This document shows, piece after piece, positions 1 through 44,989 of a stretch of 44,989 nucleotides of DNA. A model generated the notes under the pieces. The model ran no database searches, was not told the origin of the DNA, and worked only from the letters and a program-made list of their open reading frames with translations. The DNA lies in NCBI GenBank assembly GCA_947176385.1, contig CAMWQN010000005.1, forward strand, positions 1-44,989, read 5' to 3'. The first letter of the stretch is position 1. Each line of letters starts with the position of its first letter. The position numbers and the translations under genes were made by a program. This stretch comes from an uncultured Rickettsiales bacterium. Lineage in GTDB: Bacteria > Pseudomonadota > Alphaproteobacteria > Rs-D84.

Positions 1-72
1 TTTTTTCACTCAGAAGACGGCATCCGCTCTCCTGCCTATTCTCGTGGGCGCGGATAGTTGTATAAGAGACAG
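1..72. other. Residual Illumina/Nextera sequencing adapter (non-genomic contig end)
   Basis: Contains cagaagacggcat...ctcgtgggcgcgga...tgtataagagacag, closely matching CAAGCAGAAGACGGCATACGAGAT-index-GTCTCGTGGGCTCGGAGATGTGTATAAGAGACAG with a few errors. Confidence 0.93.
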
Positions 73-107
73 TCTCTATGTCTTTTTTGAACCCAAAGGT
101 GGGTGTA

Positions 108-446
108 ATGATGATAAATGAAACATTGCGTTTAATACGAATAATACATGATTTGTCTGCAACAGAGTTGGCTCGGCAGCTAAAAATATCCGTTGGACAA
201 CTGTCAAAGATAGAAAACGGTAATGCCACACCAAGTTTAGAATTGATAGAAAAATACGCTTCCATATTTAAGACAACTAGTTCTGTTTTATTGCTTTTTG
301 CAGAAAATTTAGACACAGAAAAAAAACGAGGTAAAATAAAAATATCTATACGGGACAAGATGTTTAAATTGTTACAGATGTTGGGCGATTATAAAGATGA
401 CAAAGAAAATAAAAAAAATTCCACTAGAACAAAGCCCGCTATATAA
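108..446 (+). CDS. XRE-family helix-turn-helix protein; likely start 108 or 111 rather than 78
   Basis: HTH signature TELARQLKISVGQLSKIENGNATPSLELIEKYA; SD-like aaaggtggg before ATG 108; 3' end overlaps the RT ORF. Confidence 0.8.
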   Translation: MMINETLRLIRIIHDLSATELARQLKISVGQLSKIENGNATPSLELIEKYASIFKTTSSVLLLFAENLDTEKKRGKIKISIRDKMFKLLQMLGDYKDDKENKKNSTRTKPAI

Positions 447-1347
447 TCTATCTAGCAAAGCTAAACTATCTCATTTGTTGGGGTGTCGTACACAGTTTTT
501 ACATAATTTTCGAAACAATAGACGACAGTACAATATTTTCAGAATCAAGAAAAATAACAGTTCTGATAAAAGACCCGTAGAAGATCCGCATATGTTTCTA
601 AAACGTATGCATTCTAAACTTAAAATCCTTATTGCAGAGATTCAAACCCCAGATTATTTACATTCTGGAACAAAAGGGAAAAGCCATATAACGAATGCAA
701 AAAGTCATGTGGATGCCAAATATTGCGTTACATTAGATTTGAAGTCATTTTATCAGAATGCTCGAAAAACTTTTTTGCGTTACATGTTTCATACCGTATT
801 TCAAATGCCAGATGATATTGCGTACTGTGTGTCAGATATTGCCACAATTCCATATAAACCATCAGATGGGCATAATTCATATTTTTCAACCGGGTCGCCT
901 TTAAGTCAGATACTTATCTTTTGGTGTTATAAAGGAACTTTTGACTACATTGATCGATTGGCTCAAAAAAAGGGTATAGTATTTACACTGTATGTAGATG
1001 ATATGACTTTTTCTTCTAAAGCGCCGATACCCAAAAGTTTTATAAACTCTGTTGAAAAACGTCTAAAAAGAGTGGGATTGCATCTGAACGAACGTAAAAC
1101 GAAACAATATAGACCCACAGATTTTAAAATAATAACGGGTTGTGCTATTAAAAACGGATGCATGAAAGCAAAAAATTCTAAACGCAAAGAGATAATTGCC
1201 AAATTAAAACAAAATGATTGCTCTCCTCAAGCAATAGCATCGATTGTTGGAAAAATTGCATCGCAACAACAAATAGAACCAAATATATTGAATGCATCAA
1301 AACAGCAGTTGATTGCTAAGCGTAAAAAAATCAAAAACAAGCGATAA
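397..1347 (+). CDS. Retron-like reverse transcriptase
   Basis: RT motifs: LDLKSFYQN, STGSPLSQILIFW, catalytic YVDDMTFSS. Retron-type NAxxH (NAKSH) before the first catalytic block and VTG-like ITG (IITGCAIKNG) after YxDD. Confidence 0.85.
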   Translation: MTKKIKKIPLEQSPLYNLSSKAKLSHLLGCRTQFLHNFRNNRRQYNIFRIKKNNSSDKRPVEDPHMFLKRMHSKLKILIAEIQTPDYLHSGTKGKSHITNAKSHVDAKYCVTLDLKSFYQNARKTFLRYMFHTVFQMPDDIAYCVSDIATIPYKPSDGHNSYFSTGSPLSQILIFWCYKGTFDYIDRLAQKKGIVFTLYVDDMTFSSKAPIPKSFINSVEKRLKRVGLHLNERKTKQYRPTDFKIITGCAIKNGCMKAKNSKRKEIIAKLKQNDCSPQAIASIVGKIASQQQIEPNILNASKQQLIAKRKKIKNKR

Positions 1348-1800
1348 TCATTCATCAGAACCAACAAACACAATCCCGAACCAGGTGCGGAGGAGAGACA
1401 GGTGGGGCTGGTAGGTTGTTGCGCTGGATTGTTCGCATTTGAATTCTGCCATTTCTTCGGGCGATAGCCCCCGTTCCTGGGCAAGTTTGTTCGCCAGCCC
1501 AATCAGGTAAAATACGTTGCCTTGGGGACCTTTCAGATCAATAACGATGCCAGTCTGGTATTTGGCGCCAGGACGTGTGCATGTGTCCTTGCGCTGGGGC
1601 GCTTTGTAATTTGCGGACATTTGCGCCAATTTGCGCTGGAGGTGGAGCAAGAGACCAGCCTGGCGGCCGGTAAGATGGTCGTTGTTGGTTTTACGGATGG
1701 CGGCCTCTAGGTTACGCATGGTGCGCATAGCGGCAAAGTACAGCATCGTAAATTCAGTGCGGTTGTTGGGCGTGATATCATCAAAATGCGTGTATTTCAT
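1348..1800 (-). CDS. Hypothetical protein, convergent with and directly abutting the RT ORF
   Basis: 150-aa ORF; SD-like aaaagga upstream of ATG; no family recognised. Confidence 0.6.
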   Translation of the reverse strand: MKYTHFDDITPNNRTEFTMLYFAAMRTMRNLEAAIRKTNNDHLTGRQAGLLLHLQRKLAQMSANYKAPQRKDTCTRPGAKYQTGIVIDLKGPQGNVFYLIGLANKLAQERGLSPEEMAEFKCEQSSATTYQPHLSLLRTWFGIVFVGSDE

Positions 1801-2015
1801 AGAAAATCCTTTTAGGTTGCTGCATTTGTGCTTAATAAAACGCTTTTGTCCAGTGGTTTATTCTGCTTAATTGGAATTTGTAGGCGTATAATCGGAAGTA
1901 GGCCTTGATTTCATAAGGACAAGAAACCTGTGTGACCGAGGAGGAAGCGATAGATGATTATAACAATCATATTTAGGGGGATGAGCGATTGCTCTCGACC
2001 ACAAGTGTTGTACAA

Positions 2016-2043
2016 TAAACAAGCCCCATGGTTGGGGCTTGTT
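2016..2043. terminator. Bidirectional intrinsic terminator
   Basis: AAGCCCCA-TGGT-TGGGGCTT hairpin with flanking A/T tracts between convergent units. Confidence 0.75.
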
Positions 2044-3432
2044 TTAGTCATTTGGAGCTTTTAAAACAATGTCATTACGACTTCGATGGTTATTGCAGTA
2101 TCTATGAGTCAATCTGGCGTTATCTGCTGTAGTTGTGCCTCCCATCCAGAATTGTTCAATATGGTCAACAGCCGCATCATCTACACTCATAATTTTATTG
2201 CCACAAATTGCACAGGTATTATCCTTTTCGAATAACTCATTCTTAAATTGGTGAGTATAACACCGAGCCTGTGTTTGATCATTAGCAAGAATCTGCTCCA
2301 TTCTGTGTCTGAATATATCAAACCTAGTTCTCACTTGGACGTTCCCAGAAGTGGACCGAGTAATAGAATCTATAAATTTCTCGTCATTAACCATAAGGTC
2401 AATCGTAGCCTCTCTTATAAGATCCGCATTTCGTGTAACCTTATTTTTGTCTTGTGTAGAAAAGAACCACATATAAATATCAAATAAGGATGTGTTAATA
2501 TTAAGGCTTTTGTTGTCCCATTTGCCTTCTTTGGTATCTAAATCAATAACATAGCGTTTAAAAGCTTGTTTGCCATATATGGTTTTTATTAGGTACAAGG
2601 CGTTTTTAAATCTTTCTTCATCCTCTTTACGTTGTTTGTCATCATAAATCTTAAAATGTTCGCAATCATCATTTAAGAACTTCTTCATAGGTGCTGAATA
2701 TTTTAAATATGTTTGATGAGAAAAAGCCATAAAACGCAAAACAAGCTCCACGTCTTTCATTCGGGGTTCGTTGTTCCTCAGACCAACCAGTTCTCTGAAC
2801 ACCGTATCTTTTGCTAAAGCCTTTACTGTTTCCATATATGTGCCACGATAAATACAGTTACGCAACTCCATATCATTTAGTCCGACAGAGCCGCGGTTAA
2901 GTCGTTCAAACATATCGAACTTTATATCCGGGCCGGAATTTTTAAGAATAACCACAATGCGTATCGAATAATTTTTTAATTTTCGTTGGGCTTCTTTATC
3001 TAGGTCAACAAATCTGCACTTGTTGTACTGGTCCAAAACATTTAATGAAGATAATTTAAATTCAGTTTTTCGACCGTCGGGGTGTTCGAATTCATTATTC
3101 ATAAAACGAATAATAGATGTCAGACGTTGTTGTCCATCGATAACCAGCCATTTCCCATCGTCTGTTTCAGAGACATATATAACTGGTACAGGAAAACCCA
3201 ACAAAATACTTTCGATTAACTTGCTCGCTTGTCCACTGTTCCAAACGTATTTTCGTTGGAAAGATGGGCGCAAAATAATATCGCCGCTTTGCCACATTGA
3301 AAATAAAGTATGGATATTTGGGTCTGTGGATTGCGTAAAAATTTGTTGTGTCGACAAATCAAGAAATTCATTGTTGTTGCCATCGGTCGTATCTTCTTCG
3401 TAAACTAACATATTGTCATCAAATTCGGACAT
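2044..3432 (-). CDS. DUF262 (GmrSD N-terminal-like/ParB-fold) protein with C-terminal HNH nuclease domain
   Basis: DUF262-like FQRKYVWNSGQASKLIESILLGFPVPVIYV...WLVIDGQQRLTSI; C-terminal CAICGNKI...VDHIEQFWMGGTTTADNARLTHRYCNNHRS HNH motif. Confidence 0.85.
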   Translation of the reverse strand: MSEFDDNMLVYEEDTTDGNNNEFLDLSTQQIFTQSTDPNIHTLFSMWQSGDIILRPSFQRKYVWNSGQASKLIESILLGFPVPVIYVSETDDGKWLVIDGQQRLTSIIRFMNNEFEHPDGRKTEFKLSSLNVLDQYNKCRFVDLDKEAQRKLKNYSIRIVVILKNSGPDIKFDMFERLNRGSVGLNDMELRNCIYRGTYMETVKALAKDTVFRELVGLRNNEPRMKDVELVLRFMAFSHQTYLKYSAPMKKFLNDDCEHFKIYDDKQRKEDEERFKNALYLIKTIYGKQAFKRYVIDLDTKEGKWDNKSLNINTSLFDIYMWFFSTQDKNKVTRNADLIREATIDLMVNDEKFIDSITRSTSGNVQVRTRFDIFRHRMEQILANDQTQARCYTHQFKNELFEKDNTCAICGNKIMSVDDAAVDHIEQFWMGGTTTADNARLTHRYCNNHRSRNDIVLKAPND

Positions 3433-3600
3433 TTAAAGGCTCCTTATGTACTGGTATTATATAGAAATAAATTCATAATGCTAACTTTTTTCTATGCGTC
3501 ATCTAAATTCTAGTATTATTTCTGTGTAGCTGCTGTGTAGAAATATGTGTATTTCTGGGGGGGGCGTGGTGTGTCTAAAACAACCTAAATCCGAAAGTGT

Positions 3601-3640
3601 TAAATCAAAAAAATACCGCAAAATCAAATGATTTTGCGGT
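3601..3640 (-). terminator. Intrinsic terminator downstream of tRNA-Asn
   Basis: Perfect 12-bp stem ACCGCAAAATCA-AA-TGATTTTGCGGT followed on the minus strand by a T-run. Confidence 0.75.
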
Positions 3641-3648
3641 CTAATCTT

Positions 3649-3724
3649 TGGCTCGGGCAGCTGGACTCGAACCAGCGACATACGGATTAACAGTCCGTTG
3701 TTCTACCGACTGAACTATGCCCGA
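3649..3724 (-). tRNA. tRNA-Asn (GTT), CCA encoded
   Basis: Minus strand TCGGGCATAGTTCAGTCGGTAGAACAACGGACTGTTAATCCGTATGTCGCTGGTTCGAGTCCAGCTGCCCGAGCCA; cloverleaf with GTT anticodon. Confidence 0.95.
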
Positions 3725-3855
3725 ATAGCGTTGCTTATATTATATGCTTTTATACAACATTTCAAGTACTTTTTTATCAGATTTGGATTTTTTTCTTTTT
3801 ATAGCGTATTTAGCCGCTTGGCGGGGCAATATTATGATGCGGGGACAAAAAAGAA

Positions 3856-3975
3856 TTACTTCTTGGTATTTTGTGTTGTTGTTGCCAATGCGTGTTCTTT
3901 TGCACGTGCTGTGCGCAGTTTCTGTTCTTGTTGTGCCAGTCTGTCGATTGCGCGCCAAAGGTCAGAATGTGTCAT
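3856..3975 (-). CDS. Small (39 aa) helical protein MTHSDLWRAIDRLAQQEQKLRTARAKEHALATTTQNTKK
   Basis: Continuous ORF below the track's length cutoff, with SD-like AAGGAAT upstream of ATG. Confidence 0.45.
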   Translation of the reverse strand: MTHSDLWRAIDRLAQQEQKLRTARAKEHALATTTQNTKK

Positions 3976-4149
3976 TGTTTTATTCCTTGCATCTGTATAT
4001 AAATGCATTATTTCATAATGTGGCGGCTTTTCCTATCGGAAAGAAATCCTGGGGTTGAGCGCCTGTTTGCCAGATTTAAATTTATTGCAGGTTTGAAATT
4101 TTGGTGCTATATTTGACTACGTCCAATAAAGATGACAAAAGGAAATAAA

Positions 4150-4965
4150 ATGTTATTGAAAGGAAAAAAGATTCTGATTACAGGCGTTGCAAACGATTGG
4201 TCTATGGCGTGGGCAATTGCCAAACGTGCGCATGAAATGGGTGCAGAAATCGCGATGCCGTATGCGATGCCAAATTTGGAAAAGCGTGTACGTCCATTGG
4301 CGGAATCAATCAATGCAAAATTCGTCCAAGAATGCAATGTTCAGAACGATGAACAGATGGATTCTTTGTTTAATGCCATTGAAAAAGAATGGGGACACCT
4401 GGATGGTATGTTGCATGCGATTGCATTCTCAGATAAAAATGAATTAACCGGTCGTTATGCTGACACAAGCCGTGACAATTTCAAAAACACAATGGATATT
4501 TCAGTTTATTCATTGGTTGATTTGACACGTCGCGCGTCAAAGTTGATGAAAGATGGTGGTTCTGTTGTTGCACTGACATATTTTGGCGGGGAAAAGTCTG
4601 TACCAAACTATAACGTAATGGGTGTTGCAAAATCCGCATTGGACAGCAGTGTTCGTTATCTGGCATCTGACCTGGGACGTGATAAAATCCGTGTTAATGC
4701 CATCAGTGCAGGTCCAATTATGACATTGGCGTCCAGTGGCGTTGGTGGATTCAAGGCAATGTTGCGTCTGAATGCGGAACAGACACCATTGCGCCGTAAC
4801 ATGACATTAGAAGATGTGTCTGGCGCAGCAGTTTATCTGTTCAGTGACTTGTCGTCGGCGGTGACTGGCGAAGTCCATCATGTTGATTGTGGTTATTCGA
4901 CCACCGGCATGATGCCGAACGAGCTGAAAGACATCCTGTTAAAAGGCTTGGACGATCAGCAGTAA
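4150..4965 (+). CDS. fabI: Enoyl-[acyl-carrier-protein] reductase (NADH)
   Basis: LLKGKKILITGVANDWSMAWAIAK N-terminus and YNVMGVAKSALDSSVRYLASDLG active site; SD AGGAAAT before ATG 4150. Confidence 0.95.
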   Translation: MLLKGKKILITGVANDWSMAWAIAKRAHEMGAEIAMPYAMPNLEKRVRPLAESINAKFVQECNVQNDEQMDSLFNAIEKEWGHLDGMLHAIAFSDKNELTGRYADTSRDNFKNTMDISVYSLVDLTRRASKLMKDGGSVVALTYFGGEKSVPNYNVMGVAKSALDSSVRYLASDLGRDKIRVNAISAGPIMTLASSGVGGFKAMLRLNAEQTPLRRNMTLEDVSGAAVYLFSDLSSAVTGEVHHVDCGYSTTGMMPNELKDILLKGLDDQQ

Positions 4966-5029
4966 AAGTTTTTTATCGGTACAACCAGTTAGGTTGGAGT
5001 TTTTTGTGTGAGGGGTGCTGAAGCCTTCA

Positions 5030-5061
5030 TAAAAATCCCGCCGTTTGGTGGGATTTTTTAT
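5030..5061 (+). terminator. Intrinsic terminator
   Basis: AATCCCGCC-GTTT-GGTGGGATT followed by TTTT. Confidence 0.7.
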
Positions 5062-5112
5062 TGCAATAATATATTAAAATGCTATTTTTGATAAAGCACA
5101 TAAGGGCATTAA

Positions 5113-5661
5113 ATGGTGACACAATATACGGATTTTTGCACAGCAGAATTGATTAAACTCTTGAAATGGCAAGATATGTTTGATATTGACTGGGCAACGT
5201 CATTCAGACGTGATGCGTATGAATTACAGCGGAATATGGCAAATATGATTTACAATGTCGCAAAAGAGGTTGCCCGATACAGCCCATGGGTGTATTTTCG
5301 TGGAACCCAGGATACTCCATTTGGTTTAAAGTATATATTTGATATCCCCAGCATTGGTGGCAGTGTCAAAGTTCAAAACATAACTTCAGCGCCCGCGCCA
5401 TTGGCAATTTTGCAATTATTAGATACTTCGCGTGTTTTGGTGTCAAACGAGTATTTAATTAGCGATAATATAGATAAATCTAATTGCATGACGCGCAAAA
5501 TATATAATGGTGCCCATGTATTGATAAGTGCCGGCGAGCTTAGTATCAAGTATCAGGCAGAAAAGAAACGCAGTGAAGAAGAGAGTCGTCGGATACAAGA
5601 AGCGGCAGCAAAAGAACAGGCGCTGGCAAGTTTGTTAAAAAACAAAGACCAGGGCAGATAA
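5113..5661 (+). CDS. Hypothetical protein with charged C-terminal helix
   Basis: 182-aa ORF; C-terminal KKRSEEESRRIQEAAAKEQALASLL. Confidence 0.7.
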   Translation: MVTQYTDFCTAELIKLLKWQDMFDIDWATSFRRDAYELQRNMANMIYNVAKEVARYSPWVYFRGTQDTPFGLKYIFDIPSIGGSVKVQNITSAPAPLAILQLLDTSRVLVSNEYLISDNIDKSNCMTRKIYNGAHVLISAGELSIKYQAEKKRSEEESRRIQEAAAKEQALASLLKNKDQGR

Positions 5662-5871
5662 TAATTTGATATTGTACATAATAAAATATATAAATCTGTC
5701 CATAGAGCAAATTATTCTTGTGTGTTCCAAGGCAGTCCAGCAGAAGTAAAAAAACTCTGTGAAGAAACCATTGGCAAAATTATTGTTGAAAAAATATCGC
5801 ATGTTCCCGGTACGTCCAAATGCACGATTGAGCCACGTGCCAGAAAATATTAATGTTAAATATTTTGTGCT

Positions 5872-5906
5872 AAAAAAACGCGTTACTATTGTAATGCGTT
5901 TTTTTG
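5872..5906. terminator. Bidirectional terminator at the end of ligA
   Basis: AAAAAAACGCGTTAC-TATT-GTAATGCGTTTTTTT. Confidence 0.7.
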
Positions 5907-5920
5907 TCGGTTTTTATAAA

Positions 5921-8155
<2,235 letters not shown>

Positions 8156-8247
8156 TCACTTGCGACAGGGAAAATATTCATGATAAAATTCACTTGAATT
8201 TTTGACAAAAATCAACTGGCAATTGAAAACAATATAGGGAGAGAGTA

Positions 8248-8508
8248 ATGTTTCATGCATGTTTGTGGTCTGCAATTGATAATCTGGCAGCCAAAAATCA
8301 TATGTCATGTTCTGGTATGGCACGACGCAGTGGTCTGGATGCGACCGTGTTTAACAAAAGTAAACGTTACAGTCGTGCTGGCAAACCGCATTATCCATCA
8401 ATGAAGAGTGTAGAAAAGGTATTAACTGCAACTGGTACATCAATGGTGGACTTTGCTGAAATGATTGTAGATGCATCACGCAACATCGAACGTCAATCAA
8501 AACACTAG
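8248..8508 (+). CDS. Small HTH protein resembling the N-terminal domain of S24/C1-type repressors
   Basis: GMARRSGLDATVFNKSKRYSRAGKPHYPSMKSVEKVLTATGTSMVDFAEMI; peptidase domain absent. Confidence 0.7.
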   Translation: MFHACLWSAIDNLAAKNHMSCSGMARRSGLDATVFNKSKRYSRAGKPHYPSMKSVEKVLTATGTSMVDFAEMIVDASRNIERQSKH

Positions 8509-8514
8509 GGCACA

Positions 8515-9189
8515 TTACATCCCAAATTTGTATGATGCACCGATATATATCTGGGTGGCATCAACCTTGCTGACGGCGTCTTGGTGTTCAACATTGCCAT
8601 ATTTGACGTATTTTATACCTAAATCCAGTGCGATGCGTTCGTTCAGGTCGAACCAGACGCCTGCCATTACCTGATACGACAGATCAAATGCATTATCCAA
8701 TTCGCCATCAACATCGCCCCAAATACCGGTCAGTCCAATACCTGCACCGATGTATGGTGCCACAACCCCGCTGTATTCTTGGAACAAGTATGCGTTAAAT
8801 AAATTCGCCCACAGGTTATAACTGAAATCGTGGTTGTAATTATTGTGTGTTGAACCCATGTACAATGTTTCATATTCAACGCGCAGAAAATCGGTCAATC
8901 GATTTCCCAGTACGGTTCCGAAACCGAAATTATCGCGTGTTTTTTCTTCGTGATATCCGGTGGGAAAAGTGTATGCATATGCGGCGTGTTCATTTTTATA
9001 AATACGGAATCCGGTATAGTTATCACGCCGTGCGTTTTTATTGTCACAGTCGCATTTACATATCGGATAATCAGTCCCTGCATCTGGAGCGTCATATGTA
9101 ATGTATTCATCATATTCGCCATACGTATTTGCGACCGCTGGCGTGATACATATGCACAGTGCTGCGATAATAAATGGAATTTTCTTCAT
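8515..9189 (-). CDS. Outer-membrane beta-barrel protein
   Basis: Signal peptide MKKIPFIIAALCICITPAVA, alternating beta pattern, terminal YKFGM; SD AAAGGAAAG before ATG 9189. Confidence 0.8.
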   Translation of the reverse strand: MKKIPFIIAALCICITPAVANTYGEYDEYITYDAPDAGTDYPICKCDCDNKNARRDNYTGFRIYKNEHAAYAYTFPTGYHEEKTRDNFGFGTVLGNRLTDFLRVEYETLYMGSTHNNYNHDFSYNLWANLFNAYLFQEYSGVVAPYIGAGIGLTGIWGDVDGELDNAFDLSYQVMAGVWFDLNERIALDLGIKYVKYGNVEHQDAVSKVDATQIYIGASYKFGM

Positions 9190-9293
9190 ATGCTCTCTTT
9201 CCTTTTTGATAAACTTCATTAAAATATAATCGTTGGCAAAACACAAGAATTTTGTGTTATAATCGTTGTATTAAAACAAAGGAAGATTTTGCA

Positions 9294-11069
9294 TTGGCAC
9301 GCACGCCGGAAAACAATATCAAAGAATCTCAAAAAGAGCGCACTTCGTCATGGCGTGTGCGCGTGTTGGTATGGTTGCTGGATTTGATGTTGTTGCTGGG
9401 GGTGGCGACTGCTGCGTATGTATTGATTGTGTTTTTACAGATGCCATCGCTGGATTCGATATTGCATGAAACGCGACCAGCGGCAATTATATTCTTGGAT
9501 AAAAACGGACATGAAATTCGCGCGTCAAATCGTATTATGGGAACGCCTGTATCTGTCGATACATTGCCACCATATGTATGGCAGGCAATCATTGCAATCG
9601 AAGACAAACGTTTCTTTGACCATGGTCCGATTGATATGCGTGGCATATCACGTGCGTTGGTATCAAATATGGTGCATGGTCGTATTGCGGCGGGTGGTTC
9701 AACAATCACACAACAAACTGCCAAGAATGTGTTTTTAAGTCGCGACAAAAAAATCTCGCGCAAGGTTCAGGAACTAATCCTGTCATATTGGTTGGAAAAT
9801 CGGTTTAATAAAAATCAGGTCTTGGATTTATACATGAACCGTGTGTCATTGGTTGGTGGTATGCGTGGAATTGATGCTGCGGCACGTGCAATGTTCCAGA
9901 CATCGGCAAATAATATGTCACTGGCACAAAGCGCGCAAATCGCTGCGATGTTAAAGGCGCCGACCACATACAGTCCACTGCGTAATCCGGACAAGAATAT
10001 TGCCCGTGCCCGTGTAATATTACAAGAAATGGTTCGTCAGGGATATATTTCGATTAACCAGGCACGCGCAGCGGCAGCAGAACTGGGACCTGCGACACCT
10101 GCACCTGACACAAACATATATCGTTATTGGACAGATTTTGTAATGGATGAATTACATTCACGTATGGGCGAATTTTCATCTGATATGTACGTTCATACAA
10201 CAATAGATATGAAATTGCAGGAACATGTTGCCGCGATATTACCATCACATGTCGGGACTTACCAGGGGGCGGTTGTTGCTGTTGCACGTGATGGGGCGAT
10301 TACATCAATGGTTGGTGGCGCGGATTATAAAACCAGTCAATTTAATCGCGTGTTGGCATCGCGCCAACCAGGCAGTACGTTCAAGCCTGTTGTTTATCTG
10401 GTCGCCCTGGAGGGTGGCATGACCCCCGACATGTATGTAAATGATTCACCGTTTTCAATTGGTGACTACAACCCGCAGAACTATAATTCACGTTACTATG
10501 GCGACATAACATTGGCGACGGCTTTTGCAAAAAGTGTGAACTCTGTGCCTTTAAAATTAACAGAAATTTATGGTATCGACGCTGTGCTTGATATGGCAGG
10601 ACGTCTGGGGGTGGGAACGCAATTGCGGCGTGAATATTCGACAGTACTTGGTGCGTCGGAAATGAACCTGTTGGATTTGACAACGATATACGCCGTTATC
10701 TGGAATAATGGTGCGTCCGTTCGTCCGTATTCCATTACGCGTATTACAGACCCAGCAGGAAAGATTTTATATGAACGCAATCCATCTGATCCAATTCAAA
10801 TTTTGGCGCCACAAACAATCAGTTATATGGCAGAGTTATTGTCAGATGTCACCAAGCCTGGTGGTACCGGACATCGTGCCGCCGCGCCGAATGTGTTGGG
10901 TGGAAAAACAGGAACCAGTAATAATAACCGCGATGCATGGTTTGTTGGTGCGACATCGGATTCTGTCATTGGTGTGTGGGTTGGTAACGATAATTTTACG
11001 CCCATGGGGACCAAAGTTACAGGTGGAACAATTCCGGCTGAAATTTTTCATGATATCGTCTTGCAATAA
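9294..11069 (+). CDS. Class A penicillin-binding protein (PBP1A-like), probable TTG start
   Basis: Transglycosylase EDKRFFDHGPIDMRGI and GGSTITQQTAKNVFLS; transpeptidase STFK and KTGTS; AAAGGAAG SD 8 nt before TTG 9294. Confidence 0.93.
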   Translation: MARTPENNIKESQKERTSSWRVRVLVWLLDLMLLLGVATAAYVLIVFLQMPSLDSILHETRPAAIIFLDKNGHEIRASNRIMGTPVSVDTLPPYVWQAIIAIEDKRFFDHGPIDMRGISRALVSNMVHGRIAAGGSTITQQTAKNVFLSRDKKISRKVQELILSYWLENRFNKNQVLDLYMNRVSLVGGMRGIDAAARAMFQTSANNMSLAQSAQIAAMLKAPTTYSPLRNPDKNIARARVILQEMVRQGYISINQARAAAAELGPATPAPDTNIYRYWTDFVMDELHSRMGEFSSDMYVHTTIDMKLQEHVAAILPSHVGTYQGAVVAVARDGAITSMVGGADYKTSQFNRVLASRQPGSTFKPVVYLVALEGGMTPDMYVNDSPFSIGDYNPQNYNSRYYGDITLATAFAKSVNSVPLKLTEIYGIDAVLDMAGRLGVGTQLRREYSTVLGASEMNLLDLTTIYAVIWNNGASVRPYSITRITDPAGKILYERNPSDPIQILAPQTISYMAELLSDVTKPGGTGHRAAAPNVLGGKTGTSNNNRDAWFVGATSDSVIGVWVGNDNFTPMGTKVTGGTIPAEIFHDIVLQ

Positions 11070-11118
11070 AGATAGATTTTTGCAAACATTGTCCCGTATT
11101 TAGTTTGCGGGGGATTAT

Positions 11119-12888
11119 ATGTCTGAAAATATCAAGTCTTTACCAAAATCGCTGTGGCGGTTTTATCTGGTTCATGCAGCGCGTGGATATTGGGGAATAT
11201 TGATTATATGGGCGTTATTGTTTTTGGCTGTTATGTCAGACGGTGTATTGTTCCCAAATTTTCAGCGTATGTTTATCGCACTGTTTGAACAAACGCCTGA
11301 TGCATATTCATCATTTGTTATGCACGCATTGCCAACGGTATTGCTGATTGTTGTGTCATTGATATTGTTAGATGTTTGCGCGATTTTGCGTTCGCTGACA
11401 TTATCACATTGGCGTCCAAAAATACATAATCAGATATCCGAAATATTAACAGGTTATGTTCAACAGCAATCAATGTCATACTGGACTGGGCGTATGCCTG
11501 GAAAAATCAATTCTCAGATAAGTTATGTTGCAGACGGTTTTTCAGTAATTTCCAACTTTATGGAAATGATTGGTGCATCGGCTGTGATATTGGTAAACGT
11601 CGGATTGATATTGGGGATAAACGCATACGTTGCAGTAATCTTTGCATTTGTGTTTGTATTCAGACTGATTTATGGCGGTCTGTTGATACGTCCGATGGGC
11701 AATGCCGCCAAAGAAGCCAGTGCCGCGGGCAGTCATTTGTCTGGTAAATTGGTTGACAGTTTGTCGAATTATTCAATCGTAAAATTGTTCGCCGGAATTC
11801 GCGCTGAAAAACGGTATCTGGCAGAACCACGCCAGAAACGTATCAAAGCCCAGATGTTTGCCATGTTTGTACAGCGTCTGTTTTGGGCGGTGCCGACATT
11901 GGTTTGGGATATTGCATTTGGGTGCACAATGTTACTGTGCGTATGGCTGTTTATGCAGGGACGAATTCTGGTATCAGAAATCGTATTTACAACATCGGTA
12001 TTTTTCAGTGTTATGGGTACAATTTCACGCATAGTAAATCAAATCCCCGACATTGTTGATAAACTGGGCAGTGCCAAGAAAGCATACGATGAATTAAACA
12101 TTGCATTAACAATCACAGACGCAGACAATGCGCCTGCATTGCATGTCACACATGGCAAGATTGAATTTCGCAATGTCTGGTTTAAATATAAATCAAAATG
12201 GGTGTTGCGTGATTTTAATTTGACGATTAAGCCCGGCGAAAGTGTCGGCATTGTTGGTGCATCTGGCGCTGGCAAGACCACATTGGTAAACTTGTTAATG
12301 CGTTTTTATGATCCAACGCGTGGCGAAATATTGATTGATGGTCAAAACATTCGTGATGTATCCCAGGATTCTTTGCGTGAAAACATATCATTTATTCCCC
12401 AGGAACCATCAATGTTTAATCGAACATTGCGTGAAAATATTGGATATGGTCGCATGGATGCAACCGATGCGCAAATCCGCCATGCCGCACGCCAGGCTGC
12501 CGCGCATGAATTTATCATGGCAACGGACAAGAAATATGATTCACTGGTTGGTGACCGTGGGATAAAATTGTCTGGCGGTCAGCGTCAGCGTATCGCAATC
12601 GCACGTGCTTTTCTAAAAGACGCACCAATCTTGGTCTTGGACGAGGCTACATCTGCCCTGGACAGTGAAACCGAGGTTGCAATTCAAAAATCATTTGAAG
12701 AACTGGCTGATGGTCGCACAACAATTGCGATTGCCCACCGTTTATCGACACTGCGTAATATGGACCGTATTGTTGTAATGCAAAATGGCAAGATTATAGA
12801 GCAAGGTTCGCACCGCGTACTATCACGCAAACGTGGTGAATATGCACGCCTGTGGAAAATGCAGTCTGGCGGTTTTATCCAGGAATAA
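11119..12888 (+). CDS. ABC transporter permease/ATPase, MsbA/exporter type
   Basis: Six-TM region, Walker A GASGAGKTT, LSGGQRQRIAIARA, ILVLDEATSALD. Confidence 0.93.
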   Translation: MSENIKSLPKSLWRFYLVHAARGYWGILIIWALLFLAVMSDGVLFPNFQRMFIALFEQTPDAYSSFVMHALPTVLLIVVSLILLDVCAILRSLTLSHWRPKIHNQISEILTGYVQQQSMSYWTGRMPGKINSQISYVADGFSVISNFMEMIGASAVILVNVGLILGINAYVAVIFAFVFVFRLIYGGLLIRPMGNAAKEASAAGSHLSGKLVDSLSNYSIVKLFAGIRAEKRYLAEPRQKRIKAQMFAMFVQRLFWAVPTLVWDIAFGCTMLLCVWLFMQGRILVSEIVFTTSVFFSVMGTISRIVNQIPDIVDKLGSAKKAYDELNIALTITDADNAPALHVTHGKIEFRNVWFKYKSKWVLRDFNLTIKPGESVGIVGASGAGKTTLVNLLMRFYDPTRGEILIDGQNIRDVSQDSLRENISFIPQEPSMFNRTLRENIGYGRMDATDAQIRHAARQAAAHEFIMATDKKYDSLVGDRGIKLSGGQRQRIAIARAFLKDAPILVLDEATSALDSETEVAIQKSFEELADGRTTIAIAHRLSTLRNMDRIVVMQNGKIIEQGSHRVLSRKRGEYARLWKMQSGGFIQE

Positions 12889-12943
12889 ATTTCTGTTGAA
12901 AATGTGTTTTAATCAGATTGCCTTTTGTGGTATAATATTCCAC

Positions 12944-13915
12944 ATGAGAAAAAGATTATTACACATTTTACCTGTTGTGCTGTGCATGCTGTCTGGTGCA
13001 GCATATGCAAATTGGCAGTATCCGGGCACATACGTCGGTGACGGTTGGTATGCCGACGATGGCAGTCGCTTTGTTATATCAGTCCGTGGTGGCGCATCAT
13101 ATTCATTCGCATCGATAAAGAATGAAATTGGATCCATGACCGCAGAATATTTTTACAGTCCATCTGATGGTCTGGTTGTATCTGGTGCATGGTATGACGC
13201 ATGTGTTGATTCCGGCAAGTGTAACGAGGCTGATTTTGAATACGCTGGCATTGGCGATTTGGCAAATTTACCAGCCAAGGAAAATTATTCATCATTTTCA
13301 TTTGCCGCCGGTGCGTCAATTGGATGGACAATACCAAATCGTCCCCAGTGGCGTATAGAGGCTGGCTGGGACCACATATCTGAAACCGAATATAATGTAT
13401 CCCCATTGTTTGATGGCGATTTGACATTAACCAGCGGTATTGTTGTAAATGCACAAAGCGGCAGTGTTCAGTCCAAGATTTCAACAGATATCATCAGTGC
13501 AATGGCGTTTTATGATTTCTTTGATGGTCTGCAAAAGCCTGTCCAGAAAATGATACCGTATATTGGATTTGGTGTTGGATATGCAGATACAAAAACAACA
13601 TTGAATTTGTCGGATATCTATGGCGATTTATCAACATCTGTTGATTTACAGCAATTTGGCGAATTGGACGACTATAATGTATTGCAGTTTTATCGTTCTG
13701 AAACCAGCACATCAAATATCGCTGGATTATTGGCACTTGGATTTTCATATGGGATAACCCAAAACCTGTTTATGGATTTGGGCGCACGTATAATGTATGT
13801 CCCGCGTATAAAATGGGCACTGACGAACGAAGATGGTACCCGTCATCGCGATTGGTTCAGCGGTGAAAACCTGGTTTATACCAATGTAATGCTGGGATTG
13901 CGATTTGAATTCTAA
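12944..13915 (+). CDS. Outer-membrane beta-barrel protein
   Basis: Signal peptide MRKRLLHILPVVLCMLSGAAYA; terminal MLGLRFEF. Confidence 0.85.
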   Translation: MRKRLLHILPVVLCMLSGAAYANWQYPGTYVGDGWYADDGSRFVISVRGGASYSFASIKNEIGSMTAEYFYSPSDGLVVSGAWYDACVDSGKCNEADFEYAGIGDLANLPAKENYSSFSFAAGASIGWTIPNRPQWRIEAGWDHISETEYNVSPLFDGDLTLTSGIVVNAQSGSVQSKISTDIISAMAFYDFFDGLQKPVQKMIPYIGFGVGYADTKTTLNLSDIYGDLSTSVDLQQFGELDDYNVLQFYRSETSTSNIAGLLALGFSYGITQNLFMDLGARIMYVPRIKWALTNEDGTRHRDWFSGENLVYTNVMLGLRFEF

Positions 13916-13919
13916 ATAA

Positions 13920-13945
13920 AGCCCGCCAAATGGCGGGATTTTTTA
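13920..13945 (+). terminator. Intrinsic terminator
   Basis: CCCGCC-AAAT-GGCGGG then TTTTTT. Confidence 0.8.
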
Positions 13946-13962
13946 TATATGGTTTAAAATTC

Positions 13963-13991
13963 TTTACATACAAATATATGTGCTTTATAAT
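13963..13991 (+). promoter_or_regulatory. sigma70-type promoter of leader element D
   Basis: TTTACA-17 nt-TATAAT. Confidence 0.75.
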
Positions 13992-13997
13992 ATAAAA

Positions 13998-14212
13998 CGT
14001 TGACGGGAATTCCGTCAATGGGGTGTGAGAACCCGTTCGAAAGCGTCGGAGTATATCTGGGGGCGCCTATGCGCCGTTTTTTGTATTACGACGAAAAACA
14101 AACTCCTGAATCCCACTATGGGTCAGGAGGGTTCGCGAAATATTAACAATACGCGACACAATTCTTTCGATTGTTCTCAACCTCCTGACCACCTGAATTT
14201 TGGGTGGTTTTT
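13998..14212 (+). promoter_or_regulatory. Structured RNA leader, copy D (candidate riboswitch/attenuator)
   Basis: CTCCTGA (14103) can pair with TCAGGAG (14123) or leave GGTCAGGAGG (14121-14130) to pair with CCTCCTGACC (14181-14190); hairpins TCGCG/CGCGA and ACAAT/ATTGT inside; terminator ACCACC/GGTGGT+T5 overlaps P1 by ACC. Confidence 0.7.
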
Positions 14213-14241
14213 CATTACGAAAAACAACAGGAGATTGAATC

Positions 14242-15024
14242 ATGAAACCAAAACTGATTACGGCACTGACTGTGCCGGTATTATTGGCGACCGGCGTCGT
14301 CGCGTCTGCGGACGAACTGCCGATATATATTGAATGTGGCAGCAGGGGGACTTGCGATTATGACAAGAATACATATCGTGCACGGTATATTTCAAGTCAA
14401 GGACAAACGTCCAGTACAAATCAAAGTGACTGTATGAGTGGTAATGATTGCTGGGTTTCGTCATATAGTATTTGCCTGAATCCTGATATGGGGCGTGATG
14501 GATACCATGATGATTGCACCAAAAACTGCAAGGATTATGGATATGAAGTTGCAGTATTGGGTGGCAGTCTTGGGGCATATAATATGGGGTGTGCATGCAA
14601 ATCGTTTACACAATGGCAGACATATAAAACCGGGGTTTTACGTGAATATGTGCGTGATGCAACGTCCAGTGCGCCATGTACTGTCAAGGCGACAAATAAC
14701 TTTAAATGTGCAACTGATTATTATGGCACCCCAGACAGTAATGGTAACGGCTGTATCCCTTGCGATGGCGCAGGAATGTATTGCAATGGTGATAAGGTGT
14801 TTGGCTGTGTTGATGGATGGTACAAAAACGCAGCCAAGAATGGATGTGTCGAATGTCCTAACAGCAAAGCGGGCAACCTGGGGTATGATTCAAATGGCAA
14901 TGGAATTAAAAGCAGTGGTGGTGGCGATGCGATAACGGATTGCTATTTTAGTAACGACACTGTTCTGTATGATGACACGGGTACGTTTACAATTGTGGAT
15001 AATGATTGCTATTACAAGCAATAG
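14242..15024 (+). CDS. Secreted cysteine-rich protein
   Basis: Signal peptide MKPKLITALTVPVLLATGVVASA; many Cys, e.g. GNGCIPCDGAGMYCNGDKVFGCVDGWYKN...NGCVECP. Confidence 0.75.
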   Translation: MKPKLITALTVPVLLATGVVASADELPIYIECGSRGTCDYDKNTYRARYISSQGQTSSTNQSDCMSGNDCWVSSYSICLNPDMGRDGYHDDCTKNCKDYGYEVAVLGGSLGAYNMGCACKSFTQWQTYKTGVLREYVRDATSSAPCTVKATNNFKCATDYYGTPDSNGNGCIPCDGAGMYCNGDKVFGCVDGWYKNAAKNGCVECPNSKAGNLGYDSNGNGIKSSGGGDAITDCYFSNDTVLYDDTGTFTIVDNDCYYKQ

Positions 15025-15048
15025 TTATGCAGCACGGTTTCCGTGCTG

Positions 15049-16572
15049 TCATAATTTTACGCCATATTTGCCGCGTCCGATTGGGCGGTATGATAATGCT
15101 TCGGCTAAATCGGTCATTTCAATATCCGTACTGCCGCGCAGGTCTGCAATCGTGCGTGCAATACGCTTTATGCGATTATATCCGCGTGCCGACATGTTCA
15201 TTTTTTCAGCGGCATTGTTCAAGAATGTTGTTAATTCTTCGTTTAATTTTACAACCGCGTCCAGGGCTGCGCCATCCAGTTGCGCGTTAACAATGCCCTG
15301 GCGGTCAATTTGTATCTTGCGTGCTGCGGCAACACGTGCGCGGATTGTCGCACTGGTTTCGGCGTCTGTATCTGGAGCGCTGTTCATTTCCCATGGGTTG
15401 ACCGCGTCAACATCCACATGCAAATCAATTCGGTCCAATAATGGTCCTGATATTTTATTCTGATATGCCTCGGCACATCTGGGGGCGCGGGAACATGATA
15501 ACGCCGCATTTCCCAGGTGCCCACATGGACATGGATTCATTGCTGCAATTAACTGAAAACGTGCAGGGTATGTCGCATTATGGCGTGCACGGGAAATGGT
15601 TATTTTTCCGCCCTCCATCGGTTGACGCAGAATTTCCAATGTCATGCGGTTAAATTCTGGCAATTCGTCCAAGAATAATACACCATTGTGTGCCAGTGAT
15701 ATTTCACCTGGTCGTGCGTCGGATCCGCCGCCCGCCAGTGCAACCGGACTGGATGTGTGATGCACAGCGCGGAATGGGCGCACTGTCAAGAGTCCCCCGC
15801 CAGTCAATTTCCCTGCAATCGAATATATCGCAGATGTTTCCAGGATTTCGTCTGTGGTCATTTCCGGCAAAATCCCAGGCAATCGCGATGCCAGCATGGT
15901 TTTGCCTGACCCCGGGGGACCAACCATCAGCATTGCATGTCCGCCGGCAGCTGCAATTTCCAGGGCGCGTTTCGCGGCGGCTTGACCATGAACCTCCGCC
16001 ATATCGCCGACGGTGGCGCATGTCTGGTCTGATTTGATTTTATCTGGCACCGGCAGTGTCATTGTCCCGTTAAAGTGATTTATCAGTTCCAATACATGAT
16101 TTGGTGCCAGGATATTTTCATGTCCTGCCATGCGTGCTTGTGGACCTTGGTCGCCCGGGCATATAATCCCCAGATTATTTTTATTTGCCCATACGCTGGC
16201 GGGTAAAATACTGTCTGTTTGTAAAATGGTGCCGTTTAAACTGACTTCGCCCAGAATCAAGTACTGTGATAATTTATCTTCTGGTAATATGCCCAGTGCG
16301 CACAGTATCCCACACAATATCGGCAGGTCAAAGTGTGAACCGCTTTTTTCAACATCCGCCGGCGACAGGTTTACCGTCAATCGTTTTGGCGGCAGTGATA
16401 TATTCAATGCACCCAACACATTGCGTACGCGTTCCGCAGATTCTTTGACCGCGCGGTCTGCCAATCCGATGATGTTAAATTCAGGCTTTGATAATCCGGA
16501 CGCCAATTGCACCTGTACATCGATACGTGTCGCGTCCATGCCATTAAATATGATTGAATTCAAAGAAATCAT
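15049..16572 (-). CDS. comM: YifB/ComM family Mg-chelatase-like AAA ATPase
   Basis: MISLNSIIFNGMDATRIDVQVQLASGLSKPEFNIIGLADRAVKESAERV; Walker A GPPGSGKTML; NPCPCGHLG. Confidence 0.93.
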   Translation of the reverse strand: MISLNSIIFNGMDATRIDVQVQLASGLSKPEFNIIGLADRAVKESAERVRNVLGALNISLPPKRLTVNLSPADVEKSGSHFDLPILCGILCALGILPEDKLSQYLILGEVSLNGTILQTDSILPASVWANKNNLGIICPGDQGPQARMAGHENILAPNHVLELINHFNGTMTLPVPDKIKSDQTCATVGDMAEVHGQAAAKRALEIAAAGGHAMLMVGPPGSGKTMLASRLPGILPEMTTDEILETSAIYSIAGKLTGGGLLTVRPFRAVHHTSSPVALAGGGSDARPGEISLAHNGVLFLDELPEFNRMTLEILRQPMEGGKITISRARHNATYPARFQLIAAMNPCPCGHLGNAALSCSRAPRCAEAYQNKISGPLLDRIDLHVDVDAVNPWEMNSAPDTDAETSATIRARVAAARKIQIDRQGIVNAQLDGAALDAVVKLNEELTTFLNNAAEKMNMSARGYNRIKRIARTIADLRGSTDIEMTDLAEALSYRPIGRGKYGVKL

Positions 16573-16644
16573 AATGTGAATAATATATCTTGCACTATGA
16601 CAATTCAAGTCTTAAAATGCACCACGTAAAGATAAGGATTGTCA

Positions 16645-17517
16645 ATGCCCGCAAAGAATAAAAATGTCGCACGTGAATGGTTTAATACTATATTTTATGG
16701 TGCGTTGATTGCGATTGTATTTCGCAGTTTTTTACTGGAACCGTTTAATATTCCATCTGGTTCAATGATACCGACACTGAATGTTGGCGATCATATATTT
16801 GTTGAAAAGTGGGCGTATGGATATTCACGTTATTCATTCCCGTTTGGTTCATGGAAATTGTGGAATGGTCGTTTCTTGGCATCTGAACCTGATGTTGGTG
16901 ATGTTATTGTATTCCGTAATCCTGTTGATGAATCCATGGATTATGTAAAGCGCTTAATCGCGCGTCCTGGTGACACAGTTCAGGTAAAGGAAGGACGCTT
17001 GTACTTAAATGGCAAAATCGTCCCACGCACGAATCCGCGCCCATATGTCGTTGCGACATTACCACGAAAAATACGCAGCGTTGGATTCTATCGTGACAAC
17101 GTTGCTATTCGCGGGAACAAGATTTTCATTGATAACATGCCGGCTAATGGAACAATTGAATATAAATCAGACCGTGAATGTGAAATGTATCGTGGCATGT
17201 GTGGCGTGTTTATGACGACAGAATATACCGAAACATTGCCAAACGGTGTATCACACAGCATAATTGAATACAGCGATGATGCGCCATTGGATAACACACC
17301 TGAATTTACAGTACCGGCGGGACACTATTTCTTTATGGGTGATAATCGTGATAACAGTGCCGACAGTCGTGCGAACGTTGGATTTGTATCACGTGATAAT
17401 ATCCTGGGCAAAGTATGGTTTATATGGTATTCGCATAACTATTATTCGCCGATGATATCTTTTTGGAACTGGAACAGCAAGATGCGCTGGAATCGTTTTG
17501 GAATGGGTGTGAATTAA
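16645..17517 (+). CDS. lepB: Signal peptidase I
   Basis: FNIPSGSMIPTLNVGD catalytic Ser motif, DYVKRLIARPGD, GDNRDNSADSR. Confidence 0.95.
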   Translation: MPAKNKNVAREWFNTIFYGALIAIVFRSFLLEPFNIPSGSMIPTLNVGDHIFVEKWAYGYSRYSFPFGSWKLWNGRFLASEPDVGDVIVFRNPVDESMDYVKRLIARPGDTVQVKEGRLYLNGKIVPRTNPRPYVVATLPRKIRSVGFYRDNVAIRGNKIFIDNMPANGTIEYKSDRECEMYRGMCGVFMTTEYTETLPNGVSHSIIEYSDDAPLDNTPEFTVPAGHYFFMGDNRDNSADSRANVGFVSRDNILGKVWFIWYSHNYYSPMISFWNWNSKMRWNRFGMGVN

Positions 17518-17518
17518 C

Positions 17519-18151
17519 ATGAAGAATATTGGATATACATTCAGAAATCCGCAGTTATTAGCCCAGGCATTGACACAAAGTGGCGTTAATGCACAGAATA
17601 ATAACGAACGTTTAGAATTTATTGGCGACCGCGTGCTGGGTTTGACGGTGGCACAAATGTTGTACACGATGTACCCGAATGAGAAAGAGGGTGAACTGGC
17701 GCGTCGTCATGCGGTATTGGTATCGACCGAAACATTGGCACGTGTTGCCTGTGATTTGGAATTGGATAAGTCGTTGCATCACGGTCACATGACAGCGGGT
17801 CGCGTTCGTCATATTCTGGCCAATGGGATGGAGGCTGTATTCGGTGCCATCTTTATCGATGGTGGATTTGATGCCGCCCGCGAAGTCATTATGAAATATT
17901 GGCATGATTTGGCACTGGCTGATATCACACCGCCCAAGGATGCAAAAACAAAATTACAAGAATATGTACAAAAGAATGACAATGGTAAATTACCTGTATA
18001 TGAGTTCTTGGAAACAACGGGCGCATCACACAGTCCAGTATTTAACGTGCGTGTGACTGCAATGGGGCGCGTCGCGACGGGCAGTGGTTCGTCGAAAAAA
18101 GGTGCAGGTCTGGTCGCAGCGGATGCATTGTTAAAAATTCTTGCAATTTAA
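17519..18151 (+). CDS. rnc: Ribonuclease III
   Basis: NNERLEFIGDRVLGL signature; C-terminal dsRBD GSGSSKKGAGLVAADALLKIL. Confidence 0.95.
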   Translation: MKNIGYTFRNPQLLAQALTQSGVNAQNNNERLEFIGDRVLGLTVAQMLYTMYPNEKEGELARRHAVLVSTETLARVACDLELDKSLHHGHMTAGRVRHILANGMEAVFGAIFIDGGFDAAREVIMKYWHDLALADITPPKDAKTKLQEYVQKNDNGKLPVYEFLETTGASHSPVFNVRVTAMGRVATGSGSSKKGAGLVAADALLKILAI

Positions 18152-18195
18152 GGAATTGAAAGATAAAATCACGGCATAATCAAAGGATAAAATAA

Positions 18196-18552
18196 ATGTT
18201 TTCATTGTTGTTAGTATTGTTGATAATCGTTGCAGTTTTAATGATTGGATTGATTTTGTTACAGAAATCAGAGGGCAGTGGTATGTCCGGTTCATCTGCG
18301 GCATCAATGTTTGGTGGTGCGTTGACTGGGGCTGCGGCTGGTAATTTCCTGACCCGTACGACAGCATGGTTGGCAACATTGTTTTTTGTTTTGTGCGCTG
18401 CGCTGGCGTTGGTATCGTCCAAGTCAAATATTGCAAACCGTCAAAGCGAATTGCGCCAAGAATTGGTTGCCCCAGACGCACCGGCGGCACCAACTGTGAC
18501 AGATATGGATTCATTGATAAACGCCGTGTCTGAAAAGTCCGACGAACAATAA
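18196..18552 (+). CDS. secG: Preprotein translocase subunit SecG
   Basis: Two TM segments with LLQKSEGSGMSGSSAASMFGG and FLTRTTAWLATLFF. Confidence 0.9.
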   Translation: MFSLLLVLLIIVAVLMIGLILLQKSEGSGMSGSSAASMFGGALTGAAAGNFLTRTTAWLATLFFVLCAALALVSSKSNIANRQSELRQELVAPDAPAAPTVTDMDSLINAVSEKSDEQ

Positions 18553-18555
18553 TAA

Positions 18556-18585
18556 AAATCGCCCCACACGGGGCGTTTTTTATTA
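18556..18585. terminator. Intrinsic terminator after secG
   Basis: CGCCCC-ACAC-GGGGCG then TTTTTT. Confidence 0.8.
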
Positions 18586-18957
18586 TACCACTGTATCTGA
18601 TTTCGGATATGCCAATGCGATGCATGCAACCAGTTGTGTTACGATTTTATGACCTGTCGGATTTATGTTGTACAATGTCCGGATAATGTCGGTTAATACT
18701 GGGTTATGGTTATATGGTTGGGCGGTCTCGGTCAAGAAATCTGCAATGGTCATATCAAAACATGTTGTGACGATTTGGTGCAGGCGACTGACTGACAATC
18801 GATTGCCGGCGGTTTCATATTTTTGAATCTGTTGGAATGTAACACCTGCCTTGGCTGCGACATCTTTTTGTGACAGCCCCAGTCGCATACGCATTGTTGC
18901 CAACATTCGCCCCAGTTGTACATCGTATTCTGTTGGTGTAAATGGTGTACCTGACAT
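18583..18957 (-). CDS. XRE-family HTH regulator
   Basis: LGLSQKDVAAKAGVTFQQIQKYETAGNRLSVSRLHQI; GGGGGA SD before ATG 18957. Confidence 0.85.
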   Translation of the reverse strand: MSGTPFTPTEYDVQLGRMLATMRMRLGLSQKDVAAKAGVTFQQIQKYETAGNRLSVSRLHQIVTTCFDMTIADFLTETAQPYNHNPVLTDIIRTLYNINPTGHKIVTQLVACIALAYPKSDTVV

Positions 18958-18982
18958 ATAATCCCCCGCGGTTTTGTTATAC

Positions 18983-19155
18983 AAAAATACCGCTTTTATA
19001 AAAAAGCGGTTGGAGGCTCAAAACAATATCGTGAATTGCGTGCCTTATTTATGTATATCAGCACCCTCCAACCTAAGTTGGAGTTTTTTCGTCTTAACAT
19101 GACGCACGATAAGAGGTTTTGATGCCTCATCGCTGGAATCCCCAGCGACAATATA
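18983..19155 (-). promoter_or_regulatory. Structured RNA leader, copy A, with its promoter
   Basis: Minus strand: -10 TATATT; CTCCAAC-TTAG-GTTGGAG; P1 GGTTGGAGG/CCTCCAACC (19065-19073 with 19008-19016); P2 GTGCT-GATATACATAAATAA-GGCAC; terminator ACCGCTTTT/AAAAGCGGT + T5. Confidence 0.8.
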
Positions 19156-19187
19156 AATTTTACATTAAAACGAAATAAAATCAAATA

Positions 19188-19216
19188 AAAAAACACCCCG
19201 ATAACGGGGTGCCGGA
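19188..19216 (-). terminator. Intrinsic terminator
   Basis: Minus strand CACCCCG-TTAT-CGGGGTG then T-run. Confidence 0.75.
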
Positions 19217-19230
19217 ATCAAAAACACAAA

Positions 19231-19452
19231 TTATTTTGATTTCTTTTTTGATGTTGTTTTCTTTGGCGCTGGCATTGCTTTATATGCACGAACCAATACA
19301 ACAACACATACTGTTGCGATAACACCAGACAATGCTGTCAATGCACCACCGATGATATCAAAGTTTGTTGTGTACAAGAACAATACGATTGCTGCAATCA
19401 GAACGATTGTGTACATCATGTTGTCTTTCAAGACTTTCAGTAATTTTTCCAT
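19231..19452 (-). CDS. Small membrane protein (two TM segments)
   Basis: MMYTIVLIAAIVLFLYTT and ALTALSGVIATVCVVVLV; Lys-rich tail. Confidence 0.7.
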   Translation of the reverse strand: MEKLLKVLKDNMMYTIVLIAAIVLFLYTTNFDIIGGALTALSGVIATVCVVVLVRAYKAMPAPKKTTSKKKSK

Positions 19453-19514
19453 TTTGTTTTCCTTTCATTTGGATATATGTATTATATCACATTTTGCACA
19501 AAAACACTATAAAA

Positions 19515-19545
19515 AAAGAACCGTGCCTGGCACGGTTCAAATCGC
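19515..19545 (-). terminator. Intrinsic terminator
   Basis: GAACCGTGCC/GGCACGGTTC then T-run on the minus strand. Confidence 0.75.
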
Positions 19546-19557
19546 ATAATGGATTTA

Positions 19558-20301
19558 TTATAAAATTACGCGTCCACCCAGTCGCGCTGTCCGTGGAATC
19601 GGACCAAATGAAGAACGTGGGCTGACATATATGTTGCCTGTGATTGTAAAGTCGCCACAGAACTGCAACATATTCAAATCACGCAGGAACAAATTGCCGT
19701 CAATACGAATGTCGCATGGCAATGTATATTTACGCATGTGCTGTAAATACACGTTACCTTGGATACGTGTGCCGTTTTTCAATACCTGGGCATCGCCACG
19801 GTTATCAATGATAATGTCGCCATACATTGTGTCTGTGCATTGGTCCTGCGCAACCTGGATTGTTGGGGCAGGGGTCTTTACAATCTGTACCGGTGCGGTT
19901 TTCATTTTGCCGTTTTCATCATACTTAATCGGCAAAGTCTTGGTCTGTGGACGAATTGTTACCTTGCGTTTTGAGGATTCATATGCATCAGATATTGATT
20001 CAACTGTCTGTGCTGGGACAACAATGACTTGTGCTTTCTTGAATTTCAATATATCCAAAATCAACATAGAAAACATAACAATTATCGCAACCAATAATGT
20101 GACGTTTACCAATCCAACCAAATCAATGGTGCGAATCCATTGCCATGCGCGACGCATACCATGCCATAACATACGAAATGGATAACAAACAATCGCCCAA
20201 ACGCGTGCCCAAAAATTCTGACGCGTGCTTTTACGGGATGGACGGTTGCTGGATGCTGCAACGCGACGTGTGGCGGCTTTGATTTTTTTGTCTTTTTGCA
20301 T
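19558..20301 (-). CDS. Membrane protein with C-terminal repeat region suggestive of bactofilin/polymer-forming fold
   Basis: Single TM VTLLVAIIVMFSMLIL; GDIIIDNRGDAQVLKNGTRIQGNVYLQ...DIRIDGNLFLRDL...FTITGNIYVS. Confidence 0.6.
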   Translation of the reverse strand: MQKDKKIKAATRRVAASSNRPSRKSTRQNFWARVWAIVCYPFRMLWHGMRRAWQWIRTIDLVGLVNVTLLVAIIVMFSMLILDILKFKKAQVIVVPAQTVESISDAYESSKRKVTIRPQTKTLPIKYDENGKMKTAPVQIVKTPAPTIQVAQDQCTDTMYGDIIIDNRGDAQVLKNGTRIQGNVYLQHMRKYTLPCDIRIDGNLFLRDLNMLQFCGDFTITGNIYVSPRSSFGPIPRTARLGGRVIL

Positions 20302-20433
20302 GTGTGTGCCTTTTTATAAAATTATTAGTTATATAATGCCCTAAAAAAACACTTTGTCAAGTGGTTTTGTCAATGCTTTTTGTCAATCAGAAAAAGTGCT
20401 TCCTGATTGACTGGAAACCAGATTTTCAATACC

Positions 20434-21174
20434 ATGTGTATTATGTTATTTCGTGCAATATTTTTGGCGATTTTTATTGGGCTGGCTGGCTGTGCAATGA
20501 CTGTGCAATCGTTCCCAGATGAATTTCTTTATGTGCCGGTACATGCTGGTGATTTTGATATTGTCACATACCAGAAAATATCCGACCCGCGCGCCCCAGT
20601 GCGTATTTACATAGAAGGCGACGGTCACGCATTTGACGGCACAGGTACCCCGACCAATAATCCGACCCCACATGGTGATACAGTGCGTCGTATGGCAATG
20701 CAGGACAGGGCGCCCAATGTTATATATATGGCGCGCCCATGTCAGTATATAATGTCAGATAAATGCACGCTTTCAGATTGGACATCTGGTCGGTTTTCAC
20801 CGCGTGTTATATCCGCAATGCGTGACGCTGTGCGCAGTGTTGCGGGAATGCGCGAAATTATACTGATTGGATATTCCGGTGGGGCATTATTATCGGGGCT
20901 GATAATAACCCAAAATCCAGATATGAATGTGTCGCAATGGATAACAGTTGCCGGTGTATTAAATCATGGCGACTGGACACGTTATTTTGGTGACACGCCA
21001 CTGTCAGATTCAATGGACATGGACGAATTGCCACATGTGTCGCAATTACATTATGTCGCCTCAAATGATATTATTGTCCCACAGCATTTATCAAAACAGT
21101 GGACGCGTGGTAAAATGATTATTGTGCCGAATACACAGCATGATAACCTGGGCGATTTTGTGCCTGCTATTTAA
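20434..21174 (+). CDS. Lipoprotein-like alpha/beta hydrolase
   Basis: LAGC lipobox-like motif; IYIEGDGHAF; nucleophile elbow GYSGGA. Confidence 0.7.
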   Translation: MCIMLFRAIFLAIFIGLAGCAMTVQSFPDEFLYVPVHAGDFDIVTYQKISDPRAPVRIYIEGDGHAFDGTGTPTNNPTPHGDTVRRMAMQDRAPNVIYMARPCQYIMSDKCTLSDWTSGRFSPRVISAMRDAVRSVAGMREIILIGYSGGALLSGLIITQNPDMNVSQWITVAGVLNHGDWTRYFGDTPLSDSMDMDELPHVSQLHYVASNDIIVPQHLSKQWTRGKMIIVPNTQHDNLGDFVPAI

Positions 21175-21940
21175 ATTCAAATACCAATACGCGTGTTATA
21201 CCGCCCAAGTCGGATTGGGCGCGAATAAAATTCCATCCCGCCCGAACAAAGATATCACGCACAGCAATATCTTGGTCAATGCCGATTTCCAGATATATTT
21301 TACCACCGCACTTTATCCATTGTTTTGCGGTTTCTGCGATGGCGCGATATGCAGCCAATCCATTTTCATCCGCGAACAGTGCAATTTTTGGGTCATGCAT
21401 GGCGCCACTGTCAACGCGACTGTCATCAAATGCAATATATGGCGGGTTTGAAACAATGATATCAAATTGCCCCAGTTTTGTGTTTGGATGTGTAAAATCC
21501 CCCCGACGAATTTGTATGCGCGAATCCAGATTTAAGTTTTTTATATTGCGTCGCGCAACGCGTCGCGCCGCCCAAGATTTATCAATACCAACGCCACTGG
21601 CATTTGGGATATTCTTTGCGATTGCAGCAATAATGCACCCAGTCCCTGTTCCCAGGTCCAGTATGCGTGGCGCGCTGTCTTTTGGGGTGTCTGAAATTAC
21701 GGCTTCGACCAGTGTTTCGGTGTCTGGGCGCGGGTCCAAAGTATATTTATTTGTATAAAAACAAATGCCCCAGAACCATTTTTGATGGATAATTTTTGCG
21801 ACCGGCACGCTACGACGCAGTTGTCGTGCCATGCGCCATACTTTGAAATTTGTCAGATTTTTTGTATTATCAGTAATTATACGCGCGGCGCGTACGCCAC
21901 CCGCGGATTGTAAAATTGTGAACGCTTGATTTATTTTCAT
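21167..21940 (-). CDS. prmC: Peptide chain release factor N5-glutamine methyltransferase
   Basis: PDTETLVEAV, ILDLGTGTGCI and NPPYI motifs. Confidence 0.93.
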   Translation of the reverse strand: MKINQAFTILQSAGGVRAARIITDNTKNLTNFKVWRMARQLRRSVPVAKIIHQKWFWGICFYTNKYTLDPRPDTETLVEAVISDTPKDSAPRILDLGTGTGCIIAAIAKNIPNASGVGIDKSWAARRVARRNIKNLNLDSRIQIRRGDFTHPNTKLGQFDIIVSNPPYIAFDDSRVDSGAMHDPKIALFADENGLAAYRAIAETAKQWIKCGGKIYLEIGIDQDIAVRDIFVRAGWNFIRAQSDLGGITRVLVFEFK

Positions 21941-21961
21941 AAAATCATTATAATATGCCTC

Positions 21962-23221
21962 ATGAAAAAAGCAAAAGATATAATCACTTCCAACCTGTTG
22001 ACCCGCATAGTAATGGGGTTGGCAATTTTATTAACCATTGTCGCGATATATGTTGTTGTGACAAAGCCTACTAATAACAAGCCTATTGAAGCAAAATCAG
22101 AATGTAAAACGGTTGTCGTTGTGACGTCTGGTGACACGCTGTCCCAGTTGTTGTCCGCCCAGGGCATTGGTCACAATGATGTAAATGCAATTGCCCAGGT
22201 TTTGAAATCTGATGCGGGCATTTCGACATTACGTGCAGACAGGGATAAAATCGAATTTGTTCGCGATAATACAGGGGACCCTGTATCGAAAATCGTGATT
22301 ATTCCATCCCCATGGCGTCAGGTTGAATTGACCTGTGATAATGCCGGTGCATGGACCTGCAAAACACATGATATTGAACGTGATACACGTGTCGTATGGC
22401 GTGGCGGTGAAATCTTGGACGGGGACAGTTTTTATCTGGCGGGACAGCGTGCCGGAATCCCAGCCGGAATATTGGTTGATGTCTATGATTTGCTGGCGTT
22501 TGAAATGGACTTTGAACGTGATATCCGTGCGGGTCAAAAATTCTCGGTCTTGTTCGAAGAAAACTATGCTGCCGACGGGACCAAGGTTGATAATGGCAAT
22601 ATTCTGGCGATATCATTCCAGGCATTGCGTGGTAATGTTCAAATGTACAGATTCCGTAAATCTGATGGCACAATTGGATACTATGATGCCGAAGGTAATG
22701 GTGCAATCAAATCATTAAAACGTACACCAATTAACAATGCCAAGGTTACCAGCAGTTTTACCACCCGCAGAAAGCATCCTGTATTGGGATTTACCCGCGC
22801 GCACAAAGGGGTTGATTTCCGTGCACCAACTGGGACACCAATTCCAGCCGCCGGTGCGGGGCGTGTTATTGCACGTGGATATAATCGTGGTCATGGAAAC
22901 TATGTTAAAATCCGCCACAATGGATCATACGAAACATTGTATGCGCATATGTCAAAGTTTGCCAAGAATGTAAAGGTTGGCACAAATGTTCGCCAGGGTC
23001 AGATTATTGGATACGCTGGTTCAACAGGATTATCAACAGGTCCGCATTTGCATTATGAAATCATTAAAAATGGTCAGCATGTAAATCCATTGACTGTAAA
23101 GTTACCAGCAATCAGTAATTTGAACGATGCGGATAAAAAGAAATTCTTGGAATACAGAAAGGTTTTGGAATCTGGTATAGAACAGTTATCGAAAAATCCA
23201 AACTTCTTTATCCAGTTGTAA
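21962..23221 (+). CDS. M23-family murein peptidase
   Basis: HKGVDFRAPTGTPIPAAGAGRV...GNYVKIRHNGSYETLYAHMSKF...GSTGLSTGPHLHYE; start at MKKAKD. Confidence 0.92.
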   Translation: MKKAKDIITSNLLTRIVMGLAILLTIVAIYVVVTKPTNNKPIEAKSECKTVVVVTSGDTLSQLLSAQGIGHNDVNAIAQVLKSDAGISTLRADRDKIEFVRDNTGDPVSKIVIIPSPWRQVELTCDNAGAWTCKTHDIERDTRVVWRGGEILDGDSFYLAGQRAGIPAGILVDVYDLLAFEMDFERDIRAGQKFSVLFEENYAADGTKVDNGNILAISFQALRGNVQMYRFRKSDGTIGYYDAEGNGAIKSLKRTPINNAKVTSSFTTRRKHPVLGFTRAHKGVDFRAPTGTPIPAAGAGRVIARGYNRGHGNYVKIRHNGSYETLYAHMSKFAKNVKVGTNVRQGQIIGYAGSTGLSTGPHLHYEIIKNGQHVNPLTVKLPAISNLNDADKKKFLEYRKVLESGIEQLSKNPNFFIQL

Positions 23222-23258
23222 AATTAACCCCACCGTTTGGTGGGGATTATTTTTTTTC
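23222..23258 (+). terminator. Intrinsic terminator
   Basis: CCCCACC-GTTT-GGTGGGG followed by T-rich tract. Confidence 0.75.
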
Positions 23259-23484
23259 AGTTTTTTTGGTTAAATTTTCTGGTTTTTAACAGCACGATAC
23301 CATTGGTTATTATGCGGGCCAATATGTCGTCCGGGATAACGGCACGCCCGTTTTCATATTTTGCCAATTCGCGATGTGTTATTCGCAGAATTACGCCTAA
23401 ATCCCGTCGCCCTATGCATGCATTGCGCCGACCGCGACGAATGGCGGCACCAAAATATTTTGCATCTACTAATACTACTGTCAT
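23257..23484 (-). CDS. Small HTH (XRE-like) protein
   Basis: GRRDLGVILRITHRELAKYENGRAVIPDDILARI; similar to the ORF at 40682-41008. Confidence 0.75.
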   Translation of the reverse strand: MTVVLVDAKYFGAAIRRGRRNACIGRRDLGVILRITHRELAKYENGRAVIPDDILARIITNGIVLLKTRKFNQKN

Positions 23485-23515
23485 GTTTTCTTCTCCACTT
23501 GTTTTTATTGTTAAT

Positions 23516-23682
23516 AAAAAACACCGTCGTGATTAAGGACGGTTGGAGGTTAAAGACTATTCATCAATAGTGTTACTTATTTATGTATATCGTAACCCTC
23601 CAACCACAGTTGGAGTTTATTTGTTTTGATGACGAGGTCTTTACACCCCACACTGGTAATCACCCAGTGCAGTGTCATTATA
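23516..23682 (-). promoter_or_regulatory. Structured RNA leader, copy B, with its promoter
   Basis: Minus strand: -10 TATAAT (23677-23682); CTCCAAC-TGTG-GTTGGAG; P1 GGTTGGAGG/CCTCCAACC; P2 GTTAC-GATATACATAAATAA-GTAAC; P3 ACTATT/AATAGT; terminator ACCGTC/GACGGT + T6. Confidence 0.8.
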
Positions 23683-23716
23683 TCAATATTTATTTGGGAA
23701 TCAAAGTAAAATCTGG

Positions 23717-24454
23717 TTATTTATGCCCACAGCCGCAGCAGCAGTGTCCGTGGCTGTGACCACCGCAACCGCCACCACAACATCCGCCATCACCCAGTTT
23801 GCAGTGACGCATTAAAAAGTATGGGTGATTTGCCCGCAGCCATCCGATGGTTGAATCAATCCCGTGCCCGTGCACAACATACGTCTGGTCTGGCAAATTC
23901 ATGTCTGCGATTGAATATATGGATTTGCGCAGGGCGCCCGCATCACCCGTTGGGAAATCGGTTCGTCCAACGCCATCGTGAAACAATGTGTCACCAGATA
24001 TCAATATATCATAATCTGGGAAGTGGAACATCATACCGCCTGCCGAATGACCGGGCGCAGATATCGCGCGCATCCAAACCCCGGGCAGAATTTCATATTC
24101 GCCCGCCGGCAAATCTTCGGGACGGCGAAAGTCCGGTTCAATATGTGGCATTTCAAAGAAATCCAGTAACGCATTTCCCCACAGAACCAAATCAACATCC
24201 GCATGATTCATATACCATGGTATGTTAAATTGTGTTGCCAATGCGGGTGCGGCGGATATGTGGTCGCTGTGCCCGTGTGTGGTGTAAATTGCACGCAGAT
24301 TCAATCCGCGCTGTTCTAACAATTGTGTCCATGCCTCGGGTCGTCCCCATGCGTCGATTATGACGGCGTCATTACCAGACGTCACCAAAACAGAATTGGT
24401 GTTTTCAGGCTGCATACGCAGGATTTCAAATTTCACGTCTGTATTATTTGTCAT
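23717..24454 (-). CDS. Metallo-beta-lactamase-fold hydrolase with Cys/His/Gly-rich C-terminus
   Basis: YTTHGHSDHISAAPAL, SAPGHSAGGMMF, ISGDTLF; tail LGDGGCCGGGCGGHSHGHCCCGCGHK. Confidence 0.88.
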   Translation of the reverse strand: MTNNTDVKFEILRMQPENTNSVLVTSGNDAVIIDAWGRPEAWTQLLEQRGLNLRAIYTTHGHSDHISAAPALATQFNIPWYMNHADVDLVLWGNALLDFFEMPHIEPDFRRPEDLPAGEYEILPGVWMRAISAPGHSAGGMMFHFPDYDILISGDTLFHDGVGRTDFPTGDAGALRKSIYSIADMNLPDQTYVVHGHGIDSTIGWLRANHPYFLMRHCKLGDGGCCGGGCGGHSHGHCCCGCGHK

Positions 24455-26324
24455 CTTTCTTTTTACGCTTGGTTGTTGTTGCCTTGGCTGTTGTTTTCTT
24501 TTTGCCAAATATAATTTCGCGGATTTCGTCACCTGTCAATGTTTCACGACGCAATAATTCATTTGCCAGGCGTTCAACAGTCTTTTTGTTTTTTGTCAAC
24601 AATTTGGTTGCGTCGCGATGTGCCGCATCCAACCATGCTTTGATTTCATTATCAACTGCTTCGGCGGTTTTTTCAGACGCATTTTCCAACGCGCTGCGTC
24701 CGCCGAATGTGCTGGCTTGATTAATCGCAGACAATCCGATTTTTTGTGACAGACCCGCTGTTGTAATTGAATAACGTGCCAGGCGCGTCGCCATGGCGAT
24801 GTCGCTTTCTGCGCCGGTGGTAATTTTGTCCGCACCAAAGAATACTTCTTCGGCGGCGCGTCCCGCCAGGTCAATGGAGAGTGTCGCACGAACCTCTGCA
24901 ATTGTCATGGATACCTTGTCATCAATTGGCAGGTGTTGTACCATACCCAGTGCACGTCCACGTGGGATAATTGTTGCCTTGTGAATTGGGTCGGTGACAT
25001 CAGCATACATCTGGCTTACGAATGCGTGCCCCGCTTCGTGATATGCGGTTAATTTTTTGTCTGCATCGCGCATTTTGCGAATCTTGCGTGGTCCCATCAG
25101 GATTTTGTCGCGCGCTTCTTCAACGTCAACCGGCGCAATTGCATCGCGTCCGCCACGGACCGCATGCAGGGCAGCTTCGTTCAACAGGTTTTCCAAATCC
25201 GCACCCGAAAATCCGGTTGTACCACGTGCCAGGTCCTGGATATTTACATCATCGCTGATTTTTACGCGCTTTGCATACAGGTCCAGGATTTCACGACGTC
25301 CTGCCATGTCTGGCAATTCAATATACACCTGGCGGTCAAAACGTCCCGGACGCAACAGTGCAGGGTCCAGCATATCAGCGCGGTTTGTCGCACCAATAAC
25401 AATAATGCCGGTATTGTTTGCAAATCCATCCATTTCAATCAGTAATTGATTTAATGTTTGTTCGCGGTCTTGGTCATTATATGAATGTTGACTGCGGCGT
25501 TGTCCGATTGCGTCGATTTCATCGATGAACAGAATGCATGGCGCATTGCGTTTTGCCATTTCAAATATTTCTTTGATTTTTGCAACACCCAGACCCACAA
25601 TAATACCTGAAAAATCACTGCCCGATGCAGCAAAGAATGGTACATTTGCTTCGCCTGCGATGGCACGCGCCAACAGCGTTTTACCCGTACCCGGCTGACC
25701 AGACAGCAATACCCCGCGTGGGACGCGTGCGCCAATGCCCTTGAATTTTTCGCGGTTCTTCAAGAAATCGACAACTTCCATCAATTCTTGTTTTTCTGAA
25801 TCAATACCTGCAACGTCTTTGAATGTTGTCTTGGTTTTGCCGGTTGTAATTTTTGTTGGGTTTTGTTGTGTTAATGCACGACCAATGCCACCACCACGCA
25901 TCCCGCGCAGCAACCACCATATAAACAGCAGTGCCAATAATACTGATATGCCGGTCATCGCGCGTTCGCCAAATGACTTTGACGCATCAATAGATATCGC
26001 TGCCCCACTGTCCGCCAGTTTTGTCAGCAATGCCGGGTCATACGCAATTGTTGCATTAAATTTTGTCCCATCTGACAGGGTGCCGGTCGCATCATTGCCA
26101 TGAATCTTCATTGTTTTGATGTCATCTGCGCGACGCATTACATCTGAAAAGGACAGTTCAACCGGCGCGGTGCCTTGTGCTGATACACCACTCAGGGCAG
26201 GCATGCTTTTCGGACCCATAAATGCGAACAGTGCGACTGCCCCGAACAGTATTACAAATATTGTAATAAAAGCATTAGATGAATTGATTTTGTTTTTATT
26301 TAATACATTTTTTTTGTTTTTCAT
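24444..26324 (-). CDS. ftsH: ATP-dependent zinc metalloprotease FtsH
   Basis: GQPGTGKTLLARAIAGEA, SRH region, AYHEAGHAFV zinc site; start at MKNKKN. Confidence 0.96.
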   Translation of the reverse strand: MKNKKNVLNKNKINSSNAFITIFVILFGAVALFAFMGPKSMPALSGVSAQGTAPVELSFSDVMRRADDIKTMKIHGNDATGTLSDGTKFNATIAYDPALLTKLADSGAAISIDASKSFGERAMTGISVLLALLFIWWLLRGMRGGGIGRALTQQNPTKITTGKTKTTFKDVAGIDSEKQELMEVVDFLKNREKFKGIGARVPRGVLLSGQPGTGKTLLARAIAGEANVPFFAASGSDFSGIIVGLGVAKIKEIFEMAKRNAPCILFIDEIDAIGQRRSQHSYNDQDREQTLNQLLIEMDGFANNTGIIVIGATNRADMLDPALLRPGRFDRQVYIELPDMAGRREILDLYAKRVKISDDVNIQDLARGTTGFSGADLENLLNEAALHAVRGGRDAIAPVDVEEARDKILMGPRKIRKMRDADKKLTAYHEAGHAFVSQMYADVTDPIHKATIIPRGRALGMVQHLPIDDKVSMTIAEVRATLSIDLAGRAAEEVFFGADKITTGAESDIAMATRLARYSITTAGLSQKIGLSAINQASTFGGRSALENASEKTAEAVDNEIKAWLDAAHRDATKLLTKNKKTVERLANELLRRETLTGDEIREIIFGKKKTTAKATTTKRKKKDDK

Positions 26325-27276
26325 GTTTCTTCCTAAAACTAGCCCTGTTTCCTTCGGGGACAATCAAGATTTCATCGCCCAAGCGTCGCAGTGTGCAGTG
26401 ACCTAATGTAAATTTGCAATCTGCATTCAGTTTATTTAGCGCACCCGTCAATGATTTCAAGCGTGGCTGATAATTATCCCCCCCGATTTTTTGAATCAAT
26501 CGTCCCAAGAACTTTAATCTAATATCGGGTGCCGGGTCAAATAGAAAAGAACAGGAAAAAAATGCACCGTCGTTATCAATAACCTGACCGATACGTGTGT
26601 TAATGTCAACATCCAGTGCATCACGTGCACGCCCCAGGTTTTCAATCGCCAATAAAATGCGCGCATCTTCAATCCCCAGTGCATCCCGTAACAGGTGACG
26701 GTTTTGGCGAATTCTGACCCGGGTATATTGCGTGTCAAAATTCATTTCATCGTGGAAATATTTGATATTGTGGCTGTCACAGTATGCCTGTAATTCTGAC
26801 CTGTACACTTTTAATAATGGGCGAATGATTTTGACGCCATCGCGGGTGGATTCGCCACGCATTGCCGCCAGTCCCGTAACCCCGCTGCCACGTGCCAGAT
26901 TCATCAAGAATGTTTCGATTTGGTCATCTGCCTGATGTGCGATTGCCAGGGCATCAATATTATTCTCACGGCACCACTGGGTCATCATATTGTATCGGGC
27001 ATCCCTGGCCGCGGCTTCCAGGTTTGACGCGGGCTTGTCCCCCGTCCAGTAAAATATTTGGCATGGGATGCCCAGGTTTTGACATAACGCCTCGACATAC
27101 TGTGTTTCTACATCCGCAGCATCACGCAGTCCATGATTTACATGCAGGGCAGTTATATCCATATTCATTTCATGCAGCCAGTGCAATAAACACACAGAAT
27201 CAACACCGCCACTGACCGCGACAGCCAGGCGTTTGCCGATATAGTTCCGGATGAAATGGACAAAATTCTGATTCAT
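26296..27276 (-). CDS. tilS: tRNA(Ile)-lysidine synthase
   Basis: AVSGGVDSVCLLHWL PP-loop; AIAHQADDQIETFLMNLARGSG; upstream of and overlapping ftsH. Confidence 0.93.
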   Translation of the reverse strand: MNQNFVHFIRNYIGKRLAVAVSGGVDSVCLLHWLHEMNMDITALHVNHGLRDAADVETQYVEALCQNLGIPCQIFYWTGDKPASNLEAAARDARYNMMTQWCRENNIDALAIAHQADDQIETFLMNLARGSGVTGLAAMRGESTRDGVKIIRPLLKVYRSELQAYCDSHNIKYFHDEMNFDTQYTRVRIRQNRHLLRDALGIEDARILLAIENLGRARDALDVDINTRIGQVIDNDGAFFSCSFLFDPAPDIRLKFLGRLIQKIGGDNYQPRLKSLTGALNKLNADCKFTLGHCTLRRLGDEILIVPEGNRASFRKKHEKQKKCIK

Positions 27277-27324
27277 AGTTCCTATATTTTATGGTATAAT
27301 TCGCAAAAATAAAGGAAAAAGAAA

Positions 27325-27876
27325 ATGACATCAAAATTGAAATCAATCGCCGTATATTGCGGACATGAATTTGGCACGAATCCTGAATATGCACGTGCTG
27401 CGGCACGAATTGGCGAATTGCTGGGGCGTAATAAGTTCCGTATGGTATTTGGTGGTGGCGACGTTGGTCTGATGGGAACGGTTGCCAGTGCTGCATTGGC
27501 TGCGGGCGGTCATGTCGTCGGCGTATCAACACATGATGTGGTGGCAAAACAGGAACCTGTCCACGCAGAAATCGATGTTGAAATCGTAAACGGTGTAAAT
27601 GAACGCAAGCAAAAGATGTATGAATTATCCGACGGATTTATAATCCTGCCGGGCGGAATTGGCACACTGAATGAATTGACAGACATCATGACCATGCAGC
27701 AGATTGGCGAAACACATAAGCCATTGTTCTTTTTAAACACCGCAAAGTTCTGGGAAATGTTTGGCAATTTGTTCGTGCACATGCAACACGAAGGCTTTAT
27801 TGAAAGCATTGACGACTATAATATGCACAATGCTTTGACGCCTGACGAATTGATTAAACAAATTATGGAATATTAA
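27325..27876 (+). CDS. LOG family protein
   Basis: MVFGGGDVGLMG and PGGIGTLNEL motifs. Confidence 0.9.
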   Translation: MTSKLKSIAVYCGHEFGTNPEYARAAARIGELLGRNKFRMVFGGGDVGLMGTVASAALAAGGHVVGVSTHDVVAKQEPVHAEIDVEIVNGVNERKQKMYELSDGFIILPGGIGTLNELTDIMTMQQIGETHKPLFFLNTAKFWEMFGNLFVHMQHEGFIESIDDYNMHNALTPDELIKQIMEY

Positions 27877-28088
27877 AATTCAATAACTTTATCGCGGGCA
27901 GTTTGTCCGCGAATTATTTTAATGCTGGTCTTGGGTACATTAAAATGCGCCGCCAGCATTTTTATTACAGCACTGTTTGCCTGACCATCGGTTGCAGCAG
28001 CGGTGGTATATACACGCAACGTGCCGTCGGATTGTGGTTCGACGGCATTACGGCGTGCATGTGCGGTAACGCGTATATTTACTTGCAT
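27873..28088 (-). CDS. DUF167/YggU family protein
   Basis: VTAHARRNAVEPQSDGTLRVYTTAAATDGQANSAVIKMLAAHFNVPKTSIKIIRGQTARDKVIE. Confidence 0.9.
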   Translation of the reverse strand: MQVNIRVTAHARRNAVEPQSDGTLRVYTTAAATDGQANSAVIKMLAAHFNVPKTSIKIIRGQTARDKVIEF

Positions 28089-28459
28089 GATTCAGAAATG
28101 GCTGTTTGTAATTCTGGTCGTCTGTCGCCTGCAACCAAATGCAGATGGAAATGGAAAACGCTTTGCTTTAAAAATGGTGCGTTCGCCCCGGCATTTGCCA
28201 GAATGTTAAAGTTTTCATTTATTCCCAATGCATCTGCTGTCTGGGCAAAGCACTGCCAAAATCCGTTTTGTTCGGTTGCTGATGCATTCTTTGCAAAATC
28301 CAGAATATTTTGATATTGACCCTTTGGTATGACCAGGGCATGCGTTGAAAACATTGGGCTGACATCATAGAAACTGATTGCATATTCATTTTCTGCAATT
28401 TTTTTACATGGGATTTCGCCACGGATAATTTTTGCAAACACATTGTTATTGTCATACAT
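28079..28459 (-). CDS. HIT family protein
   Basis: NVFAKIIRGEIPCKKIAENEYAISFYDVSP; histidine triad HFHLHLV. Confidence 0.92.
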   Translation of the reverse strand: MYDNNNVFAKIIRGEIPCKKIAENEYAISFYDVSPMFSTHALVIPKGQYQNILDFAKNASATEQNGFWQCFAQTADALGINENFNILANAGANAPFLKQSVFHFHLHLVAGDRRPELQTAISESCK

Positions 28460-28519
28460 ATTTTTATTCCCCTTGTTTATTAAAACTCAGCGTATTACAC
28501 TGGGAGCATAAAATCAAGC

Positions 28520-28547
28520 CTTGAAATCAGAATATGATGCACTATAT
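28520..28547 (+). promoter_or_regulatory. Candidate RpoH-type heat-shock promoter of groESL
   Basis: CTTG-N17-ACTATAT, close to the alphaproteobacterial heat-shock consensus CTTG-N17/18-CYTATNT; no CIRCE seen. Confidence 0.55.
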
Positions 28548-28594
28548 TCACAAGCAGCAGCAGTAAAATAATTTGTTTTTGAAGGAGAAATTAC

Positions 28595-28879
28595 ATGTTC
28601 AAACCACTGCATAATTACGTATTACTGGAAAGATTAGAAGAAGAAACAAAAACAGCCGGTGGAATCATTATTCCGGATAACGCACGTGAAAAGCCATCCC
28701 GTGGTCGCGTTATCGCGACGGGCGACGGTGCATTTGATGGCGCGAACCGCATTCCAATGACTGTCAAGACTGGCGACGTTGTATTATTTGCCAAATGGGC
28801 ATCATCGGCGAACGAAGTCAAAATCAACGGCGCAGATTATATATTAATCAAAGAAACAGATATATTGGGAATTTTATAA
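28595..28879 (+). CDS. groES: Co-chaperonin GroES
   Basis: FKPLHNYVLLERLEEETKTAGGIIIPDNAREKPSRGRV. Confidence 0.97.
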   Translation: MFKPLHNYVLLERLEEETKTAGGIIIPDNAREKPSRGRVIATGDGAFDGANRIPMTVKTGDVVLFAKWASSANEVKINGADYILIKETDILGIL

Positions 28880-28894
28880 CGAAAGGAATACATT

Positions 28895-30511
28895 ATGGCA
28901 AAGGAAATTGTTTTTAATACAGATAAACTGGCTGCCGGTGTTGATAAATTGGCAGATGCAGTAAAAATCACTATGGGTCCCAAGGGACGCACAGTTGTTA
29001 TTGAAAAGTCATATGGTGCGCCGGTCGCAACCAAGGACGGGGTTACAGTTGCCAAGGCTGTATCTTTAAAAGACCCAATGGAAAACGTTGGTGCACGCAT
29101 GGTTCAGGAAGTAGCCAAGAAAGCCGGCGATGATGCAGGTGATGGTACAACAACAGCAACCGTCTTGGCGCAAAAGATTATCCGCGAAGGTCGTCGCGTA
29201 ATTGCCGCTGGCATGAATCCAATGGATGTAAAACGCGGTATTGATATGGCTGTGTCCGCTGTTGTTAGCGACATTGAATCACATGCCCGCCCAGTCAAAG
29301 ACAGCGCAGAAATCGCCCAGGTTGCGACAATATCTGCAAATTCCGATTATGACATCGGTCAGAAAATCGCGGACGCCATGGCACGTGTTGGCAAAGAAGG
29401 CGTTATCACCGTCGAAGAAGCCAAAGGTCTGGACACTGAAATCGATGTTGTCGAAGGTATGCAGTTTGACCAGGGATTTATGTCGCCATACTTTGTCACA
29501 AACAGCGAAAAAATGTTGGCTGAATTGGATGGTGCACAAATCTTGGTATCTGAAAAGAAAATCACAGGATTGCAGGCATTACTGCCAATCTTGGAACCGA
29601 TTGCCCAGTCTGGTCGTCCACTGTTGATTATTGCCGAAGATGTTGAATCCGAAGCCTTGGCAACATTGGTTTTGAACCGTCTGCGTGGTGGGTTAAAGGT
29701 ATGCGCGGTCAAAGCCCCAGGCTTTGGTGATCGCCGCAAAGAAATGTTAAAAGATATCGCCGCAGTCACCGGCGCAACAGTTATATCTGATGACATGGGT
29801 ATGACATTTGAAAATATCACCCCGGCTGTGCTGGGTACTGCCAAGAAAGTTGTTGTCAGCAAAGATTCAACATTACTGGCACAGGGTGGTGGGGATAAAT
29901 CTGCTATTGCTGCGCGTGCTGATGAAATCCGTAAACTGTTGGCGACATCAACCAGCGACTATGACAAAGAAAAATTGGCAGAACGCTTGGCAAAGTTGGT
30001 CGGTGGCGTCGCCGTTATCAAGGTTGGCGGCATGACCGAGGTCGAAGTTAAAGAAAAGAAAGACCGTGTTGATGACGCATTGGCTGCAACCCGTGCAGCG
30101 GTTGCTGACGGTATTGTTGCCGGTGGTGGGGTTGCCTTAATCCGCAGCGCGAAAGCCCTTGAAAAATTAAAGGGCGCAAATACAGACCAAAATGTCGGTA
30201 TTGATATTGTCCGTCGCGCAGTTGTTGCCCCATGTGCACAAATCGCAGAAAACGCGGGCGTATCCGGCGAAATCGTTGTTGGCAAGGTTATGGAATTCAA
30301 AGACTATAATTTTGGATACAATGCTGCGACCGGCGAATATGTCGATATGATGAAGTCTGGTATTATTGACCCAGCCAAGGTTGTTAAAACCGCAATCCAG
30401 GCTGCTGCCAGCACTGCTGGTGCAATTCTGACAACGGGTGTTGTAATGACAGAAATTCCCGAAGAAAAACCAGCCAGCCCAATGCCGGGTGGTATGCCAG
30501 GAATGATGTAA
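28895..30511 (+). CDS. groEL: Chaperonin GroEL
   Basis: Full-length; VTMGPKGR-like region, [14 protein letters not shown] tail. Confidence 0.98.
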
Positions 30512-30521
30512 GATATTCAAA

Positions 30522-30556
30522 CCAGCCCCGCATTAACGCGGGGCAAATTTTTTTTG
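30522..30556 (+). terminator. Intrinsic terminator after groEL
   Basis: GCCCCGC-ATTAA-CGCGGGGC then T-run. Confidence 0.8.
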
Positions 30557-30613
30557 GTAAAAATAATACTCAAAGCGATTCGTGTGTTATATTGATGCTG
30601 TTCAATCAAAGGA

Positions 30614-31138
30614 GTGAATATGTTTTCAACAGAATATCCGGTCAGCAGCATGGGAAACCACGAAAACCCAAAGTTAGTTATTTTGACCTTTAATCCACAT
30701 TTTGGTGCTGATGAAACGATAGAGTCTTTGCCAGAGGCACAATTGGACAAGATGGGTAAATACGATATCCGTGGTATGAACCTGCGTGAATTTGCAGCTG
30801 TGTGTCCATGGTGGCAGGATATTTTGAACCTTATCGGTCACAAGGTAAAACCCGAAGAAATCTTGACTCTGGAATATCTGCCATACCGCAGCAGCGGTTC
30901 TGCCGAGGTTCCAAAACAATATCGCAATGATGAATTGGCGACATTACATCGTAAAAAGAATATTGTTTTGATACGCCGTGCAATGGCAAATGGCGCGAAA
31001 ATATTTGGATATTACCATGGTGATTGGGTCAACGAATTACCAGAATTAAAGCGTTATCCGCATTTTGGCTGTTCTTCCCTGCAATGGAAAAATGGAAAAC
31101 GCAAGGCGTTGGTTGATTTTGTTAATTCAGAATTTTAA
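30614..31138 (+). CDS. Hypothetical protein
   Basis: 174-aa ORF with SD ggag; NPKLVILTFNPHFG weakly recalls a uracil-DNA glycosylase-type loop. Confidence 0.65.
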   Translation: MNMFSTEYPVSSMGNHENPKLVILTFNPHFGADETIESLPEAQLDKMGKYDIRGMNLREFAAVCPWWQDILNLIGHKVKPEEILTLEYLPYRSSGSAEVPKQYRNDELATLHRKKNIVLIRRAMANGAKIFGYYHGDWVNELPELKRYPHFGCSSLQWKNGKRKALVDFVNSEF

Positions 31139-31256
31139 ATCTGATTCATAATGTATGCCCGTATCAGGTGCCATGGGGGGTGAAAAAACAAATAAGGCAC
31201 CCCCGACATATTTTTTCTTGCAATCTGAATAAAAACGTATAAAATACTACAACGTT

Positions 31257-31333
31257 GCACCCATGGCTCAATTGGATAGAGCATCTGACTACGGATCAGA
31301 AGGTTGAGGGTTCGAATCCTTCTGGGTGCGCCA
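31257..31333 (+). tRNA. tRNA-Arg (ACG), CCA encoded
   Basis: GCACCCATGGCTCAATTGGATAGAGCATCTGACTACGGATCAGAAGGTTGAGGGTTCGAATCCTTCTGGGTGCGCCA. Confidence 0.96.
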
Positions 31334-31375
31334 GAAATTCAACCGCCGCTTGTCGGCGGTTTAATTTATGCCTGT

Positions 31376-31509
31376 GCACCCCAGGATTTGAATCCCAGGT
31401 TCGACAAAGAGTAGATTTCGCAAGATTTATCGCGACGAAATCGTCACGACTGCCCCGCAGTTGCAGCGCACAATGTGCGACGGGCGAGGGAATCCTTATG
31501 GGTGCGCCA
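31376..31509 (+). repeat. tRNA-Arg-derived, CCA-ended tRNA-like sequence (134 nt)
   Basis: Begins GCACCC; ends GAGGG(4-nt gap)AATCCTTATGGGTGCGCCA, matching the tRNA-Arg 3' end except for one mismatch and the gap. Confidence 0.6.
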
Positions 31510-31651
31510 AATAAAAAAATAATATATTGCAATAAATTCTTGAAAATATGAACCTTACACAGGAATTTCGTCCTTGATAATATTTGTAATGAATTGTATA
31601 TTTAGTGGCATACACGGTATATTATTGTCGTAAGTGTATCGGAGGGGATAA

Positions 31652-32584
31652 ATGTTTGATTTTGGAGTTGTTTTTGTTTTATTATGTGTGTTTGGGTCTT
31701 TTATTGGTTTAAGCTTGATTATGGCGAAAGTAGATAGGGATAATAAAGACCTGCCAAAACAATATATCGTATGGTTTTATCATCATATATATACTTGTGT
31801 GTTGCGTCACGCTGAGATGTTATCGCTGAATTATCAACGTGGGCGTCGCATTGGTGATTATGGTGAGATAATAGATGACGAGTGGAAACGAGAGGTTCGA
31901 TATTTTGTGCAACGTGTGATAATTCCAAATATTGAAACAAATATGTTGCGTGGAGTTATAATCCCCGAAGAACTATTTGTCGATGGAGTTTTTTCTGAAG
32001 AAACAAATATAATACAAAAGTTTAAATTTTCAGACTATATTTCTGGTTTAAAAACTAATAAAAATGAACCTCAATTTGTGTGTTGTTATAAAAAGCGTTC
32101 TATAGCAACCTACTATGGCGATTTTTCAACTACTATATCAGAAGAATTATTGGATGTTTTATGTTCTCAGGTTGAAATATTATGTGAATTTTTATTTGGA
32201 TCAGAGCTATACACTATGCCGTTAAATATAGATAATCCAATAGACTATGAAATGATGGTTGCAGCATTGTTAAAAGATATTGGCTTCGCTGTGCGTACAA
32301 CCAAAGCAAGTGGTGATCAAGGCGCAGATGTGTTGGCTGAAAAAAATGGCATATCATTTGCTATTCAATGCAAAAAGTATTCAAAACCAGTTGGCAATAA
32401 AGCTGTCCAAGAAGCGAATGCCGGTCGCGATTTTTATAAATGTGATTATGGTGTTGTAGTTTCAAACGCTGGTTTTACAAAATCTGCCAAGCAAGCCGCC
32501 AATGCATGCCAAATTATATTGTTGAATGAACGCCAATTGGAAAAATTATTAAAATATGTGCCAGATGAGAACGATGATAAATAA
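31652..32584 (+). CDS. Membrane-anchored Mrr-like restriction endonuclease-domain protein
   Basis: N-terminal TM; C-terminal DIGFAVRTTKASGDQGADVLAEKNGISFAIQCKKYSKPVGNKAVQEANAGRDFY (Mrr/PF04471-type). Confidence 0.85.
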   Translation: MFDFGVVFVLLCVFGSFIGLSLIMAKVDRDNKDLPKQYIVWFYHHIYTCVLRHAEMLSLNYQRGRRIGDYGEIIDDEWKREVRYFVQRVIIPNIETNMLRGVIIPEELFVDGVFSEETNIIQKFKFSDYISGLKTNKNEPQFVCCYKKRSIATYYGDFSTTISEELLDVLCSQVEILCEFLFGSELYTMPLNIDNPIDYEMMVAALLKDIGFAVRTTKASGDQGADVLAEKNGISFAIQCKKYSKPVGNKAVQEANAGRDFYKCDYGVVVSNAGFTKSAKQAANACQIILLNERQLEKLLKYVPDENDDK

Positions 32585-32636
32585 ATTCGTTTAATAGAAC
32601 TTTTTATCCACACATTTTCTATGGCGAGAGAAAAAT

Positions 32637-33131
32637 ATGAATAAAATTGACTTACTAAAAGCCTTATTATTTGAATCTGTAGCAAAATTGTATGCAAATG
32701 ATTATTATCTGTTTACAGTACGTGGAATGGAAAATGCTTGTGTATCCAGAATAATTTATTATATGCAGGATATGCTGTATACGGACCAACGATTTGCTGA
32801 ATGGCGAAATCATAATATAGACTTTGAATACAATAAAAGTACTGATGGATTGAAGGTAGGTTTTTATTATAAGAAAAAATATCTTAAACCCGATTTAGTT
32901 TTGCATATTAGGGGTACAGATAAGCATAATTTAATGGTTGTAGAATTCAAGAAAGGCTGTAAAAGTTCTGATAGTGACATAACGAAACTGCGAGATTTGA
33001 CACATAGTTATCAGCGTTATAAATATGTTCTAGGGTGTGCCGTATCGCTAAAAAAACAAAAAGTTGAATATCGATTTGTGCAGAAAGGCAAAGAAGTCGA
33101 AAGTTTATTTATACAAGAGTATATAATGTAA
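32637..33131 (+). CDS. Hypothetical protein, PD-(D/E)XK nuclease-like
   Basis: KPDLVLHIRGTDKHNLMVVEFKKG fits a PD...ExK core. Confidence 0.55.
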   Translation: MNKIDLLKALLFESVAKLYANDYYLFTVRGMENACVSRIIYYMQDMLYTDQRFAEWRNHNIDFEYNKSTDGLKVGFYYKKKYLKPDLVLHIRGTDKHNLMVVEFKKGCKSSDSDITKLRDLTHSYQRYKYVLGCAVSLKKQKVEYRFVQKGKEVESLFIQEYIM

Positions 33132-33140
33132 CAGGCGTGT

Positions 33141-33722
33141 CTATTTCGTCCGTAACTTAAATCCGTGATACAGGTGATTAAAATGCATTCTGCACACAGA
33201 TTTATAATTGCTGTCGCCCAAGGCGATTTGTTCGCCGGCACGAATAACATTGCCATTGGCGTCAAATCGCAGATGGTGGGTTGCCTTGTTCACGCATCCG
33301 TTAATCTGGCAATTTGATTCATTGTAGTGCAGTTTTGCGCCAACCTCTATCAACCGGCGTGATGCTGGGAATATTTGTTCATTACTGTCAACCAGCAGAC
33401 CATAGCACATAACAATTACATCTGTATCATCGGCAATGCGGACCAGTTTATCTACGTCTGCTTCGCCAAAGAACTGAATTTCATCAACCAGCACAAATTT
33501 TGTGTCAGGTCGTGGTGTGTATTCACTCAGATTTTTCAGTGACAGTGCAGGTGTATCAATTCCAATGCGTGATACAATGCGATTTTCTGAAAAGCGTGTG
33601 TCGTATTGTGGTTTAATAACCTCAACCGGGGTGTTGTTGCGGCGAAAATTATATGCGTTGATTATCAGCTGTGCTGACTTTGAACTGCCCATTGTGCCAT
33701 AGTGGAAATGTAAATTTGCCAT
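33141..33722 (-). CDS. tdk: Thymidine kinase
   Basis: FHYGTMGSSKSAQLI P-loop; FVLVDEIQFF. Confidence 0.95.
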   Translation of the reverse strand: MANLHFHYGTMGSSKSAQLIINAYNFRRNNTPVEVIKPQYDTRFSENRIVSRIGIDTPALSLKNLSEYTPRPDTKFVLVDEIQFFGEADVDKLVRIADDTDVIVMCYGLLVDSNEQIFPASRRLIEVGAKLHYNESNCQINGCVNKATHHLRFDANGNVIRAGEQIALGDSNYKSVCRMHFNHLYHGFKLRTK

Positions 33723-33732
33723 AATATTTTCC

Positions 33733-34680
33733 TTATGCTTTCAGATTCATTGATTCCAATCGCGCAATGCGTTTTTCCACCGGTGGATGTGTTGCGAGTA
33801 GGGAACTTGCAAATTCCCGTGGACCACCAGGATATGCAATGCATGCGGTGGACATTGATTTTGCCTTGTCCAGGCATTCAACACGTGCATCAGTTGTGAT
33901 TTTGCGCAGCGCACTTGCCAATGCTGCCGGATTGCGTGTTATGTGTGCGCCGGTTGCGTCTGCTGCATATTCACGATTGCGTGATACTGCCATACGTAAC
34001 AATGGCGTTACAATAAAATTAAACACCATAAATGCCAGCCATACCATAAACAGTACTGCAGCACCGTTCTTGTTATCGTTGTCGTTCGAAGAATGATGTG
34101 AACCGCTGATAATCATGCGCCAGATTATATCGGCGGCAAATACTGTTACGCCAACACCTGTAATCAGCAACATATCCAGTCGTATGTCACGATTGCCGAT
34201 GTGTGCCATTTCATGTGCGATGACGCCTTCCAATTCCAGTCGGTCCAGGCGTTTGATTATCCCCCGGGTCAGTGCGACGGATGCGTCGCGCGGACTGCGT
34301 CCGGTTGCAAATGCGTTCATAGAATCGTCATCAATTATATAAACGCGCGGTGTTGGTAATCCGGCTGCCAGTGCGACATTTTCAACCGCGCGGAAAATTT
34401 CGCGATTTTTTGGGTCTGTATCATATATCTGATGTGCGCCTGCCATGTTCAGCATCATTGAATCACCAAACGCCCATGAAATACCCAGCCAGACAAGGCA
34501 TGCAATCGCTGTTGGAATTGCAACCGCGACCGTTGTTGCAAATGCATCATGTGCCGGAACAACAATCCATGTGAACAAGAATACCAGTGCGATAAATATC
34601 ATTGGAAACAGTGCCACCAGCGCGATTGTCTTGATATTGTTTGCACGGATATGGTCATATACAGTTTTGACTTTGGTCAT
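33733..34680 (-). CDS. htpX: Protease HtpX (M48)
   Basis: GVIAHEMAHIGNRDIRLDML; N-terminal TM segments. Confidence 0.95.
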   Translation of the reverse strand: MTKVKTVYDHIRANNIKTIALVALFPMIFIALVFLFTWIVVPAHDAFATTVAVAIPTAIACLVWLGISWAFGDSMMLNMAGAHQIYDTDPKNREIFRAVENVALAAGLPTPRVYIIDDDSMNAFATGRSPRDASVALTRGIIKRLDRLELEGVIAHEMAHIGNRDIRLDMLLITGVGVTVFAADIIWRMIISGSHHSSNDNDNKNGAAVLFMVWLAFMVFNFIVTPLLRMAVSRNREYAADATGAHITRNPAALASALRKITTDARVECLDKAKSMSTACIAYPGGPREFASSLLATHPPVEKRIARLESMNLKA

Positions 34681-34745
34681 AGCAAATGGTTCCTGTTAAT
34701 TTTTGGCTTTGTCGCCCGTATTATAAACAAAAAACAAGGCGAGTC

Positions 34746-35888
34746 ATGAAAAAAATTTTTACTCTTGTCATGTTAATGTTTTGTTCCAATGTTTATGCAT
34801 CGGGCAGTCCATTTGATGCATCAAATTATTTGTTTGGTGCGGCGGATGCCTGGTCGCGTATTTTGCCAGGTGGGGGCGGTGGTGAAATTGCAAGCCGCAT
34901 TCAGCCATTACAGACATCGGATGCAATGCAATTTGCAAACTTTATATCACTGTTGGCGTATAATGATACAGCGTTTACTATATATGAGTCCGACGCGCAT
35001 ATGTCGCAAGCCCTGGATTTCTTGGCACACCCATTAGAGGCACGTCGTCGCGCATGCCCAGCAAATGTGTCGGGATGCACAAATGTCCGGCGTTCATTGG
35101 TGATTGATGGTGGTGTCGGGGCGTCTTTTGCGGATTACAGCCCATCAAACAATTCTGATTTCAAGACAAAGACAACAGATTTCACCATTCGTGCCAAGGC
35201 TTTTGTTAGTGACGGTGCCGTGTTCGGTGTTGAATACACACGCACAGACACAGATAATCGCGACAGTGCAATTGATCTGAACGCGACGGGGAACAGTGTG
35301 ACAATGTTCGCACAATATTTATCCACGTCTGGGATATTTGCCAACGTTGGAATAAATGCTGGGACAATTGCATGGCGTTCAGATAAAACAATTGTCAGCG
35401 TGCCTGATGACGAAGAATATACTACTAATTTCTGGGGCGGGCAGGTAAATACAGGTGTCCAGATTGTCGCTGGACCATTTACTATGACGCCTGAAATTGG
35501 TATGCGATATATGCATATATCATCAGAATCACATGTTGATGCTGCAACCCAGTTCTTTGACCATTGGCGATATAATAACCTGCGTGCAACGGCTGGCGCA
35601 ACGGTTGGATTTGACTTTGTTGGTGATGGATTTACAGTGCGCCCAATGTTATCAGGTGGTGGATTGTACGATATAATCAGCAAAGCGACAGATAATGTCA
35701 CAGTGCGCATCGCTGGCGACCAAATATATAATATCCCGGTCCAAACCCCGGGACGTGCCGGATTTACCGGTGGTGCAGGTATTGGTGTATATGGTGCGCG
35801 TTTTGCAGCCGGGATTGATTGGAATATCGATATTCGCACAGATTATGTTGCGCATACTGGTATGGCGCATGCCAAGATAGTATTTTAA
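34746..35888 (+). CDS. Outer-membrane beta-barrel (autotransporter-barrel-like) protein
   Basis: Signal peptide MKKIFTLVMLMFCSNVYA; TPEIGMRYMHISSESHVD...; ends AHAKIVF. Confidence 0.8.
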   Translation: MKKIFTLVMLMFCSNVYASGSPFDASNYLFGAADAWSRILPGGGGGEIASRIQPLQTSDAMQFANFISLLAYNDTAFTIYESDAHMSQALDFLAHPLEARRRACPANVSGCTNVRRSLVIDGGVGASFADYSPSNNSDFKTKTTDFTIRAKAFVSDGAVFGVEYTRTDTDNRDSAIDLNATGNSVTMFAQYLSTSGIFANVGINAGTIAWRSDKTIVSVPDDEEYTTNFWGGQVNTGVQIVAGPFTMTPEIGMRYMHISSESHVDAATQFFDHWRYNNLRATAGATVGFDFVGDGFTVRPMLSGGGLYDIISKATDNVTVRIAGDQIYNIPVQTPGRAGFTGGAGIGVYGARFAAGIDWNIDIRTDYVAHTGMAHAKIVF

Positions 35889-35922
35889 ATCGCACCTGTT
35901 TTGTGATACAATGCATTTCGAT

Positions 35923-37026
35923 ATGAAACGTGTATGTATCAGCATCTTTTCCATGCTTTTGGTGTTTTGTGCGGTTGATGCAAAGCCGTTGGACAGTATA
36001 TTAACTGCTGCGTCTTTTCCAAAGAATGCGGATGATTTAACATTTCGTCAGCGAATGGATGTCCTGACAGATGGGTACGAAGATTTTGATACTGAGTTTG
36101 ATTCAAATGGTGTTTGCATTAAAAACTGCCCGTATGTTGGCATGACGTTAAAAGATTTTGAAAAACGAATAACCCAGACCGCGCAGGAAGTACAACAGGA
36201 TATCAACGACATTCAACAAGAATCAGTGCAAGCTACCACTGATAACACATCGACAAATAACGGTGATGATTCTACGGAAACGGATGTTGATGATCAGATA
36301 GCAAAATATTTGGCGGACATAGTTCGTACAGAAACAGGGGTTAATGTGTCGAACGATGAAAGTGCTTTGCAAAGAATAAGAGAGCTTGCAGCGCGGATTC
36401 GAACAGAATTGGAAACCCAGGAAACAACAAGTGTTGATTTAGGAACTGTTGTTTCAAATATTCCTGCCGGAAAACGACGTACAGTCACCGTAAATTTATC
36501 GGATCTGCGAAATAAAATTCAACATTATGTTCAAAACCATCGTCCAAGTTCTGGCGGAAATAATCGTCCACCGGTGACTGGGACAACAATACCAACATCA
36601 TGTCCATTGCGGGGTAATCCTGTTAATGTGTCATCTGAAATGGGATATCGTGACAAGTACAAGCGTAATCATAATGGTATGGATTTACCAGTTAGCGTGA
36701 ATACCCCGGTATATGCTGCTGCCGATGGCGTGGTCGTTATTCGCAGAAACCAAGGCGCCAAAAAAGGATATGGTAATTATTTGGTAATCCAGCACGACAA
36801 AAATTATTACACAGTATATGGTCATTTGAATACATGGTTGGTTTCCCAGGGGCAGCGTGTTCGTGCAGGACAGGAAATTGCCAAAAGTGGTAATACGGGT
36901 CATTCAACCGGACCGCATTTACATTTTGAAGTATTAAAGAACGCGCCACTGGTTGTCAGTGGTGCAACACCAGTTGACCCACGTAAAGTCACAAAATGTC
37001 CCTGGAATCCTGCAACGCGACGTTAA
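35923..37026 (+). CDS. M23-family peptidase with signal peptide and low-complexity linker
   Basis: HNGMDLPVSVNTPVYAAADGVV...YGNYLVIQHDKNYYTVYGHLN...GNTGHSTGPHLHFE. Confidence 0.92.
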   Translation: MKRVCISIFSMLLVFCAVDAKPLDSILTAASFPKNADDLTFRQRMDVLTDGYEDFDTEFDSNGVCIKNCPYVGMTLKDFEKRITQTAQEVQQDINDIQQESVQATTDNTSTNNGDDSTETDVDDQIAKYLADIVRTETGVNVSNDESALQRIRELAARIRTELETQETTSVDLGTVVSNIPAGKRRTVTVNLSDLRNKIQHYVQNHRPSSGGNNRPPVTGTTIPTSCPLRGNPVNVSSEMGYRDKYKRNHNGMDLPVSVNTPVYAAADGVVVIRRNQGAKKGYGNYLVIQHDKNYYTVYGHLNTWLVSQGQRVRAGQEIAKSGNTGHSTGPHLHFEVLKNAPLVVSGATPVDPRKVTKCPWNPATRR

Positions 37027-37385
37027 TGCTTGCGAAAACGGACGTCAAAACTGCCGTTATTTAGTGGTGTTGCTGATATTATATATGGTGACAGAATACT
37101 GTCACGTGCCCATTGTTGAAATTTGATTTTTAAAATACCACTGGCGCCGGTAATGATTGTTGCGCGACGTACGCCACTTGTTGCAATTTCCATAATTGCA
37201 TCCCATGATTCCTGTTCAGTGCGCTGGTGCAGGTCCAGTGTTACATGATGTGGCACCTCAGTCACCGGTTTTGGTATTTTTTGCGCCAGATGCAGTTGCC
37301 GCACAGCGCACCGGGCGTCATTTATGTCAGGCGTAAATTTGGCATCTGCCATATTTTGGATATCGTCATCGGTCAGGTGTTTCAT
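37023..37385 (-). CDS. Smr-domain protein
   Basis: VTLDLHQRTEQESWDAIMEI...RRATIITGASGILKIKFQQW. Confidence 0.85.
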   Translation of the reverse strand: MKHLTDDDIQNMADAKFTPDINDARCAVRQLHLAQKIPKPVTEVPHHVTLDLHQRTEQESWDAIMEIATSGVRRATIITGASGILKIKFQQWARDSILSPYIISATPLNNGSFDVRFRKH

Positions 37386-37395
37386 GATAAGATGA

Positions 37396-38145
37396 CTAAT
37401 CGTGTTCCATTGTGTTTTCTGGCTTTTCTAACTTTTTGGTCCATTCGTTATCTGGGAAATTCAAGCGCAGCATTTCGGCATATCCTGCGGCTTGTGATGG
37501 TAAACCAATCGCAGTATAACATTCGGTCAGGCGATATAATGCTTCTGGTGTCATAACGGTTTCCTGGGCGTCTGTCACAATACGTTGCAGTTGCGATATT
37601 GCGGTTGTCCAGTTGCTGCGATGCATTTCACTGCGTGCAGAATACATTACTTTGCCGGCAATATAGTTTTTCAAGATAATGATTTTATTTTCAGCGTTTT
37701 TTGCATATTCAGTATTTGGAAAACGGTCAACCAATTGCTGGAATTGTTGCAGTGCATATGCAGACATGCCCGGTTCACGACGTACGTCTGACACCTGGCG
37801 GTAATAGCACATCCCACGCAGGTATAATACATATGGCACATCTTTGTTACCAGGGTGGAATCGCATGAAACGGTCTGCTGCCAAAATTGCACCGGCAAAG
37901 TCCCCGTCCATATAGTGCGAATATGCTGCCATGACCAATGCATCAGCTGCCCATGGGCTGGATGGATATTGCGATTCTGCCTTTAAGAATTCGGCAGCAG
38001 CCTTGTCATAATCCTTGTCATCAAATTCGGCGTATGCAGTTTTATAAATATCTGCCAATGGTTCATCGGCAACGACTTTATTATCAGATCCCGCGCATGC
38101 AGCCAGCGCAAATCCAACCATAGTCATCAGAATCAGTTTTTTCAT
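37396..38145 (-). CDS. bamD: Outer membrane assembly lipoprotein BamD
   Basis: Lipobox ALAACAGS; TPR pattern DIYKTAYAEFDDKDYDKAAAEFLKAESQYPSSPWAADALVMAAYS. Confidence 0.9.
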   Translation of the reverse strand: MKKLILMTMVGFALAACAGSDNKVVADEPLADIYKTAYAEFDDKDYDKAAAEFLKAESQYPSSPWAADALVMAAYSHYMDGDFAGAILAADRFMRFHPGNKDVPYVLYLRGMCYYRQVSDVRREPGMSAYALQQFQQLVDRFPNTEYAKNAENKIIILKNYIAGKVMYSARSEMHRSNWTTAISQLQRIVTDAQETVMTPEALYRLTECYTAIGLPSQAAGYAEMLRLNFPDNEWTKKLEKPENTMEHD

Positions 38146-38199
38146 GTCTGTTTATTCCTGTCTTGATTTTATTTGTTTTATTTCAGTATAATCTAAACT

Positions 38200-39660
38200 A
38201 TGAAACTAGGCAAACATATTTTCGGGGTTGGTGCCATGACGGGCATCAGTCGTATATTTGGTTTTATCCGTGACATGCTGATTGCGCGTGTTCTGGGGGC
38301 AGGGCGCATGTCGGATATATTCTTGGCAGCGTTTAAGTTGCCGAATTTATTCCGTGACCTGCTGGGCGAAGGTGCATTGTCTGCAATCTTTATTCCGATG
38401 TATGCGGAAAAAAACAAGGATGCCAAGTTTGCCCAGAATGTATTTTCATGGCTGATGCTGGTTTTGCTGGGCATTACATTGTTATTTGAAATCTTTATGC
38501 CATTGGTTATATGGATTTTGGCACCTGGGTTCGCGGACGAGCCTGGTAAAATGCAATTAACCGTTCTGATTTCACGTATTATGTTCGTGTATGTGATTTT
38601 TGTGTGCGGGGCAGCATTCTTGTCCGCGATATTAAATGCCTTGTCACGCTTTTTATTGGCGGCGTTTATGCCGGTACTGTTGAATATTATGCTGATTGGC
38701 GCATTGTTGGCGGGCGCCATGTATGCGTCAGAAACAATTTTATTTATCATGGCTGGTACAGTCGTCGCGTCTGGTATAATTCAGTTCGCGGTTTTGTGGC
38801 ACCGCATTCGCAGTCGTCATTTTGGATTACGCCTGATTATGCCACGCTGGACCCCGGGGATTCGTGATTTATTTAAACGCCTGGGGATCAGTATCGTTGG
38901 CAACGGTTTTTACCAGATAACAATCATTATTGGTACACTGGTCGCCAGTTTCCAAAGTGGTGCTGTATCATGGCTGTATTATTCTGACCGCATTGTGCAG
39001 TTGCCATTTGCAATGATTGGATTGGCGGTTGGCACGGTTCTGATGTCATCGATATCAAATGCGCTGGCTGAAAACAATATACGCAGTGTTCATATTCAAC
39101 AGAATTCTTCGATGCGCCGGTCATTAATGTTGATATTGCCGTGTGTGGCAGGTTTGGTCGTTTTGGCAGAACCGATTATTCGTTATCTGTTCCAATATGG
39201 GGCATGGACATCCCAATCAACACATGCTGTGGCAGTCGCAATTATGATTCAAGCCTGGGTTTTGCCGGCAATGCTGGTCAGCCAGATTTACAGCAAAACA
39301 CTATACGCATCCCAGGACGTAAAAACACCAGTTCGCACCAGTATGATATCACTGGGGGTCGCCAGTATCATTTATTTAGCAGCGTTCCCGTTTGTTGGAT
39401 ATCTGGCAATTCCGATTGGGGTCGTGGTCAGCGGGTATTTGAAAAATTACCTGTTGGGACGTGTGTGTAAAAAGCGGAACCTGGTCAATGTTTACAGCAA
39501 GACCCGTCATGCAATTATGGCATTTGGGGCGCTGTCGGCTGTTATGGGATTGGGACTGTATTTCGTACCGATTACCAGTATATGGTGGCTGGGGGTGTCA
39601 ATCGCAGTGTTTGGGATAATATACCTGCCGCTGGCGTATGTTATTGACCGGAAAATATAA
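38200..39660 (+). CDS. murJ: Lipid II flippase MurJ
   Basis: GISRIFGFIRDMLIARVLGAGRMSDIFLAAFKLPNLFRDLLGEGALSAIFIPMY. Confidence 0.96.
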   Translation: MKLGKHIFGVGAMTGISRIFGFIRDMLIARVLGAGRMSDIFLAAFKLPNLFRDLLGEGALSAIFIPMYAEKNKDAKFAQNVFSWLMLVLLGITLLFEIFMPLVIWILAPGFADEPGKMQLTVLISRIMFVYVIFVCGAAFLSAILNALSRFLLAAFMPVLLNIMLIGALLAGAMYASETILFIMAGTVVASGIIQFAVLWHRIRSRHFGLRLIMPRWTPGIRDLFKRLGISIVGNGFYQITIIIGTLVASFQSGAVSWLYYSDRIVQLPFAMIGLAVGTVLMSSISNALAENNIRSVHIQQNSSMRRSLMLILPCVAGLVVLAEPIIRYLFQYGAWTSQSTHAVAVAIMIQAWVLPAMLVSQIYSKTLYASQDVKTPVRTSMISLGVASIIYLAAFPFVGYLAIPIGVVVSGYLKNYLLGRVCKKRNLVNVYSKTRHAIMAFGALSAVMGLGLYFVPITSIWWLGVSIAVFGIIYLPLAYVIDRKI

Positions 39661-39720
39661 AGTTGAAACTGGACTTTTTATGTGATAAAATCTGTATTAA
39701 GAATGTAAGGAGTCCTAAAA

Positions 39721-40629
39721 ATGAAAAAAATCATTTCATTGGCAGTTTTAACTGCATTGGTTGCTGGGTGTACCAATACTGGCACAAACAGTACCGCAAA
39801 TTCCGGATATGGTTCTGATGGTTTCGGCGAAGAAGTGTTGGTCACAGAAACAACCACACCACAGTCTTTGAACAGCGCATATTTACTGGCACCTGCGCCA
39901 AAATACTATGTCGGCAGCGCGTACAAGGTCGAAGATGTACAATACATCCCAATGGAAGATTTGACATACAACCAGACTGGTGTTGCTGGTATCATTCCAA
40001 CAGAATTAAATGGCACAAAAACCAGCAACGGTGAAACGTTTGATGTAAATCAGATGGTCGCCACCAGCAAGACTTTGCCATTGCCAACAATTGCACGTGT
40101 AACAAATTTGGATAATGGTCAGTCTGTGATTGTTCGTGTAAACAACCGTGGTCCATTTGTAAACACACGTATTATGGATTTATCGCCAGCTGCTGCCCGT
40201 CAGATTGGTATGACAGGTCAGTCCAAGGTTCAGGTTCAGGTTTTGGCAGATCAATCCACCGCGGTAAAAAATGCGACAATGGGTACCACAACATATCAAC
40301 AGACCCAGACAATTGAAAGCACACCGACACAATACACAGAAACGGTAACAACAACGGTCACCCAGGCACCAGCGCCAGTTGCCGCATCTGGTGATTACAG
40401 TGTCCAGGTTGCAGCATTATATTCCGAAGACAGTGCAAATTCATTGGCAGCCCGTATGCGCACATATGGTGACGCGGTTGTTGTCAAGGAAGGTGACCTG
40501 TATAAAGTACGTATAATCAATCTGGATGCGCCAAAGGCACGTGGTGTAATTGACGCGCTGCGCAGCAGCGAAGGCATGGCGCCAGGATTGTTAAAAGATG
40601 GTCGCTGGGTAAATGCAGACAGCATTTAA
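39721..40629 (+). CDS. rlpA: RlpA-like lipoprotein with SPOR domain
   Basis: Lipobox LVAGC; TARVTNL-type motif and VIVRVNNRGPFVNTRIMDLSPAAARQIGM; C-terminal SPOR. Confidence 0.9.
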   Translation: MKKIISLAVLTALVAGCTNTGTNSTANSGYGSDGFGEEVLVTETTTPQSLNSAYLLAPAPKYYVGSAYKVEDVQYIPMEDLTYNQTGVAGIIPTELNGTKTSNGETFDVNQMVATSKTLPLPTIARVTNLDNGQSVIVRVNNRGPFVNTRIMDLSPAAARQIGMTGQSKVQVQVLADQSTAVKNATMGTTTYQQTQTIESTPTQYTETVTTTVTQAPAPVAASGDYSVQVAALYSEDSANSLAARMRTYGDAVVVKEGDLYKVRIINLDAPKARGVIDALRSSEGMAPGLLKDGRWVNADSI

Positions 40630-40647
40630 TCCAATGCCAAACAAATA

Positions 40648-40680
40648 ACAAATCCCGCAATCGCGGGATTTTTTTATTTG
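40648..40680. terminator. Intrinsic terminator
   Basis: AATCCCGC-AAT-CGCGGGATT then T-run. Confidence 0.8.
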
Positions 40681-40681
40681 A

Positions 40682-41008
40682 TTATTGTTTTAATATCGGG
40701 CTGGTGGCGTCGGTAATTTTTTGCAGCCTATTATGCAAATCAATTGCGCGGTTGTGCATATGTCGCCATTGTCGTGCCATTCGGTTATAGTCCCGTATTC
40801 TGGAACGTGTGTGCATTGTTATTAAGCCCAATGCAAACAGTGATTCAAGGATGTGTGGGGGAATTTCAACCTCGCCATTTTCAAAGAGGGTTAATTCAGC
40901 GCGTGATATTTTCAGCAATTGTGCCACATCGTCTGACAATATTGATGTACTGTGTCGTGCACGTTGCAGGGCGAATCCGATTGTGCGTGCGTTGATTGTT
41001 AGTGTCAT
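40682..41008 (-). CDS. Small HTH protein
   Basis: SDDVAQLLKISRAELTLFENGEVEIPPHILESLFALGLITMHTR; GGAG SD. Confidence 0.75.
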   Translation of the reverse strand: MTLTINARTIGFALQRARHSTSILSDDVAQLLKISRAELTLFENGEVEIPPHILESLFALGLITMHTRSRIRDYNRMARQWRHMHNRAIDLHNRLQKITDATSPILKQ

Positions 41009-41037
41009 TTCTTTATCTCCATCTTTTTTTGATTAAA

Positions 41038-41203
41038 CAAAAACCGTCTGGCAAAAACCAAACGGCTGGAGGCTAGAAACTACTAAAGGTAATAGTCCCG
41101 TTTATTTATATATATCACGGGCCTCCAACCAATGGAGTTATATTTTTCCTTTAATAAAGGCTTCTAGACCTTGCGCCGGTTTCCCGTTGCGATATGAATT
41201 ATA
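41038..41203 (-). promoter_or_regulatory. Structured RNA leader, copy C, with its promoter
   Basis: Minus strand: extended -10 TGTTATAAT; CTCCA...TGGAG; P1 GGTTGGAGG/CCTCCAGCC; P2 CCCGT-GATATATATAAATAA-ACGGG; terminator GCCGTTTGG/CCAGACGGT + T-run. Confidence 0.8.
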
Positions 41204-41257
41204 ACATAAAAAATATGGCATGCAAATAATTTACCGCCACTGTTCGTGGCGGTTATG

Positions 41258-41809
41258 TTATTTCTGGTTTTCTGCCAGTTTTTTCATAATGAATGCAAAT
41301 GCTGGGCTGTTTTGACTAATTGGCTTGTATTCCAATTGAATTTTCTTGCGCTTTATCGCATCCAATATGAAATCGGAATAGTTTGAATAAGAATAACTTT
41401 CCGCATACACAATACGTGAAACACCTGATTGAACCAGGTTTTTCAAGCATTCATTGCATGGCTGGGTTGTGCAGTATAATGTTGCCCCCGTCAGGTTGTA
41501 TCCACCACCTTCTTTGCCTTTGAATAACAGGGCGTTCATTTCAGCATGGATTTCATTTGCCATTGAAAATTCGTGATGTGCGGTGCGGTTGAATTCCGGT
41601 GATGATTTTGGCGGAAATATTTCATCGCAATTTGGGCAGCCTTCGGGCGTGCCATTGATACCGGTTGAAATAATACGCTTGTCCTTGACCAACAGGGCGC
41701 CAACCTGGCGTGATACGCAGTGCGATGCACTGGCCATTGCGAATGCCATCAATAAAAATATTTCATCCCAATCTGTCTTGCGTGGATGACGCTGGTTGTG
41801 TTTTGACAT
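41258..41809 (-). CDS. dCMP/cytidine deaminase family (ComEB-like)
   Basis: HAEMNALLF and TTQPCNECLKNL zinc motifs. Confidence 0.92.
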   Translation of the reverse strand: MSKHNQRHPRKTDWDEIFLLMAFAMASASHCVSRQVGALLVKDKRIISTGINGTPEGCPNCDEIFPPKSSPEFNRTAHHEFSMANEIHAEMNALLFKGKEGGGYNLTGATLYCTTQPCNECLKNLVQSGVSRIVYAESYSYSNYSDFILDAIKRKKIQLEYKPISQNSPAFAFIMKKLAENQK

Positions 41810-41905
41810 GGTCTGTGTCCTTTGTTGTTTGACAAATTATAAAATATGTATATAAAAAAGCAAGATTTTAATTCACTTTTAATTTTAGTGTGCTATTGTT
41901 GGCGT

Positions 41906-42799
41906 ATGACACAGACATATTCAGGCTTTATAGCAATTATTGGACCGACAAATGCCGGGAAAAGTACGTTAATGAACCAAATCATGGGACGCAAGGTTTC
42001 AATCGTCTCGCACAAGGTGCAGACGACACGAACCCGTCTGCGGGCTGTTAAAATGGTTGGCGACCGCCAGTTGATATTTGTTGATACGCCCGGGGTATTT
42101 AACCCAAAGCGCAGATTGGACCGTGCGATGGTTGGTGCGGCAATGGACGCATTGGGGGATGCGGATGCGGTGCTGTTGATTATTGACGCACAAAAGGGGG
42201 TAACGGAAACGGTCCGTCGATTAGTGGAAAGAATCGCAGATCGTCCGAACCTGTTCGTCGCATTGAACAAGGCAGACGCTGTACGCAAGCAAGACCTGTT
42301 ACCAATTGCCGCAGAAATTGCAAGCATGGCACCATGGCGTGAAATATTTATGATTTCGGCATTAAAGGATGATGGGATAAAACAGATGTTGGATTCCCTT
42401 GCTGCGGTTATGCCGGCAGGACCATACTTATTTGATACAGTTGACGCCCCCGACGTGCCGGATATGCTGTATTTATCGGAATTAACCCGTGAAAAAATAT
42501 ATAAGTATATTCACCAAGAATTGCCATATCACATAAATGTAGTAACAGAAAAAGTTGATGTTGATGACGAAGGTGTCTTGGACATATATCAAAAAATCGT
42601 TGTTCAAAACGATGCACATAAAAAAATTGTTATTGGTCGTGGTGGTGCGCAATTACAGAAAATCGGCACTGCCGCCCGTCATGATATCCAAGACCAATGG
42701 GGTGTAAACGCGCGCCTGCACCTGTTTGTACGTGTTGAACCAGACTGGGAAAACAAAGCCGAAAACTACACAGACCAAGGCTTGGAATTTAAAAAGTAA
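41906..42799 (+). CDS. era: GTPase Era
   Basis: GPTNAGKSTLMNQIMGRKVSIVSHKVQTTR; VDTPGVF; KH domain KKIVIGRGGAQLQKIG. Confidence 0.96.
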   Translation: MTQTYSGFIAIIGPTNAGKSTLMNQIMGRKVSIVSHKVQTTRTRLRAVKMVGDRQLIFVDTPGVFNPKRRLDRAMVGAAMDALGDADAVLLIIDAQKGVTETVRRLVERIADRPNLFVALNKADAVRKQDLLPIAAEIASMAPWREIFMISALKDDGIKQMLDSLAAVMPAGPYLFDTVDAPDVPDMLYLSELTREKIYKYIHQELPYHINVVTEKVDVDDEGVLDIYQKIVVQNDAHKKIVIGRGGAQLQKIGTAARHDIQDQWGVNARLHLFVRVEPDWENKAENYTDQGLEFKK

Positions 42800-42810
42800 A
42801 GGTAAATAAA

Positions 42811-43245
42811 ATGGCAAAAAAGAATAATTTGCGTGTTTTTGGATTACAACTGATTTTGGTAATGCCTGTGGCAATTTTTGGTATGTTGGCGGCAAAATGT
42901 ATGGGTGATAATGCCACTGAACAATATATCGTGTCTGACAAGGGCGCAAACAAGATTGAATACTATTCAATCCAGAATTCTAATGATATGCATGTCATGA
43001 CATTTGATGGCGATACGATTTTCAAAAATGGTGGATGGTATCCATATGTCAATATCGGCGACACAATTGTCGGCAATGCACGTTTTATGAACGAACCTGT
43101 GAATAAATCATGGTATTATGCGTCCCTGCGTTCACCGACACCTGTTACCGCAATACGATATGTAAATGGACGTGAACTGACCGCAGCGCGCGATATGGCG
43201 CGTCGTGATAGCATTATGCGTGAAATAAACAATCGCCAGAAATAA
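42811..43245 (+). CDS. Tandem paralog 1: small membrane-anchored/exported protein
   Basis: YIVSDKGANKIEYYSI...HVMTFDGDT...YVNIGDTIVG. Confidence 0.75.
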   Translation: MAKKNNLRVFGLQLILVMPVAIFGMLAAKCMGDNATEQYIVSDKGANKIEYYSIQNSNDMHVMTFDGDTIFKNGGWYPYVNIGDTIVGNARFMNEPVNKSWYYASLRSPTPVTAIRYVNGRELTAARDMARRDSIMREINNRQK

Positions 43246-43270
43246 TGTGTAAAACATTCAGGAACAAAAT

Positions 43271-43663
43271 ATGACATGGAAAAAATTATACCGAAATGCT
43301 TTTGCGCCATGGATTATTGTTTTTGGCGGTGCGTTTCTAATGGCATATGTGTTCCGTGGTCCTGGTGGGCGTTATATTGTGATAAAGAAAGAAGAAAATA
43401 AAATCTTGTATTATCCCGTAAATAATCCAAATTTTTTATATGTCATGACATTTGATAACGATACGTCATCAGCAGGATTTTATAACTATATAAATGTTGG
43501 CGATACTATAACAGGTGCTGCGCGTCGGCTTTGTAACAGGGAATCCACATCCCCGGTAACGGATTACGCCATTGAAACAGTAAATGGAAAAACTTTGCCG
43601 GAATTACGCGAAATCGCACGTCGTGACAGTATGTTGCATGACATGGCAATTCATCATAGATAA
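43271..43663 (+). CDS. Tandem paralog 2
   Basis: YIVIKKEENKILYYPV...YVMTFDNDT...YINVGDTITG. Confidence 0.75.
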   Translation: MTWKKLYRNAFAPWIIVFGGAFLMAYVFRGPGGRYIVIKKEENKILYYPVNNPNFLYVMTFDNDTSSAGFYNYINVGDTITGAARRLCNRESTSPVTDYAIETVNGKTLPELREIARRDSMLHDMAIHHR

Positions 43664-43676
43664 AAGGATAATCAGA

Positions 43677-44096
43677 ATGAAACTAACAGATTTTCAAACA
43701 GGTATGTTATGTACAGCATTATTTGCGGCAATCGCATTTGGTGGCATGTATTTAATAGAAGGACCCGAATGCGAATACGTTATCACAGATAAACAAGACG
43801 GTAAAATAATATACCGTGATTTGAATGCTAATAATACGCATGTAATGAATTTTAATGCAGATACGGCAGGTATTGGATTTGATGTATATTCACATGTAAA
43901 TGTTGGAGATACAATTGCTGGACATGGGCGTACAATGCAAAAGCCTGTGGCGAATCCTTGGTTTTATCGTGACGGTAAACCGAATGTAAAAACCAGCGTG
44001 GTTCGCACAATTAACGGTACTGATATCCGTGCAATACAGTTGCGTGCACGTGCCGCGGCATATGCCCAGAAAATGCGTTCTGGGAAAAACAGATAA
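43677..44096 (+). CDS. Tandem paralog 3; start revised to MKLTDFQTG
   Basis: YVITDKQDGKIIYRDL...HVMNFNADT...HVNVGDTIAG. Confidence 0.75.
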   Translation: MKLTDFQTGMLCTALFAAIAFGGMYLIEGPECEYVITDKQDGKIIYRDLNANNTHVMNFNADTAGIGFDVYSHVNVGDTIAGHGRTMQKPVANPWFYRDGKPNVKTSVVRTINGTDIRAIQLRARAAAYAQKMRSGKNR

Positions 44097-44108
44097 GGAT
44101 GGTATAAA

Positions 44109-44498
44109 ATGAAACACATATCATATAAAAAAATAGTTCCTTTTGTGTTCGGGGCTGGGATGCTGGCGGGATGTGCCACATCACGTGATGGTGGACTGGC
44201 GCACTATGTTGTGACAGACAAGGCAAATAATACCATTGTGTTTACAGAAAGTGTTGGGTGCAAAACACGGCGTGTCATGACATTCGACAGTACAGAAATG
44301 GAATATTATAACAGCATTTATGTCGGCGATACGATTGGATGTCGGCGTCCATTTTCTGATACACAACTGGTCGTCGGGGCGCGCAACGCAGATATTCGCT
44401 TGATCAGTCGTGGGGATATATTGCGCATGTATGAATTGCAACAGCAGACTGCATTACGTGACAGTTTGATTAATAACATGAAAATAAAGCATAAATAA
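44109..44498 (+). CDS. Tandem paralog 4, lipoprotein-like
   Basis: MLAGC lipobox; YVVTDKANNTIVFTES...RVMTFDSTE...SIYVGDTIGC. Confidence 0.75.
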   Translation: MKHISYKKIVPFVFGAGMLAGCATSRDGGLAHYVVTDKANNTIVFTESVGCKTRRVMTFDSTEMEYYNSIYVGDTIGCRRPFSDTQLVVGARNADIRLISRGDILRMYELQQQTALRDSLINNMKIKHK

Positions 44499-44499
44499 A

Positions 44500-44989
44500 A
44501 TGATAAATACATCACTGCATACATCTGATTTTGATTTTGAATTGCCTGCCGAACTGATTGCGTCGCACCCACTGGCGCAACGTGATGCGTCGCGCATGTT
44601 GGTTGTGGATAAATCTGGGACATCTGATAAACATATACGTGATTTCTTGGATTATCTGCGCCCAGGTGATGTTGTGGTATTTAATAATTCACGTGTTATC
44701 CCGGCACGTTTTATGGCAAATGGCAAGCATGAAATAACCCTGCATACATGTATGTCTGATGATAATAAAATATGGTGGGGATTGTGTCGTAAATTCACAA
44801 AGATGCACATTGGCGATATATTGACGCTGGATGATGGAACCCAGATTAAAATCTTATCCAAGAATATGGACAGTGGTTTGAAAATTGAATTCTTGTGCGA
44901 TGATGTGTTTGGGGTATTGGACCGGGTTGGTAAAATGCCATTGCCACCATATATGAAGCGTGAAGAAGAAATCGACGACCGTGAACGTT
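44500..44989 (+). CDS. queA: S-adenosylmethionine:tRNA ribosyltransferase-isomerase, truncated by window end
   Basis: MINTSLHTSDFDFELPAELIASHPLAQRDASRMLVVDK...FLDYLRPGDVVVFNNSRVIPARF. Confidence 0.93.
   Translation, partial: MINTSLHTSDFDFELPAELIASHPLAQRDASRMLVVDKSGTSDKHIRDFLDYLRPGDVVVFNNSRVIPARFMANGKHEITLHTCMSDDNKIWWGLCRKFTKMHIGDILTLDDGTQIKILSKNMDSGLKIEFLCDDVFGVLDRVGKMPLPPYMKREEEIDDRER

Follow-up and report, generated by a model that had tools for sequence, protein, structure and literature searches.

What is the structured leader that precedes a gene for a Cys-rich protein in this genome, and how might it act? The leader, which we call D, occupies positions 13998-14212 on the plus strand of the window, i.e. 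the whole analysed stretch of 44,989 nucleotides from an uncultured Rickettsiales bacterium. An earlier note on this DNA had read D as a fourth copy of a leader. The other three lie on the minus strand, before an HTH_3 (XRE) gene (A, 18981-19172) and before two small HTH genes (B, 23515-23690, and C, 41038-41200). Our analysis makes it probable that D is a domesticated two-state leader based on same-strand antisense pairing, of the kind seen in C4, IsrK and, on the evidence presented here, sRNA-Xcc1, antisense RNAs through which phages regulate antirepressor genes, and that it has multiplied in a small gut alphaproteobacterium near Candidatus Enterousia.

The layout proposed for D (a promoter, hairpins, a competitor strand, a stem P1, enclosed hairpins and a terminator) was recovered element by element where it had been placed; all features given below lie on the plus strand. 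A sigma70-type promoter (TTTACA-17-TATAAT, 13963-13991), recognized by its consensus match alone (11/12), predicts a transcription start near 13998. Hairpin 1 (TTGACGG/CCGTCAA, 14000-14018) is followed by hairpin 2 (GGG/CCC, 14020-14034), whose loop holds the strand a1 (TGAGAAC, 14026-14032), and the strand b1 (TCGAAAG, 14037-14043) comes just after hairpin 2. An early terminator-like hairpin (GGCGCC-TATG-GCGCC plus T6, 14062-14082) would yield a short isrK-like RNA carrying a1 and b1. Further downstream lies GACGAAAAACAAACTCCTGA (14090-14109), the end of which is S1 (CTCCTGA, 14103-14109), the competitor for S2. The latter (GGTCAGGAGG, 14121-14130) is the 5' strand of stem P1 and the beginning of a domain resembling sRNA-Xcc1. 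Within P1 are the hairpins P2 (14133-14156), with an A/U-rich loop, and P3 (14158-14174), whose loop contains b' (CTTTCGA, 14164-14170), the complement of b1. The complement of a1, a' (GTTCTCA, 14173-14179), forms the joiner between P3 and P1 (J3/1). S3, the 3' strand of P1 (CCTCCTGACC, 14181-14190), shares the bases ACC with terminator 2 (14188-14212; ACCACC at 14188-14193, GGTGGT at 14203-14208 and a T run). The Shine-Dalgarno (SD) sequence CAGGAG (14228-14233) is complementary to both S3 and S1, and the gene behind it (14242-15024) encodes a 260-amino-acid Cys-rich protein with a signal-like N-terminal stretch and no match in Pfam or NCBIfam. The predicted folding energy of D was -86.8 kcal/mol, compared with -58.1 ± 4.5 kcal/mol for dinucleotide shuffles (z = -6.4). 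The gene located 5' of D (12833-13915 of the window) gave a weak match to PagL (E = 0.0044, under the cut-off), and its product is likely an outer-membrane protein.

To be a copy of the same element, D should be detected by a model that has never seen it, and the earlier note had let its claim depend on this. With filters off, a covariance model built from A-C only gave D a score of 41.5 bits (E = 2.2e-8, a rough value, as are all E-values of the models built here), and the best non-member in the window reached 17.4 bits. Since D is detected, its description as a diverged fourth copy stands. Stem P1 of D is altered yet compensated, as S1, S2 and S3 change in concert, and its P2 loop is indeed diverged, lacking the UAA side of the family loop; this loop is not constant in the family either. 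About half of the copies precede secreted or surface proteins, so that the element is not tied to HTH genes, as the earlier note had argued. The earlier reading is thus supported but incomplete. It did not contain the roughly 45 genomic copies, the subfamily of D, the long-range helix formed by a1 and b1, or the kinship with sRNA-Xcc1, C4 and isrK, and because the last two were missed, a phage-type antisense module was taken for an isolated attenuator.

The A-C model found about 45 leader copies in the 995-kb genome to which the window belongs (a draft assembly of 42 contigs) and matches in 42 of the 59 genomes searched, with at most 45 per genome. With a second covariance model, the family was present in 176 of 202 genomes of the order and in 11 further genomes from other families of the same class; a sample of 399 genomes of the phylum added no further carrier. 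Among the carriers with a name are Candidatus Enterousia and further alphaproteobacteria of the gut. Carriage of the D or A-C pattern by phages, plasmids or viral contigs was considered and dropped, as no match was found in those sequences. No earlier description of the family in these bacteria was found in the literature searched. The subfamily of D comprises about ten copies, all before small secreted proteins and several with an extra early terminator.

Some loci deviate from the simple arrangement. Three additional copies of sRNA-Xcc1 type on C19, C41 and C13 of the same genome (L062:917-1005, L296:1241-1331 and L297:578-677) escaped the A-C model; they have a1/b1 upstream and secreted or membrane proteins behind. 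Tandem leaders, with at least two elements before one gene, occur at L050, L055, L083, L112 and L140. At L029, L034, L036 and L038, no gene lies directly behind, and a second module resembling P1-P2-P3 (ACTGGTTGGGG...GAATATATTGAATA...CCCCAACC) follows immediately 3' of the terminator.

The strands a1 and b1 form a two-part long-range helix, a1 with the joiner between P3 and P1 and b1 with the P3 loop. Within the genome of D, the mean duplex energy was -16.0 kcal/mol with the copy's own partner and -9.7 kcal/mol with foreign ones, a difference reached in 0 of 20,000 permutations. The same comparison gave Z = -31 for 131 distinct copies and Z = -12 for 25 distant ones. In a plain MAFFT alignment of 42 copies, built without structure, 91% of the cells of this helix pair, single positions showing as many as four types of pair, and its covariation was 0.70, compared with 0.205 in shuffled and at most 0.14 in slid controls. 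The competing stems behave likewise: own partners beat those from other copies with Z = -9.5 for S1:S2 and Z = -17.7 for S2:S3. Two sets of helices result, {a1:a', b1:b', S1:S2} (state I) and {hairpin 2, P1, P3} (state II), each of them nested and the two mutually exclusive through S2. RNAalifold returned state II unprompted from the 42-copy alignment, with 99.3% of cells paired, and in nearly every copy the free-energy minimum was one of the two states. State I was the lower one in 98 of 116 copies before the terminator and in 111 of 116 after it. Conserved pairings and covariation thus show two predicted folds that exclude each other through S2.

Two other pairings did not hold up. Extending the a1 helix into S3 by way of the 5' strand of hairpin 2 gave only Z = 1.7, and this pairing was dropped. 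The likeness of S1/S2 to attC sites (CTCCAAC...GTTGGAG) was given up as well, since the D type (CTCCTGA/TCAGGAG) and the types of distant copies violate the attC consensus.

Instead of two folds, the RNA might adopt a single pseudoknotted one, in which a1 and b1 are paired while P1, P2, P3 and hairpin 2 persist, and only S1 and S3 exchange. Such a structure would agree with the placement of a1 and b' in hairpin loops (those of hairpin 2 and P3, respectively), where they overlap the stems by only 1-3 nt. However, b1:b' of the distant copies extends over 8-14 uninterrupted pairs, which use up the P3 loop entirely or take in part of the P3 stem, column 106 of the alignment follows its a1 partner over its P3 partner where the two conflict, and the nested state I is the energy minimum. 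We therefore regard the pseudoknot as improbable and keep the two exclusive folds.

Both outputs of the leader can be related to S3. In 130 of 144 copies, stem P1 and the 5' arm of the terminator have 3-6 nt in common. Together with the covariation of S1:S2 and S2:S3, this speaks for the earlier idea that the competitor, P1 and the terminator form one putative attenuation device. Most copies lie about 25 nt 5' of a start codon with an SD sequence matched to S3, and S3 fits its own SD beyond foreign ones (Z = -8.0 for all copies, -3.6 for the genome of D, -2.9 for its relatives and -4.3 for distant copies), with such combinations as CTTCC/GGAAG, CTCCC/GGGAG and CTCCTG/CAGGAG. The distant copy L240 runs from S3 to the gene without a terminator and retains the S3:SD match alone. 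Terminator overlap and S3:SD match agree on the polarity, in which formation of P1 would turn the gene on. Two observations count against the switch: in D, P1 and the terminator overlap by only about 3 bp, so that a P1 stem shortened by this much could be present together with the terminator, and S1 equals S3 in many copies, so that S1 could cover the SD sequence in state II too.

Our best reading is that the D-type module would control termination and translation of genes for surface proteins and HTH proteins. In state I, pairing of a1 with a' in J3/1, of b1 with b' in the P3 loop and of S1 with S2 would free S3; terminator 2 would be fully formed, S3 could mask the SD sequence and the gene would be off. 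In state II, hairpin 2, P1 (S2:S3), P2 and P3 would form; P1 would take the ACC at the terminator base and hide S3, so that the gene could be transcribed and translated. The short RNA ending at 14082 could compete for a' and b' in trans and drive the full transcript into the ON state, as experiments have demonstrated for IsrK. For D, the ON/OFF polarity, processing by RNase P, action in trans and the trigger are what we infer.

The genes behind the leaders are diverse. Among 115 automatically chosen downstream open reading frames with an SD sequence, 38 belong to a group of small XRE-like HTH proteins and about 40 encode Cys-rich secreted proteins; the remaining ones include beta-barrels, a C5 cytosine methylase, an EcoRI-type methylase, a superinfection-immunity protein and a PLD protein. 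Prepilin-like proteins (assigned by eye) and an outer-membrane beta-barrel stand behind the leaders of distant genomes. In relatives, the leaders L150, L106, L126 and L125 precede genes for a C5 cytosine DNA methylase, an EcoRI-type adenine methylase, a superinfection-immunity protein and a PLD protein, which are typical of mobile elements.

Which known RNA does this element resemble? At the gathering threshold, Rfam models detected only tRNA and no other RNA family in the whole window. In a scan of 261 nt, D matched sRNA-Xcc1 (RF02221) over the full length of the model (1-87) at 14121-14198, with 33.8 bits and E = 1.9e-4, its best match among 4227 families. Its 5' half (14000-14081) weakly matched isrK (RF01394; 20.7 bits, E = 0.015, gathering score 50). 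Both matches were lost in a 38-kb scan with stricter filters, and the 33.8 bits of D, like the 51.8 bits of the best copy in its genome, are below the RF02221 gathering score of 53. Also below this score, sRNA-Xcc1 matched the distant copies L238 and L256 over the whole length of the model and exactly at the element, genome searches with it landed on copies found independently by the A-C model (e.g. G000:C11:2390-2467 and C22:2764-2837), and, reciprocally, the family model built here found two sRNA-Xcc1 loci. Due to the low scores and the loss in the larger scan, we treat this as remote homology and not as membership. Structurally, D has stem P1 around P2 and P3, a joiner of about 6 nt and a terminator-like end after P1, as expected for sRNA-Xcc1.

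For comparison, we analysed 30 sRNA-Xcc1 loci from Pseudomonadota scoring above the gathering threshold. They too have a1/b1 upstream (Z = -11.8), and in many of them a second a/b copy brackets the SD sequence of the next gene (Z = -6.3), as in L286 (CTGAAAG-AGGAG-ACACAAG-CC-ATG). By eye, the proteins behind these loci resemble phage antirepressors (Bro-N, KilA-N), Rha and SymE. A conserved early terminator (CCGCACCCGACAG...GCGGTTTTTTGTGCC) is often located between b1 and the sRNA in these loci (L266-L295), and its loop strand matches the 5' strand of P1 in several of them. The annotation of bacteriophage P1 lists a1, b1, C4, a2, b2 and icd in this order, and the corresponding strands pair in that phage.

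A ligand-binding function would be an alternative for the junction. In a small-molecule riboswitch, P1-P2-P3 would be the aptamer, and a metabolite bound by the P2 loop would stabilize P1 against terminator 2. A three-way junction with one conserved loop, the rival strands S1, S2 and S3 and the terminator overlap do resemble an expression platform, and a single type of element governs many genes. However, the P2 loop is variable and D itself deviates in it, the controlled genes share no common pathway, and sRNA-Xcc1 loci and phage C4, with the same fold, employ a' and b' for antisense pairing, so that no ligand is needed to account for the junction. We therefore consider a riboswitch unlikely. 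As to candidate ligands, c-di-GMP was set aside as unlikely in this genus, since six copy-bearing genomes contain 0 GGDEF proteins. Finally, it is very doubtful that the terminated leader (14000-14212) or a processed 3' domain is a trans-acting sRNA for other mRNAs next to an incidental gene: sRNA-Xcc1 has been reported as a stable RNA of 88 nt (PMC2996969) and is termed trans-acting in the title of a cited work, and about six genomic copies have no gene directly behind, but most copies are placed and SD-matched as described above, a' and b' pair best with their own upstream strands, and the a1/b1 pattern of D recurs nowhere in the genome except in its own complement.

The antisense leader that we propose shares its order of parts, i.e. 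promoter, a1, b1, a three-stem structured RNA and a gene, with C4 of phages P1 and P7 (RF01695). In both, a' lies between P3 and P1 and b' in the P3 loop, and both strands are complementary to the upstream a1/b1. C4 folds into three stems and acts as an antisense RNA, its a' and b' loops blocking the target's ribosome-binding site (PMC5320573), and c4-a1b1 is a listed motif (PMC2864571). The annotated c4-icd-ant layout of bacteriophage P1, with upstream a1/b1 and a start-codon copy, is that of the sRNA-Xcc1 loci. The C4 model itself had 0 matches at E ≤ 1 in the genome of D. C4 controls a phage antirepressor, whereas the target of D is none. An a2/b2 copy, which is central to both C4 and the sRNA-Xcc1 loci, is absent from the start codon and ribosome-binding site of D (Z about 0 in its genome), and pairing of a' and b' with the own start-codon region was dropped, as none was found in this genome; the target logic of D must therefore differ. 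RNase P cleavage at GGW before P1 is a trait of C4, and S2 of D begins with GGT, a putative cleavage site.

IsrK of the prophage Gifsy-1 is likewise a promoter-proximal module with its own terminator that pairs in cis downstream in its inactive form. When paired in cis, the full-length RNA shows no activity; it is activated in trans by the short RNA that ends at the terminator, and read-through is partial (PMC4825925). In contrast to IsrK, no small open reading frame was seen between the RNA and the target in D.

One congeneric relative retains the complete phage arrangement before a Rha-like gene (L303), which suggests an evolution from phage module to domesticated leader. In the clade of D, the start-codon copy would have been lost, and the 3' strand of P1 is complementary to the SD sequence instead. 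At about even odds, a host-associated bacterium with a 1-Mb genome took over an immunity RNA from a phage and multiplied it to some 45 copies, which serve as its private two-state switch before genes for surface and DNA-binding proteins, with the anti-SD strand of P1 replacing the start-codon site, and sRNA-Xcc1 is the middle of a control unit a1/b1 - a'/b' - a2/b2. If true, a phage lysogeny switch became a highly repeated regulatory RNA in a reduced genome, one RNA device joins three Rfam families (C4, isrK and sRNA-Xcc1) that were unjoined as far as we found, and sRNA-Xcc1, until now regarded as an independent sRNA that acts in trans, gains a concrete, testable role in the control of the gene directly behind it. 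The roughly 45 variants, every one of them with a separate a/b code, provide a test set for the evolution of two-state RNAs.

Like D, sRNA-Xcc1 consists of a P1/P2/P3 domain with a1/b1 upstream, complementary to the P3 loop and J3/1, and sits upstream of a gene, which is symE in Xanthomonas cassettes (PMC12444791). The copies of the D family lie outside integron cassettes as far as seen, and the a2/b2 copy at the next start codon of the sRNA-Xcc1 loci is missing in the clade of D. Unlike sRNA-Xcc1, the family reaches about 45 copies in one genome, and its targets are secreted, surface and HTH proteins.
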